Part shown: positions 1 through 64,000 of the stretch, piece by piece | How positions within the stretch are numbered: the stretch's first letter is position 1 | Layout of the letters: the number at the start of each line of letters is the position of its first letter | From: Amyelois transitella | Lineage: Eukaryota > Arthropoda > Insecta > Lepidoptera > Pyralidae | Direction: 5' to 3' | NCBI RefSeq assembly: GCF_032362555.1 | Contig: NC_083536.1 | Span: 9,982,001-10,046,000, forward strand | DNA length: 64,000 nt | The notes under the pieces: model-generated | What the model saw: the letters and a program-made list of their open reading frames with translations, nothing else | Told to the model about the DNA's origin: nothing | The model's database searches: none | Translations under genes and position numbers: made by a program

Positions 1-1945
1 CCAAAGCAGGTAGCTAATTGTTTTAATGATTTTTTTGCATCTGTCGGGAAGCCACAAACAAAAGCGGATGGTAGGCGCGGCCGTCCGGTTATTGCTTAAT
101 CTGTGAATAGCATGTTTCTCGACGCCGTGGATACCCGAGAGGTGCGACGGGCCATTATACAATTAAAAATTAAAAAAGCTGCGGAATAGACGAAATTCCG
201 CCCAGTTTATTTAAAGAATGTGTTGATGAATTGACTGATCCGCTTACAATATTGATTAATCAATCATTCAGCGAGGGCGTCTTCCCAACTTTACTAAAAA
301 AAACATTATTAAGCCAATACACAAAAAAAAAACGAAAAAACGGATATGAATAATTATCGCCCCATAGCTCTTTTACCTACAGCTTCCAAAATATTTGAAA
401 AAATTATTTGTGACCGTGTCTATAAATTTTGTGAAAAAAATAAAATCTTTGACGAGTGTCAAAACGGGGTCCGCAAAAACCGGTCTACAACATTAGCTGT
501 TTATAAATATATTCGTGAAATAATCAAATTACTAGATGACAAAAAATATGGTATAGGAATATTATTAGATATGACGAAAGCTTATGATAAAGTACAACAT
601 GACATATTATTGAATAAATTAAATGGAATAGGTATTCGCGGTGCCGCCCTGAATTGGTTCGCGTCGTACCTGACGGGCAGGCAACAAATTGTTGAAATTG
701 AATACTACGACTATGAGTCCAGCAAAATAGTAAACATTCGTTCTGATAACAAAGTGATAAATGCATCTATACCTCAGGGGAGTGTAGTGGGGTGTCTTTT
801 GTTTCTTATTTATATAAACGACCTCCCTAAAATCATACAAGACCCATGTGTGTTATTTGCGGATGATATTTCACTACTTACCTCTTGTCAGGACGAAACA
901 ACCATCCAAAATAAATTAACCAGTTTGCTTGCCAGTACCGCACAGTGGATGACAGATCACAATTTAGAAATAAATTTAAAAAAAACTAAGTTAATGTGCT
1001 TTCACCCTCACCAAAAAAAAATCCTTAAATTTAAATTTTACTTATAATGGCACAAACATAGAATGTGTAAAACAATTTAACCTTCTCGGACTAGCCATAG
1101 ATAGCAACATAAACTGGAAAACGCATGTAAACAAGGTAAAAGCCAAACTATAACTAACTACGAGTTTTGTGAACGCGCTTCGAGAAATCAAGAAAACAAC
1201 TGACCTTGAAACGGCACTGAGCACTTATTATGCCTATGCGTATGCATGGTTATCCTATGGTATAATACTATGGGGTAGCAGCCCATACGCTTCCACCTTG
1301 TTTACGATGCAAAAGAAATTAATTAGAATATTAGTTAATATTAAAGGAATGGAAAGTTGCAAACCGCATTTCAATAAATTAAATATTCTTACCTTTCCCA
1401 GCTTATATATATTATATATTAGAGATAAAGAAGACGAGAGGTAAATTTGTCCGTAAATACCCAGAGCTATACACCAGACGCGGAAATGTCAACTCCAAAT
1501 ACCCTTCCCGACATAAAAACAGGCTAGTCTTGCCAATTAGCCGTTTAAAATTAAACTCTAATAGTACGCTAATTATGTCTATAAAAATATATAATAATTT
1601 ACCTAAAGACATACAAGATGAAGCTAACGATAAAATGTTCTATAAGAAATTGAAAAATATGTTAATAGACAAAACTTATTATAGTATAGAAGACTACCTC
1701 GATGACAGATTGTAACTACAACGCAAGAAAATGACATTATTAAAATCCAATTTCTATTGTTAAATTATTTATAAATGTAATTAAATTAAGTTGAATATTT
1801 TAAAAAAAATTGTGCGACCTCCTCTTATCTATCCATATTGCTGTGCCCGCCAAGGTCCATAAATATGTTCTTTTTATATAATTCATAACATCATGTCAAC
1901 TTTAAGGTATGCAATAAATGATTGAGTATGAGTATGAGTAACACA
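1..1945 (+). mobile_element. CR1-like LINE fragment L1, 5'-truncated by the window edge
   Basis: A non-LTR retrotransposon of the CR1/Jockey group with a decayed reverse transcriptase, a short 3' UTR and a tail of GAGTAT-type repeats at about 1924-1941. Such short-repeat tails replace poly(A) in CR1-type LINEs. It is related to, but not the same copy as, element L2, which lies next to it in the opposite direction: the two RTs share the FADD core and the C-terminal block containing the YGxxFWGSS-type motif. The end at 1945 is an estimate. Confidence 0.8.
7..1715 (+). pseudogene. Reverse transcriptase of L1, frameshifted
   Basis: RT copies element RNA into chromosomal DNA by target-primed reverse transcription. 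The N-terminal region (FNDFFASVG at about 19-48) is readable from base 7 but broken by stops near 98 and 187 and a frameshift near 190. The best preserved block is 346-1047, with NNYRPIALLP near the start, LDMTKAYDKVQHD, the PQGSVVG motif and the catalytic FADD around residue 167 of that block. A frameshift in an A/T-rich run near 1030 and further breaks near 1155 and 1445 divide the C-terminal half (1169-1444 and 1530-1715). With at least five lesions it cannot make a working enzyme. The endonuclease and ORF1 lie outside the window or were lost by 5' truncation. Confidence 0.85.
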
Positions 1946-2140
1946 GGTAAAAAAAGCTCGTAATAAAGGTACTGTGAATCGCTGTGACCTGTCATAAATT
2001 GACGTACAATAATTTCAGGGTCAAGTTATCCTAACTAATTTTACAATTCAGCTATACAGTCGAATTCAAGTAAATTATATAAAATAAAACTAATTAATAT
2101 AAGATTGCATTGAAAATTAATTACAAAATAACATCATGTC
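1716..2140. other. 3' UTRs of L1 (+) and L2 (-), tail to tail
   Basis: No reading frame. The left part is the L1 3' UTR with its GAGTAT repeats near 1924-1941. The right part, from about 1946, reads on the minus strand as the AT-rich 3' UTR of L2. I see no clear target duplication that fixes the exact junction. Confidence 0.6.
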
Positions 2141-3712
2141 AATCCATCTTCTAAAAATTCTTTTAAAGTATAATAACATTTATCTGTCAAAATTAATTTT
2201 AATTCTTTTTTAAATGCCATCAAATTCAAATCTTTAACACGATCTGGTAGTTTATTAGAAACAATGGGAGCCATTCCAACTACACTTTAATTCATCATTG
2301 CAGTTTTATGTCCCAATACTACAAGCTTATATTTATATTGCCGTCTTATATAGTTCCTTCTAGTAATTTTCTCAAACAAATGTGGGTTTGATTTTACAAA
2401 CATGCACATTTCCATAATATAAATGCATGATAAAGTCAGTAGCTTCAGTGATCTAAATACAGGTTTGCAGCTATCTCTCGATTTTAATCCACAAATAGAT
2501 CTTAAACATCTTTTTTGGGCTTTAAAGACTGTCATTCTCCTGTGAGCTACCCCAAAATATCACACCATATCTTAAGTGAGGTGTAACTAGACCATGGTAA
2601 GCTACTAGAATAACCTCCATTTTTACTTTTTTTGATAACTGAAACAAAGCGTAAGCTGATGTACTTAATTTTTTGCAGATTTGTTCAATTTGAGCTTTCC
2701 ACTTTAGATTACTGTCAATAATCAAACCAAGAAATTTTGTTGTCTGTGCTTCATCTCTTGTCTTGATTGTTATATGTTATATGCAGGGTGGGTGGTGGTT
2801 TTTTATTATAAAATTGCATTAATTTAGTTTTTGATAAATTTATTTTTAAATTATTAATGTCCAACCATTGTATTATGTCACGAAGAGTATTATTAATGTC
2901 CATTTCATATTCGTTAATATTGTCACATTTAATTGTGACAATATTAACGAAGTGCTGTCATCTGCAAATAAAATCATTTTTTGCCTTACGTGCTTAGGGA
3001 AGTCATTAATATAAATAAGGAAAAGTAAAGGCCCCAGAACACTTCCCTGAGGTACCCCAAATCTATTTATTTTATCTTGTGAAAAATGATCTATTTCTCT
3101 TTTTGTTTTCGGACATAAGCTTGATATTTTTACGTATTGATTTCTGTCATTTAGATATGATTCTATTAAATTCAATATATTTCCTCTTATACCGTACGCA
3201 TTCAATTTGTTTATTAATCTTTTTTGATTAACATAATCAAATGCCTGCGTCATGTTAGTATACATCACACATACAGGATTCTTAACATCTACGTTTTTTA
3301 TAACAATGTTAATCAAATCATATATTGCCATATTAATTGTTTTATTCTTCCTAAATCCCATTTGTTCGTCACATAAAATTTCATATTTCGTCAAGTAATC
3401 ATAAATAGAGTCATTTAAGTATTTTTCAAAAATTTTAGTGTAAACGGATCCTATCGCTACTGGTCTGTAATTGGACAATTTTTGTTTATCTTCTCTTTTA
3501 TGAAGGGGTATCACAATTGTGCGTTTTAATTTGTCAGGATATATACTGGCAGAAATACACATATTTATCATGTGACATAGATGTGGGGCTATATCCTCAC
3601 AGACAAATTTCACCACTTTGGTAGAAATGTCGTCATAACCGGTACTATTCGTATTTTTTAATGATTTTATAATATTAATAACGTCCTCAGTTAAAATTGG
3701 TTGCAAAAACAT
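2141..3712 (-). pseudogene. Reverse transcriptase domain of L2
   Basis: The main block (3712-2951) carries LSNYRPVAI, GFRKNKTINMAIYDL, the palm residues DYVNQKRL, FGVPQGSVLGPLLF and the catalytic FADDSTS. Just after FADD the frame is destroyed by an 18-bp inverted duplication (2910-2951); the normal continuation is readable in another frame (NINEYEMDINNTLRDIIQWLD, then NLKINLSKTKLM). The C-terminal domain continues at 2725-2287 (LRYGVIFWGSS, RCLRSICGLKSRDSCKP) and ends about 2141 with a block similar to the C-terminus of L1. The first palm Asp appears as NMTQAFD, with Asn in place of the usual first Asp. Non-functional. Confidence 0.85.
2910..2951. repeat. Perfect 18-bp inverted repeat inside the L2 RT gene
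   Basis: Arm 1 is 2910-2927 (TTCGTTAATATTGTCACA), arm 2 is 2934-2951, its exact reverse complement, with a 6-nt loop TTTAAT. Only one arm is explained by RT coding sequence, so the other looks like an inverted copy inserted in place, as happens when a replication fork or the RT switches template. Confidence 0.9.
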
Positions 3713-4582
3713 TGACTGTGTTTGGAAAGTTATATTGACATTATTATTTAACTGTTTGACGATTCTTCAATTTTATTAATAAAAAAAGAGTTAAACGTGT
3801 CTGCTATTTGTCTTGAATCTGTAATTTTATTACAATTGTATTCAATTTGTGCAATGTATTCTATATTTTTGTTTTTGTTATTTATTATTTGCCAAGCCGC
3901 CTTTGATTTATTTTGAGCATTAATTATGTAATATGCATTTTGAGCCTTCTGTGTTAACTTTATTATTTTCTTTAATTTACGGGAATAATTTGTTAGATAT
4001 TGTTTGTTTTGAATTGTTGGTGCCCTTCTATATTTTCACAAGAGAAGTCTTTTATTTTTAGAACAAGTTTTGATTCCCCTTGATATCCACTTTATTCTCT
4101 TCTTGTTTTTAAATGTCTTTTGGTTGTATGGAAAACAAAGATTGTAAATTAAAAGAAAATTATCAAAAAATAGTCAAAAGCAACATTCGGATCATCCGTG
4201 TTATAAATACCTGAAAATGAAAAACGTTTAATGTGTTTTTTAAAAATGTTTAAATGATTTTGTGATAAATCTCTTTTCTTCACGTGCCTGATACTTGACA
4301 AATTAATTTTATTTACCGGTATTTCTATTATTTGGGCTGCGTGATCCGACAGTCCAAACTCGATTACTTGACTTTTGCATTTACATTTTAAATTATGCGC
4401 AATATTATCAAGACACGTTTTAGTACTTGGTCTAGTTATTTCATTTATTTGTAAGTATAGATTGTAACTCATAAGAAAATGTTCAAAGTTTAGTAATAAA
4501 TCATTTTTCACCAATCTGTCAATATCAAAATCACCACACATTACAATTTGTTTGTTACTATTGAAACATAATTTCTTTAATA
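3713..4582 (-). pseudogene. C-terminal endonuclease half and linker of L2 ORF2
   Basis: On the minus strand the frame reads from the RTE-A junction (about 4582) through MCGDFDIDRLV, the GDFN-like catalytic loop of APE-type endonucleases, to EFGLSDHAAQIIEI, which holds the catalytic SDH triad of the same fold. The linker to the RT (4148-3713) is coding-like but frameshifted. The other half of the same endonuclease is at 6746-7201, on the far side of RTE-A: its last residues FFLKLN run directly into LILKKLCFNSN here when RTE-A and one copy of the target duplication are removed. Confidence 0.85.
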
Positions 4583-4590
4583 TTAAATTT

Positions 4591-6726
4591 GAAGATTTAG
4601 ATGAAATGAGCGATATTGAAGATGGATGGAAGGAACTTAAAGAAAGAATTGTGAAAGTAGCTGTTGAAGTGTGTGGTGTAAGTAGAAGAAGGAAAGGAAA
4701 AAATCACAAAAATGCGTGGATGAGTAAAGATGTGCAAGAACTTGTGCGATTAAAGAAGAAAGCATGGCTGGATTTGTTAGCAGCAAAAGCTAACTTAAGA
4801 ATGCAAGAGGTTATAGATGAAGATGTGAATGAAGCACGTAAGGAATATAAGAAAATGAAAGATTTGGTTAAGAAAGCTGTGATTAGAAAGAAAGAAGAGT
4901 ATAAAGAGGATTTTGATAAAAGGCTATCAGAAGACTTTCAGTCAAATCTGAAAGTATTCTGAAAATCCGTAAGGTCAGCCCGAGGAAATACTATAACCAG
5001 AGAGCTGACTAGGATCAGATGCCAGGATGGTAGCGTTGTGAAAGGAGAAGAATGTGTACTAAAGATATGGAAGGACTATTTTGAAAGTTTATTTGAAAAA
5101 AAGGAAGGAAATAAGAAAGATTTCTGCTATAGCGAAGAAAAAGAGAATGAGATGGAAGGCGAAATTGAAATGTTCGAAATTGTGGAAGCACTTAAGAGTA
5201 TGAAAGCGGGAAAGGCTGCTGGGTGTGATAGAGTGTCGGTCGAGATGCTTAAAGCAGGAAAAGGCGTAGTAGCTAGTCAGTTGTACTGCCTTTTCAATTT
5301 GTGTTGGAGAAGCGGCCGAGTACCAAAAGATTGGTGTAAGGCTGTTATCGTGCCACTTTACAAAGGAAAAGGGTCACAGCTGGACTGCAAAAATTATCGT
5401 GGTATAAGCCTGCTTAGCGTCGTCGGCAAATTGTATGCTAAGGTATTGATTAATAGAGTCAGGAATGAAACTGATGACAAAATATGGGATGCTCAAGCGG
5501 GATTTCGAAAGGGAATGGGATGTACTGATCAGGTCTTTTCCTTGCGGTGCATAGCCGAAAAGTTTTTGGCCAAGAGTCAAAAAGTCTATTGCACATTCGT
5601 AGATCTGGAAAAGGCCTATGACAGAGTTGAGAGGAATGAATTGTGGTCATCACTTTCTATGCATGGGGTGAGCAGTCTCTTAATACGAGCACTGAAATCC
5701 TTATATGAGGATTCGAGTGCTTGTGTCAGGATAAACGGAGCGCACACTGAGTGGTTTAAGATTGAGAAAGGCGTTAGGCAAGGATGTGTTGCGTCACCGT
5801 GGCTGTTCAACCTATTTATGGATAGCTGTTTGACAGATTTGAAAGAGTCTAAAAGTGGATTAAGGATGAATGAGTTACTCGTCAAATGTCTGCTCTATGC
5901 CGACGATCAGGTTATACTGGCGTCATCAGCGGAGGAGTTACAGGAGATGGTAAACTGTATGCACGAAGCTTTAAAAGAGAAAGGAATGAAAGTGAACGTA
6001 AGTAAAACTAAAACACTGGTTTTTGAAATGGAGAAAGAAATGACAGCATGTAATATTTTGATTGGAGGAGAAAAAGTGGAGCAAGTGAAAGAGTTTGTAT
6101 ATCTAGGATCAAAGTTTACATCAGATGGCAAGTATGATAGTGATATTGAAAGGAGAGTGAACGCGGGGAACATGGTGAATGGAGCTTTGCATGCCTTTAT
6201 GAGCAGTCAGAAACTATCCAAAAAGGCTCGACTAGCTGTGCACAGGGGCGTGTTGGTCCCGACATTAATGTATGGGAGTGAAAGTTGGGTATGGCAAAAG
6301 AAGCATGAAAGCAGAATAAATGCAGTGGAAATGAGAGCGTTAAGGAGTATGATGGGTGTGAAATTGAGTGACAGGATAAGGAACAGCGTGATAAGGGAAT
6401 GTTGTGATGTGAAAGAAGATGTAGTTACAGGAATAGAAAAGGGTATGTTGAGATGGTTCGGTCATGTGGAGAGGATGAATGAAAGCAGGTTGACTAAGCA
6501 GATATACAAGGAGAGTGTGGAGGGAAAGGTCGGAGTGGGAAGACCTAGACGAACGTATCTTGATCAAATTAAGGACGTCCTGGTAAAGGGTCAGGTCAAA
6601 AGTACCCGAAACCGCCGAGCTTGTATGAAGAGAGTTATGAATGTGGACGAAGCGAAAGAAGTATGCAGAGATCGTGGCAAGTGGAAAGAGGTAGTCTCTG
6701 CCTACCCCTCCGGGAAAGAGGCGTGA
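4591..6726 (+). pseudogene. RTE-A copy 1 ORF2: linker and reverse transcriptase, one stop codon
   Basis: One frame is open from 4591 to 6726 except for TGA at 4960-4962. Copy 2 has TGG at that place, so this is a Trp-to-stop change. RT landmarks in order: NYRGISLLS, QAGFRKGMGCTDQVF, FVDLEKAYDRVER (first palm Asp), VRQGCVASPWLF, LLYADDQVIL (catalytic YADD), then the YLGSKFTSDGK thumb motif and the RTE C-terminal block with RWFGHVERM and VGRPRRTYLDQI. RTE elements normally have one long endonuclease-RT ORF; here the endonuclease was lost by 5' truncation on insertion. Confidence 0.92.
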
Positions 6727-6737
6727 TTTTATGTATG
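4591..6737 (+). mobile_element. RTE-type LINE, RTE-A copy 1, 5'-truncated, inside L2
   Basis: The element lacks the endonuclease half and starts in the linker before the RT. It ends in a short ATGT-type tail (…TTTATGTATG). An 8-bp target duplication TTAAATTT flanks it at 4583-4590 and 6738-6745. Removing the element with one copy of that duplication restores the L2 endonuclease frame, which confirms both borders. The sequence is very close to RTE-A copy 2 (37.33-47.09 kb), so the family was recently active. Confidence 0.92.
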
Positions 6738-7322
6738 TTAAATTTAATTTTAAGAAAAAAGTATCAAAATCTCTTGAAGTTGATGGTCGGTATACACACA
6801 AAATAATGACTTGATATTGAGGTAATTCAACTGCGCAGCACTCAATAACACCACACACATAATAATTAGATATACATTTAATTTCATTATATTTTATATC
6901 GTTTTTTAATAATATACATGCTCCACCTCGGTTTTTATCTTTTCGTGTATACGGCGCCGCTAGAAAATAATTACTGAATGTTCCAAACATTCAGTAAATC
7001 TTCCTGTTCAGACTTTATAAAATGCTCTGAGATACAAATAATGTCAACACAAATTTTTACGTCAAATAATTCTTCTATATGTACAATTAGCATATCCGAC
7101 TTATTTACTAGCCCTGCAATATTTTGGTGTAAAACAGTTAAGTTGGAGTATTTTTTTTTTGTTAACGAAAAAGTCAGAACATGATTCAATATTTGTGTCA
7201 TACGTTATGCCATCACTGTTGTCATACTTATAATCTAAAATATACAAAATCAATTTTTTCAAGTCATCAAAAATATTTTTCATCCCTATATTATTAATTG
7301 TGCCATATCGCCTTGAAAACAT
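6738..7322 (-). pseudogene. N-terminal part of L2 ORF2, endonuclease start
   Basis: ORF2 opens at 7322, overlapping the end of ORF1, and runs to a T run on the plus strand at about 7150-7160 where a frameshift occurs. It continues in a second frame as LTVLHQNIAGLVNKSDML, the conserved first strand of APE-type LINE endonucleases (Asn of HQNI), followed by DIICISEHFI (catalytic Glu) and RGGACILLKNDI. It is cut at 6746 by RTE-A. The homopolymer shift could be a real mutation or an assembly error. Confidence 0.8.
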
Positions 7323-7325
7323 GTC

Positions 7326-8444
7326 TTAGTCATAAGATAGATTTAAATTTGAACCTAATATATAAGCGTAATTGTGAGTATGATTATCCAGATACAATAA
7401 ATTATTAAAACATTCTAAACGCCCATTAAATATCGTTGATTTCTCATTACATACAAATGTCGGCAAACATATTATAATATTAGTATTGTTTATTAGTTGC
7501 AATGTCTTTCTTAGATGTAACACTAACTCGAAGTAATTATCCGTCTTTCTAAAATCTTCATCCCCAATAAAGATGACACAATAGTCTGTCTTAGTGTACT
7601 CCTTGAGAATAACATCTAAATCTTTTGTTAATTGATTAATTCCACAGTTCGGTTTTAAGTAATGATAAACTTTATATTTTTCAAAGGTGTTTTCAGCAAT
7701 GGATAGCATCTTGTTAGTTTTATTGCTACTTATCATACATATTCTTTTAGTACAGTTTTCTATTAGTTTCCCATTTTCTTGTGATTTTGGATTTATAACA
7801 ATGCTCTCCTTCTTTGGCATTTTTTTCTTTTTTAATGTATTGTTTTTTGCCTTATGATTTTTAGACGACAATGGAGACCTAATTCTCTTAGACGAGGACT
7901 GTATTTTTGGAGAATTATTATTTGTAGCTTTTAATTCTTGTATAGTGTTTTTTAAGCTTTCATTTTCTGTTACTAGTTGCTTTATTTTTTTATTTGCTGA
8001 CATTAATTCCTCTCCTAATTTTAATACCTCATTTATTATTTCGAGGTTTTCCACCCGCTGTGTTCGTTGCTCATCTTCTTCATTCTCACTATCAGATGGT
8101 AAGGTACTTTCGTGTATAATGGTGTTTGTTAAATTTGGAGACTCTTCATATATCGACATGTCAAGGTACACAGGACTGATTTTGGATGCTCCTCCTCTTT
8201 GCATAGTAACACTTTCAATGTCGTCACGAACCGGGGTGTTTGTATTATCGGTCTTAGGCATTTTGCTTTTACAAACTACACACCTCCAAGCAATTTTATG
8301 CTCCTTGGTCATTGTATTAAAAAATCTTTTCTCTGATACATTGGCACATATGAGATCGTAATATTGTTCACATCCACCACAGTGCAAATATTGCCTATCT
8401 TCAATGATTATTTTACATCCATTACAAATAATATTGTTAGACAT
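7326..8444 (-). CDS. L2 ORF1 protein: PHD-type zinc finger, coiled coil, SGNH-like domain
   Basis: An intact 372-aa frame. Residues about 8-58 hold a Cys/His cluster (C8, C11, C22, C25, C30-type spacing, then WRCVVC) like the PHD finger of CR1 ORF1 proteins. Residues about 125-175 are a heptad-rich coiled coil, followed by a basic low-complexity linker with KKKKMPKK. The C-terminal 140 residues (MISSNKTNKML to the end) with YCVIFIGDEDF and TNIIICLPTF resemble the SGNH/esterase-like domain of CR1 ORF1; I see no clear GDS-type active site, so it is probably not catalytic. ORF1 proteins of this kind bind element RNA. It is intact although its partner ORF2 is dead. Confidence 0.75.
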   Translation of the reverse strand: MSNNIICNGCKIIIEDRQYLHCGGCEQYYDLICANVSEKRFFNTMTKEHKIAWRCVVCKSKMPKTDNTNTPVRDDIESVTMQRGGASKISPVYLDMSIYEESPNLTNTIIHESTLPSDSENEEDEQRTQRVENLEIINEVLKLGEELMSANKKIKQLVTENESLKNTIQELKATNNNSPKIQSSSKRIRSPLSSKNHKAKNNTLKKKKMPKKESIVINPKSQENGKLIENCTKRICMISSNKTNKMLSIAENTFEKYKVYHYLKPNCGINQLTKDLDVILKEYTKTDYCVIFIGDEDFRKTDNYFELVLHLRKTLQLINNTNIIICLPTFVCNEKSTIFNGRLECFNNLLYLDNHTHNYAYILGSNLNLSYD

Positions 8445-8870
8445 TTTAATAATTCTTTTTCAGTCAGCTGAGGAAATCGAACTCGGATCTTTTAGTCTAG
8501 TTACATGTGTCAAATATATCTTAAATACGTAGATGTGCGGTTTTCATTCCTTTTAGAAGACTCAGAAACACAGAAACAGAATTTATAAGCCTATTATTTA
8601 GCCTGGTTATAACAATCTTGTTATCAAACAACTTTCCTTTTTACGACACTCACTTCACAATGTGTATGTAGTGTTGCGTTTATAAAAAATATATTAAAAA
8701 ATAAATAATTGGCGAAGACAAGTCTGCCGGCCTAGAGGTTTCCTCTATATTACATGAAACAACATACAGGATCTAGGAATGAATACAATTGCAAGTTTTG
8801 AGTAGATACGTAACTAATAACAAAAAATTAAAACTTACAACCTAAAATATATAAATCTAGGTAATAATAT
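8445..8870. other. L2 5' leader and a BEL LTR fragment
   Basis: No coding sequence. From 8445 to about 8640 it is probably the L2 5' UTR (-). From 8720 downwards on the minus strand a sequence beginning TGTCTTCGCC is shared with 59792-59850; it follows a GGCCGGCAGA-like purine-rich stretch downstream of the BEL-A integrase, so it looks like the start of the BEL-A 3' LTR, cut short by L2. Confidence 0.5.
8662..8720 (-). repeat. 59-bp block shared with 59792-59850, putative BEL LTR start
   Basis: The minus-strand sequence starts TGTCTTCGCCAATTATT and matches 59792-59850 (+) with about three mismatches. Homology begins exactly at the TG and is absent upstream, as expected at an LTR terminus. 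Similarity fades after the block. Confidence 0.7.
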
Positions 8871-9785
8871 TTACTGAGTAGGCAATGGGCAAACCCGGAT
8901 TACTGGACGTATATAACTCCCAGAAGAAGTGCGAACCTTGACGGTTCGAACTATATTGTCTTTACCCGGGTAAACATCTGTAATGACTCCCAGGGGCCAA
9001 CAATGAGGATGCGTATTATTATCTTTGAGTATGACTACAGTACCCAGTTTTGTGTTTTCTGAGGACTTAGTCCATTTTTTCTCTTTGTTGAAGGGAAGTG
9101 AGATATTCCTGGCTCCAACGACGCCAGAAATCATGCGTGAGTTTACGTAACAATTGATAACGTGATAAGGGATTATCAGGCGTTTTAAGGTAATTTTCAG
9201 CGGGAAGAAATTTAATAGGAGTAACATTCAAAAAATGATTTGGAGTGAGAGCAGTTGCTTCAGGTTCAGTACCTAGCACACAAAGGGGTCTACTGTTCAG
9301 CAAACCCTCTATTTGAACTAAGACAGTTGTGAACTCCTCGTAAGTTAAGATCTGAGAGCTTACAGTTTTGAGTATATGAGTTTTAACACTCTTAACATTA
9401 GCCTCACTTAGACCGTTAAAATGAGGACCGTACGGCGGGCTATGTTTAAATTGAATTTTATTTGTCAATAAATAATTACTGATATAATTTTGGTGAGCTG
9501 TGGACTGTAATAAATCATAAATTTCACTAAGTTTTCGTTTAGCGCCGATAAAGTTGGTTCCGCCATCGGTATAGATCATAGAAACTCTTCTACTTATAAA
9601 GCGTTTGAAAGTGTCGACAAACAATTCTGAACTGAGATCAGAAACTAATTCTAAATGTAACGCCTTGGTGGCGAGACACACAAATAGACCAACATATGCC
9701 TTGTGGCTTTTGATTCCACGGCGTCGAATATGTGTAATAAAAAAGGGGCCTAAATAATCCACAGCAGTGTTAACGAAACACTTAA
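8871..9785 (-). pseudogene. BEL/Pao integrase, C-terminal part (BEL-A)
   Basis: Integrase joins retrotransposon cDNA to chromosomal DNA. The core shows the DDE residues: VDYLGPF (first Asp), MIYTDGGTNF (second Asp) and FNGLSEANVKSVK (Glu). It continues through LLNSRPL and TPNHFL, then after a frameshift near 9095 into the BEL-type C-terminal domain (KLGTVVILKDNN, WPLGVITDVYPGKDN, RPVIRVCPL). The frame is open upstream as far as about 9785 and then meets Gypsy-E. It belongs to a different BEL family from BEL-B, because the two overlap over the first 40 residues of the core and differ there. Confidence 0.9.
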
Positions 9786-10620
9786 GAGTATATTATTATT
9801 TTTAATCTTTTTAATAAACGGAACAGCTGATTTTTAGGTCTGTTATTTGCAACTACCCCCTAGAGCTACTATCCCTGGATTGTGGCTGAGATTTTGCAGA
9901 TTTAGGCTGCATACTCTTCCCGCTAGTCCCACAAGTATTCCGACTGCAACCTGCCACCTGCGGAGTCGTTTAATATTCTTAATAGCTACTTTAGTTTTTC
10001 TTTTCTTAAAATCTACTGGTACTATATTCCTAGTAACTTTTCCTGAAAATTTAGCTTTTTCGTAACGCGGTAATTCTTTTGCTTTTCTAGTTCTAGTAGT
10101 TTTCATATAAACGTCATCTTCGTCCTTTATTTCTGGTATTGGTATTTCTCCACCTTTCTTTTCTCTAACTTTAATTTTGTCCGTTTCTAATTTTTCGCTT
10201 ATATACTCGTATAAAACTTTTAACCTTTTTCTATGATCTTGTACTAGTTTTTGTAAGAAATGTTTATCTCTGTCTACTAAATACGTTTCCTGAGTCTGTA
10301 TGACCAAAGATTATTTCGAATGGTGTGAAATTTGTTGCGCTATGTATGGTGTTATTATATGCCATAATAGAATATGTCATCAACAGATGCTGCATCTAAA
10401 TCAGTTTTCTCGTATTTGGCTAACCTATATATTTCTTGTATGGTTGAATGGAATCTTTCAACAATAGCCATTGAGTTAGGGTTGTTTGGTGTTCCTACAT
10501 GCATCTCTATTTTATATAATTCTAACAATTCTTTGATTAATTTATTATTGAATTCAGTTCCGGATCACTATTAATTTTCTTTGGTACAATATAATCGCTA
10601 AGCAATCTCTTCCAGCCAAC
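9786..10620 (-). pseudogene. Gypsy-E pol 3' end: errantivirus-like integrase, with possible env start
   Basis: From about 10600 the minus strand reads through integrase core motifs TEFNNKLI (after an Asp near a frameshift) and NSMAIVERFHSTIQE, whose Glu is the third catalytic residue, then NNTIHSATNFTPFEIIFG. A 154-codon frame (10307-9843) follows: basic, with KHFLQKLVQDHRKRLKVLYEY typical of the integrase tail. It ends in a hydrophobic stretch near residues 117-135 (WQVAVGILVGLAGRVCSL) that could be the signal peptide of an overlapping envelope-type ORF, as in errantiviruses. No more of such an ORF is present. Two or more frameshifts. Confidence 0.75.
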
Positions 10621-10673
10621 CTTTGGGTAGTGAAAGGTAAAATCCTGGAACCGGGTGGGCAGCATATTTAAGA

Positions 10674-12040
10674 TATGTTAGTTAGTGTATAATAAATAAA
10701 CTACACACATACATAAACTATAAATATAAACTTACACAGACTACATACATAATATTACACAAAATAAAAAAATACATAATAATATACATACCTATATAAA
10801 AATAGATTGATTAAAGTGAATATTACCATGAATAAAGTTAAGAAGAGAGATAGTACTTCTTCAAGTTTGTTCTAAAGGTACCTATTGTTTGTGAGGTGCG
10901 TATGTCAATGGGTAAAGCATTCCACAGACGAACAGCCTGAACTGTAAAGGATTTAGAGTAGGCTGCAGTCATATTAATGGGAGTATTGAGGCGAAGGGCA
11001 ATTAGACTACGGGAAGTGTGACTGTTATTCTGATGAAAAAAGGTGAAGCGCTCTTTAAGATACTGAGGAGTAGAAGGGATGAAAAGTACAGAAAAAAGCA
11101 GTGTGAGAATGTGATAATTGCGACGTAACCTGATTGGAAGCCACTTGAGTTGTGCACGGAAAGAGGAGATGTGGTCATATTTGCGTAAACCAAATATGAA
11201 CCTGATACAGAAATTTTGAAGGCGCTCAAGTTTATTAAGTAGATCTTCAGAAAGATTGAGATAGCATGAATCAGCATAGTCAAGGACAGGCAGAAGTAAG
11301 GATTGGGCAAGTGAAATTTTAGTTGCAGTGGGTAAGAATTTTTTTAGTCTTGTGAGTGATCTTGCTGATGCGAATATTTTCCTGCTAACTTCCGCCACTT
11401 GAGGGGACCATGAGAGCTGACGGTCAAAGAGAACACCTAAATTTTTGACCCTTTCGCTATAAACAATTTTTACTCCATTAAAGGAAATAGGAGGGAGGGA
11501 AGACCAATCAATTCTTGAAATCTGCCACGGGGAGCCTATTATGATTGCTTGAGTTTTGGTGGGGTTAACAATTAGCCCGTGATCCCTGCTCCATTTGGAT
11601 ATATGAGACAAATCGCCATTAATTTTTCCGATGCCGTTTGATAGGTCACTTAAAGAAGAGTGGCAGTAAATTTGAAGGTCATCAGCATAGAGATGATAGG
11701 AAGTGCAGAGCTGAAACGAGATGGAGTTTTTAAATAACGCAAATAAGAGAGGAGAGAGCACACCACCCTGAGGGACACCAGCCACGGTGTGGCACCAAGA
11801 AGAAAACTCGTCCTCAATGCGCACCCGCTGGTGGCGTCTGCACAGATAAGATTGAAACCAGTTAATAGCTGAAGGAGATATGTTCAGTGATTGCATCAGA
11901 CCTAAGAGAACGTCAAAGTCCACAGTGTTGAAGGCATTACTGAAGTCCAGAAAAACCAAGATTGTGACTTGTGAATTTTCAATGCCATATCGGATATCAT
12001 CTGTGATTTTTACTAAAGCGGTAGTCGTACTATTTTTTTT
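10674..12040 (-). mobile_element. 5'-truncated LINE of the LINE-A family
   Basis: The RT plus a 3' UTR of about 160 bp. The 5' end falls in the RT at about 12035, where STTTALVKITDD starts to match LINE-A (35.4 kb). Upstream bases do not fit. The element sits inside Gypsy-E. No clean target duplication could be read. Confidence 0.8.
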
Positions 12041-12064
12041 TCGCGGGTAGCAGTTAAACTTCAA
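10838..12064 (-). CDS. Reverse transcriptase C-terminal two thirds, open frame
   Basis: A 408-codon frame of which the first 12 or so residues are read-through from flanking DNA. RT motifs: FLDFSNAFNTVDFD (first palm Asp), AGVPQGGVLSPLLF, the catalytic YHLYADDLQIY, HGLIVNPTKTQAI and VKNLGVLFD, then the C-terminal domain with LRKYDHISSFRAQLKWLPI and AVRLWNALP. It is uninterrupted to the natural stop, which suggests a fairly young copy, but with no endonuclease and no fingers domain it is inert. Compare LINE-A at 34.3-36.0 kb, which has the same motifs. Confidence 0.88.
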   Translation of the reverse strand: MKFNCYPRKKNSTTTALVKITDDIRYGIENSQVTILVFLDFSNAFNTVDFDVLLGLMQSLNISPSAINWFQSYLCRRHQRVRIEDEFSSWCHTVAGVPQGGVLSPLLFALFKNSISFQLCTSYHLYADDLQIYCHSSLSDLSNGIGKINGDLSHISKWSRDHGLIVNPTKTQAIIIGSPWQISRIDWSSLPPISFNGVKIVYSERVKNLGVLFDRQLSWSPQVAEVSRKIFASARSLTRLKKFLPTATKISLAQSLLLPVLDYADSCYLNLSEDLLNKLERLQNFCIRFIFGLRKYDHISSFRAQLKWLPIRLRRNYHILTLLFSVLFIPSTPQYLKERFTFFHQNNSHTSRSLIALRLNTPINMTAAYSKSFTVQAVRLWNALPIDIRTSQTIGTFRTNLKKYYLSS

Positions 12065-12199
12065 ATACGCATTTTTAAAACTCTTTAAATTTAAATATAT
12101 TAAAAATAATATTTGTAGTATTTTAAGTTATAATTTAATGAAATTTTAATAAGTAATAATTAATTTACCTGCTGGCATATTGTACTCATATCTAGCACT

Positions 12200-12940
12200 A
12201 TGGAATCATTGCAAAAATCAATGGCACAAATGATGGAGCATTTCAACACAAAAATGGCCGATTTTCAAAAGGATTTACAAAAGGCCAGCCCCACTCTGAC
12301 ACTAAAAGCACTATCCACTGATTTTGTTGCTTTCAAGAACTTTGTTTCTACCATGATGAGGGAGTTTCAGCAACAGTTTGAGTTGTTGGCCCAGCAGCAG
12401 AATCGTCTGGAGATGCAGCAAGACCTGTTCGAGATGAGAGGACGCCGGAAAATCCTACTATTGCATGGAGTGTCTGAGAGCCCGAAGGAGGATATTGTAT
12501 CCATAATCTCTGGTTTGGCAGCAAATAGGCTAAGGCTTTCCAACTTCAGGGAAGATGATCTTTGCCGTTTCCATCGCCTGGGCAAGGCATCTCGACAAAA
12601 GCCAAGGCCTATTCTTGTGGAATTTTGTACCCTTGCAATAAAGAACAAGTTTTGGGCTGCCAAAACGCAACTGAAGGGGGCCGGTGTGACGATGTCTGAG
12701 TTTCTCACTAAAGGGCGGCATGATACATTTATGGCGGCACGTGAAAGCTTCGGCATAAACAGGTGTTGGACTCGGGATGGCTATGTGTTTGTGGTCACTC
12801 CTGATGGGGTGAGGCATCAGCTGAACTCCTGTGCAGAGGTAAACCATTTGAGCCTTTCATTTTCGAACGCTGAGACGGGCGGTGGTCTCGTCGCCGGTGC
12901 CAATTCTACCCCGAAAGCAACAGTGGTCGCCAAGAAATGA
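12200..12940 (+). CDS. LINE ORF1 protein: coiled coil and RRM/FP_C-like domain
   Basis: An intact 246-aa frame starting ATG at 12200. Residues 1-80 are a Gln/Met-rich coiled coil (MAQMMEHFNTKMADFQKDL). Residues about 82-200 (RRKILLLHGV, DLCRFHRLGKAS, KPRPILVEF, then FMAARESFGINRCWTRDGYVFV) match the RNA-binding fold shared by L1-type ORF1 proteins and the baculovirus FP C-terminal domain. The tail is short and Ala/Lys-rich. The protein should bind its own RNA as a trimer-like chaperone. It resembles the ORF1 of LINE-B at 58267-59010. There is no ORF2 downstream on this strand, so it is an orphan. Confidence 0.75.
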   Translation: MESLQKSMAQMMEHFNTKMADFQKDLQKASPTLTLKALSTDFVAFKNFVSTMMREFQQQFELLAQQQNRLEMQQDLFEMRGRRKILLLHGVSESPKEDIVSIISGLAANRLRLSNFREDDLCRFHRLGKASRQKPRPILVEFCTLAIKNKFWAAKTQLKGAGVTMSEFLTKGRHDTFMAARESFGINRCWTRDGYVFVVTPDGVRHQLNSCAEVNHLSLSFSNAETGGGLVAGANSTPKATVVAKK

Positions 12941-13281
12941 CTTTCCTAAGTTATTGGCTAGGTGCTTAATTTATTTACTGTGCATAGTGTTCGTTGTGTA
13001 TACTTTTTGTATGATGGCCCAATGTTAAATAGGCAACTATATTGTACCCACATTATTTTTATAACTTTTACTTAGGTACCTAACTCACAGCACTTTTTAT
13101 TTTATTTATTTCATACCGTATATACCTTCGTTTGAGCTTATTTGCTTATAAATATTTTCATTTCTTCTTTTGCATTGACTTTGACAATGACATTTGATCA
13201 TTTTCAGAAGTACCATCACAATAAAAGTGTGGATGTGGCATTGGACATTACTTGTAATGCCTTTTTTTTTTAATATTTTCA
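12941..13281 (+). other. 3' flank of the orphan ORF1 up to the Gypsy-E gag
   Basis: AT-rich non-coding sequence with an AATAAA signal at about 13221 and a T run at 13262-13272 next to the broken gag. It is probably the remaining 3' part of the ORF1-bearing element. Nothing else recognised. Confidence 0.4.
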
Positions 13282-13794
13282 TTACCCTACTCTAAAGGTT
13301 ATGTTTTTCCCTTTATTTAAAATGCTTATTCTAAGCGATATGTCTGCTGTAGTTTCGTTGATTTTCGCTATAAGAATACTACGCATATGCTGCACTCTAT
13401 GACAAAAATCATAATAACTTTCTCCCTTTTGAATTTTCATGGATTCTAACTCTAGAACTAGGCAGTCTTCTGTCCTGAGATCCCCGAAATGTTCTTGCAA
13501 TAGAGTTTTTAATTCGTCCCATGACGTAATATGCTCTCTCTCTCCATAAAGTGCCGCTGCTTCCCCTTTCAATCTACTTGTGATAGCGTGAAATAAGTAC
13601 TCATTTTGCAACTCATTTCCCTGAAACTGTCTAATGATATACTCAGCTTTTTGAATGAAGAATGGCAAGGTTCTTGCCTCTCCTTCGAAAAAAGGGATGA
13701 GTTTTAGCATCCCGGTTGGTAAGGTCACTACCCTATTATTAAGTTCAACCCTATCTTGACCTTGACCTGTCATTTTAATTTTAATTTGATACAA
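13282..13794 (-). pseudogene. Gypsy-E gag, N-terminal two thirds
   Basis: A 170-codon frame. From about residue 30 it reads LIPFFEGEARTLPFFIQKAE, followed by LKGEAAALYGEREHITSWDELK and LLQEHFGDLRTED: the capsid-like retrotransposon gag domain of the gypsy/17.6 group. Gag forms the particle that packages the element RNA. The frame ends with unrelated residues at 13282 where the LINE sequences start, so the C-terminus is missing. Confidence 0.8.
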
Positions 13795-14163
13795 TTTAAA
13801 ATAAAAATCTAAAAGCTATTATTTTAGTAAGAATTTAACTAATTATTGTATAACGAGTAAAATAAGGCTTTGTTAATCCCTATTAAGACACGAAACACAT
13901 ATAAATATCACCAGGACGAGAAAGGAAAACAACAAGGAAAGTGAAAAAGATCTACTCACATGTCCCGTAGTACTCCGTAGTCCTTCTGTGACACTGGAAT
14001 ATTGACAGCACTTAGTCTCTGCGATATCGTGTTTCACACTTGACGAATTTATAAGATTTGTAGGTTCGGTACCCTGTTAAATCGGTAAGACGAACGTCGA
14101 GTCCAGGAACCACGAAAAAGTCTATTCGCGAACACACAGTAGCCCGACGACAGGACACAAAGA
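13795..14163 (-). other. Gypsy-E 5' leader
   Basis: Untranslated leader between the primer binding site and gag, about 370 bp on the minus strand. No credible reading frame is seen. Confidence 0.55.
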
Positions 14164-14173
14164 GGCTGCGCCA
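14164..14173 (-). promoter_or_regulatory. Primer binding site of Gypsy-E
   Basis: TGGCGCAGCC on the minus strand, just inside the 5' LTR. Errantiviruses of the gypsy/17.6 group start minus-strand cDNA from a tRNA-Ser whose 3' end pairs with TGGCGCAG. The position ahead of gag supports the reading. Confidence 0.7.
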
Positions 14174-14403
14174 GTCAAGTGGTGGCCAGTGGGTTGGTGG
14201 TGGCCAGTGGGTTGGTTTAAAAAAAACCAACTTTAACTTCGACCGGCAGAGTAACTGCACTGTTTATTGATTAACACAATATTCAACTTATTCTATCTTA
14301 ATACTACTTATATATGAAAATTCTGCTGCTAAATCAGCCTACTTACCTATCCTACTTCATCACCTACTTTATTGTTTCGCAACATTATTTAATAACGCCG
14401 ACT
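14174..14403 (-). repeat. Candidate 5' LTR of Gypsy-E
   Basis: About 230 bp on the minus strand starting AGTCGGCG (errantivirus LTRs typically start AGT) and ending at the primer binding site. An AATAAA lies near 14268-14273. The U5 part holds two perfect tandem 18-bp units (14179-14214). There is no second LTR to compare with, so the outer border is inferred. Confidence 0.5.
14179..14214. repeat. Two tandem 18-bp units in the Gypsy-E LTR
   Basis: GTGGTGGCCAGTGGGTTG occurs twice without mismatch at 14179-14196 and 14197-14214. Confidence 0.9.
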
Positions 14404-14406
14404 ATT

Positions 14407-15186
14407 TTATTTATTATTGCATAGTAATCTAAATTGAGGGGGTTTACTACCCTTAACTAGTTCGATATGAACTGCCTTCACAACAAGACATACGAAAAGA
14501 CATATATAAGCCTTCTGCGAATGTTGACCTCTCCGACGAGTAAGAGTGATGCGGATAGGACCGGCATAGTCCACTCCGGTATGCACGAAAGCTTTCGCTT
14601 CAGTGATGCGAAAAGGCGGCAAATCTGCCATTTTAGGAGTTGGATGAATAGGATTCGACCTGAAACAGGTATTACATTCTCTAAGTCTAGATCTTACGAC
14701 AGTTCTAGCGTCTAATATCCAAAACTTTTGTCGTACAATAGAAATAAGTAAACCAGGACCAGTATGACAATTGGTCTGATGGTAGTGGGTGATAATAAGA
14801 TCAACCACATGATCCTTTTTAGGCAAAAGCGCAGGATGCTTCACCTTAAAAGGCAGATCAGAATTCTTGAGTCTTCCTCCAATACGAAGGACATTTTCCT
14901 CGTCAAGAAAAACTGATAAGTTTTGTAATTTTTTACAAGGACGTTTATTAGATTTGACTAACTTTATATCGTCATGAAAATGAACACGGCACGTAATAAA
15001 AATGTTTCAGAAACTAAATATGCCTTAATATTTATAACTGGGATTTTCTTTATAAAACGCAATATATAAATCGTAGTACCTACTCAAAAGTTTCTCCCAG
15101 GAAGAAAAACGTTTCGTCAACTCATACAGTACGGGTGACTCAATTTGATAAGTTTTATTAGTTAAAACATTAACTTTGAGTTCAGG
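14407..15186 (-). pseudogene. BEL-B integrase N-terminal domain and core start
   Basis: From 15186 the frame is coding-like with stops and shifts (SPVLYELTKRFSSWEKLL). It becomes clean at 14844: HPALLPKKDHVVDLIITHYHQTNCHTGPG and RLRECNTCFR give the His-His-Cys-Cys zinc-binding domain, then FVHTGVDYAGPI holds the first catalytic Asp and KAVHIELV follows. Homology ends near 14460 and the last residues are read-through. The second Asp and the Glu are absent, so it is catalytically dead. Confidence 0.85.
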
Positions 15187-16269
15187 TTAAGAATCCATAT
15201 TCATTAAAGAAAACGGTTTTATTGGCCATGTAGTTGGTGGGTTGATTAACCATGGAGGGCCATTCCACCACAGGTTATTAGAAAGTAGTTGCGAAGGTAA
15301 CATACCACGTGACACACAGTCACCAGGATTCTCACTCCCACTGATATGATAGTAATTATGTGCTGGCAAATTCTCTTGGCACTGAGCGATACGATTACTG
15401 ACAAAAACCGACCACCTGTGCGGTGAGGAATGTATCCAAGAAAGAGCAATAGTCGAATCTGAGTGAGCATAAATACCGTTGAGATGTATTCGAAGACTAT
15501 AAGCATCGCGTACAATTTTTACCAGTTTAGACATCAAAACAGCAGCACATAATTCTAAACGAGCCAATGTAGTGACTTTGACAGGGGAGACCATGGATTT
15601 CGCACATAGCAATCTAACCGTAATTAATTGATTTTGATCAGTGCAATGCAAATATATAACGCATCCATAACCATTCATACTTGCATCGCAGAAAGCCACA
15701 AGATTGACTTCATATACATCGGAAGCTCCAACATGACGTGGAATCTTCACGCCTCTCAATAAGGGAAGTTCCTGGGTGAGCAAGGCAAAACGACGGATTA
15801 TACTCTCAGGAGGAGTTTCATCCCAATCTACTTTACAGAGCCATAACTCTTTAATCAGTAATTTAGCATATAGTATGACTGGGGAAATTACACCCAGGAC
15901 ATCAAATAAGCGAGCTACAATAGAGAGGATGTTCCTCTTGGTACATTTATCATGTACATCGTAAATAGTAACAAACAACTTGTCATCACTAGGCTCCCAG
16001 GCGAGACCTAACACCTTGGAAACATTACCTCCTTTGGAAATATCCACCGTGCTTCGGTGAGACTCGCGTAACTGTGACAACACCTCAGAATAATTGCTAG
16101 TCCACTTGACAAGATCGAGGGATCCCGCCTTAAACAGGGAAACCAATTGCTTGGACAAAGAAACTGCAATTTTCGCATTAGGCACTGAATAAACTAAATC
16201 GTCCATATAAAGCCTACTCTTAGCGACAGCGGCTGCTTCAGGATACTCATGAGACATATCCTCAGCCAA
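15187..16269 (-). pseudogene. BEL-B reverse transcriptase C-terminal part and RNase H
   Basis: A 360-codon open block. It starts within the RT at LAEDMSHEYPEAA, immediately followed by the catalytic RLYMDDLVYS (YMDD box). It continues with KVLGLAWEP, the RNase H-like region (LVAFCDASMNGYGCVIY, with the catalytic Asp) and IYAHSDSTIALSWI. The order matches BEL/Pao pol. The block just upstream lacks about 130 residues of fingers and palm, including the first catalytic Asp: the preceding frame jumps from VIHDYLN directly to KQLAEDM. Confidence 0.9.
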
Positions 16270-16273
16270 CTGC

Positions 16274-16671
16274 TTAACAGTTCAGGTAATCATGAATTAC
16301 AGAATTGTAATTCTCCCTTAACCCGGGAGTATGTTTAAATTTTCGCTCTAAAGCCATAAATCGACGAAGAGCAAAAGCCCTTGAGTTACCTAATTCTGAA
16401 GGGGTGCGACAGAACGGCAGAGAAACGGAATAGCGACTAAACTCGTCACGTGACACTGAAGATGTGAATAAATTCTCACATTCTGTTTCTTCCGGACTTA
16501 AATATTTCATCTGCCGTATCTCCTCGAACTCCCAGAATTTCTGAAGGACATCGTTAAGAGCGAACCCAGTGAATGAAGGAACAGAGGATGTTTTGGGTAC
16601 ATCACCCATCAAAATATATCCAAATGTAGTCAATATAGCGGGTGGAGCGCTAGTACTTGATTCAACTCTGT
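16274..16671 (-). pseudogene. BEL-B protease-RT junction and RT N-terminus
   Basis: On the minus strand, from the R1 tail: ESSTSAPPAILTTFGYILMGDVP. This is the conserved T-x-F/L-G-x-I-x-x-G segment that follows the BEL aspartic protease. Then FWEFEEIRQ and the RT N-terminal block RRFMALERKFKHTPGL, ending VIHDYLN. A stop at 16274 follows where RT sequence is deleted. The protease itself (DSGS-type motif) is not present anywhere between here and gag. Confidence 0.8.
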
Positions 16672-16689
16672 CACCTTTTTTTTTTTTGT

Positions 16690-16905
16690 TACGAAGGGGA
16701 AATCCATTTACGGACGACCCCCCGGGTCTTCACCCGGGAGAGTGTGGGACTCCTGGCACCGAGTGTGCCAGACTACCGCACTAAAACCCCTCCGGCGCTT
16801 CCTTCCTGCCATTTAGAAGGCATCATGGGATCGGCAATGCATTTTACCATGATGCCCTCTGGCTCCTCGGTGCGGCTTTACCGAGGATCTTGCTTTCTTG
16901 GACGA
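16690..16905 (-). other. Structured 3' UTR of the R1-clade LINE
   Basis: Two perfect stem-loops lie side by side: 10-bp arms at 16817-16826/16845-16854 (GGCATCATGG and its complement) and 8-bp arms at 16862-16869/16878-16885 (TCCTCGGT and its complement). R1-type RTs are known to recognise structure in the 3' UTR, so these may be the RT binding site. A CCCGGG-containing repeat lies near 16721-16740. Confidence 0.65.
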
Positions 16906-18610
16906 CTAGTAAGTTGCTAGTCGCCCATACTGCCCAGGATTAGTGGTCCTGTTGGGGGAGTAGGTGAGCACGGTAACGTGCTCGCCTTCTGCCACCCCGT
17001 CCACGTCTATTGAGGGCGCGTTTGGGTCTTCCTCCCGCACCCTCTCAGCAGCCTCCTTCTGCGAGATGACGGTCTCACAGAAGGAAGCAACCGCCGCCCA
17101 GTTCCTCTCGCTGCATAACATCCTGTCAACGACGTTATGCAGCGAGAGGTCGCCATCCCCCAAAACTTCCACCAGCTCTTGCCGCTGCGCCGGCCACCTT
17201 GAGCAGTCTGCCAGAGTGTGTTGGGCCGTGTCGTCCGGCTCTCCACACTCATGGCAGACCTCGCTCCCTTCTTTCCCAATACGGTACAGGTAATGACCGA
17301 AGCTGCCATGCCCGGTCATTACCTGTGCTAACCTGTACGACACCTGGCCGTGGCGTCGATCCAGCCATTTGTCCAGCGATGGAAGGAGAGGAGAAAAGTC
17401 CCTCCACCACGTTGCGGAGGAGCTCCGGTTCCAGAGAGGCCATCGGGGCGGCGCACTGCAATTTGTTCCGTACAAGTTTGTACGGCCGCCCCCAAGGGTC
17501 CCGGTCCAACGCGGCCAAGAACTCTTTGTAGGATTCGTCCTTGGCCTTGGCAATCGCTTTGGACAGGGCCTCCTTAGCCTCTCTAAGTGCCGCACGCAGG
17601 AGCTCCTCCTCACCCTTCACTATCGTCCTTCGCCGCCTACACCGGGTATATGCCCGACGGGCACTATTGCTGGTGCGTCGGAGCTCGGCGATCTCCTCCG
17701 ACCACCAGTGTACCCGTTTTTTGTTAGGCGGCGGACCCGATCTCCTCATAGAGGCGTCGCAGACGGCGACAAGCGACGCCCGAAAGCGGCAGGCCCTCTC
17801 CTCCACGTCGAGGGACCGGTCTGGCGATGGTGTTCGCCAACGCTCGATCATGGCCGCCTCTTCAGCTGAGTCAGCGTCGAGGCTGGCCAGGCTCCACTTG
17901 CGGAACCGGTCCCTCAGGAGATTGCGACCTTGACTGGGCGGCCGCACCGAAGCCGGTCTGGAGACCGACATCCGCACATATAAATGGTCGGAGAGGGTCT
18001 CCACATCCTCCAGGACACGCCAACCTGTGACACGTGCAGCGGTGGAGGGGGTAGCGAACGAAACGTCCACTATAGAGCCCCCATTCCACCGTACACAAGT
18101 GTTGGCGGTGCCCAGGTTTAGGACACACAGCCCCGATGCCATCATCCAGTCGGAGAGGATCCTGCCGCGAAGGTCGGTGACGGGGGAACCCCATACCGGA
18201 GACTTGGCATTAAAGTCCCCCGCCACCACTACAGGCGTGGGCGCCGCTCCCGCAACAATCCGCCCCACCTCAAGAAGGAGACACTCAAGCTCGCGACGTG
18301 GTCTAGATGGGGCTAAGTACACGGCGACAAGAACCATGTCACCCCATCTAGCCGCGACGTAGCCCCGGCCTGCACTCTGCTTGACCAGAGGAGGCCGGTC
18401 TCCCATCCGGGGGATGGTCATAGCGACCTCTCCCTCCGTGTCCCCCACCCATGTAGGGAGAGGGGCAACAAAATATGGCTCACACACAATGGCAGCACTA
18501 ATGCCCCACTCCGCCAGGTGCTGGAGCAAGAGATCTTGCGCGCGGGCGGAGTGGTTAATGTTGCACTGCAGCAGCTCCAGTGGTTGATGCTGGTGCTGGT
18601 GTCTAGGCAT
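16906..18610 (-). pseudogene. R1-clade ORF2: endonuclease fused to C-terminal zinc domain, RT deleted
   Basis: From ATG at 18610: LELLQCNINHSARAQDLLLQ is the first strand of the APE-type endonuclease (Asn of CNIN), with CEPYF (Glu), VVVAGDFNAKSPVWGS (GDFN loop) and VETLSDHLYVRM (SDH triad), all intact. The linker runs to ELLRNVVEGLF near 17390. A frameshifted join then leads at once to LDRRHGQVSYRLAQVMTGHG and the C-terminal CCHC-like motif VCHECGEPDDTAQHTLADC of R1 ORF2. A normal R1 has about 500 residues of RT between these parts. An endonuclease-only product could still be made up to the join. Confidence 0.88.
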
Positions 18611-20268
18611 TAGTGCTCCATTGTGCTGCCCGCTCTGTTAGGCCCAGTGGGCTCCAGCCGCCCCCTGGTGCGCGGGGGGTTGCACGCCTTCCCTCCCATA
18701 GTGTGCTTTGCCGGGAGCTTGGCGTGATGGCACACCGCACACCAGGGCTCCTTTTCTGCACATTGTTGTGTGAGGTGCCCCGTTTTCCCGCATCTGTGGC
18801 AGAGTTCTGATCTGTCCACCGGTGATGGACACAGCGCCCTCGTGTGGCCCAAACCCATGCACCTGAAGCAGCGCATAGGCAGGGGTTCCAGGCCAGTGAT
18901 TTTGGCGGACGACCAACCAATCAAAATACGGCCGTCCGCCACGAGGGCGTTGGCCACGGCTACAGAGCAGGTCACGATGACGGCCCCGGTGAAGTCCGGG
19001 GTCATTCGGATCTGCCCCACCTTTATTTGTTCCGGTGGACATTTGCCGACCTGGGACACCTCCCTCTGCAGTATCTCCGGCGTGACCGATTCGTCAAAGC
19101 CGGAGATTTTAATTTGGGCCGTTTTGTACGGCCGCGTGACCTCGGCTACTTCCCCCACTAGTTCCCGGATTTTACTGGGGAGGTTGTCAGCGACAGCGCC
19201 GCTGTCACTTCCGGGGACCTCGATGATTCTGGCGCCTGTCGCCGTACTCCTCACTGCCACATGATCCACACCCATGGTCGCCAATTTTATTGTGGTGACC
19301 CTTTCCATCACCGTTTTATAATCTACCGTGGCACCCGACTTGAGAGTCACCACCACAGCCGTTGACTTGGGAAGGGCATACTGCCGCTTGACCGGCGCAG
19401 GGGCCGTAGGGCGAGGAGCCGCACTATCCACCCCAGGAGGGGATGATTTTTTTCCCTTCCTCTTATTTTTCCCCTTTTTAACTACCTCCGTCCAAGAGGA
19501 GGAGGGGGTGGGTTCCTCCTGGGGTGGGGCGCCAGAAGCATCCTGTGAGGGAGCTTGCAGAGCCTTTGCCGTTGTGGCTTTTGGCGCTTTGGGCGCCGGG
19601 CCAGGTCTTGCCGGGGGCATCAGGGTGGAACCTGCAACTGCCCCCACATTTTCGGGTTGTTTGGGTGCCTCAGCTTTTTTAGCATCTTGGGCCTTTCCAG
19701 CCTCCTTATTGCGACGGTCAGCCGCAAGCGGTGGACGCAGTACCTCCTGAGGGGCAACAATAGCCCTCTTTTCCAGTTCCTTAATGCGGTCGTTCATCAT
19801 TCCCCCCAGGGAGAGGAATAGGTCCCTGGTGAGGGACTCTCCGAACGACCGCATGGAGCGGTCGACCTGGGCCATGATATCGGCCGTCGAGGCCAAGGGC
19901 TCCGTGTTGGGGGCCTTCCTCTCAGAGAATGCGATTCGGAGGGCTTTAGTCTCTTGCCTTAGCAGAACTAGTTCCTCCCGCATCCTCTTGTTATCCGCCG
20001 CCATTTTGCGGTTGACCTCAGACTCTTCACCTCGGTCCGCGATTTTGTCCGCCGCTTCGAGGATCTCGGTGCAGGCGGACTTCATTTTAGCCCAGGTCGT
20101 CCCTTTTAGATTACCGGACTTCTTGGCCTCCTCTAGTACGGTCCGAGCCGCCTGGCGCACCACCTCCAGTTGACCGTCCACAATTGAGGCCTCATCGGTG
20201 TTTACTTCAAATTTGCACTTTAGCATTAAAAACTTGCACTTTAGCATTAAAAGACATCGAGGCGGCAT
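18610..20268 (-). CDS. R1-clade ORF1 (gag-like) protein with three zinc knuckles
   Basis: An intact 552-codon frame. The N-terminal half is Ala/Lys-rich with coiled-coil character (residues about 25-150), then a Pro/Ala-rich linker containing TEVVKKGKNKRKGKK, a compact domain with VAVRSTATGARIIEVPG and SGFDESVTPEILQREV (RRM-like), and at about residues 464-530 three Cys/His knuckles: CFRCMGLGHTRALC, CHRCGKTGHLTQQC and CAVCHHAKLPAKH…C. This is the standard R1/SART/TRAS gag layout. It packages element RNA. The stop TAA overlaps the ORF2 ATG as TAATG, which favours translation of ORF2 by termination-reinitiation, as shown for SART1. The first 20 codons include a 20-bp duplication, so the true start may be further in. 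Confidence 0.88.
   Translation of the reverse strand: MPPRCLLMLKCKFLMLKCKFEVNTDEASIVDGQLEVVRQAARTVLEEAKKSGNLKGTTWAKMKSACTEILEAADKIADRGEESEVNRKMAADNKRMREELVLLRQETKALRIAFSERKAPNTEPLASTADIMAQVDRSMRSFGESLTRDLFLSLGGMMNDRIKELEKRAIVAPQEVLRPPLAADRRNKEAGKAQDAKKAEAPKQPENVGAVAGSTLMPPARPGPAPKAPKATTAKALQAPSQDASGAPPQEEPTPSSSWTEVVKKGKNKRKGKKSSPPGVDSAAPRPTAPAPVKRQYALPKSTAVVVTLKSGATVDYKTVMERVTTIKLATMGVDHVAVRSTATGARIIEVPGSDSGAVADNLPSKIRELVGEVAEVTRPYKTAQIKISGFDESVTPEILQREVSQVGKCPPEQIKVGQIRMTPDFTGAVIVTCSVAVANALVADGRILIGWSSAKITGLEPLPMRCFRCMGLGHTRALCPSPVDRSELCHRCGKTGHLTQQCAEKEPWCAVCHHAKLPAKHTMGGKACNPPRTRGRLEPTGPNRAGSTMEH
20210..20255. repeat. Tandem 20-bp duplication at the start of R1 ORF1
   Basis: The unit ACTTGCACTTTAGCATTAAA-like occurs twice in a row, giving the duplicated LMLKCKF in the ORF1 N-terminus. 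Probably a 5' end slippage or repeated template jump. Confidence 0.8.
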
Positions 20269-20301
20269 CGGTAAACAAAGATGACGTTAACCCGCCCCGG
20301 G

Positions 20302-21280
20302 TTAATACGTCGGGCTCTGCCCGCCAGCGGCGGAGTGAGTGTTCAAACTCAGGTTTGACACATTCTCTACGACCTGACTAGCGGGCCGCTGACTAGTGCA
20401 CGCGCACTCGACTCGAGTTAAAGAATCAGTTTTACCGACTTGCAAAGTTTGGAAATGAGTTTTTCTTTTAAAAGAATTTTGCTCAGAATTATGCACCTTA
20501 TCGAAATGCAACAAAGTATGATGCCGCTTGTTACATAATCCGCAAACAGCTGACGAATTACAATTGGAAACAGTGTGGTTTAATCCACAACAGTTAACAC
20601 AACCGTTCTTAGATTTAATAAAATCATATCTACTTTTAGGTGAATCTAAATTGCGGAAAGATGAACAGTGATACAACGCATGCCTATTGCCATGACAACA
20701 AGGGCATTTCTCAAGTGACACGGAACCAACAGTGTTATCACTATGAGACAACAACGTGTACGTATTCTTCTTACGCGAATTATTAGAAGACTGAGAAAGA
20801 GGTTTATTGACGTTCGAATTTTTAGAGCTTAAATTAATTGAACGTTGTCATATTTTAACTTGATCACGAATAAATGTAATTAAATCATCAGAGGACGGTA
20901 TTTCTTTCTCACGTACCGATAATTCGAAAGCTTGTAAAGATTGTGTGTCTAAATTACGTAATGCACAATTAAGGAAAATAAAATCAGACAATTCCGAAAT
21001 CCCTTACTGTTTTAATGCCAATATAGAAGCAGAGTATTTCTCAATGAATATCTCTAAGCTATGTGCAGTAAAAGAAGTATTTTTTAAATCAAAAATATTA
21101 GACAAATAATGTGCACCTAGCGTGTGTTTGTCCTGGTATCGTTTAACTAAGCTATCCCATATTATTCTATAAGTTTCGCCAGAAGGTACGATTCCGGCCG
21201 TGATCTTGAGGACGTTGTGCGTTAATTTACCTATTAAATTATTGCACCCGCTGAGAATCTGACACTTGAGTATTATTGTG
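20302..21280 (-). pseudogene. BEL-B gag, C-terminal part with zinc knuckles
   Basis: From the mariner junction (21280) the frame reads CQILSGCNNLIGKLTHNVLK, then YRIIWDSLVKRYQDKHTLGAHYL and LEIFIEKYSASILALKQ, the BEL/Pao gag domain. A stop near 21002 and another near 20847 interrupt FLNCALRNLDTQSLQAFE and ITFIRDQVK. It continues into three Cys-rich knuckles: CPCCHGNRHALYHC, CVNCCGLNHTVSNC and CGLCNKRHHTLLH. It ends at the R1 5' end near 20330. Upstream, across mariner copy 1, it joins in frame to the N-terminal half. Confidence 0.88.
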
Positions 21281-21282
21281 TA

Positions 21283-22603
21283 CATTCAGTCAGAAAAGTA
21301 TCGGGAATGGATTATTTATTTATGGTTCCAAATTCAAATTTTTGTTTTTTTTGTTGTTGTTAGATTGGCACAACTGTTTTCCATTTTGGCGCGGAGTTTG
21401 AGTTGCATCTGTTGTTTACATTAAATACAGTGCTATTTTTAGTTATATCATATCTAGTGTATATTGCTAATTTCATAATGGATAAGAACATCGAACAAAG
21501 AGTTTGTCTTAAATTTTGCATTGCCAATGGAATATCGTGTTCGGAGTCACTGAAAATGTTACAGAAGGCTTACGGTGAATCGACTTTATCAAAAACTCGT
21601 GCTTATGAGTAGTACAAAGCGTTCAAAAGCGGTCGAGATGTGATGGAAGATTTGCCTCGCTCTGGTAGGCCATCAACGTCTGCAACTGAAGTTAACATCG
21701 CAAAAGTGAAGGAAATAGTGACTGAAAATCCTCATTCAACTTTGAGAGAGATAGCCACCGAACTTTCTGTATCTCACGAGTCGATCCGTACCATTTTAAC
21801 TAATAATTTGGGTATGAAACATGTTGCCGCTCGGCTAGTCCCAAAAGACCTGAATTTTTTTCAAAAACTCAATCGCATGAGAGTCGCTGAGGACATGCTA
21901 GAACGAGTCAATTCCGACCCAACATTCATGAAACGCATTGTTACTGGTGACGAGACGTGGGTTTACGAGTTTGACATGCAAACTAGTCAACAAGCTTCGG
22001 AGTGGCGCCTTCCAACTGAACCGAAACCGAAAAAACCACGCCAAAGTCGTTCAAAAGTCAAAGTCATGTTGACTGTTTTCTTTGACTATCGCGGTGTTGT
22101 GCACTCGGAATTCTTGCCGGAAGGTCAAACCGTAAATAAGGAATATTATTTGAGTGTTATGCGGCGTTTAAGAGAGCAAATCCGACGAAAAAGGCCAGAT
22201 TTGTGGAAAGAAAATTCTTGGATTTTGCACCATGATAATGCACCTTCGCACAAGGCCATCATTGTGAACGAATTTTTAACCAAACACTCAACAAATACCA
22301 TCGAGCAACCACCATATTCACCAGATATGGCTCCAGCCGACTTTTTTCTTTTTCCTAAACTCAAATTACCACTTCGTGGCACCCGTTTTCAATCGGTAGA
22401 AGACATAAAAGAGAATTCGCGGCGAGAACTGACCTCAATTCCGGAAACAGCGTTTAAAACATGTTTTGATGATTGGATTATTCGTTGGCGTAAGTGTATC
22501 GTTTCTAAAGGAGCATATTTTGAAGGTGATAAAATAAATTTGGATGAATAACAAACAGTTTGTGTATTATTGATCTTTTCCTGCTACTTTCTTGACAGAG
22601 TAG
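21283..22603 (+). mobile_element. mariner-family transposon, copy 1, inside BEL-B gag
   Basis: 1321 bp flanked by TA at 21281-21282 and 22604-22605. The termini are imperfect inverted repeats of about 28 bp (CATTCAGTCAGAAAAGTATCG against CTACTCTGTCAAGAAAGTAGC). Removing the element and one TA restores the BEL-B gag frame (FKSNI into YTIILKC). It is about 99% identical to copy 2 (30123-31442); I count roughly nine differences. Confidence 0.95.
21478..22551 (+). pseudogene. mariner transposase, copy 1, nonsense at codon 45
   Basis: The likely start is MDKNIEQRV at 21478, giving 357 aa if uninterrupted. The N-terminal helix-turn-helix DNA-binding region covers about residues 1-110 (GRPSTSAT linker, TLREIATELSVSHESIRTIL). 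Catalytic residues of the DD34D triad: TGDETWVYEF, HHDNAPSH, and the Asp of YSPDMAPADFF, 34 residues after the second. TAG at 21610-21612 replaces the TGG (Trp) seen in copy 2, so this copy is broken only there as far as I can see. Confidence 0.93.
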
Positions 22604-22609
22604 TATATT

Positions 22610-23034
22610 AGATTTAAATGACTCATAAAAATTAGGCCAGTTCTCAGTACGTCCATCGAAACTAGGGATCTCAACGGCAGGAAGTTTAATATGAGTTTTC
22701 TGATTACATTTTGATATCGTGGGCTCCTTGACCTTGACCTCGTCATTCACGTTATTACGAACACGTTTGATACGACAGTACAGATCGTCAAAGACGGCCA
22801 ACTCTTGATAATTAGGAACAAATTTAGGGTTTCATCGATTAGTTTTTCAAAATCATTACGCATATCGTCAACTGTCTTTGACGTGGCCATGAAACTTTCA
22901 CAGGATTTTAATGTGTAACTAGTTACCTTCTTTGAAAATTCAAATATATCACTAATACGGGAAAAAAGCATTTGTTTTTTTGAATTCAAAAGGGAAATTT
23001 CGGGATTCATCTCCATTTTATCGGATGAAGCCAT
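22610..23034 (-). pseudogene. BEL-B gag, N-terminal part
   Basis: Starts MASSDKMEMNPEISLLNSKKQ at 23034, with a helical region (ISDIFEFSKKVTSYTLKSCESF) typical of BEL gag. A frameshift near 22805 leads to AVFDDLYCRIKRVRN, then IKLPAVEIPSFDGRTENWPNFYESFKSNI, the conserved L-P-x-F-x-G gag motif, ending at the mariner insertion. Confidence 0.88.
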
Positions 23035-24047
23035 TATGTAGGTAGAAATGAAATAAATAAAGTCTTGTGGTATTTTACAAAACCAGTAAATAATTATTAT
23101 TGATTATTTCGGTATGAAATAATATCAGAAAACCGTAAATAACGTTAAGGGGAAATGCTAAAAATTATGCAATTATGACAAATTTTATAATATGACGACA
23201 GGTGAAATCCCTTTGTTGAATTTCCGTACCAATAATTACGTACGAATACTCAACTAGGTATTTCCTACCTAATATGCATAAATTATCCTAATAGGAATGA
23301 TATTTAATAAAGATGGAATAGTATTTAAATGAGAAATGCTAATAATTATGCACTTTCTTTGGAAAACAAAATGGCGGTCGCACTAAAGAATTTACGTGCC
23401 AATTATAGTTACGCACTATATTTCAAAAGATTGACCTAAACCAGTTCGTATCCGTACTCGAATGGACCAAATAAATTAATGGATAGCCCGTGTAAATAGG
23501 GCCTATCCTGCGGGGAGCGTAACCGAAAAAAAAGTATGGGAAAAGGGAATGGAAAAATATGATATTGTTCAAGGCTAGACGACCGTATACTAGGCAGTTT
23601 AAAAGTATTCACCAACATCCACCGTGCAGAAGAAATCCTCGCAGTGAGGCTGACCAGGGCTTTGGGAGGCTTCTAGGTTTTGCCGGCCAGCTATTGTAAA
23701 GTCCGTGAATAACACTGACTACACCAATTGTCTGTATGTCCACTTCACAAATCGAAGTAATTTATTACTAACGACTAAAGAAAACTCATAAACTAACAGT
23801 TCCAGTCGAAAGTCAATTAAAATAACGGAGAGAGAAAAAAACTCGGAAGATTCCGACATTAAAAATTTTGACATAACGTTATTTTAAAAACAACACACTA
23901 CCGCTCATGTGGCCAGTCAGACGATAACCAACGAGGCATTCCGCATTAGGTTTTAGTAGAGATACCTCGCCACTACCTAGATGGCGCTAGCCTTGAATGA
24001 AGATCCTAAAGATATGGGTAAATAGAATAATAATGAAAAGAAGGGAC
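23035..24047 (-). other. BEL-B leader and probable 5' LTR
   Basis: No reading frame. On the minus strand an AATAAA near 23765 and a possible LTR end TTTACA near 23695 precede about 650 bp of leader before gag. The LTR would run from about 24045 to 23695, but there is no 3' copy to compare and its start is not fixed. The upstream boundary is where BEL-C gag sequence stops (near 24050). Confidence 0.4.
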
Positions 24048-24735
24048 TTATCGGTCCAACCATAATGTGAGATTAGCCGTCGTGTCTCTAGTGAGCGGCG
24101 TAAAGTTAAGCATTTTATCAAAGTACCTACACGCCAGAGTTCTATTATCGTGATATTTGTCGATTAAACTTTGCCAAACTACCGCGTTATTAGCAGATGT
24201 AATAGGTAGTTGTTTAACTATATTTAAAGCTGAATCTTTAACGCATGACAGTAAATAATGAAATTTATCAATGTCAGTAAAGTTTCGGTTATAAACTAAT
24301 GATACAAACGTGTCATAAAAGGTTGTCCAATTTTTAAATTTGACCGTCAAATTGAAATAATTTTATTTTAGGTGATGCTGGAACCACTAAATCCTTTTTT
24401 ACTGAATAATCTACTGGAAAATTATCTGTCTTGTATTTATTTACGATTAATTGACATGCATTGTACATCTCGTCGAAAGTTTCGAGTTCACGATTATTTA
24501 ATTTTGCCTTCGGTTGTTTTTGTAATTCTAGTTCGTATAAATCAAAAATGGCCATTTCAAATCGCCTCCGAACACTTTCCATATCGGAGAATTGGACCAA
24601 AAATGAAGGCAATCGATCTAAGTTACTCTCAATCTTTCCAGACATATCATATATACGTTGCATTTTAATGAAAAGATATTCTTTTTTTGCTAACAATGTA
24701 TTTATTTTAATTTGCAAAGTTTCGCTTTCCGCCAT
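24048..24735 (-). pseudogene. BEL-C gag, N-terminal half, one frameshift
   Basis: Starts MAESETLQIKINTLLAKKEYLF at 24735 with the helical BEL gag N-terminus, then LVVPASPKIKLFQFDGQ (the P-x-I-x-L-x-x-F-x-G motif). A frameshift near 24345 leads to VKFKNWTTFYDTFVSLVYNR, FHYLLSCVKDSALNIVKQLP and WQSLIDKYHDNRTLACRYFDKML. It stops being gag-like near 24050, where the BEL-B LTR region starts. It differs from the BEL-B gag, and may be the 5' end of the element whose 3' end is BEL-A, with BEL-B inserted between; that link is inference only. Confidence 0.85.
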
Positions 24736-24843
24736 GTTGATTACACTTCCTCAACAAAAAGCAAAAGTAGGTATGGCTCAAAATAATATTAATCTTGGCT
24801 CGAAGAACACGGATAAAGGAGATAAATTAGAGTAGGTATGTAA

Positions 24844-24904
24844 CAAATTTCATTGGGGATTTGTCCAACCCGGGCAGGGTTGGACAAATCCCCAATGAAA
24901 TTTG
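24844..24904. repeat. Perfect hairpin with 28-bp arms
   Basis: Arm 1 is 24844-24871, arm 2 is 24877-24904, exact reverse complements, with a 5-nt loop GGGCA. It lies upstream of BEL-C gag in unassigned DNA. Such a structure would fold in RNA or extrude as a cruciform. Confidence 0.95.
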
Positions 24905-24947
24905 AGTACGACTCACCTTTTCTCTGCACGGCAGATTTCCCAGTTCC

Positions 24948-24965
24948 ACACGGAGGCCTCCGTGT
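24948..24965. repeat. 18-bp perfect palindrome
   Basis: ACACGGAGGCCTCCGTGT is its own reverse complement. It lies 44 bp to the right of the 28-bp-arm hairpin. Confidence 0.9.
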
Positions 24966-26121
24966 AATTGAAGATATACCACACACACAACTCTGTCCAA
25001 AATCACTTAAAACAAAATTTATTAAAAGTTTCGATGGTGATTGCGAGCGCGCTTGAAGCAGACTAAACTAGCGCCACTTTTTCTCTCGGTGGCTAAAACT
25101 GATACTTTCTACCACACATTAGTCCGGTGGCGCCCTCAGCATTCAAAAAGGAAATTTACCACAGATTAAATACGAAACAACTACATATATTATTTATTTA
25201 TTTTTAATTTATTTTTGTAACAGATCTGTGACGCGGACTTAAATATTCAAGTGTAGATGCAGCATTTGGAGGTGCATCACATATAGTAGATAGTTTTATC
25301 TGTCCTATGCTTCGGGTACAACAGCGGCAGAGGTGGAAGGCAGCTCTACGATAGATAATCCCAGATGTTGAAGGCAGGTCTATCATGGGTAAAACTGCAT
25401 CAGACATAGATGGCAAGATGGAGGGGCTAGACTGTAACAGGAAAAAAAATAAAGTTATTATAAAATCACTTACCTTAATTATTTCGATGAATGTCACTTT
25501 TATTTTTTAATTCACAGTTCAATTTTGTTAATGTTATTTTACTGATCATAGACTTAATTCATGTAATTTTAACTGTACACTATTATTTTATTAAGCGTGT
25601 TAGAATAATCTATAGCGAATGCTTAATATAATGTTTGTAAGTTAATTGACGTCGTTGTAGAAAATGCAGCACTGAAGTTTGTGACGTCACGGATTCGCGT
25701 GCGAGTGGATACCTCTGCAATTAGTGCTGTCTGTAAAAATAGTAAATAGTCTCTCTTCTCTGCATTATTACGTTCATACGTTAGTTTTGTGTGCTAAGCT
25801 GTAGAGTGAGTGTGCGCAGCCGTATTCCTGCCCTATAAAGTGTATTAGTGTGAGCAGTCTAGATTGCGGCAACTTATTGCACTAACAATTTATCGGAGGG
25901 TAACTTTTACATTTTGTTGGGTGAATAATTAAAACAATTTCAAGGGTAATTTTATTGGATAATTAACAAAAGGAGCAAACAGTGGATGCATTATGTACTA
26001 AATTCTCATAAATAAGTTAAAATTATACACGGTACATATACGGGACTCGCCAAACCAATAACGCCATCTATTGAGACCCTGAAGCACTACAATTATAAAC
26101 ATTAAGATTTGTGATAATTAA
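24966..26121. other. Unassigned DNA and 5' leader of LINE-J
   Basis: No recognisable gene apart from the small minus-strand frame at 25204-25497. The right part, from about 25640, is less AT-rich and runs into LINE-J ORF1, so it is probably the LINE-J 5' UTR and internal promoter. I see no confident promoter motif. Confidence 0.4.
25204..25497 (-). other. Unrecognised small frame with a possible short intron
   Basis: A minus-strand frame of 97 codons. Its core, IDLPSTSGIIYRRAAFHLC followed by RCCTRSIGQIKL, has a small Cys cluster that matches no family I know. Within it a GTAAGT (near 25474) and a T-rich tract ending TTACAG (near 25433) look like splice sites of an approximately 43-bp intron, which is shorter than usual insect introns. 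It may be an exon of a decayed transposon or nothing at all. Confidence 0.2.
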
Positions 26122-27188
26122 ATGAATTTTGCAATGGCTAAGTGTGGAGCTTGTGGAAAATATCTATCCGCTACGGGTACTGTGGGATGTACACAATGCC
26201 CTCGCATGTACCACAAGGGATGCGTTGCGATACCAGAGGCAAATACACCCAAAGAATGGGTGTGCCCGGAATGTAAAAAGTAGCAGCGCAAGGGGGATAA
26301 CAGCTCTACGCCTGTAAAGGGTGTTTGCGGGAGCCTACACATTGGACTGGATGCCTCAGTTGCTGGTCCGAGCTTACCACTTCCTTCCGTGTCTCTCACG
26401 CCTACAGCTGATTTCGAGTCGCACAGCTTGCGGCTAGAATTGAAGAAGTTCATGGGGGAAATAGGGGAGATGCGCAGAAATATGGAGGGGATAAAGGAGA
26501 CCAAAACCTACGTGTCCGGTATATATGACACCTTAAATTTAAACCTTTCGCGGCTCAACGATAGGTTGGATAGTTTTGATCAGCGGTTGGGGGCCCTTGA
26601 GGGAAGGGTGGATGGAGCGGGGAGTGAGAGGAGCTCTGAGCTAGAAGGAACAGTTGCTCAACTGAAGTCTGATCTTAATGACCGCGATCAGAATGCCTTG
26701 CTCTCCGATCTTGACATCGGACAACTCCCTGAGGTGAAGGGTGAGAACATTTACCACACGGTGACGGTCCTGGCTGCCAAACTCGGAATCACCCTTGAGG
26801 AGCGGGAAGTCGTGTTCGCCGAGCGGGTGGGGGCGGCGGTGCACGCGGGCGGGTCGCCGGCGGGCGGCGGCGGCGGCGAGAGGGCGCGCGGGCGGCGCGC
26901 CGGCAGACGCGCGACGCGCTGTTGCAGGCTGCGCGGGTACGGCGCAACATCACCACTGCAGACTTCGGACACGACGGGCCGCCTCGTAGGGTTTACATTA
27001 ACGAGCGACTGACACGGGTTAACCGCCTTCTTTTCCACAATGTCAGGGAAGCATGTCGTAAGCAGCTCTGGCGCTATTCCTGGACGAGGCGAGGTCGCAT
27101 ATATGCGCGGCAAGATGATGGTAAACAAGCTTACCTCATCCGCACCGATACCGACCTTACCCGTGTTTTTGGATGCCCTGTCGTTTGA
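26122..27188 (+). pseudogene. LINE-J ORF1: PHD finger, coiled coil, FP_C-like domain
   Basis: Starts ATG at 26122. Residues 8-50 are a PHD-type finger (KCGACGKYL, GCTQCPRMYHKGC, WVCPECKK: C-C-C-C-H-C-C-C order). TAG at 26281-26283 (codon 54) interrupts the frame, which reopens at once. A coiled coil follows (LRLELKKFMGEIGEMRRNME and on), then the RNA-binding domain (LPEVKGENIYHTVTVLAAKLG). In the very GC-rich tract at 26820-26930 the frame shifts, and the domain continues as ADFGHDGPPRRVYINERLT to IRTDTDLTRVF, ending at 27188. This domain layout fits ORF1 of CR1/Jockey-type LINEs. Confidence 0.85.
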
Positions 27189-27754
27189 TGCGTCCCCTTA
27201 TTTAAATTTTTGTAATAAGTCTTATAACTGTGCGATTAGAGTTTTGTGTGCTTGCTGTATGTGTGTTGGTGGGAACTCGACCGATCTGCATTTTAACTGT
27301 TCAATTTGGGCCTTGTGTCTATGTGTTTTTTTATGGGTTATAATATTACATATCTCAATCTATGAGCATCATTTTTTCCTCAATTATTTCTGCTTCTATA
27401 AAATTTCTATACATTTTTTATTATGTAACAATTATAGCGGGGCGAGATTGAGAAGTAAAAGCCAACTACGGGATAACAACTTTACTTCGGTAACTTATAA
27501 AAAGAAATACAAAACTCGCTCGCTAATAAGAGGTGCATACCGCACCGGTCCGCGCGTTGTTTAAAGACTGACTTGTCCAATGAGGCGCACGGGCTGTCCT
27601 TGACGTGGGCGCTGGGAACGGCGTAGTATGGACGAGGGGGGCGGAGAGTGACGCGATGTCTCCCCGGAAGGGCCTACAATGTTGCCCGCTATATCTTGCC
27701 CACTATACAATTTAATTAAGTTGTGTGACATACAAAGTGTGATAATCTTTAGCC
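27189..27754 (+). other. Spacer between LINE-J ORF1 and ORF2
   Basis: About 570 bp with no LINE-like coding. It is longer than usual between two LINE ORFs. A frame through 27040-27564 shows no recognisable domain. Confidence 0.5.
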
Positions 27755-28460
27755 ATGATTAATAAACATCTCAAAATTAGTTTGTTTAACCCGGGCTCAT
27801 TGGGTGCAAACCATGATAATCTCATTGCAGCTATTGATCGGTATGGTATGGATATTTTGGCAATTAATGAAACCTGGTTGTTTGATGGTGAGGATTCCCG
27901 TGCTCCTCAAATATCTGGATACAGGCTCCGTCACACTCCGAGGCTTGTTCCTCGGAACAACAACCGAGGTGGTGGTGTTGGCTTTTATATCAGGCGGAAC
28001 GTAACAGCGCGCGCTTGTCCGCACCCGGTGGATCCCGCCCACTCCCTTGTTGAACAAATGTGGCTTAGAATGACTGTCAACGGCAGAAGGATTATTATTG
28101 GCACTGCTTATCGGCCTGAGTGGACAAATCTGGATACTTTTTTGGATGCCTTGACTGACTCCATTACCTCATTTCAAGGTTATGATAGCATAATTCTGTT
28201 GGGTGACTTTAATGTGGATCTGTTGAATGAAAAAGATTGGAAATCAGTTAAACTCAACATTTTCCTTAGATACAATAATTTGACTCAACTTGTGACCTTG
28301 CCTACGCATTTTACTGACCATTCACAAAAACTCTTAGATGTAATCTGCACAGACCTGCCGGCCAGGAACTTAGTTTTGGACAACATGGGACATGATAATG
28401 GCCATTGTATGCTAGTGTGCGAGTTTAACATAAAAAGCGAGAAACTTAAGCCCTTCATTC
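27755..28460 (+). pseudogene. LINE-J ORF2 endonuclease domain
   Basis: Starts MINKHLKISLFNPGSLGANHD (Asn of the first strand), with LAINETWL (catalytic Glu), RGGGVGFYIRRNV, IIIGTAYRPEW, SIILLGDFNVDLL (GDFN) and THFTDHSQKLLDVICTDLP. The final SDH motif reads GHDNGH, a departure that may lower activity or be a family variant. The domain breaks at 28460 exactly at the TTAA of the piggyBac-like element: KPFIL continues as KYRPKRN on the far side. Confidence 0.9.
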
Positions 28461-28748
28461 TTAACCCTGCAGTGGTCGCGCACCTAATCGAGACAAGAGT
28501 GGTCGCGCGGACTACATACGTAGTCCATATTCAAAATGAAATAACTTTTGTTTTTTTTATATAATTTATTTATTTTACTTATGGAATTATAATCAGTATA
28601 GTTTTCTTGACTATATAAAATAAAATAAAAACTTAGATGTCAACTCTTTTTTATATTAATTAAACAAAAACAAAAATACTTCTCTAAATTGGCACAATAA
28701 TCACAGCTTTGATTGATTGAGATCACATTTAAATATAATAATAAAAAT

Positions 28749-29034
28749 TAATCATTCATAGCATTTTCTACACAGGAAAGACACATAATCTTGGAATGAT
28801 CTCCACAAAAAAACTTCTTGCAGGCAGTGCACGACTTTCAAGTATTTTTATTGCGAGCTCTTCTATAGTCGTGGCAACGGCGCCTACATTGCTCGACGTC
28901 GCCTCTGAAGCTGGTGCTTGTCTTTTTTGGTCCGTAATACCTAGAAAATCTTTAATTTTTATTGTCAAAGACCTCGGTTTCAAGATGGTTTCATCCAACC
29001 CAAAGATAAGTCGATCAGGAAGTCCCGACGGCAT
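28749..29034 (-). pseudogene. piggyBac-type transposase C-terminus with Cys-rich domain
   Basis: The minus strand reads LPDRLIFGLDETILKPRSL to VATTIEELAIKILESR, then after a frameshift near 28840 a Cys-rich domain: CTACKKFFCGDHSKIMCLSC, with C-x2-C, C-x-x-H and C-x2-C spacing like the DNA-binding zinc domain at the end of piggyBac transposases. The stop is at 28749-28751. The catalytic Asp residues are not present. It could be a source of a DNA-binding peptide, but nothing here shows expression. Confidence 0.75.
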
Positions 29035-29145
29035 ATATTTTCATAATTTTTATTTGCTGTGTAAATACATAATGCATTTGGTGCACTCAAGTTTAGTAAA
29101 TTGAAGAACACCGTTAGAGGCCATCTTCTAGAGTTTCTCGAAACG

Positions 29146-29445
29146 TCATACAAAGAACATTTTATCAACAAAAAACACTATGTTGCCTCCGGGTTCTTCC
29201 TCTGTTTTGAGGAAGCGTTTTAGACCACACTGTGTTATCAACTCCTGTGTAATATTCATTACGCCATCGTCTTTGCTGAGGTGGTTCCTCATCTTCAGAG
29301 CTTTCACCCGACCCTTCTCCTCTAATATCTTGTTCCTGCTCTGATCTACTTCCTCGACCGACCTAGACTCAGCTTGATAATTGTCGATGTCGGCATCAAC
29401 TTCTCTCAACCACACCTCTATTTGTGCAGCTTGTCGATAATCCAT
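29146..29445 (-). pseudogene. Putative N-terminal remnant of the piggyBac-like transposase
   Basis: A 99-codon frame starting MDYRQAAQIEVWLREVDADID, acidic and helical, with VEEVDQSRNKILEEKGRVKAL. It lies inside the piggyBac-like element upstream of the C-terminal remnant and on the same strand. An acidic N-terminus is usual for piggyBac transposases, but the family match is by position only. Confidence 0.45.
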
Positions 29446-29804
29446 TTTTATCCTAAAAATATAATGTTAAATTAATTTATAGTAAAATAACATAAATCAA
29501 AAATATTTATATTACATATTTACATCAATTTATACATAAAATAAATTAAAACAAAAAAAATATGAACTGAAAAAATACTTACGTAATTGGTCGCACGGAC
29601 TACATGTGTAGTCCAGGAACTTTGCGGAGCTAGTATTGCTACATCCGCGTGTGACCGGCGCTCGTGCTGCACTGTGAACGTTCCGCGATTAGTCATTTGA
29701 AAGTACCTAGCGGCACAAGAACCTAACGTGTAGCGTTTAAGAAATAAAACTGATTTTGTATCAGTGGACTACATATGTAGTCCGCGCGACCACTGCAGGG
29801 TTAA

Positions 29805-30120
29805 ATACAGACCTAAAAGGAATATTTGTATGGACAATTTTAATAGGGATCTCAACAATCTGAACTGGAAACATTTGTTGAGCCTTGATAATGTGAATGA
29901 TATGGTGTCTTATTTTAATACTTTGCTAGTTTCTTTATTTGACCTTCATGCGCCTATATCAACGGTTATTATCAGGGATCGCACTCATCCATGGATCACT
30001 GAAACAGTTTAGTTGATGATGAAGCTGCGAGATGATGCATTAAATGCTTACCGTGAAACAGGATTAGAGAGTAAGAAAGTGTACTACAAAAACCTGAAAT
30101 CTTTGGTGAAACAGGCTTTA
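29805..30120 (+). pseudogene. LINE-J ORF2 linker between endonuclease and RT
   Basis: Continues in frame from the endonuclease: KYRPKRNICMDNFNRDLNNL, then LFDLHAPISTVIIRDRTHPWI and, after TAG at 30010-30012, LMMKLRDDALNAYRETG to KNLKSLVKQAL. LHAP and PWIT are typical of LINE linkers. It ends at the TA of mariner copy 2. Confidence 0.85.
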
Positions 30121-30122
30121 TA

Positions 30123-31442
30123 CATTCAGTCAGAAAAGTATCGGGAATGGATTATTTATTTATGGTTCCAAATTCAAATTTTTGTTTTTTTTGTTGTTGT
30201 TAGATTGGCACAACTATTTTCCATTTTGGCGCGGAGTTTGAGTTGCATCTGTTGTTTACATTAAATACAGTGCTATTTTTAGTTATATCATATCTAGTGT
30301 GTATTGCTAATTTCATAATGGATAAAAACATCGAACAAAGAGTTTGTCTTAAATTTTGCATTGCCAATGGAATATCGTGTTCGGAGTCACTGAAAATGTT
30401 ACAGAAGGCTTACGGTGAATCGACTTTATCAAAAACTCGTGCTTATGAGTGGTACAAAGCGTTCAAAAGCGGTCGAGATGTGATGGAAGATTTGCCTCGC
30501 TCTGGTAGGCCATCAACGTCTTCAACTGAAGTTAACATCGCAAAAGTGAAGGAAATAGTGACTGAAAATCCTCATTCAACTTTGAGAGAGATAGCCACCG
30601 AACTTTCTGTATCTCACGAGTCGATCCGTACCATTTTAACTAATAATTTGGGTATGAAACATGTTGCCGCTCGGCTAGTCCCAAAAGACCTGAATTTTTT
30701 TCAAAAACTCAATCGCATGAGAGTCGCTGAGGACATGCTAGAACGAGTCAATTCCGACCCAACATTCATGAAACGCATTGTTACTGGTGACGAGACGTGG
30801 GTTTACGAGTTTGACATGCAAACTAGTCAACAAGCTTCGGAGTGGCGCCTTCCAACTGAACCGAAACCGAAAAAACCACGCCAAAGTCGTTCAAAAGTCA
30901 AAGTCATGTTGACTGTTTTCTTTGACTATCGCGGTGTTGTGCACTCGGAATTCTTGCCGGAAGGTCAAACGGTAAATAAGGAATATTATTTGAGTGTTAT
31001 GCGGCGTTTAAGAGAGCAAATCCGACGAAAAAGGCCAGATTTGTGGAAAGAAAATTCTTGGATTTTGCACCATGATAATGCACCTTCGCACAAGGCCATC
31101 ATTGTGAACGAATTTTTAACCAAACACTCAACAAATACCATCGAGCAACCACCATATTCACCAGATATGGCTCCAGCCGACTTTTTTCTTTTCCTAAACT
31201 CAAATTACCACTTCGTGGCACCCGTTTTCAATCGGTAGAAGACATAAAAGAGAATTCGCGGCGAGAACTGACCTCAATTCCGGAAACAGCGTTTAAAAAA
31301 TGTTTTGATGATTGGATTATTCGTTGGCGTAAGTGTATCGTTTCTAAAGGAGCATATTTTGAAGGTGATAAAATAAATTTGGATGAATAACAAACAGTTT
31401 GTGTATTATTGATCATTTCCTGCTACTTTCTTGACAGAGTAG
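30123..31442 (+). mobile_element. mariner-family transposon, copy 2, inside LINE-J
   Basis: 1320 bp with TA at 30121-30122 and 31443-31444 and the same imperfect terminal repeats as copy 1. LINE-J does not join cleanly here: the linker ends KQAL and the sequence after the element is already in the RT (SSTFPDVWKIALVLPLPK), so about 130 codons are gone. Confidence 0.95.
30318..31390 (+). pseudogene. mariner transposase, copy 2, frameshifted near its third catalytic Asp
   Basis: The same protein as copy 1 from MDKNIEQRV. The Trp codon destroyed in copy 1 is intact here. One T is missing from the run at about 31189-31193, just after APADFFLF, so the last 60 or so residues are out of frame. The three catalytic Asp residues precede the shift. 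Each copy therefore has a different single fatal lesion. Confidence 0.93.
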
Positions 31443-31444
31443 TA

Positions 31445-31980
31445 AGTCAATTGAATCCTCAACATTTCCTGATGTGTGGAAAATTGCATTAGTTCTTCCA
31501 CTGCCCAAAGTAACTAATCCTTCTGGATTAAATGAGCTCAGACCCTTTAGCATCTTGCCATACTTGTCTAAAATACTAGAAAAGGTTGTTTGTATACAGT
31601 TGACTGAGTTCTTAGAAAAGAATAATGTTTTGCCTCAGTTTCAGTCGGGATTTAGAAAACAACGCAGTACTGTAACAGCTCTTTTAGATGTCACTGACAA
31701 TATACTCCAGGCACAAGACCAGGGTAAGTGTACTGTGCTGGTGATGTTGGACTACTCCAGGGCTTTTGATTCCATAAGTGTAGATTTGTTGTTATCGAAG
31801 ATGCGCTACTATGGTTTTGACTCGGGGACTATAAACTGGTTCCAGAGCTATCTCAGTGACCGTTTTCAGCAGGTATAACTGGATAGTAGTGTTGACGGGT
31901 CCTCTGTGCTGTCAGAGAAGTTGGAAATAAAGAGAGGTGTTCCTCAGGGCTCTATTCTAGGTCCTATTTTATTCACATAC
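31445..31980 (+). pseudogene. LINE-J reverse transcriptase, N-terminal half
   Basis: Motifs in order: FPDVWKIALVLPLPKVTNPS, NELRPFSILPYLSKILEKVV, FQSGFRKQRSTVTALLDVTD, VMLDYSRAFDSISVD (first palm Asp), then TAA at 31876-31878 and GVPQGSILGPILFT. It breaks at about 31980, where the microsatellite-tailed LINE begins; the catalytic YADD is on the far side at about 33236. Confidence 0.9.
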
Positions 31981-31984
31981 AGCA

Positions 31985-32422
31985 TACGCTATTCGTCGTA
32001 TTAGGCATTTGACGGATGTGGCAACTGCTAAGCTAGTATATTTTAGTTATTTTCATAGTTTAATGTCATATGGTCTACTGCTTTGGGGATCAGCAGCAGA
32101 CATACAAACTATTTTCATTTTACAAAAAAGGGCAATTCGATATATCTACGGTCTTAAAAAAAGAGATTCCCTTAGAGATTTTTTCAAAAACCTAAATATT
32201 TTAACTTTGCCCTCCCAATACATATTCGATAACATCATGCATGTTAGGAAAAACTTAGACTCTTTCAAAAAAGTAGGTGAATGTACTAGTAGATCACTGC
32301 GGAACAATTACAAGTTGTCGATCCCAGCACATCGGCTGGCTAAGGTAGGGAAATCATTTCTGATTAATTGTATAAGATTTTATAATAAATTACCAAATTA
32401 CCAAAAAGTGTTCTTGAAATAA
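31985..32422 (+). pseudogene. CR1-like RT C-terminal fragment
   Basis: AYAIRRIRHLTDVATAKLVYF, then SLMSYGLLLWGSAADIQTIF and LQKRAIRYIYGLKKRDS: the conserved post-RT domain of CR1-type LINEs. The catalytic domains were never copied because of 5' truncation. Confidence 0.85.
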
Positions 32423-32870
32423 TGATAGAAAATTCAAACAGTATATTAAAGTTGAGCTTTGTAGGAAAGCCTATTACAGCACGGATGATTATATTAATGA
32501 TAAACATGTGTGGCCCGAGCTGGACATAATGGCCTCTTAAATGCTTGTGTATTTTTGACATGATCTTGACATTATTTGTACAGTATGTACATATTTTATT
32601 TTATATTTATTATATTTGACGAAATATTCGTACTGACATAATCAGTTCTACATTCATACATGTTTTTTAATGTAGACAATGTGCATTCGTCCACGATTTA
32701 GATTTAAGGGATCTATATTTGTAAATTGACGTCCTATGAAAATGCTGCAGTGTAGTTTGTTCCGCCGCTTCTTCTACACATGCGCTTTGGAAGCGGTAGT
32801 AGTTATAATTAGATTTAAGTTATGTGACGTCAATAAGTGATACCTTGTATCAAATTTTGAAAATAAATCT
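32423..32870 (+). other. 3' UTR of the microsatellite-tailed LINE
   Basis: Non-coding, ending AAATAAATCT just before the ATTCT array. TGACGTC occurs twice (near 32726 and 32825). Confidence 0.6.
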
Positions 32871-33179
32871 ATTCTATTCTATTCTATTCTATTCTATTCT
32901 ATTCTATTCTATTCTATTCTATTCTATTCTATTCTATTCTATTCTATTCTATTCTATTCTATTCTATTCTATTCTATTCTATTCTATTCTATTCTATTCT
33001 ATTCTATTCTATTCTATTCTATTCTATTCTATTCTATTCTATTCTATTCTATTCTATTCTATTCTATTCTATTCTATTCTATTCTATTCTATTCTATTCT
33101 ATTCTATTCTATTCTATTCTATTCTATTCTATTCTATTCTATTCTATTCTATTCTATTCTATTCTATTCTATTCTATTC
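32871..33179. repeat. Perfect ATTCT pentanucleotide array, about 62 units
   Basis: 309 bp of uninterrupted ATTCT; I see no variant unit until the last one turns into ATTCA. ATTCT repeats unwind easily under negative supercoiling. The open frame through it (repeating ILFYS) is an artefact of the repeat. Confidence 0.97.
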
Positions 33180-33182
33180 ATA

Positions 33183-34040
33183 CTCTATACAGCTGACATA
33201 AAAATGCATATCAAGCACTGCAAATTTCACAAATATGCTGATGATACACAGCTATATATACCATGCTACCCGTCTGAAATTGATGATGCCATAGGGCGAC
33301 TAAATCAAGACCTTGGATCCATTGCACAGTGGTCCAGTGATAATTGCCTTTTGTTGAATCCCCATAAAACTAAATACATAGTTTTTGGTAGTAAACATCA
33401 ACTGAATTGTCTTAATCTTTCAGCTACTGTCACCTTATCTAGTGAGGTTGTAGAGCGTGTGTCTGAGGTTAGAAACTTGGGATTGATAATGGATTCCAAT
33501 CTGTGTTTTGAGTCACACATTGCAAAGTCTGTAAGAGATTGCTTTTATAGGTTAAGGGTCCTTTATAAGGCTAGACCTTTCCTGAGTGAGTCCCTTAGAA
33601 TCCAGCTAGTGGAGGCCCTTGTTTTGTCCAAACTGAATTATGCTGATGTGGTTGTTGGGCCAAGGCTATGTAGTAAAACAAAACGGCTTCTTCAGAGGAT
33701 CCAGAATGCTTGTGCTAGATATTGTTTCAATATTCCTTTCAGAGCTCATGTAACACCATTTTTAAACCGGAACTCGATGTTAAAAATGAAACACCGCCGG
33801 AAGCTGCACCTTGCTTGTCTCTTGTTTGGCATTTTGAATTGCAAAGCCCCCTCCTATCTGTATGACAAATTGGAATGGGTGAGAAAATATAAGAGATGTG
33901 GTACCAGGAGCTGTGCGATCCAACTTGCAACACCCCAGCATCGCTCTGTTGCATTTAGAGGCAGCTTTAGATATGCAGCATCCAAGTGTTGGAACAATAT
34001 TCCTCCACCAATTCGAAACCTGAAAACCATAAATACTTTT
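33183..34040 (+). pseudogene. LINE-J reverse transcriptase, C-terminal half with YADD
   Basis: Continues the RT as LYTADIKMHIKHC, FHKYADDTQLY (catalytic), LLLNPHKTKYIVFG, EVRNLGLIMDSNLCF and ALVLSKLNYADVVVG, with the post-RT domain HVTPFLNRNSMLKMKHRRKL and ASKCWNNIPPPIRNLKTINTF. The last residues are read-through into the LINE-A tail at about 34040. No stops within this half. Confidence 0.9.
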
Positions 34041-34055
34041 TATTTATTTATTTAA

Positions 34056-34318
34056 ACTTCATATTTATTTAAACTTCATTGCACAAAATACAAATGTATA
34101 GCACAATTGGCGGACTTAATGCTAGAAGCATTATCTACCAGTCAACCATTGGGTCTTACAGAGAACTTAATGTGGGGTTAAACTAAATAAATATATTTAT
34201 ACCTACACAAAATATAAAATAAAATAATTATAATATACATACATAAAAACTACAATAAATAAACAATATACATAAATAAATAGGTGCAGCGATTACCGAA
34301 ATGAGTGAAAAGGCGATA
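34056..34318 (-). other. LINE-A 3' UTR
   Basis: On the minus strand it contains GCATTAAGTCCGCCAATTGTG and TTTTGTGCAATGAAGTTTAAA followed by AATAAATA. From memory this sequence type recurs in lepidopteran LINE 3' ends and acts as polyadenylation and RT recognition region; that is inference. Confidence 0.6.
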
Positions 34319-36000
34319 TTAAATACCCTCGCGACTCAAGAAAAACCCGTATACCCGCGATTTGAAACTAGAACGACTTCGGGATGTCCTGATGGACTCG
34401 GGAAGTGAATTCCAGAGCCTAACAGCCATAACGGCGAAAGAGTTGGAGGCAATACCTGTACGGTGAAAAGGGATAGCAAGAGTTAACTTATTTGAAGAAC
34501 GAAGGATTTTTTCGTGAGTAGAACTTAATAGTTGGAAGTCTTTTTTAAGATAGTCAGGGGCAAGCTGATTATTGAGAATGGTATAGAGCTGACATAAAAT
34601 GTGAAGATTTCTACGGTTACGGATGGGGAGCCATTTTAGCTGAGAACGGTATTCAGAAATATGATCGTACTTCCGAAGGCAGAATACAAACCTGATACAA
34701 TTGTTTAGAAGACGTTCTAATTTGTTGAGATGCTCTTCAGTTAAATCCAGATAACACACATCAGCATAATCAATTATAGGCAGAAGAAGTGCATGGGTAA
34801 GCAAAATCTTCGTTTTTGTTGGAAGAAAATGTTTTAAGCGTTGCAGATAATGCAGAACACTGTAAACTTTCCGACTGGTTGCAACAACGGGTGAATCCCA
34901 ATGTAAGTTGGTATCAATATGTAAGCCAAGGTCTTTAACAGTCGTACTAAATTCAATTATGTATAGTTCCGACAAAGATCAGCGGTGGCAAAGTGTTAAT
35001 GTCAATATTATTAATCTGATAGAAACTGCCAACTACTATAGCCTGACACTTTTTAACATTAACAGAAATGCCAAATCGATTAGACCAGTCTAGAACTCCA
35101 TTTAAGTTTTGATTCAGCAAATCAATGGCCTGTTCCATGTTATCAATATTCGTCTGTACATAAAGCTGCAAGTCATCAGCATAGAAGTGATAGAAACAGT
35201 TAATATATGATGAAAGCAAGTTTATGAAAACTGAGAACAAAATAGGAGACAAAATACCGCCTTGTGGGACGCCAGCTTTCAATTCGCACCAATCTGATTC
35301 ATCCGTACCGTTACGAACCTGTTGCTGGCGTCCATGAAGATAACTGGAGAACCAAGAAATCACTGAAGAAGAGACGTTGCAACGGGAAAGGGTGGTTAAA
35401 AGGATATCAATGTCAACAGTATTAAATGCGTTACTAAAGTCTATTAATACTAAAATTGTGACTTGTTTATGTTCCATGCCCGTTCTAATGTCTTCTGTAA
35501 CTCGAAGAAGTGCAGTGGTGGTACTATGCGCCGGCCTAAAATCAGATTGATATTTGTTTAAAAGGTCGTTATCAAGTAGATGTTTTGATAACTGGTTAAA
35601 GGCAGATGCTTCTAGAACCTTCAATAAGAATGAAAGTATGGAGATAGGACGTATGTCATTCAGATGAGTAGGATCTGGGATTTTTGGGAGAGGACGTACA
35701 TAGGCCATGAGCCATGAAAAAGGAAAGCGATTTTCTGAGAAACTGTTATTAATAATATGGGTGATGATAGGGAGGACATAAGAGAGGATTGGAATTAACA
35801 TCACACGACTTATTTGATGGACCAACGGCATTAGAGGAGATGGAATAAATGATTTTGTATACGTCGTCTTCAGTGACAGCTGAGAATTCAAATGGCCTAC
35901 CGTCGGGAGAAGGCGAAGCAAGAATAGAAGAGATCGAAGCTAATTTTATATTTTCATCTAAAAGAGGAACTGAGGAAAAATGATTGTTAAGCTCATTCAA
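34319..36000 (-). pseudogene. LINE-A reverse transcriptase, two or three frameshifts
   Basis: Blocks: 36000-35749 (RPFEFSAVTEDDVYKIIYSI), 35921-34953 (WLMAYVRPLPKIPDP, LNDIRPISILSFLLKVLE, FRPAHSTTTALLRVTED, VLIDFSNAFNTVDID, LKAGVPQGGILSPILF, and catalytic YHFYADDLQLY) and 34975-34319 (VKDLGLHIDTNLHWDS, LRKYDHISEYRSQLKWLPI, AVRLWNSLP). The shifts fall near 35830 and 34960. The same motif set occurs in the truncated copy at 10838-12064. Confidence 0.9.
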
Positions 36001-36031
36001 AGTGAAAGGGAATTTTGGGAAAACATGATTT

Positions 36032-37270
36032 CTATACTTTACCTATACCCTGAGAATTAAGAAATTTCCACATATTAGCTGGAGAAACATTTTCTATGTT
36101 GTCAGAGAAATATTGGCGTTTTGCATTTCTACAAAATCTATTGCAGAGATTCCTTGCAGCCTTATATAAGCACCAATTCTCGTTAGTACGATCCCGTTTA
36201 AACTTTCTAAAGACACGATTTCGTTTTCTCATGGCGATACGTACCGCCTCCGTGATCCATGGTGCAGGAGGGCGCTTTATTTTGATGGCACGTACGGGAG
36301 CATGTTTATCGTACAATGTTAACACTTCATTATTAAAGCGAGAAATTTTTTCATCGACTGTATTAGCCGACAAAACCGGAGACCAATCTATCCTCGCTGC
36401 ATCAGATGTAAGAGCTTCTTTATTTATTTTGGAAAGGCAACGGAGTTTCATTATGGTTGGTTTTGGTCTTGGAACTTTAATTTTATAGGAAACGTAAATA
36501 AGATCGTGATGAGAGAATTCAGGAGCGGGCGCTTGACTATGATTGGCAACAAGACCAACTGAAGAGGTAATGATCAAGTCAAGCAAAGAGGGACCATGTT
36601 CTGTGAAGTGTGTTGAACCGGATGGTAAGATTGAGAAATTGACCGACTTGACAATACCTCGCAGCTTTTTGGCCCTGGAGTCATCCTTCATCAGACACGT
36701 GTTGAAATCTCCTAGGATCAGATGGTGTGTGTAATCTGGAGAAACCGACTCAAGGAGAGATTCAAAGGCACTGAAATAATTAATATGTGAAGAGGGGCAA
36801 TAGAATACTCCCAAAGCGGCTCCGACTCCCTTAAACGAAACCTCAAGAAATATATATTCGCTGCTGGCGGTGTATTCAGAAGGTGACATAGCGAGCACAC
36901 GGTAATGTATATCACTTCTTAAATAAATGGCAACGCCGCCTCCCCGGGATCCGACACGATCGTTTCGTATTAAGATAAAGCCAGGTAGCGAATAGCTAGT
37001 CGAAGGTAAATTTGGTTTCAACCAGGTTTCGGACACAAGAATTGCGCCAAGGTGCACAGAAGAAAACGTTTCAACGAAGTCTGTGTAATGCGCGGGAATG
37101 CTTTGTGCATTGATATGACACACATTAAAATTATATGGAAAATTGTGGAATGTATTATCAACAAAAGCCCCCAAGGTCATTGTAGAATCACAGGAAACGA
37201 AACTTGAGTCACCAGATCCCTCAGCAGAGCAGAAGGTTTCGGATAAAAAATTATTATCACATTGCTGCAT
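36032..37270 (-). CDS. LINE-A ORF2 endonuclease domain and linker, open frame
   Basis: A 412-codon frame from MQQCDNNFLS. The APE endonuclease begins near residue 48: FNVCHINAQSIPAHY (Asn), ILVSETWL (Glu), RGGGVAIYLRSDI, HLILGDFNTCLM (GDFN). The final motif is FSHHDLIYVSY rather than SDH; LINE-B shows SRHD at the same place, so it is a family trait. The linker has LYDKHAPVRAIKIKRPPAPWI and the helical RKRNRVFRKFKRDR, and ends near 36032 with a shift into the RT. Confidence 0.9.
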   Translation of the reverse strand: MQQCDNNFLSETFCSAEGSGDSSFVSCDSTMTLGAFVDNTFHNFPYNFNVCHINAQSIPAHYTDFVETFSSVHLGAILVSETWLKPNLPSTSYSLPGFILIRNDRVGSRGGGVAIYLRSDIHYRVLAMSPSEYTASSEYIFLEVSFKGVGAALGVFYCPSSHINYFSAFESLLESVSPDYTHHLILGDFNTCLMKDDSRAKKLRGIVKSVNFSILPSGSTHFTEHGPSLLDLIITSSVGLVANHSQAPAPEFSHHDLIYVSYKIKVPRPKPTIMKLRCLSKINKEALTSDAARIDWSPVLSANTVDEKISRFNNEVLTLYDKHAPVRAIKIKRPPAPWITEAVRIAMRKRNRVFRKFKRDRTNENWCLYKAARNLCNRFCRNAKRQYFSDNIENVSPANMWKFLNSQGIGKV

Positions 37271-37355
37271 TGTATATAGATAAATGGGTTAATTTAAATA
37301 TAATAAATAATAAAAGTATAAAAATATAATAAATAACATACATACATACATAAAC

Positions 37356-37670
37356 TCACGCCTCTTTCCCGGAGGGGTAGGCAGAGACTACCTCTTTCCA
37401 CTTGCCACGATCCCTGCATACTTCCTTTGCTTCATCCACATTCATAACTCTCTTCATGCAAGCTCGGCGGTTTCGGGCACTTTTGACCTGACCCTTCACC
37501 AGGACGTCCTTAATTTGATCAAGATATGTTTGTCTAGGTCTTCCCACCCCGACCTTTCCCTCCACACTCTCCTTGTATATCTGCTTAGTCAACCTGTTTT
37601 CATTCATCCTCTCCACATGACCGAACCATCTCAACATACCCTTTTCTATTCCTGTAACTACATCTTCTTT
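37356..37670 (-). pseudogene. RTE-A copy 2 ORF2, last 105 codons
   Basis: EDVVTGIEKGMLRWFGHVERM, VGVGRPRQTYLDQIKDVL and VMNVDEAKEVCRDRGKWKEV up to the stop, matching copy 1 (about 6415-6726) with a few substitutions. The upstream sequence resumes at 44138 beyond Gypsy-M. Confidence 0.92.
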
Positions 37671-37674
37671 CACA

Positions 37675-37791
37675 TGTAGTGTAGCCCTAATTGTAATATG
37701 TTATACTATTATATACTATATACTTGATGATCAATAAATCAGTATCGATTCAGCTTTTGTTTAATTTACACGCATTCCCTCCTATATTAGA
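37675..37791 (+). repeat. 5' LTR of Gypsy-M (117 bp)
   Basis: Starts TGTAGTGTAGCC and ends TATATTAGA. It contains AATAAA near 37733. It matches the 3' LTR except for T/A in AATCAG(T/A)ATCG. It is very short for a Gypsy LTR, and no TATA box is obvious apart from TATACTATATA near 37710-37720. Confidence 0.95.
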
Positions 37792-37809
37792 TGGCGACCC
37801 TTGCCGAGT
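37792..37809 (+). promoter_or_regulatory. Primer binding site of Gypsy-M
   Basis: TGGCGACCCTTGCCGAGT directly follows the 5' LTR. mdg1/412-type elements begin TGGCGACC here and use a tRNA-Arg primer, so the same is likely. Confidence 0.75.
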
Positions 37810-37988
37810 CTGTCTCCGCGCTCGCGACCCGATACCGCGCCTTTTAAGGACTACGGAATTTTATCATCGTGTGTGGCCGTGTGGCTCTCTGTGATCGAAA
37901 ATGCATTTGGAAGAGTACAATAATAAGATTCGTGAAGCGATCACAACGCTATTGTTACACGGAGGAAATTTGGTAAATTTCACGAAAA

Positions 37989-38273
37989 ATGGGTGCATCT
38001 CAATCTAACAAGAACGAGGATGTGGTGATTGCCCAAGTTGCATCTGGAGGGAGTAATACGACCCAATTCGAGAAATATATGAACACCAATAATATAATCT
38101 TGGTCTTACTGCTGGTTTTGGTGGCCACGGGCGGCCTGATATTCATATACAGAATTTTTAAAAATTGGCAGGGATTTGTGATACGACAAGAAGTTAGAGA
38201 TGCAATATTGACCAGATATTCTAGTATCATACGACGGCAGCAGGATAGGGGTGATCCTGTGTTCCAGGCCTAG
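37989..38273 (+). CDS. Small membrane protein of Gypsy-M (94 aa), function unknown
   Basis: An ATG at 37989 opens an uninterrupted 94-codon frame between the primer site and gag. The N-terminus MGASQSN fits the N-myristoylation consensus (Gly2, Ser6). Residues about 34-54 (NIILVLLLVLVATGGLIFIY) form one strong transmembrane segment, followed by a basic cytoplasmic-type stretch (RIFKNWQGFVIRQEVRD) and an Arg/Gln-rich end. It is the first ORF on the predicted transcript, ahead of gag, so it could be translated well. I infer a membrane-targeting or particle-trafficking role; Gypsy elements normally have only gag, pol and sometimes env after pol. I do not recognise a named family. Confidence 0.7.
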   Translation: MGASQSNKNEDVVIAQVASGGSNTTQFEKYMNTNNIILVLLLVLVATGGLIFIYRIFKNWQGFVIRQEVRDAILTRYSSIIRRQQDRGDPVFQA

Positions 38274-38775
38274 CGTGATTGACGATGACGACCAACTACG
38301 TGACTAGCAGACCCAGTCCTGATGTTCATCCTACTACGTGCGTTTTAAATCTCTCGGGTGTGTACAGTGTGATATATATAGTGATGCGTTACGTTAATAA
38401 AAATTAAGAGTTGTTGCGGTATAGAAGTCGGGACTGAGTGCGAATACGGCAGAATTTACGGATTACGATACCTACCTATTTAGTGGACATTAAGTAATTA
38501 TACCTCTATATTAAATTACCAATATACTTATACGTTTTATACTTATATACAAATTATTCTTATCCATATTAAAGTGTTAAAGCTAAAGCATAATTGTGGT
38601 ATAAATAATATTTCATAATGATAAGTACTTAACAAAATTATTACTTTACCGTGTATTGTTTACATAGCGATGTCCATATATGATACGTCTCGATGCCACT
38701 ACTACTGGAGCTCACGGGAATTAATATGGTACGTAATTTTATATTACTTTTTCTATTGCTATTTTATACTAAGTT
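38274..38775 (+). other. Non-coding spacer between the small ORF and gag of Gypsy-M
   Basis: About 500 bp, AT-rich, with no frame of note. Gag translation after such a spacer suggests splicing, reinitiation or internal entry. No strong splice sites were identified. Confidence 0.55.
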
Positions 38776-40011
38776 ATGGAAAGAGAATTATTAAAATGCT
38801 TGGAAGATATCATACAAATAAAGAAGTATTTGATTAAGAAAGGAAAATCTAGGTACAAGGGAAACGTTATAAAAAATAAATTAAGTGAGTCAGATTTAAT
38901 TTTGAAACGTTGTGATAGTATTGTAAAAGTTTTGTGTCAAGAGAAAGGATTGAGTAGTAAAACAGTAGATAGTATTAACTCCATAACAACTGAAATTCGT
39001 AGTGTGTACGACAATATTAAACTTTTATGTTCAACTCCTAAAGAGGAAATAAGTAGTGATAGTGATAGTAATTATAGTGAAACTGCTGAATTTTTAGACT
39101 CAAAAATGGAGTTTGATTTGAAGACGGCCTGTGAGTTTATCTCTGTAATGAACAGTAATGAAAATAATACGAAAAACATGATTGACTCGATAGAAATGTA
39201 TGCTGAAATGTTGTCCAATCCAGGAAAACAAATTTTGATAAAATTTGTGCTGAAAAGCAGACTTACAGAAAATGCTAAACTTCGTATGCAAAAGGAATAT
39301 TCATCTGTAAGTGACCTTGTTAAAGACTTAAGAAAATTTCTTTTATCTAAAAAATCTTTTACATCAATTCATTCGCGATTGCAAAATGTTACTCAGGGTT
39401 GGCGTACAATTGATCAGTATGGGGCAGAAATCGAAAAATTGTTTTCCGATTTGACAATTTCGCAAGCAGAGGGTAATTCAGAAAAATACGCTGTTTTGAA
39501 ACCTTTGAATGAAAAGTTGGCGGTGAAACGGTTTTCAGATGGACTGCGGGATTCCCGTCTGAGCACCATCATTACAGCTCGAAACTACGAGCATCTCAAG
39601 GACGCGATCCAGGCGGCTAAAGACGAGGAGGTAGCTGCAACGTCTTCGACGACGGCCTCAGCAGGTATCATGCAGATCTCGCGCCGTGGAAGAGGTATGT
39701 ATCCTCAATATACTCGCATGCAGCATGGCAGATTCCAACATTCGAGGTATCAGCATAACAATGTAAGAAATTTTAGACAAGGAAATCAGTTTCGTGGCAG
39801 TCAAAACACTTCGTTTAACAATTTTAATAGAGGACATTTTAATAATAGAAGCGGTCAGAATCGTACTCGTTATAATACCCGTGGTAGGGGACATATGAAA
39901 AATTCTTCGAATCGTGGTTCGAATCATCGTGTATTTTACAATGAACAAACGAATGAGGAGGTTCAACCCGAAACATCTAGTACAAATGAATTAAAGTTTT
40001 TTCGATCTTAA
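38776..40011 (+). CDS. Gypsy-M gag
   Basis: An intact 411-aa frame. The first 100 residues are helical and basic (LLKCLEDIIQIKKYLIKKGK). An acidic Ser-rich linker (SSDSDSNYSE) precedes the capsid-like domain at about residues 112-285 (AEMLSNPGKQILIKFVLKSRL, VKDLRKFLLSKKSFTSIHSR, RFSDGLRDSRLSTIITARNY). The last 110 residues are rich in Arg, Gly, Asn and Gln (RRGRGMYPQY, RFQHSRYQHNN, TRGRGHMKN), replacing a zinc knuckle as the nucleic acid-binding part. The stop is TAA at 40009-40011; pol is in the +1 frame and overlaps by about 14 bases (39995-40008). Confidence 0.93.
   Translation: MERELLKCLEDIIQIKKYLIKKGKSRYKGNVIKNKLSESDLILKRCDSIVKVLCQEKGLSSKTVDSINSITTEIRSVYDNIKLLCSTPKEEISSDSDSNYSETAEFLDSKMEFDLKTACEFISVMNSNENNTKNMIDSIEMYAEMLSNPGKQILIKFVLKSRLTENAKLRMQKEYSSVSDLVKDLRKFLLSKKSFTSIHSRLQNVTQGWRTIDQYGAEIEKLFSDLTISQAEGNSEKYAVLKPLNEKLAVKRFSDGLRDSRLSTIITARNYEHLKDAIQAAKDEEVAATSSTTASAGIMQISRRGRGMYPQYTRMQHGRFQHSRYQHNNVRNFRQGNQFRGSQNTSFNNFNRGHFNNRSGQNRTRYNTRGRGHMKNSSNRGSNHRVFYNEQTNEEVQPETSSTNELKFFRS
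39995..40011 (+). promoter_or_regulatory. Probable gag-pol frameshift site of Gypsy-M
   Basis: The gag frame reads TTT TTT CGA TCT TAA; the pol frame is open only from AGT TTT TTC GAT CTT AAA onward. Passing from gag to pol needs a +1 (or -2) shift in this 14-base window, which holds a run of six T before a CGA codon and the stop. Confidence 0.6.
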
Positions 40012-43000
40012 ACATAACATTTTGACTTTAGATGGTAAAACAAAATTTTTGTCTTTTTATGTTAATAGGAAATTACATTTTTATTTGGTTGATAGCGGTG
40101 CATCTTTATCTGTCATAAAAAGAGATTCTTTACCTATAAACGTAACTTTAAATAAAGACGACACTATCGTGAACGGAATAGGCGGACAAATTCGTTCGGC
40201 AGGATATATTTATCTTAATTTGGAGCATAATAGTGATCATTCTAGAATAGTATTCAATCATAAGTTTTACGTATTCGATAGCATACCATTACAGGCAGAT
40301 GGAATTTTAGGCTTAGACTTTCTGTGTTACTACGGTTCAAATATCAATCTGAGCTCAAATGTAGTCACTGTATCCCAAAACGGAATGGAATGTTGTTTGC
40401 CACTTTATGATTCAATCGATTATTCTAGAGAAGTGTTACTTATCCCAGCACGAAGCGAATCATTCCATCATGTTTATGTTTCTTCTAGTAGTGACAAGGA
40501 TTATGTTGTTTATCCAAAGCAATTAGCGGAAAATTTGTTCATGGCAGGATCTATAGTTAGAGTAACAAATAATAGAATACCAATTAAAATATTAAACACC
40601 AATGAACATCAAATTGAGTTGCCTACATTTCAACCAGAATTACATTTGTTGTCAGATTACGATACATATAAATTCGAGTCTTGCTCAAGAAACTCAGAAC
40701 GAGCAAAACGTTTATTAGATTTAATAAATTTAAAAAATTTAAATACTGAAGAACGAGATTCAATTCAACTTTTGTGTTCCAAATATGCAGATATTTTCTT
40801 TTTGCCAGGAGATAAGTTATCTTCTGCAAATGTTAATGAACAGTCTATTACATTAAAACCAAACACGACACCAGTTTATGTCAAGCAATACAGGTTACCA
40901 CAATCTTTAAAAAAAGAGATAGACAATCAGATAAAAAATATGTTAGACAATGATATCATTGAGGAGTCTAGAAGTGAGTGGTCTAGTCCAATAATGTTAG
41001 TTCCAAAGAAATCGGATGGCAAAGACAAAAAATGGCGTTTTGTTGTTGACTACCGAAAATTAAATAATTGCATTGTTGATGATAAATTCCCGTTACCCAA
41101 TATAACAGACATATTGGATTCATTAGCAGGTTCAATTTACTTTACACATTTAGATTTATATCAAGGGTATTTTCAAATAAGCTTAGATAAAGACAGTAGA
41201 AACTGCACATCGTTCACAACGAGCACAGGAAAGTACCACATGAAAAAATTACCCATGGGATTGAAAACTAGCCCAAGTGTTTTCAGTCGTGTAATGTCTA
41301 TAGCGATGTCAGGATTAAACTATGAAAAATGTTTCATATATTTAGATGACCTTGTAATTTTTGGCCGTAACCTTGAAATTCATAATCGTAATTTAACAGA
41401 TGTGTTTGAAAGGCTTCGAAAAATTAATTTGAAATTAAATCCTCAAAAATGTGTATTCTTAAAGAAAGAAATACTGTATCTAGGACATTTGGTTTCTGAA
41501 AAGGGTGTACTTCCTGACCCAGCTAAAATTGAAGTAGTTAAAAATTATCCAAAACCTACTAATACCGACGAAATCAAAAGATTTGTAGCCTTTTGTAATT
41601 ACTACCGTAAATTTATAAAAAAATTTGCTGAAATAACTGCACCTTTAAACAAGCTTACAAGGAAAAATGAAGTATTTAAGTGGACGGAAGAGTGTACAGT
41701 TGCATTTGAAAAATTAAAGGAAAAATTAAGTTCACCCCCTGTTTTAGATTTTCCGGATTTTTCCGAAGGTAATGAGTTTATTTTACAGACTGATGCTTCC
41801 GGTATTGCTGTCGGAGCAGTGTTGTGTAATAAAAATATGAAACCTATAGCTTATGCCAGTAGACCCTTAAACAAAGCGGAATTAAATTACCCTACGATTC
41901 AGAAAGAATTACTTGCTATAGTCTGGGCAATAAAGTATTTTAGACCATATTTATACAATAGAAATTTTACAATTTTAACAGATCACAGACCATTAATTTA
42001 CTTATTTTCAATGAAAGACCCATCCAGTAGACTTTTAAAATTCAGACTTCTTTTAGAAGAATACGAATTCAAGATTAACTATATAAAAGGTAAAGATAAT
42101 AGTGTTGCAGATGCTTTGTCTAGAGTTTATATTACGTCAGATACATTGAAAAGCATGAACGAAGACATTATAATGGTTTTGACTAGGAGACAACGTAAAA
42201 ATTTGGAAGAAAGTAGTGAAAGTTCTATTTTAAGTAATCCCACTGATGAAAGGTCTGATCAGCCTCGAGTTGTGGAATTGTTTAAAATACCGAACGATTA
42301 CATGGAATTGACTTTTATAGAAAAAAAGGATTTAGATAAATTGAGGAGCAAAAATAACGTAGATTTAGAAAAAGAATGTTTCATTTATTGCAAAATAAAG
42401 AATACTATTTATATAAACATTGACTTTAGGGCACATTTTACGCGAGCCGAATTTGTGACTAAGTTAATGGAATTTTGTAAAATAATCAAAGTAAAAGAAC
42501 TATGCATAGTAAAAAATAATGAGATAAAAACATTCATAAATGATTTGTTACAAGAAATAAATAATAGAACGAATTGGACCGGTCCACGATTTTATATAAT
42601 AAAGAGTGTTAAGAGAATAGAGAATGACGAAGACAAACAGTATATTTTGCATGACTTCCATTTGTTACCAACCAGTGGACATGCTGGAATTCGTAGAATG
42701 ACTAATAACATTAAGAGGTTATTTTTTTGGCCTGGTTTAGATAAGGATATTAAGGATTTTGTAAATAAATGTAGCAAATGTCAAAAAATGAAGCATTGTA
42801 GATATACCAAGGCGCCAATGGAGATAACTACAACTGCTTCCAATGCTTTTGAGAAAATTTATTTAGACCTTTGTGGACCTTTAGAGAGAGACTCAGATGA
42901 TAATCGCTATATCTTGACAATCCAATGCGAATTAACAAAGTTTGTCGAAGCTTATCCTTTAAAAAATAAAGAGACGGTAAGTATTGCACATGCGTTTGTC

Positions 43001-43675
43001 AATAATTTTATACTTAGGTTTGGAATACCAGATACTATTGCAACAGATCGCGGAACGGAGTTTGTCTCATCTACAATGGAACAGGTTTGTAATTTATTAG
43101 GTATAGAAAAGTTAACATCTACAGCTTACCACCACGAATCGCTAGGAGCTATTGAAATTTCTCATAAGAGCCTAGGTGCGTTTTTACGCATACATTGTGA
43201 TGATCAAAAAGATACGTGGAGTCAATGGCTTCCATTTTGGTGTTATAGCTACAATAATACTGTTCACACAGAGACGAACTACACACCGTTTGAATTGGTA
43301 TTTGGTAAACCTAGTAAAATTCCCTGTAGAGTTAGAAATAATAATAATATAGAACCCTTGTATAATCCAGAAAATTATCCTTTACATTTAAAGCATCGTT
43401 TACAAGTATCTCTTCAAGATGCTCGTAAGAATTTAATTTATAGTAAAGAAAAGAGGAAATGTTTATATGATAAAACATTAAATGATGTATCATATAATAC
43501 TGGAGATTTAATATTAATTAAAAATGAAGTAGGTAAAAAGTTAGATTGTAAATTTTTCGGTCCTTTTACTGTCATAGAAGATTTAGGATGTAATGTGAAA
43601 ATTGCAAAAGATGATAATAAAGTAGACGTAGTACACAAAAATAGGACAAAAAGGTTTATTATGTCATATCAATAA
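39995..43675 (+). CDS. Gypsy-M pol: protease, RT, RNase H, integrase
   Basis: Open to 43675 without a break, about 1217 aa from TTG at 40022 (no ATG start, as expected for a frameshift product). Domains in order, numbered from there: aspartic protease (about 20-110, LVDSGAS); RT (about 290-480, FVVDYRKLNN, HLDLYQGYFQI, catalytic FIYLDDLVIFG); RNase H (about 580-700, LQTDASGIAVGAVL, IVWAIKYFRPYL, TDHRPLIYLF, SVADALSRV); integrase zinc domain (about 880-930, HDFHLLPTSGHAG, CSKCQKMK) and core (IYLDLCGPL, IATDRGTEFVS, HESLGAIEIS as D, D, E). It ends with a tail containing TGDLILIKNEVG and KFFGPFTVIEDL. All catalytic residues are present. Confidence 0.95.
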   Translation, partial: SFFDLKHNILTLDGKTKFLSFYVNRKLHFYLVDSGASLSVIKRDSLPINVTLNKDDTIVNGIGGQIRSAGYIYLNLEHNSDHSRIVFNHKFYVFDSIPLQADGILGLDFLCYYGSNINLSSNVVTVSQNGMECCLPLYDSIDYSREVLLIPARSESFHHVYVSSSSDKDYVVYPKQLAENLFMAGSIVRVTNNRIPIKILNTNEHQIELPTFQPELHLLSDYDTYKFESCSRNSERAKRLLDLINLKNLNTEERDSIQLLCSKYADIFFLPGDKLSSANVNEQSITLKPNTTPVYVKQYRLPQSLKKEIDNQIKNMLDNDIIEESRSEWSSPIMLVPKKSDGKDKKWRFVVDYRKLNNCIVDDKFPLPNITDILDSLAGSIYFTHLDLYQGYFQISLDKDSRNCTSFTTSTGKYHMKKLPMGLKTSPSVFSRVMSIAMSGLNYEKCFIYLDDLVIFGRNLEIHNRNLTDVFERLRKINLKLNPQKCVFLKKEILYLGHLVSEKGVLPDPAKIEVVKNYPKPTNTDEIKRFVAFCNYYRKFIKKFAEITAPLNKLTRKNEVFKWTEECTVAFEKLKEKLSSPPVLDFPDFSEGNEFILQTDASGIAVGAVLCNKNMKPIAYASRPLNKAELNYPTIQKELLAIVWAIKYFRPYLYNRNFTILTDHRPLIYLFSMKDPSSRLLKFRLLLEEYEFKINYIKGKDNSVADALSRVYITSDTLKSMNEDIIMVLTRRQRKNLEESSESSILSNPTDERSDQPRVVELFKIPNDYMELTFIEKKDLDKLRSKNNVDLEKECFIYCKIKNTIYINIDFRAHFTRAEFVTKLMEFCKIIKVKELCIVKNNEIKTFINDLLQEINNRTNWTGPRFYIIKSVKRIENDEDKQYILHDFHLLPTSGHAGIRRMTNNIKRLFFWPGLDKDIKDFVNKCSKCQKMKHCRYTKAPMEITTTASNAFEKIYLDLCGPLERDSDDNRYILTIQCELTKFVEAYPLKNKETVSIAHAFVNNFILRFGIPDTIATDRGTEFVSSTMEQVCNLLGIEKLTSTAYHHESLGAIEISHKSLGAFLRIHCDDQKDTWSQWLPFWCYSYNNTVHTETNYTPFELVFGKPSKIPCRVRNNNNIEPLYNPENYPLHLKHRLQVSLQDARKNLIYSKEKRKCLYDKTLNDVSYNTGDLILIKNEVGKKLDCKFFGPFTVIEDLGCNVKIAKDDNKVDVVHKNRTKRFIMSYQ

Positions 43676-44016
43676 TACATCGTTAAGTACTTACATTATG
43701 TTAACATTTATTAAATATGTACAATAATCGTATACTTAAATATGTAAAAAAAAAAAAAAAAAAATTGTACTTACCTTGTAAAATGTAGTTGTCAACAGTA
43801 TACCTAAATACATACCTATATCTATAATATAATCGTCTAATATTAAGATTATCTGTGTTGTTTAGCACATAGGTATACTTTGTATTAATTAATATTCTTA
43901 CAGTAGGTAATTTTCGTCGACGAAACCTACACGAATACCTATATAACATTGTATTTGTTTATAATCATAAAAATAAAACTAATATTTTTATTTTTATTCT
44001 TTTTGCACCCCCGTGG
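43676..44016 (+). other. 3' non-coding region of Gypsy-M
   Basis: AT-rich, with an A run at about 43745-43763. The sequence before the 3' LTR (TTTTGCACCCCCGTGG) is not purine-rich, so the usual polypurine tract for plus-strand priming is not evident at the LTR edge. No env-type frame. Confidence 0.65.
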
Positions 44017-44133
44017 TGTAGTGTAGCCCTAATTGTAATATGTTATACTATTATATACTATATACTTGATGATCAATAAATCAGAATCGATTCAGCTTTT
44101 GTTTAATTTACACGCATTCCCTCCTATATTAGA
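44017..44133 (+). repeat. 3' LTR of Gypsy-M (117 bp)
   Basis: Matches the 5' LTR with one difference in 117 bp. It is followed by CACATCACAACATTCCC, which resumes RTE-A. Confidence 0.95.
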
Positions 44134-44137
44134 CACA

Positions 44138-45470
44138 TCACAACATTCCCTTATCACGCTGTTCCTTATCCGGTCACTCAATTTCACACCCAACATACTC
44201 CTTAACGCTCTCATTTCCACTGCATTTATTCTGCTTTCGTGCTTCTTTTGCCATACCCAACTTTCACTCCCATACATTAATGTCGGGACCAACACGCCCC
44301 TGTGCACAGCCAGTCGAGCCTTTTTGGATAGTTTCTGACTGCTCATAAAGGCATGCAAAGCTCCATTCACCATGTTCCCCGCGTTCACTCTCCTTTCAAT
44401 ATCACTATCACACTTGCCATCTGATGTAAACTTTGATCCTAGATATACAAACTCTTTCACTTGCTCAACTTTTTCTCCTCCAATCAAAATATTACATGCT
44501 GTCATTTCTTTCTCCATTTCAAAAACCAGTGTTTTAGTTTTACTTACGTTCACTTTCATTCCTTTCTCTTTTAAAGCTTCATGCATACAGTTTACCATCT
44601 CCTGTAACTCCTCCGCTGATGACGCCAGTATAACCTGATCGTCGGCATAGAGCAGACATTTGACGAGTAATTCATTCATCCTTAATCCACTTTCAGACTC
44701 TTTCAAATCTGTCAAACAACTATCCATAAATAGGTTGAACAGCCACGGTGACGCAACACATCCCTGCCTTACACCTTTCTCAATCTTAAACCACTCAGTG
44801 TGCGCTCCGTTTATCCTGACACAAGCACTCGAATCCTCATATAAGGATTTCAGTGCTCGTATCAAGAGACTGCTCACCCCATGCATAGAAAGTGCTGACC
44901 ACAATTCATTCCTCTCAACTCTGTCATAGGCCTTTTCCAAATCCACGAATGTGCAATAGACTTTTTGACTCTTGGCCAAAAACTTTTCGGCTATGCACCG
45001 CAAAGAAAAGACCTGATCAGTACATCCCATTCCCTTTCGAAATCCCGCTTGAGCATCCCATATTTTGTCATCAGTTTCATTCCTGACTCTATTAATCAAT
45101 ACCTTAGCATACAATTTGCCGACGACGCTAAGCAGGCTTATACCACGATAATTTTTGCAGTCCAGTTGTGACCCTTTTCCTTTGTAAAGTGGCACAATAA
45201 CAGCCTTACACCAATCTTTTGGTACTCGGCCGCTTCTCCAACACAAATTGAAAAGGCAGTACAACTGTCTAGCTACGACGCCTTTTCCTGCTTTAAGCAT
45301 CTCGACCGACACTCTATCATACCCGGCAGCCTTACCCGCTTTCATACTCTTAAGTGCTTCCACAATTTCAAACTTTTCAATTTCGCCTTCCATCTCATTC
45401 TCTTTTTCTTCGCTATAGCAGAACTCTTTCTTATTTTCTTCCTTTTTTTCAAATAAACTCTCAAAATAGT
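44138..45470 (-). pseudogene. RTE-A copy 2 ORF2: reverse transcriptase core
   Basis: Read from 45470 after the 34-bp deletion: EGEIEKFEIVEALKSMKAGK, NYRGISLLSVVGKL, QAGFRKGMGCTDQ, VDLEKAYDRVE, VRQGCVASPWLF, CLLYADDQVIL and VKEFVYLGSKFTSDGK, ending IRECCDV at the Gypsy-M junction, where the next codons are at 37670. All RT motifs are intact. Confidence 0.93.
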
Positions 45471-46889
45471 CACAACGCTACCATCCTGGCATCTGATCCT
45501 AGTCAGCTCTCTGGTTATAGTTTTTCCTCGGGCTGACCTTACGGATTTCCAGAATACTTTCAGATTTGACTGAAAGTCTTCTGATAGCCTTTTATCAAAA
45601 TCCTCTTTATACTCTTCTTTCTTTCTAATCACAGCTTTCTTAACCAAATCTTTCATTTTTTTATATTCCTTACGTGCTTCATTCACATCCTCATCTATAA
45701 CCTCTTGCATTCTTAAGTTAGCTTTTGCTGCTAACAAATCCAGCCATGCTTTCTTCTTTAATCGCACAAGTTCTTGCACATCTTTACTCATCCACGCATT
45801 TTTGTGATTTTTCCCTTTCCTTCTTCTACTTACACCACACACTTCAACAGCTACTTTCACAATTCTTTCTTTAAATTCCTTCCATCCATCTTCAATATTG
45901 CTCCTCTCATCTAAATCTTCAATTTCATCCTTCAGTCTATTAATATACTTCTTACCTACATCCATATCTTGCAAATTTTCTACTTTCACTCTTTCCAAAG
46001 CGCTGGTTTGCTCCCTTACCCTGTGCCGCCAGCGATTGAAGATACCCCTTATCCGGGATATCACCAGTAAATGGTCCGAGTCAATGCCAGCACCGCGATA
46101 TGCACGGGTATCCAGCACTTTGTTCTTCAATCTTTCATCTACAATCACAAAGTCTATCATACTTTTTAAAATACCTTCCACTCTTGTATAGGTGTGGATC
46201 TCTTTATGTTGAAACATTGAGTTCGACACAAAAAGATCCCACTCTAGACAGATTTCTAATACACTTCTTCCATTATCATTCACCTTTTCGTCACCAAACG
46301 CACCAAGCACCTTTTCATATCCATCACGCTTTACACCCACCCATCCATTAAAATCACCTAACATAATAATCTTCTCATTTGGCTTGGTAACTTTCAATAC
46401 TTCTCTTACACTATTCCAGAACTCCTCGTTTTCGCTTTTTGCTTATGTTGTACCCCTCGAACCCACATCCCACGGTGCATAAACACCTAAAACGAAGATC
46501 CGAGTGATTCCAACTTTCAGCCTAATCCATAGAAGACGAGGGCTGACACACTCATACTCATTCACACACTCAGCCATTCGTGCAGAAAGAATTAGACCGA
46601 CCCCTTGACAGCCTCGGCTGGTACTGGAAATTCCAGACCAATACGCCGTGTAAGGGCCGTGCTGCGTCGCGTCGCATCCTTTCCGCTTCGTTTCATTCAC
46701 GCACAACACATCCAAACGTCTTTCATCCATCATCTGGCATACTTCCTCAATCTTTTCCTTCATTCCTCCTCTTACATTCATCGTCGCAAAACGGCTTTCA
46801 GCAGACCGCATACCGCTCCCGCCGGGAACGAGACGTGATGGGGTGCGGACACCATCGCCGCCATTTAGGTGCTTTTTACGGATCATCAT
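45470..46889 (-). pseudogene. RTE-A copy 2 ORF2: endonuclease and linker
   Basis: The first ATG in frame is at 46889. Endonuclease motifs: RFATMNVRGGMKEKIEEV (Asn), VLCVNETKRKG (Glu), GVYAPWD, then TAA at 46443-46445, after which the frame resumes with EKIIMLGDFNGWVG (GDFN), SMIDFVIVDERL and AGIDSDHLLVISRI (SDH). The linker (VCGVSRRRKGKNHKNAWMSKDV, LVRLKKKAWLDLLAAKANL) ends GSVV, where 34 bp present in copy 1 (5041-5074) are missing, causing a frameshift. A one-base microhomology sits at the deletion ends. Confidence 0.93.
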
Positions 46890-47089
46890 GCGATTCCCAC
46901 GAGACGCAAGGGAACAATTTTTTCCGCCCCAGCAGAGCCCCCCATGCCAGGGTAAGGCTAGCCATTACCTGGGGGTCGCCCAACCCCATGGCGGAAGTGG
47001 CACGCTCGAGACTAGGCTCGCCCCTAGCCATGCATCCATCGGCGCGGCAGACCTTAGATTGGCAAATTAGACATGACGAGGGAACATAA
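46890..47089 (-). other. 5' UTR of RTE-A copy 2
   Basis: GC-rich leader; its outer edge is placed at about 47089 because LINE-B RT coding resumes immediately beyond (LSDLRPIYILPYFSKILE, then LALSQL). Confidence 0.65.
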
Positions 47090-48580
47090 TTGGGATAAAG
47101 CAAGTGTTTCTAGAATTTTTGAAAAATAAGGCAATATATAAATGGGCCGAAGGTCACTTAAGGCGGTGGGATTGTCGATTTTTGGTAGGGTAACACAAAA
47201 GCTTTACGCCACATAGAAGGAAATGCTCCCGTACTCATTGAAAAATTTATTATGTTATATGGCATATAATTTATTACATGGCTAATAGCATCGTGACCAA
47301 CAGCCTCAGATTTGATGGAAAGTAATGCTTTGTGCACATCGTCTAAAGATACCAAAGAGAAAGAGAAAGACTCGGAAAGAAGAAGTGGCATGGAAGTTAT
47401 ATTAAAAATGGTTTGTGTTCTAGTAGTGTCATCAAGGCAGGAGGCAGACGAAAAGTGAGAATTGATCTCATCAAAGAAGAACGGAAGGTTAATAGACTTG
47501 GATACACTTTTACCAAACCCAAGACTTTTGAGAAACTTCCAGGTGTCAGCCGCGGATAAGTTGGATATATGGTCATGAAATTAATGCCGTTTAGCTGATC
47601 TTACCATCTTGTTGCAATGATTTCTTGCCACTTTGTAGAGAGTCCAGTTTATCTCTGAGCGTTTGCGCTTAAACTTGCTGAATGCTTTATTGCGCTTTCT
47701 CATAGCCATTCGAACTCCCAAAGTAATCCATGGACATGGTGGTCTTTTAAATTTAACTGTACGAAGTGGGACATGTCGATCAAAGAGTGATATGATGGTC
47801 TCGTTCAGAAGGCTTACCTTCTCATTAATGGAGTCGGCTGCAGCAATCATACTCCAGTCAGTGCCAGCGGTATCTATACAGAGGGCTTCCTCGTTAATTC
47901 TAGCATGGTTGCGCATCAACACAGCAGCAGGCTTGTGTTTCTTAGTGTGTATGTTGTAAGACGCATAGATTAGGTCATGTCGTGAGAACTCAGGAGCCGG
48001 ATATTGACCGTGAAGAAGGACATCAGAGATCGAAGCTTCACGTTAAGGTCAAGTTAAGTGTCATCGGTATGTAGATTCTGATGCGTAGCGTTAAGATGGA
48101 GAACAGAGAGGTTAAACGAATTAAAGAGTTGAAGAAATTTAGAAGAGAGGGAGTCGTCTAGCATGTTATTATTGAAATCACCGAGCAATAAAAAATGAGA
48201 GTAAAAGGAAACAAAAGGCTCCAAGGCTGATTTGAAGCAAGAGTAGAGATCAACACGAGAAACATTGGGGGCAGAGTAAAAACACCAAGAAACAATTTTA
48301 CCCGATTTACATCCACTTCTAAAAAGAGGTACGCCGGGGATGCAGAGTGCGATAAAGTGGATTTGCTCAGTAATTTATAAGGAAAATGGCTACGTAGGTA
48401 TATGGCCACACCACCGCCTCGACCAATACCTCGATCATTCCTAATTAATATAAACCCTGGAACTGTAAAGAAGGAGGAGTTTAAACTAGATTTAATCCAA
48501 GTTTCAGAAATAAGAATTGCGTCAAGGTGTTCTACGGACGCAAGATCCAGAAGACTTGAATAATGCGCTGGTACACTTTG
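47090..48580 (-). pseudogene. LINE-B ORF2: endonuclease, linker and RT start, decayed
   Basis: From the RTE-B junction: QSVPAHYSS, then the endonuclease with FILIRNDRGIGRGGGVAIYLRSHFPYKLL and a frameshifted middle (48409-48000), with FSRHDLIYASYNI near 47990. The linker 47922-47581 shows LFDRHVPLRTVKFKRPPCPWI and RMAMRKRNKAFSKFKRKR. The RT begins at 47391 (LDDVHKALLSIKSEAVGHD, FPSMWRKAFVLPYQKSTIPP), shifts near 47165, and continues LSDLRPIYILPYFSKILE to 47095. Several shifts and stops. Confidence 0.85.
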
Positions 48581-48634
48581 TGCATTTCTATCTTCTTCTT
48601 AGTCGTGTCACTCTTGACAGAGTAGTCGTGGTCA

Positions 48635-49737
48635 TCATGTAGTGTTGGAGGCGGGCGCCAATGTGCGCCTTACGATGTCACGCCATTTCTCCCTGATGGA
48701 AGTCATCCTGCTGCACTCGTTAAGTGAACCGCCAATGACAGACTTTATTTGGTCGGTCCATCGCATGGGTGACACTTTACCCTGGACAACAAGCCGTTCT
48801 ATGGATCGGTTGCCTCTCCTTGTAACGTGTCCAAAGAATGACAAAATGCGAGATTGTACTAAGGGAAATAGTCGCTGCTTAATACCGAGCTCTTGGAGTA
48901 TCGAGACGTTAGTGCGGAACTCTGTCCAAGACACACCAAGCATTCTCCTCCAGCACCACATCTCTAGGGCGTCTATCTTTTTTCTTTCCACTTCTCGCAA
49001 TGTCCACGTTTCAGCAGCATACAAAAATATGGGGAAAATAAGCGTGCGCACCAGTCTGGTCTTTGTGGTCTTAGTGATGCTACGATTCCTCCATACTTTT
49101 CTCATTCTGTCCATTGCCGATCTTGTGATTGCCATTCGTCGCTTTATCTCGTCGATACATCCACCGTTATTCGAAATCAGAGCGCCAAGGTAAGTGTACG
49201 ATTGGACCACGTCACAGTTCGCGATTCTAGTTACTTCTGGCGAATTACTGTTAGCGCGATCCACAACCATCATCTTCGTCTTGCTGCGATTTATTTTCAG
49301 ACCGAACTCGAGGCCAACACGTTCCATTTTCTGAAGTAGATCTTCCATGTGTTGGGTACTAGTTGCAAAGAGAGTGGTGTCATCAGCATAACGTAGATTG
49401 GCAATTTTGTATCCACCAATTTTCACACCGTCTGTCCAATCCTCTAGAGTGATGCGCATTATTAACTCAGTGTATACATTGAACAAGAGCGGTGATATTA
49501 TGCATCCCTGGCGTACTCCGGTACTAGGGCGAAAGTTTCCTGACAAGACGTCTTCTGTGCGCACAGAGGCTGTTCCATCCTCGTATAGCCGTCTTAAAAG
49601 GTGGACTAGATGTAAAGGCGTGCCCATTTGCAATAGTGTGTCCCATAACACAGGCCATTTCACCGAGTCAAATGCTTTTGAGAAGTCCGCTTTTTCGATG
49701 ATCTGGCGAACAATCAAAATCTGTTCCCGAGTTAGAT
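48635..49737 (-). pseudogene. RTE-B reverse transcriptase core and C-terminus
   Basis: From the T junction: REQILIVRQIIEKADFSKAF, FDSVKWPVLWDTLLQMGTP (palm Asp), GVRQGCIISPLLFN, IANLRYADDTTLF (catalytic YADD), GLKINRSKTKMMVVD and SYTYLGALISNNGG, then the C-terminal IFLYAAETWTL, RRMLGVSWTEFRTNVSIL and ILSFFGHVTRRG. No stop within the 360 codons. The RT fingers preceding this block are only partly present beyond T, and about 20 codons (the QAGF region) are missing at the junction. Confidence 0.92.
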
Positions 49738-49759
49738 AGGTGGGTGGATTTCAACAAGT

Positions 49760-50040
49760 GATTTTTTTTTGTCATTTCGGTGAGATTTTTTATTTCAATG
49801 CTATTCTACAATTTTTTGATAATAAATAAAACTTTAAGCTATTTTATAACATATGCGTGAATGGTCATCAAATATCATCGAAACTTGCAGATATATTTAA
49901 GGTTGAATTTTTAAGTGTCCACTGAAATGATAAGTATCCATCGAAATGATAATAAAAGCCCACCGAAATGAAAATTACCCACCGAAATGATTTAAATGTG
50001 CACCGAAATGAAATAAACCCACTGAAATGATACGGCTAAG
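49760..50040. repeat. Subterminal repeat cluster, left end of element T
   Basis: The motif CCACYGAAATGATA and variants occurs at about 49767 (inverted), 49917, 49938, 49961, 49980, 49999 and 50019, spaced roughly 20 bp apart in the last five. Such arrays usually bind the transposase. Confidence 0.85.
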
Positions 50041-50349
50041 AACAACCGTGCTGCGGAACAAGGGTTCCGTAATATTTTAAGTTCGGTTTTCATATTCTTA
50101 GTTAAAGAAGATACAGTTAGTTGTTGTTATAATATCTTTCTTTGAGACTATTCTCATTGTTTCTTTACTCAAATAACTGTGACTAATTTTAGGCACGTTT
50201 AATTTTTTTTAAAGTCATTTTAGTAACTGTGATATTTTTAGTAAATAATGAAGTTTGCTATAATTAAGCTTCTTAGATTTTATTACACACTTAGTTACCT
50301 ACAGCTCGACCATAATAAAAGCGTGCTAATATTTATTTTACTACCTGCA

Positions 50350-50730
50350 TTAAGGCGTTGTGGCAAGCAAAACTAGTGCTGCCAATGAAAAAAAATAATA
50401 TGTCAGTAACTAGTACGAATATCAAAAATGTACAACACCCGAACACTAAAGTATTATAATCATATTATGCATTGTTTTTTAGAAATAATAAGAAAACTTT
50501 GTTTCATTGTGTTGAGAAACAAAAAGCATTATTGCTAAAAGCGGCCGTTTTTTCCTTTGATGAAAACTGTTGCTCAAAACAATGACATACAGTTTTCCTA
50601 GTATGTTTAAAAAATAAAGCGCGTATTAATTTAGTATTCGGGTGTTGTACATTTTTGATATTCATTACTTACTGAGATATGATTTTTTTTTTCATTGGTG
50701 GCGCTAGTTTTGCTTGCCACAGCGCCTTAA
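50350..50730. mobile_element. MITE with about 100-bp terminal inverted repeats and TTAA flanks
   Basis: Body 50354-50726 (373 bp) between TTAA at 50350-50353 and 50727-50730. Each end begins GGCGYTGTGGCAAGCAAAAC and the arms match for about 100 bp (ATATCAAAAATGTACAACAC near the inner end). There is no coding capacity. TTAA duplications suggest mobilisation by a piggyBac- or Kolobok-type transposase. It is inserted in the non-coding left part of element T. Confidence 0.88.
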
Positions 50731-51606
50731 CACCAAAATATGGAGCAGGTAAAGAACTTCGTTTAGGTATAAAAATGTTATAAGAAGTTAAAATTAAAAA
50801 AAAAACAGAAAGGTTACACACTGGAGAGTTCATCGAATTAACAGTTTCTTTACGGAATAAGGCAGATACGTACCCTCGTGACTCTTAACCCGGTCAAATG
50901 TAGCAAGTAGTTAAAGGTGATAAGTGGGATTTAGTATTTTATAAGTAAAACTTCTATATTAAACAAATCAACTCTTATATTTTTTGATAAGAAACATTAT
51001 AAAACATCTAATTATATCAGACGAGCTAAGTACTTTAAAACCCTTTTAATTGAGATCACGTTATCTTAAATCACTAATAACAATACAGTATAGTATCTAA
51101 TAAAAAAAAAGGAATGCAGTTTTTTTCTGCCTAAATACTTATTATTGCAAACTATAAGCCTTAATAAAACAGTATTTTTAAGTAGGTACGTAGATGTAAC
51201 TTATGTCTCTAATTCGCTAATCAGCCTCTTTTTATGACTTTAAATATGTATATATTGGTTCTTAACTAGATATATAGTAAACAAATGTTTTTTTTTTTAT
51301 TATCACATGATAACACTTCTTCATTATAATTAAGTATACTATAATTCTCCATTAGTTTAACTTACTACTTAATAGGAACATAGCAAATATCACAAGTATA
51401 AATATTCACGCACGAATGATCCAATGGGTTGCTACAAGTTTTACCACACTTTAAGAAAGATAGCCCACACATTAGCAAGCTTGTATTTAAGTGGGAATAT
51501 GCATTTGAAATCAGGCTCATTCGTGCATTAAACAAGTCGAGTACTTAAAAAAACAAAAAACGAAACCAACGAATAACTACTTACTTTAAAAAATCAAATC
51601 AACAGT
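50731..51606. other. Non-coding left part of element T
   Basis: AT-rich sequence downstream of the T gene. No frame, no repeat beyond simple A/T runs. It probably holds the 3' UTR and polyadenylation signal of the minus-strand gene. Confidence 0.6.
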
Positions 51607-54540
51607 TCAATCAAAAATATTCAAATCTGAAGTCGATGAAGACGATGATAATCTTTTTACTGGTCTCCTCTTGACTTTAGTTTTGATTTCCTGTTCACTG
51701 TCACTGTTACTTTGTTCATACTTTTCAAGTAATGCAGTATCAGGGTTATCAAAAAATGAACACGAGGGAGTGTTGAATTCAATGAAGTTTTCATACTTTT
51801 CCAGTAGTGATTTGGGGATCATTGATGATTCCTGTCCAGTTTCTTCTTTTTGATTATTCATTCCAACGGGAGATTTGGATGTTGAGGGCTTAAGAACTGA
51901 TATGTCAATGTTTTGGATCGAGTGTATTGATAGTTCAGTTATAATACTACTTCTTTTCTTTGGATGTTTCTTTTCTTTGGATGGTTTGGGACGTAGTACC
52001 AACTTCTCTGTTAGTTGTATTGGACGCAGCTGTGCCATATTTGTAGTATTTACAAAAGTAGGTAATTGAGTCTCAGTTAAATCATGAAAACCTAAATGTT
52101 TGCCGTGAGGGCACATTACGATTTTATTTAGGCATTCTCTTTCAACACAGGATAGATGACGAAGTGCCAAACGGTTCCCCGACTCTTTAGACCAAACCAC
52201 TTGGTGAACTTTCATAGTTCCCGCAAACGTTTTCAAGTCTTTGGGCAAAAGCCAGTCTTTTTCTGTTATTTGATAATCTTCAACTACTTCGATTTTCACG
52301 CCTTGAACAAAAGACTTTAAGTTTTGTACTAGTACTTCAATATTGGTAATATCATGTTGATATGCGACCTGTTTATCCAGCGTTCTCTTTAACACCCCAC
52401 CCACTCCGTCTGCTGCGCTTTTTCCATGGCCGCACTCGCAATAGTTCCATACTATGTGGGTCAGCATTGGACAATAGGAAGACAGTTGTGATATTATGTA
52501 TAATATCTTTTTATTCCGGTATTGGGCAGACGGAGAGTCAGAAATAATGTAAAGATTGCGGACTAGAGGCGCAGTTATTTCAATTTCACGCAAAATAGGA
52601 ACAAGATGCGCCCAGACTGCTGCAGCATCATGCCTTAATGATGTACTTACAGTACAAAAAGATTGAGTTTTGCAAGTTTCATTGTTCAGTTTAAAATAAA
52701 TTACAGCAGTGTGTAACGTAAATTGTTTTCTGCTGCCACCAAAATGAAGAGACTGAATTTCGGATCCATATTTAGTGGTATAATTTTCACTAAAATCTAT
52801 TTGTATAATGCAGTCTTCTGTAGTCATATTTTCTTTTAAAGTCTTAAAAGCTTGGTTTTGGTTTTTATTATTAAGGCAATGTTGAAGGAATGCTTTCAGG
52901 CTGTTTTCAAATTTTTTAATCAGATCTAGAGGTTTTACCCAGTGTCTTACCTTTTCAACTTTAATAGCAGATTTCTCTACACTATTTTTGGTGTATGTAC
53001 TTTTGTTCTTCTCCCAATTCCAATACGTTACGTGTACTCCATTATCAAACTCTTGGTAATCAATGAGTCTACTTTTACAGTTCGAGCATGTTCTTTGCAG
53101 ACAATCGATGTTATCTTTACTACAACATAGGCTGTTTAAAACGTCGGATATTGTGTTTTCTTTGATCAGGCGATTTCTTTTCATCGATTCAATCAAAAGT
53201 TTCATATTTTCATGCTTTTCACATAAACATGTGTTTCGTGCATTCACATTTGGTTGAATAATCCAGAAAGGTTTCAGTCTTGAAAATGTTGAATAGCTTA
53301 TCGGTGGTTCGCCTGATTTTAGATATTTCAAGTGTAAATTTTTAAGTGTGTCTGTCATTAGTCTCTTTTGTTTTTTTAAGCCATGTCTTGATATAGTGTC
53401 ATTTTTGCCAGGACAAATTGTTGAATTTTCATCGTCTTCTAAAAATGTTACAACCCTCGTGAGATATTGTTTTTTTTTCTTATCAGATTTAATAACTACT
53501 TCTGTTTTTTTTTCTACTTTTTGCGTATTTTTTTTCAAATTTATATAACTGCTTTGTAGTCTATTACACCTTTTTTTGAGCATTTCTTTTTCCCGAGAGA
53601 CCTGTAATAATTTATTTTGTAATTCTGTTATTAGCTTATTTTTAGTTCTTTGATATATGCGGAATTTATCTTTAAGCGCTCGCCTTAATTCTACAGATGT
53701 AATTGACGATTCTGACACAGGGCTGTTGGGGCAAAGTGTTGACTCAATACTACTCAGATTTGATGGAGATGGTATTCGTTGTGCGCTACTTGGTAGTACA
53801 CAAGGAGTGGTAGTTACTACGTTGTCGTAAATATGATGTTGAACATCGGAACTGACGGAACTATCACTGTTCATCCGCAAGCAGCGCCGTATCATGCTGC
53901 AACGAGTAGGTCTTAGAGATGAAGATGGGTAGTCTTGTCGTGAAGTACTTGGACCAGGATTATTATTGTCTACAAAATTTCGATGCCTTGAGAGCGGGGT
54001 TTGTCGTGGACTGCTTGTGTATATAGGACGAGAGGTTGTAGTCGCTGTATGTTGAGGTTGGATATTCGTACTGATGCTACTTCTACTGTTCAATCGTAAG
54101 CTGTGCCTCAAAGTATTGCAACGGGCAGGTCTTGCAGTCGAAGAAGGTGAATCTTGACAGGAAGTGCTGAGTCCAGGATTATTAATATCCTCACCAATTT
54201 GATTTGTTGAAGATTGTTCTGGATGATCTTGAACTGTTCCAACTAGAGAGTTTGCACGAGTAGCCGTAGGAGCCGTAGTGGCTCTTTTTTTTTTTCTTTG
54301 GTAATAAGCGGCAGCACTTATGTTGTTTCTTCTTCTTAAGTTTCTTAATTTGGTCTTGTTCATTTGATGCCTTGAAACAATTAATCCTGCTGCTTTCTTT
54401 CTTGCATATCTTTCTCTATCTTTTTTCAGAAACTCTTCGCGTGTCTCTGCATTGCTCTTTATTCTTTCTTTTCTCCTTCTTTCGTACAACCTTCTTTTTT
54501 CTAACCTTTCTTCTCTAGTCTGTGTTCTTGGCCGAGGCAT
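51607..54540 (-). CDS. Putative transposase of element T, 977 aa, superfamily not recognised
   Basis: A single intact frame. Residues 1-90 are strongly basic (EKRRLYERRRKERIKS, LRNLRRRNN), likely DNA binding or nuclear localisation. Residues 90-280 are a Ser/Pro/Thr-rich linker; 284-345 a coiled coil; 438-490 a Cys/His cluster (C438, C440, H443, C472, C473, C480, C485, C488), probably zinc-binding. Residues about 575-715 look like an RNase H-fold catalytic domain: IQIDFSENY (D582), YIISDSPSAQYRN (D668) and GHGKSAADGVGG (D711) as candidate triad. The tail (840-977) is basic and acidic low complexity. Just before the ATG the minus strand reads TTTCTTTTTATTTTAG, a good 3' splice acceptor, so a 5' non-coding exon is likely. 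I recall similar unnamed proteins with the same DFxENY and HGKxxxDGVGG motifs in insects and cnidarians. Confidence 0.8.
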   Translation of the reverse strand: MPRPRTQTREERLEKRRLYERRRKERIKSNAETREEFLKKDRERYARKKAAGLIVSRHQMNKTKLRNLRRRNNISAAAYYQRKKKRATTAPTATRANSLVGTVQDHPEQSSTNQIGEDINNPGLSTSCQDSPSSTARPARCNTLRHSLRLNSRSSISTNIQPQHTATTTSRPIYTSSPRQTPLSRHRNFVDNNNPGPSTSRQDYPSSSLRPTRCSMIRRCLRMNSDSSVSSDVQHHIYDNVVTTTPCVLPSSAQRIPSPSNLSSIESTLCPNSPVSESSITSVELRRALKDKFRIYQRTKNKLITELQNKLLQVSREKEMLKKRCNRLQSSYINLKKNTQKVEKKTEVVIKSDKKKKQYLTRVVTFLEDDENSTICPGKNDTISRHGLKKQKRLMTDTLKNLHLKYLKSGEPPISYSTFSRLKPFWIIQPNVNARNTCLCEKHENMKLLIESMKRNRLIKENTISDVLNSLCCSKDNIDCLQRTCSNCKSRLIDYQEFDNGVHVTYWNWEKNKSTYTKNSVEKSAIKVEKVRHWVKPLDLIKKFENSLKAFLQHCLNNKNQNQAFKTLKENMTTEDCIIQIDFSENYTTKYGSEIQSLHFGGSRKQFTLHTAVIYFKLNNETCKTQSFCTVSTSLRHDAAAVWAHLVPILREIEITAPLVRNLYIISDSPSAQYRNKKILYIISQLSSYCPMLTHIVWNYCECGHGKSAADGVGGVLKRTLDKQVAYQHDITNIEVLVQNLKSFVQGVKIEVVEDYQITEKDWLLPKDLKTFAGTMKVHQVVWSKESGNRLALRHLSCVERECLNKIVMCPHGKHLGFHDLTETQLPTFVNTTNMAQLRPIQLTEKLVLRPKPSKEKKHPKKRSSIITELSIHSIQNIDISVLKPSTSKSPVGMNNQKEETGQESSMIPKSLLEKYENFIEFNTPSCSFFDNPDTALLEKYEQSNSDSEQEIKTKVKRRPVKRLSSSSSTSDLNIFD

Positions 54541-55722
54541 CCTAAAATAAAAAGAAACACAGTTCCTTTTTACTTACTTTCACACACAAAAACATATACA
54601 CGCTGTACATACCTAGTTTCCCTAATATACCTTCAAATATACCATGCATTTACATTAGCTCTCTCGCAATGGAGAAGTTCAATGATGTTAAAAATACAAC
54701 ATCATAAAATTAAAATATATGTAGATCTGAACTAATCAATAAACTGATCTAATGAGTGTTTTTTTTTTTAAAATTCATCAATATAGGTATGATTGATATA
54801 TGGATTATAAAAGATTGTGTTTTTTCGCGAAACGACTACCTACCTACACATAAAAGTATCTAGCAAGGTAAGTTTAAAAAAATATCTCGAGGATCTCTAA
54901 AACTTTTAACGGATTTATCATTTCGGAGATACATTTCATTCCGGTGGACTGTTATCAGTATTACAGTCCACCGAATCCGCTGAAATGATAACACTGAGAT
55001 GATAAAACAGATGTCAATTTGACAATAACTCTGAAATAATGTCTGTATCAAAATTTCAAAACTATTTAAACAAAACCATACTTACAGCGTATTTAATGCA
55101 CAATTTTGAAATAAATCAAATTAATGTAACACAAGTTATAACAGCTACCGAAATGAAATTTTTTTTGACCCCATATCACAGAAATGATACACTTACTTTT
55201 TTGGCGGGAAATCACAACACGTTGTAACGCGTGCATAGGCGCCGAGAGCTCAAGCCGGACTAATCTGAGGCGAGGAAAGGTAAGGGGGGCGCAACAACGC
55301 AATATTGACGGAGTTTTACTGCTAAAACTTAATGTCCTTTGAAATGATAATTTTTTTCGGGACAAAAGTTGAATGCCTGTCAAATCTATGAGAAGGAAGA
55401 TAAACAAACAAAAATAGTTTTTGTTGATAGGAAATACATTATTAAATGAAACTAAAATCGATTTCAATCCAAAAAAAATATCGTATTTGCAGGATAAGAT
55501 ATTTTATGAGCAAAATTGGGTGCGGGACAGGTCACCGTCATGATAAAGTGACACTTTGTCATTTTTTTTGGCATGTAATAGATGCCGTAACTCGATGATT
55601 TTTTTTGCCATGGTAGAGGAGTACAAACTTCATTAAGGAAAAATATGAAAAATCATAAAGCACCATTCCTCACTACCGTTTTCACGTTTGCCGTGTAATT
55701 CTTGTGCTTGCGCAATTCACCC
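54541..55722. other. 5' flank and right end of element T
   Basis: Non-coding. It includes the right subterminal repeat cluster (about 54905-55340), an inverted pair CCGGTGGACTG / CAGTCCACCG near 54941-54970, and T-rich stretches. The upstream exon and promoter of the transposase gene should lie here. A 124-codon frame at 55093-55467 (-) has no recognisable feature. Confidence 0.6.
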
Positions 55723-55726
55723 AGGT

Positions 55727-56530
55727 ATGTTTTGAGACGATCGTTAAGGATATGTAACAAAATTTTGCTGGCGTGTGGTATCAAAGCAATAAGGCGGTAG
55801 TTGTTACATTTCTTTGTGGAACCTTTCTTGTGTAAGGGGGTAAATATGGTGTGAGTCCATTCATCGGGCCAATTTCCCGTCCGCCATACTTCATTACAGA
55901 TGGCGTGAAAAATTTCATCACCATACTCTCCTAGAGCTTTTATGGTTTCTATGGGAATGGCATCTCTTCCAGTGGCTTTCCCGTTTTTGAGATGTTTTAT
56001 TGCAGCTCTAACCTCAGACAGGAGAATGTCCGGTCCAGATCCTCAGTATTAGGGACAGTACTCGGGAAATCGCGTCAGTGCGGGTCCTGGAATAACGACT
56101 GACAGTAGCCTTTCCATGTTTCGGAGATTTCAACCAGTTCTGTTACCACACGATTATCGCTGTTTTCTATAGCCCAGGTTTTAGATGGTAAGGTTTTAGT
56201 GATAACCCGAATTTTGTGGTACATGTCTTTCGATTCGTGTCTTCCAGCATGAGACTCGATTTCGTGACAGATGGCATGACGGTAGTTGTTGTGGTCTCGT
56301 CTACATGCTGCTTGGACTTCAGCAGACAGTTTGTTAATAGTCCTCATGTCTGCTCCCTGAGCTTTCTTCCGACGTCTCTCTTCAACAAGAGCAAGAGTAC
56401 CTTAGGTCATCCAGTGTTGCCGCTTGTGCGCCTTTGATTGCGTTTTAGACTCTGTTGCTGCCTGCTGGATAAGCTGTTTGGCCTTTTCCCACATGACGTT
56501 TGGGTTTGGCGTACCGCGTTTTGTTTCTAG
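55727..56530 (-). pseudogene. RTE-B linker and RT N-terminus
   Basis: Minus strand: MRTINKLSAEVQAACRRDHNN, ISETWKGYCQSLFQDPH, then after a shift near 56070 the RT start (EVRAAIKHLKNGKATGRDAIP, WPDEWTHTIFTPLHKKGS, CNNYRLIALIPHASKILLHI), ending ILNDRLKTYL at element T. The frame is broken in two or three places. Confidence 0.85.
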
Positions 56531-57823
56531 CTATTCCGTCCACTTATTCTCGATGGTGAAAGTGAATTTCTCTATATCTGTGACTTCAATCCTTTTTTGT
56601 TTACAAGGAGTTCTGGCAGATTTGAGTTTTAATCGCATTTTCATCATTAAAAGTTCATGATCCGAGCCGCAGCAGGCACCGGGCATTGTGTGCGCATTGA
56701 GGATGGATGTATGCCAACGCGATTGGATAAGGATGTAGTCTATCTGATTGCGATGTCCAGTAGGCGATGTCCAAGTATACAATCTACGAGGATGGTGCTG
56801 GAATAGACTGTTGGCCACTACCAGGTTGTTTTCATCTGCGAACTGCATAAATCTCTCACCTCTCTCATTTCTCATACCAAGTCCAAAATTCCCTACTGAG
56901 TCACTGTGTTGTCGGGCGTTAGTACCAATTTTTGCATTAAAATCACTCAAAATAATAAGTAGCTCTCTGTTGGGTATTTTTTCAATGGTAATCTGCAACT
57001 GAGTATAGAACCTCTCAATATCTTGCTCTGTAGATCGGCTAGTAGGGGCATATATTTGCACGATGTTCAAGTTGACAGGTAGAGCTTTGAGTTTCATAGA
57101 GACTATGCGATCGCTTACCGGTTCGTAACCAAGTACGCAATTATTTAGATGTTTTGGAATAAGCAAAGCAACTCCATTTTGGCTCTCACTTTCATTTCCA
57201 GAGCAGTAGACGGTGTGGGTACCAGTAACGAAGTGACCGTTGTTTTTCCAGTGAGTTTCGCTCAATCCGCAAATGCTCAAGCCACACCGGGTCACCTCTC
57301 GTCTCACAATGTCCAGTTTTCCTGGTTGTAGCAAGCCTCGAACGTTCCAGGTTCCTATCTTTTGGATTTTACGAAGCTTAACTGATGTTCCAGTAACAGA
57401 TTTTCCATGAGAAGCCTGGTTTCCTACTTCTGCAAGGCCGGTAGTCCATTTCTCACCGCGCGCCCCGGACGCAGCACGGCGCCGGTTGCTAAGCGGGTTG
57501 CATGGCAAAAGCACCTCTTGTGTATTTACTTCCATGACAATTTTCTCGGGAAAATAGTTGCAGTGGTTTCCCCTTGCCTTCTGCACCAGTCTTTTGGGGT
57601 TATTTAATCCCGCAGGCTCCTGCAACCTTTTCCAACCATTGGTTGGGTGTGTGGTTATACCGCCACTGCTCGGTCGCCATTGCCTCGTCCGTTGTCTAGC
57701 AGGGAGCACCGCGGTCTTCCGAGAAAAACCGCCGCGGATGAAAAGTATTTTGTCCGTGCGAGCAGGTGAGGTTGACTGTTGGGGCCGGAAAGATGTTAAT
57801 TCCGTTCTCCCCCTTACTCCCCG
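56531..57823 (-). pseudogene. RTE-B ORF: N-terminal extension and endonuclease
   Basis: One frame open from LINE-B sequence across the junction: its first 15 or so residues (through NVCHRNA) are LINE-B, then RTE-B starts. A basic leader of about 160 residues precedes the endonuclease: KIGTWNVRGLLQPGKLDIV (Asn), ICGLSETHW (Glu), IVQIYAPTS, ELLIILSDFNAKIG and CGSDHELLMMK (SDH). The loop usually reads LLGDFNAK; here Ser replaces the Gly, which may or may not matter. The stop near 56531 is early by about the length of the linker. Confidence 0.88.
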
Positions 57824-57834
57824 TGCATTTCTAT

Positions 57835-57955
57835 GGCATACATTAAAATACTTTCTGACAGGTAACAAGTCATTACTTAAAAGAGTGTGAAGTCAATCAG
57901 TGTCGTGAAATGTGGAGTCATTATCACTACAAGCACTATGAAACGAATCATCCAT
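57835..57955 (-). pseudogene. Start of LINE-B ORF2
   Basis: ATG at 57953-57955 (-) opens MDDSFHSACSDNDSTFHD, an in-frame TGA follows, then LLPVRKYFNVCHRNA, which runs into the 11-bp target duplication and continues as QSVPAHY at 48580. LINE-A has the same start layout (MQQCDNN to FNVCHINAQS). Confidence 0.75.
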
Positions 57956-58266
57956 AATAGTGTTATAATATTATAAATATGAATAAATAAAAGAAGTACT
58001 TATTTAAAACTAATTAAAAAAAAAATAATCAAAATTATCAGCATTGGTCTGCCGCCGGTTTACACAAAAAAGTAAGTCACGTATATCAGTTTAAGAGTAA
58101 AACTAAAATGTCAATGTCATTCAAAATGACACTGACAGACCGTGACAATCAACAATAAGGACGAACTAGGTATCTGCGAACGACGAAGTTTCAATGTAAA
58201 CAAACTAAACAAAACTCAATTAATTAACTACCTTACAAGGAAAAATTTAATAATTTAAGTAATTTC
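57956..58266 (-). other. LINE-B spacer between ORF1 and ORF2
   Basis: Non-coding, AT-rich, with a short imperfect inverted repeat (TGTCAATGTCATT / ATGACACTGACA) at 58109-58138. Confidence 0.55.
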
Positions 58267-59010
58267 CTACTTATTTTTGGTCGCCGCTCGTCTTGCTCGC
58301 CGCTGCCCGTCACCAGACCCATCTGCAACCTCGCACGTTTTAGAGGAATGTTGGCGATGTTGCGTTATAGCCACTCCAGTCCCAGCAGAAGAAGCAGCGG
58401 GTACAGTCTCCGCAAATGCTTTAACGGCATGATCCAGATCTTCCAGTGCGTTTATACTGATGGGCTTCGCCGAGGGTGGCTTAATGAAAATGGATCCATC
58501 ATACGTCCAGCACTTGGTCATGCCAAATCGCTTTCGAGCCTCAGTGAAGAGGGCCTGCCTACGACGAGTGAGGAACTCTGAAACCACTATCGACGTACCT
58601 TTGAGGGTTGTCTATTTACGCCATACAGTGGTCTTTTTGGTGGGACAAACGAAACTCACTAGAATTGGCCTGGGACGGCTATTACTCTTTGATCCCAACC
58701 TATGGCACGCTTCAAACGAAGTAGAAGAGATCCCCTCCATACGAAACCTTCCCCCCAGGATCGTAGAGATTACTGCAGCAGCATCTTCATTTTCGCCATG
58801 ATCAGCTTCCTTTATGTTTCCAAAAAGTAAACATTTTCTCCGGTGCCTCATCTCAATGTTGTCCACGGATCTGACTAACTCTTCAAGCTGTGGTTGGAGA
58901 AGCTGCATGATATCACGGACATCACTCTTAAACTTACTGTAGTCTTCCCAGAGCTTGTTAAGTGATGCTGGCTCCTTTGACATCTTCAGCTGGTTTTCAA
59001 AGTCAGTCAT
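58267..59010 (-). pseudogene. LINE-B ORF1: coiled coil and RRM/FP_C-like domain, one frameshift
   Basis: Start MTDFENQLKMSKEPASL at 59010. The coiled coil (LWEDYSKFKSDVRDIMQLLQ) leads into RRKCLLFGNIKEADHGENED, FEACHRLGSKSNSRPRPILVSF. A frameshift near 58605 follows and the domain resumes as MVSEFLTRRRQALFTEARKRFG, MTKCWTYDGSIFIK. It ends in an Arg/Ala-rich tail. It is a paralogue of the orphan ORF1 at 12200-12940. Confidence 0.82.
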
Positions 59011-59791
59011 TCCCCGAAGTAAATAAGTGTTAACTTGTAAAGTTACATAAATATAACAAAACAAATTTTAATAGTAGTTATCAGATGTCATATTAATTTT
59101 GGCTTTATTTGACTTTTAGCTTTAATATTTCAGAGATGATTTTTATCAAAATTGTACTTTGTTTAATGGAAATTATGTAATAACTTATTTACTGTTATTA
59201 AACATATAGTCAATAATGTTTTTTAAATTATAGTAACAATTTATTGGACATTTAATTCTGTGTTTTTCAAATAAGAGATCTGCAATTGTTACACGTGGTC
59301 GCATTGGCACGCCCCACTACTTTCTTATAAATAGGAGTGGTGCTTGCCACAGGGACCGGGCTGTCTCCAATCGTCGAAGCGAGAATATCTTGTAAGTAGA
59401 TACTTATTGAGTGTAATGTTATATTTTTATGTAAATAAAATGTAAATAAAATATTGCTGAGCTATACCTATGAACTAATAGCTTATTTAATAATATCTTA
59501 TATCTTGTGTAGACTTGTGTAGATGTTGATAATTTGTTATATATACAATTAAATATGATTATTACAAAACATTTTATTATTTACAATTCAGTGTTTATAT
59601 AGTTATACTTATATAACCTTACCAAGTCTTTTATTTATTTTACATAAGTCTGGAGAAATTTCTGGATCTGTTGCACGGCATCTATGGGGGTCATCTTGTG
59701 GGGTTTTCAAATGGAAGTGACAAAAGTAGTAGGCAGTGAGATTGTGTTGCTTTTATTATAAGCTAATTAGTGCATGTGGCTTTTTGATTAT
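59011..59791. other. Unassigned AT-rich DNA with an LTR-like promoter segment
   Basis: No gene. TTATAAATAGG near 59324 followed by a short GC-richer stretch (to about 59395) resembles an LTR core promoter. No matching second copy is in the window, so it stays unassigned. Confidence 0.35.
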
Positions 59792-60110
59792 TGTCTTCGC
59801 CAATTATTTATTTTTTAACATATTTTTTATAAATGCAACACTGCATACACGCACTCTTTCACGCACGCACTCAATCCTATTCCTGTGCCACTCTCACTCC
59901 TTTCCAAAATGTCAAAAATAATAAAAAAAAAAGCGCGCCATTCGTTTCTCCGCGCGCAACTGCATCGCTCTCTGCATCGGTATTGAATATTCTCAAAATT
60001 CATCAAAGACGCTAAATCTTTATTAACTACGCACCCCGGGGTTAGTCTGTGAAGTGCATAAAGTGATTTATGTTTTCTAAAAACTACCTATTGTATCGTG
60101 GAAGATACCG
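59792..60110 (+). repeat. Probable BEL-type LTR (first 59 bp shared with 8662-8720)
   Basis: Begins TGTCTTCGCC, the same start as the putative BEL-A 3' LTR. Only 59 bp match clearly; the end near 60100 is a guess. No BEL coding sequence follows within 1 kb, so it would be a solo or truncated LTR. Confidence 0.45.
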
Positions 60111-60819
60111 GCGCTGAACGAGAGCTCGAGTTACGGACCAAAGGTACTCCTTGTCTATATCCTTCCGCGAGACCAAGTGGTCCTCACGAGCCGTATCCCT
60201 ATCTGATATCCTCACATTACTCTTCAACGCAAAACTTCTCACATGCTATTAATATCGTATATTTTACTTAATTCCAACGCACCACGCAACGCATCTCATT
60301 ACTACATACTTAACTACCTACATTACGCTACACTTTCATTCGCTTAAAAACTCATAAACTCATATGGTTCCCTTATATATAAGAAGAGAGAAGATGTTTA
60401 AACAAAATTCGATTCATTCTAATCACAAAACATTAGTCGAATGCACTCACCTGACTCCATTTGGTTAATTAAAAACTCACTATTATTTGTAAAGGTAATA
60501 TATTGTAAAATAAAACTAAAAACATTGAAATAAACATAAAATAAAACGTAAATTCTATCTTGTCTAACTTTTGTGTGGGTAATGTGAAAAAAAAAACAAT
60601 TGACTCTCATCTCTTAAAAATTAACTTTTTTTATAAACTGCCAGTGCGCTAACAAAACAAACATTCCGGCGGCCAAGGACGACTTAAGTCCTTAAAATTT
60701 GTAAACAAAAGAAAATAAAAAATCTTACTTGAAATTAATAAAGAAAATATTAAACTATTGGCTTTTAGGGCAAAGGGTATAATTTTAAGATTGGTCTCGT
60801 GAAAATTATCTTTGTACTT
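60111..60819. other. No recognisable feature
   Basis: I see no coding sequence, tail or repeat in this stretch beyond simple A runs. Confidence 0.4.
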
Positions 60820-61112
60820 TAATCACGATCACACACCGAACACACTTCCTAATTCCTAACTGATGATCGGTTGAAAGCACCGTGGTAAGTAACTTTCTGC
60901 GAGCCCGTGGTAAGATCACGGACCGACCATACTTCCTAATTCCTAACTGATGATTGGCTGGAAGAAACCGTGGTAAGTAAACTTCCTGCGAGCCCATGGT
61001 AAGATCACGCACCAACCACACTTCCTAATTCCTAACTGATGATTGGCTGGAAGAAACCGTGGTAAGTAAACTTCCTGCGAGCCCGTGGTAAGATCACGCA
61101 CCAACCACACTT
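60820..61112 (-). repeat. Three tandem copies of an 87-89-bp unit
   Basis: Units begin ACTTCCTAATTCCTAACTGA at 60844, 60931 and 61020; copies 2 and 3 are nearly identical and copy 1 is more diverged. It lies downstream of the Jockey-clade RT, so it is probably the 3' UTR of that LINE; tandem units in LINE 3' UTRs are known. Confidence 0.9.
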
Positions 61113-61136
61113 CCATTCCTTCATCTTATCATCCTG

Positions 61137-61160
61137 CATTTCCGCCGTCAGGCGGAAATG
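61137..61160. repeat. Perfect hairpin with 10-bp arms
   Basis: CATTTCCGCC, loop GTCA, GGCGGAAATG. Located between the Jockey-clade RT stop and the tandem repeats, on the element's 3' UTR. Confidence 0.9.
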
Positions 61161-63318
61161 TGGGGTGCTGTTCAGGGCTTGTGGCCCTCTTCAGCGACTT
61201 TCTTCGCTGCCTGCAACGGCAGGCAGGTCGCGAGCGTGGCCGTGGCGGCCACTAATTTGGTCTTCCCGCGGGGTCAACAGGCGCTGCGGGTGCGGCGCCT
61301 GCAGTGGTGCTCGCTGTGATGACGGCTTCTCTGGGTGATGGCCAGTGTCTTCGGTCCGGCGGGCGAGCGTGCAGTGGCGCGATGCCCACGAGGTGCGGGT
61401 GCGCCGACCTGTCCGCCCTGCCGAACATGTCACTGGCCAGACGCGAGATGAATGCGTCCAGGCCCTCCCATTTAAGGTCCCGCTGGATCGTCGCGTTCCT
61501 CACGTACCGTGGGGCCCCGACGATGTCGCGGAGACTTTGGTTTTCTTGAGCGCGGAGGCGACGCCTGTAGGTCTCCGCGACATAGGCGTACCACGCCGGG
61601 GCTGCGTACGTGAGGCGGGATCTGATGTATGTCTTGTAGATCCCGAGCTTCGTCTTCAGCGGGAGGCTGGAGGAGAGCACTGGGCGGAGTCTTCCTTTGG
61701 CCGTCTTCACTGCTTGCACCACTGAGTCGACGTGGGTCTTCAGGCGAAGACCACGGTTGATCTTGACCCCGAGGTACGTGACGTATGGCTGCCACGCCAC
61801 GTCCTTCCCGAAGAGCATCAGGGGCGGCGGTTGGGCGGCGTTCCCGGAGATCAGAGCCTGCGTTTTCGCCACGTTCACCGACAGTCTCCACTTGTGGAGC
61901 CAATCTGGCAGGGCGTCTAGCGCATTTTGGGCTTTCTTGGCGGCGTGCTTCGCGCTCATGGATACCGCGAAGTACGCCGCGTCGTCGGCGTAGAGGGCCA
62001 GCTTGGCTCCATCTGCGACCGGAATGTCGTCGGTGTACGCGGCGTAGCAGGCCGGGCTCAGGCAGCTGCCCTGAGGAACGCCAGCCCGGACGGGTTTCTT
62101 CGTTGAAAGGGCGTCTTCGACCGCCACCCTGATCTTCCGCTCGTTCAGGAAGGAGGCCACAATCCTGATCAGTCTTCTGGGCATGGGGCTCTTCGACAGT
62201 TTGTACAGCAACCCCTCGTGCCATACTCTGTCGAAGGCCTTCTCATTATCTAGGAGCACAACAGCCACGGTCTCCTTTCGGTTGGCAGCGACTGAGATCT
62301 CGCCGAGGAGTCTGGCGATCTGGAGCATCGTGGAGTGTTCTGGCCGGAACCCGAACTGCTCGGCGCGCGGTGGAATGTGCGGCAGTATGAGGCCGAGCAG
62401 CAGTTTCTCAAACACCTTCGAGAGGGCGCTGAGGAGCGTGATGGGCCGGTAGCTCTCAGGCATGCGGAGGTCCTTCCCCGGCTTGGGCAAGAGGATCACC
62501 CTTCCGGTCTTCCAGATGTTCGGGTAGTGGCCCGAGCGCAGAATGCCGTTGAAGAGGCGCGTCACCGCCGTGATGAATCCCGGCGGTAGGTGGCGAAGCG
62601 CCTCGTTCGTGACGTTGTCTGCGCCCGGGGCTTTCCTAGGCTTCAGCTTCAGGATGGTCCTCTTGACCTGGCCGGGAGTGAAGAACACCGCGTCTTCCTG
62701 CTCCGGCACTGGCTCCGCAAGGTACTCCCGAAGGTGCTCGATGACGCTGTCGTGGTGGGCCTGGTCCACGATCGGGTTCGGCGTGAATTGACGCTCCAGA
62801 TGTTCGGCAAAGATCTCAGCCCTGTCTTCGGCCTTGAATCGTGGGAGGCCATCGGCTGCCAGCAGCGGCCGGACGGGTTGTGGCACGCCCGACAACTGCC
62901 GACAGAGGCGGTGAACGGAGGGGATATCACCGCCTACCGATATGAGGTTGTTCTCCCACGATCTGGCTGCGTGCTTCTCCAGTTTGTCCTTTACGGTTTC
63001 CACCAGCTTGTTCAGCTCGGCTTTTAGGGTTGGGCAGCGAGTGCTCATCCACAGCCTCCGCATTCTTCGCTTCCGCTCCAGCAGCGCGGTGATGTGCGCC
63101 GGGAGCGGCTCGGGTTTGGCGGTGGCCGGCACGGGGGTCCGTGCGGCGTCGAGTGCGTGCTGGATGCTGCGGGTGATGGCGCTCGCCGCAAGCTCGACTT
63201 CTTCGCTGGTGGAGACCCTCTTGAAGGCGACACTGGCCTTGTCGCCTTCGATTTCTTCTCCGTAGCGGTCCCAGTTGATTTTGGACGTTGTCCTCGGCAG
63301 CGAGACCCTCGCCGGAAG
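61161..63318 (-). mobile_element. Jockey-clade LINE, 5'-truncated
   Basis: GC-rich (unlike its neighbours), containing the RT half of ORF2 and 3' UTR. Its 5' end is at about 63318, just past RTTSKINWDRYGEE; beyond it the DNA is AT-rich Polinton-like sequence. The endonuclease and ORF1 are missing. Confidence 0.88.
61252..63318 (-). CDS. Jockey-clade ORF2: linker and complete reverse transcriptase, open frame
   Basis: One frame open from the truncation point, with the first ATG at 63132 (626 codons from there). Linker: ALLERKRRMRRLWMSTRCPTL. RT motifs: LKPRKAPGADNVTNEALR, YRPITLLSALSKVFEKLL, FGFRPEHSTMLQIARLL, VVLLDNEKAFDRVWHEGL (palm; Asn precedes Glu where Asp is usual), AGVPQGSCLSPACY, LALYADDAAYF (catalytic) and YVTYLGVKINRGLRLK, then the C-terminal RSRLTYAAPAWYAY and LRDIVGAPRYVRNATI. 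No stop or shift is seen. Without endonuclease it is unlikely to transpose alone. Confidence 0.9.
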   Translation of the reverse strand, partial: LPARVSLPRTTSKINWDRYGEEIEGDKASVAFKRVSTSEEVELAASAITRSIQHALDAARTPVPATAKPEPLPAHITALLERKRRMRRLWMSTRCPTLKAELNKLVETVKDKLEKHAARSWENNLISVGGDIPSVHRLCRQLSGVPQPVRPLLAADGLPRFKAEDRAEIFAEHLERQFTPNPIVDQAHHDSVIEHLREYLAEPVPEQEDAVFFTPGQVKRTILKLKPRKAPGADNVTNEALRHLPPGFITAVTRLFNGILRSGHYPNIWKTGRVILLPKPGKDLRMPESYRPITLLSALSKVFEKLLLGLILPHIPPRAEQFGFRPEHSTMLQIARLLGEISVAANRKETVAVVLLDNEKAFDRVWHEGLLYKLSKSPMPRRLIRIVASFLNERKIRVAVEDALSTKKPVRAGVPQGSCLSPACYAAYTDDIPVADGAKLALYADDAAYFAVSMSAKHAAKKAQNALDALPDWLHKWRLSVNVAKTQALISGNAAQPPPLMLFGKDVAWQPYVTYLGVKINRGLRLKTHVDSVVQAVKTAKGRLRPVLSSSLPLKTKLGIYKTYIRSRLTYAAPAWYAYVAETYRRRLRAQENQSLRDIVGAPRYVRNATIQRDLKWEGLDAFISRLASDMFGRADRSAHPHLVGIAPLHARPPDRRHWPSPREAVITASTTAGAAPAAPVDPAGRPN

Positions 63319-63351
63319 GTATTATACTGATACAAATATATTTTTATTATA

Positions 63352-63684
63352 TTATTTATACAAATGATGTTTCCAAAATTCTTTTAAAAACTTTAAGCAA
63401 AGGTGTCCACAGTTTATAGTTCCATAAGATTGATATTGCAAATAATTATAATTTATAGTTAAAGGACTTAAATAATTTAGTAGTTCCAATGGTGGTTTTA
63501 AATCACCAAAACTATCAAAATATTCACAGTAATTAATATATTTAACGTAGGCTACCCAATGTGTTCCAGGATTGTCAGAACTATCTAAATTTAATATAGC
63601 ACACTCAATTTTTTTTGGTTTCCGTGGAAGAGTATCTCTCATATACACTCCGCGAAAGTAAGGAATATCAATAGCATGTTCCAT
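63352..63684 (-). CDS. Adenain-type cysteine protease of a Polinton/adintovirus
   Basis: In these elements the protease matures virion proteins. The frame is 110 codons from ATG at 63684 and is open upstream to about 63740 without another ATG. Motifs: GTHWVAY (His42), EYFDSFG (Asp57), QSYGTINCGHLCL (Gln85 and Cys92, seven residues apart as in adenovirus protease). PYFRGVYMRDTLP near the start is typical of the Polinton version. The catalytic triad is complete. The annotated start may lack 10-15 native residues. It is followed by unrelated AT-rich DNA. Confidence 0.85.
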   Translation of the reverse strand: MEHAIDIPYFRGVYMRDTLPRKPKKIECAILNLDSSDNPGTHWVAYVKYINYCEYFDSFGDLKPPLELLNYLSPLTINYNYLQYQSYGTINCGHLCLKFLKEFWKHHLYK

Positions 63685-63725
63685 TATATCTAAATTGGTT
63701 AGTGCTTGTCTGGGTAGCCGCTTTT

Positions 63726-64000
63726 TCAGTTTTTTGAAGGACTTAGATAAAATCCTGCTCCCTTTTTATATGGTTTTATATACAAGGCCTTTCCTAAAGC
63801 AACAGATTCCATCATCTTGTTATGTCGTTTAGACTCTTCAAAGTTTTTCTGAGCTACTTTGTAATCATTAACAGCCTTTGCTATACCTGCCGCGCCACCA
63901 GCAAGTGAACCTAAAGCTTACAGACCGGCAAAGATGGGAATGAGCGGTAAAAAGCCTCCGAATTTAGGAATGGGTATACATCGTGGTAAACGTGTACGTG
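63726..64000 (-). pseudogene. pX-like Polinton/adintovirus virion protein, partial, with a stop codon
   Basis: From the window edge the minus strand reads IPKFGGFLPLIPIFAGL, then TAA at 63918-63920, then ALGSLAGGAAGIAKAVNDY, FEESKRHNKMMESVALGK and a basic end (YIKPYKKGAGFYL), stopping at 63726-63728. The GGFLP, Gly/Ala-rich and KPYKKG segments are characteristic of the small pX-like protein encoded next to the protease. The in-frame stop indicates a decayed copy. The N-terminus lies beyond the window. Confidence 0.7.

Follow-up and report, generated by a model that had tools for sequence, protein, structure and literature searches.

An intact and very recently active DNA transposon in the moth Amyelois transitella, most likely of the Sola superfamily

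Introduction

The window analysed here, a 64,000-nucleotide stretch of the Amyelois transitella genome, contains a large insertion, termed element T, whose gene encodes a transposase-like protein. This locus raises two questions, namely whether the insertion has moved recently and by its own means, and to which transposon superfamily it belongs. An earlier note, made from the letters of the window, had proposed a recently mobile autonomous transposon, possibly Sola-like or of an unnamed group.

Structure of element T and its insertion site

Element T is present as that note had described it, i.e., a 5981-bp insertion with inverted GGGTGRATT termini between two copies of AGGT (Table 1). The two ends agree at 8 of 9 positions and, when extended, at 9 of 12, giving inverted ends of about 9 bp. 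The LINE-like motifs to the left and to the right of the junction do not share a reading frame, indicating that the LINE copy hosting element T is damaged at the insertion site or nearby.

The repeated subterminal motifs that had been noticed are specific to the element. At a tolerance of one mismatch, CACCGAAATGA occurs at 12 sites in the 5981 bp, of which seven are in the first 300 bp, four in the last 900 bp and one in the gene. The remaining 58 kb of the window contain a single site at the same tolerance, and the chance level is 0.07 sites (mean of 30 block shuffles). The gene was confirmed as one uninterrupted frame, with the motifs that had been quoted from it in place.

Table 1. Features of element T and its immediate flanks (window coordinates)
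Feature	Position	Strand	Basis or remark
Element T, complete DNA transposon, 5981 bp	49742..55722	- (transposase gene strand)	Boundaries shared by all six two-ended copies
Target-site duplication AGGT, left	49738..49741	.	
Target-site duplication AGGT, right	55723..55726	.	
Terminal inverted repeat GGGTGGATT, left	49742..49750	+	
Terminal inverted repeat GGGTGAATT, right	55714..55722	-	
CACCGAAATGA-like repeats, left subterminal, 7 sites (≤1 mismatch)	49772..50030	.	Presumed transposase binding
CACCGAAATGA-like repeats, right subterminal, 4 sites (≤1 mismatch)	54918..55187	.	Presumed role
Palindromic non-autonomous element nested inside element T, TTAA on both flanks	50350..50730	.	
Transposase gene, 977 codons, single exon, no internal stops	51607..54540	-	Five copies in the genome keep the full frame
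Basic N-terminal region, residues 1-90	54271..54540	-	Sequence; presumed DNA binding
Cys cluster C438, C440, C473, C480, C485, C488	53077..53229	-	Conservation 99-100%; presumably binds zinc
Presumed catalytic core, residues 575-735, with D582, D668, D711	52336..52818	-	Conservation and crude secondary structure

Copies in the genome and recent transposition

Five copies of element T with the full 977-aa frame, including the window copy, are present in the 327-Mb genome. Over the full 5981 bp, three of the others show 0, 1 and 1 substitutions relative to the window copy. The fourth differs by 1 substitution (2 in a gapped alignment) and by a net loss of 43 bp outside the gene. The genome additionally holds one deletion derivative and one truncated copy. 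Six copies are two-ended, and a seventh retains the left end only. In all six two-ended copies the 4-bp duplications are exact, and all six are different (AGGT, TTAT, TTCT, AATT, ACCT and ATCA). As the left end is found at eight places at least (seven matching at 100%, plus a partial match at 80%) and the copies are near-identical, the family looks small and young.

The intact and near-identical copies on five contigs strongly support the claim that element T is a recently mobile autonomous transposon. Near-identity alone would also be produced by segmental duplications or assembly artefacts, without any recent transposition. This explanation is highly improbable, and for the six two-ended copies it is essentially refuted: they lie on six separate contigs, their alignments end exactly at identical termini and each has its own distinct 4-bp duplication. 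Copies with differing ends or a differing duplication length were looked for, and none was found among these six.

The transposase and its relatives

The candidate D582/D668/D711 core proposed in the earlier note is supported by conservation in the family. In an alignment of 217 proteins, all selected by similarity to the element T family and 211 to 213 of them ungapped at the three key positions, D582 is kept in 211/211, D668 in 213/213 and D711 in 212/213. Two acids of the late core, D722 (210/213) and D730 (207/212), are almost as constant as D711. E702 was considered as the third catalytic residue and disfavoured, as it is missing in 16 of 213 relatives (kept in 197/213) versus one of 213 for D711. 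The motifs DxSEN, DxPxxQY and HGKxxxDGxGxxxK are conserved in this order, and the Cys cluster precedes the core.

A crude averaged Chou-Fasman profile predicts a strand immediately N-terminal to D582 and two strands C-terminal to it, a mixed helix at about residues 639-654, a strand ahead of D668, a strand at 694-699 and a helix from about 718. This predicted order would suit a DDE/RNase H core, and the transposase core probably adopts an RNase H fold.

The first profile (A1), whose candidates were poorly drawn, returned 14 proteins, and the core profile A3 returned 666 relatives. The 120 relatives listed of these 666 were examined by name and taxon; they range across insects, molluscs, fish and starfish, indicating a large animal family, and include neither a transposase name nor an amoebozoan. 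The nearest named protein is HW555_009047 of the moth Spodoptera exigua, with 88% identity across the core and a merely hypothetical annotation. A tree was made from 31 named proteins chosen by hand from the 217. Motif-based scans gave 33 pattern matches in viral contigs and 58 in prokaryote genomes (one per GTDB species), none of which was confirmed as a relative. Separately, a Loxostege and a Helicoverpa protein share 79% identity over 815 aa, and horizontal transfer was considered for this pair.

A confident match to an already described superfamily, which the earlier note had named as evidence against its reading, did not appear. There was no Pfam match above the curated cut-off for element T or for sets of 39 and 11 members, no NCBIfam match above cut-off for five proteins and no PDB match above cut-off to the catalytic core. 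In the 39-member Pfam scan, 38 families had weak matches (E up to 1), including PF05638 (element T itself), RT_RNaseH_2 (E 0.049) and Zn_Tnp_IS91 (E 0.065); these were treated as chance. Among the best 25 of the 38, each family was matched by at most two members, with a best E of 0.011. In a PDB search with profile A2, TFIID subunit 3 was matched at E 0.00048, the one PDB result to exceed the usual threshold, and huntingtin and coiled-coil proteins were matched more weakly. These matches were put down to composition, as they are confined to profile positions 4-230 of 854, i.e., the basic and coiled-coil N-terminal part outside the core. The core-only profile matched nothing in PDB better than haemoglobin (E 0.32).

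Related elements in the same genome

Of 18 related genomic loci, 14 have 4-bp duplications and GRG[T/C] ends, and the rest (L034, L040, L041 and L042) are without assigned ends; L041 extended beyond the stretch taken for end-finding. The ends of L029, L030 and L031 come from the end-finding rule alone, with a single copy each. The 14 elements are 4.0-5.2 kb in length, and their duplications include five ATAT, one ATTT and one TTAA (L029). When element T copies and related elements are taken together, the duplications are biased to ANNT (12/20).

End-finding on 24 real loci gave 19 with a match of at least 9/12, nine with at least 10 and four with inverted ends agreeing at 12/12. The corresponding numbers for 552 mixed halves used as a control were 70, 23 and 15, counts that are raised because some mixed pairs are two copies of one family. 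Two of the 19 top matches look spurious (L025 and L040); for L025, the genuine end scores equally with the top match.

Superfamily assignment

Element T most likely belongs to Sola, an already described and little studied group. Compared with Sola by description only, it is probably an intact, very recently active autonomous member of this superfamily, with Sola2 as the most likely group within it. The superfamily and its Sola2 group were reportedly described by Bao and colleagues in 2009. In one published account, Sola elements have a DDD transposase and 4-bp duplications, mostly measure 2-9 kb and vary greatly in their ends (PMC10741241). Element T broadly fits such descriptions in its D-D-D triad, the length of its duplication (4 bp), its short inverted ends and its overall size. 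The family has three constant acids, which are predicted to be catalytic; the duplications are of 4 bp in element T (6/6) and in related loci (14/18); and the 5981 bp of element T and the 4.0-5.2 kb of related elements are within the described size range. Slime mould Sola2-type elements, in Dictyostelium fasciculatum and Polysphondylium pallidum, are described as having a transposase of 888 aa, inverted ends of 12-21 bp and 4-bp duplications that are rich in AT, for example ATAT and ATTT, with an AWWT pattern in some Sola2 (PMC3627910). Element T likewise has a single transposase of roughly 900 aa (977 aa), and the related elements are frequently at ATAT.

The fit is not uniform. The inverted ends of element T, at about 9 bp, are below the minimum of the range given for Sola (11-1124 bp; PMC10741241). 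Sola is said in the same account to be present in bacteria (PMC10741241), whereas no relative was confirmed by the motif scan of prokaryotes (one genome for each GTDB species). Nor is there an amoebozoan among the 120 relatives listed of 666. AWWT duplications are seen in 6/14 related elements but in only 1/6 element T copies (AATT), and a Fanzor-type second gene was not seen in element T. The suggestion of a Sola-like element holds for the Sola features examined, with reservations over the length of the inverted ends and the mostly non-AWWT duplications. As a general guide, profile convergence at E < 0.005 has been given as a superfamily rule (PMC4455052).

The short ends and weak AWWT fit could instead reflect an undescribed animal-wide D-D-D superfamily that resembles Sola merely in duplication length and triad. 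Its hallmarks would be the DxSEN, DxPxxQY and HGKxxxDGxGxxxK motifs, the Cys cluster ahead of the core, GRG[T/C] ends and ANNT-biased 4-bp duplications, and element T would be one of its recently active members. The silence of Pfam, NCBIfam and catalytic-core PDB searches above cut-off would suit such a group, as would 666 relatives with no transposase name among those listed. We nevertheless consider it unlikely, because the broad Sola features examined are present or almost so, and because Repbase would hardly have missed a family so frequent in insects, molluscs, fish and starfish. Pfam silence would also be expected of Sola itself, for which, to our knowledge, there is no Pfam model.

Membership in another long-described superfamily (Kolobok, piggyBac, Chapaev/CMC, Ginger or Academ) is quite improbable. 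Duplication length is suitable in several of these, being 4 bp (TTAA) in Kolobok and piggyBac, 4 or 5 bp in Ginger and 4 bp or similar in Chapaev, and Kolobok also resembles element T in its DDD/E transposase and 5'-RR termini. However, Kolobok is TTAA-specific and piggyBac duplicates TTAA, which is found in 0/6 element T duplications and 1/14 of those of related elements (L029). Element T ends in GGGT, as opposed to the TGT or CAC of Ginger and Chapaev. For the Gypsy-type integrase of Ginger, element T has no Pfam integrase match at E up to 10, and such an integrase is absent from the Pfam families listed for the 39 and 11 members, whose scans gave no match above cut-off (the weak list for the 39 being the best 25 of 38 families).

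Proposed mechanism and significance

As a Sola transposon, element T would express its 977-aa transposase from the single-exon gene. The subterminal CACCGAAATGA repeats and the GGGTGRATT ends may be binding sites for the basic and Cys-rich regions of this protein, and the RNase H-like core, using D582, D668 and D711 with two metal ions, would excise the element. The excised DNA would then be joined to staggered target cuts 4 bp apart, the repair of which would produce the 4-bp duplication.

No biochemical study of a Sola transposase was found among the titles and abstract openings of a literature search of wider aim. With intact near-identical copies and known ends, the element T family is a ready substrate for studies of D-D-D cutting and joining. 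The AcMNPV baculovirus genome is reported to receive moth Sola insertions (PMC4735498; PMC6983493), so that the activity of such elements and their spread among moths could be linked. Once the family is identified, a name would also be available for hundreds of animal proteins that are currently listed as uncharacterised.

Element T and its copies in the source genome

The termini, flanking AGGT and single gene claimed for element T in the earlier note were all found as described (see table), and the repeated subterminal motifs are genuine: allowing at most one mismatch, CACCGAAATGA occurs at 12 sites in the element, 11 of them close to the termini, compared with one site in the remaining 58 kb of the window and a mean of 0.07 over 30 shuffles. 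LINE-like motifs just 5′ and 3′ of the insertion point lie in different frames, and the target LINE therefore looks damaged at or near this point.

Features of element T and its target (window positions)
Feature	Position	Strand	Description
Element T	49742-55722	minus (gene)	inverted GGGTGRATT termini; AGGT on either side
Transposase gene	51607-54540	minus	single 977-codon gene
Nested element in T	50350-50730		381 bp; palindromic, non-autonomous; TTAA flanks; GGCG ends
RTE-like LINE, target of T	48635-49741 and 55727-56347		flanks element T

The source genome (327 Mb, 33 contigs) contains at least 49 protein matches. The full 977-aa frame is free of stops in five copies, on contigs 1, 8, 27, 28 and 32 (the window copy). 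Of the other four, three match the window copy along the full 5981 bp, with substitution counts of 0, 1 and 1; the remaining one has 1–2 substitutions and, outside the gene, has lost a net 43 bp. The sixth copy is an internally deleted derivative of 3377 bp; the seventh is partial, with the left end only. When ends were compared, as the earlier note had proposed, all six two-ended copies were found to have exact 4-bp duplications, each different (AGGT, TTAT, TTCT, AATT, ACCT and ATCA), which indicates a fixed duplication length and argues against segmental duplication. The nested element is identical to the letter in all six other fetched copies (L021–L026), so T spread later than that insertion. 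The 160-bp left end was located in at least eight places, of which seven were 100% matches and the other was a partial match at 80%; thus, the T family looks small and young.

Related elements in the same genome

Among 18 loci of related families, ends were resolved in 14, all with exact 4-bp duplications: ATAT in five, and TTTG, TATT, TTAA, AGAT, ATTA, AGGT, AGTT, ATTT and TTGA in one each. Their termini begin with GRGT, or GGGC in one family; for three families, ends are based only on inverted-repeat matching scored over the first 12 positions. When T and its relatives are pooled, 12/20 duplications begin with A and end with T.

One related element of another family (L042, G000:C32:10055400-10061400), with a 907-aa frame, has a core match starting about 11.6 kb past the window end. 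Over 5180 bp it shares 99.98% identity with L041 on contig 14, and an imperfect repeat some 105 bp long is present in both.

The transposase family

Searches yielded 132 relatives initially and 666 with a profile of the core (the region of the candidate triad), and the best 120 from each were examined. Among the matches listed, named relatives come from moths, butterflies, beetles, bugs, a planthopper, molluscs, fish and a starfish, and annotations are 'uncharacterized', 'hypothetical' or 'unnamed', with one automatic 'DUF659'. Motif-based scans of IMG/VR and of GTDB (one genome per species) confirmed no relative. One relative, P0138, is assigned to Wolbachia pipientis on a metagenome-assembled 3.4-kb contig; this DNA probably comes from the insect host and was binned with the bacterium.

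In the alignment of 217 relatives, the candidate triad is conserved at D582 (211/211 aligned rows), D668 (213/213) and D711 (212/213), within near-invariant surroundings (DxSEN, DxPxxQY and HGKxxxDGxGxxxK). Six Cys precede the core, and E702 (197/213), D722 (210/213) and D730 (207/212) are further conserved acidic positions. A crude averaged propensity profile gives a strand/helix order compatible with an RNase H-like core.

A tree built from 31 named relatives groups the window protein in a pair with one from Spodoptera exigua (support 100/99), to which it is 88% identical across 448 columns. The relatives, together with the number and sizes of the contigs, indicate that the host is probably a moth. 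P0006 (Loxostege sticticalis) and P0007 (Helicoverpa armigera), 79% identical over 815 aa, also pair with support 100/99; as these species belong to separate moth families, this hints at horizontal transfer between their lineages.

Probable affinity with Sola and proposed mode of movement

In published accounts, Sola elements have a DDD transposase, 4-bp duplications, lengths of mostly 2–9 kb and variable ends of 11–1124 bp (PMC10741241), and slime-mould Sola2-type elements have an 888-aa transposase, inverted ends of 12–21 bp and 4-bp duplications that are AT-rich, ATAT and ATTT among them (PMC3627910). T and its related elements fit these descriptions, with two exceptions in T itself: its inverted ends are about 9 bp, shorter than those described, and AWWT, a pattern of some Sola2 elements, is seen in only 1/6 T duplications. 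On this match to description, T probably belongs to Sola. As general background, Sola2 termini are given as GRG. Of the two options in the earlier note, Sola-like or an unnamed group, a Sola-like identity is the most likely; that the T family represents a new superfamily is possible but not needed. Kolobok, piggyBac, Ginger and Chapaev fit less well: the first two make TTAA duplications, whereas T has none; Ginger and Chapaev ends are TGT or CAC, whereas those of T are GGGT; and Pfam has no match above cut-off to T or to the family members scanned, in sets of 39 and 11.

Ordinary cut-and-paste is the simplest account of T movement. The transposase would bind the element ends and subterminal repeats, its putative RNase H-like D-D-D core would cut and rejoin DNA using two metal ions, and target cuts staggered by 4 bp would produce the 4-bp duplications. 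The conserved triad and the duplications point to this chemistry; replicative (copy-out) movement is a possible alternative to cut-and-paste. The recent mobility previously proposed is well supported by the near-identical genomic copies, and the intact gene suggests autonomy. The reading of element T as a transposon that moved recently and seems to be autonomous is supported.
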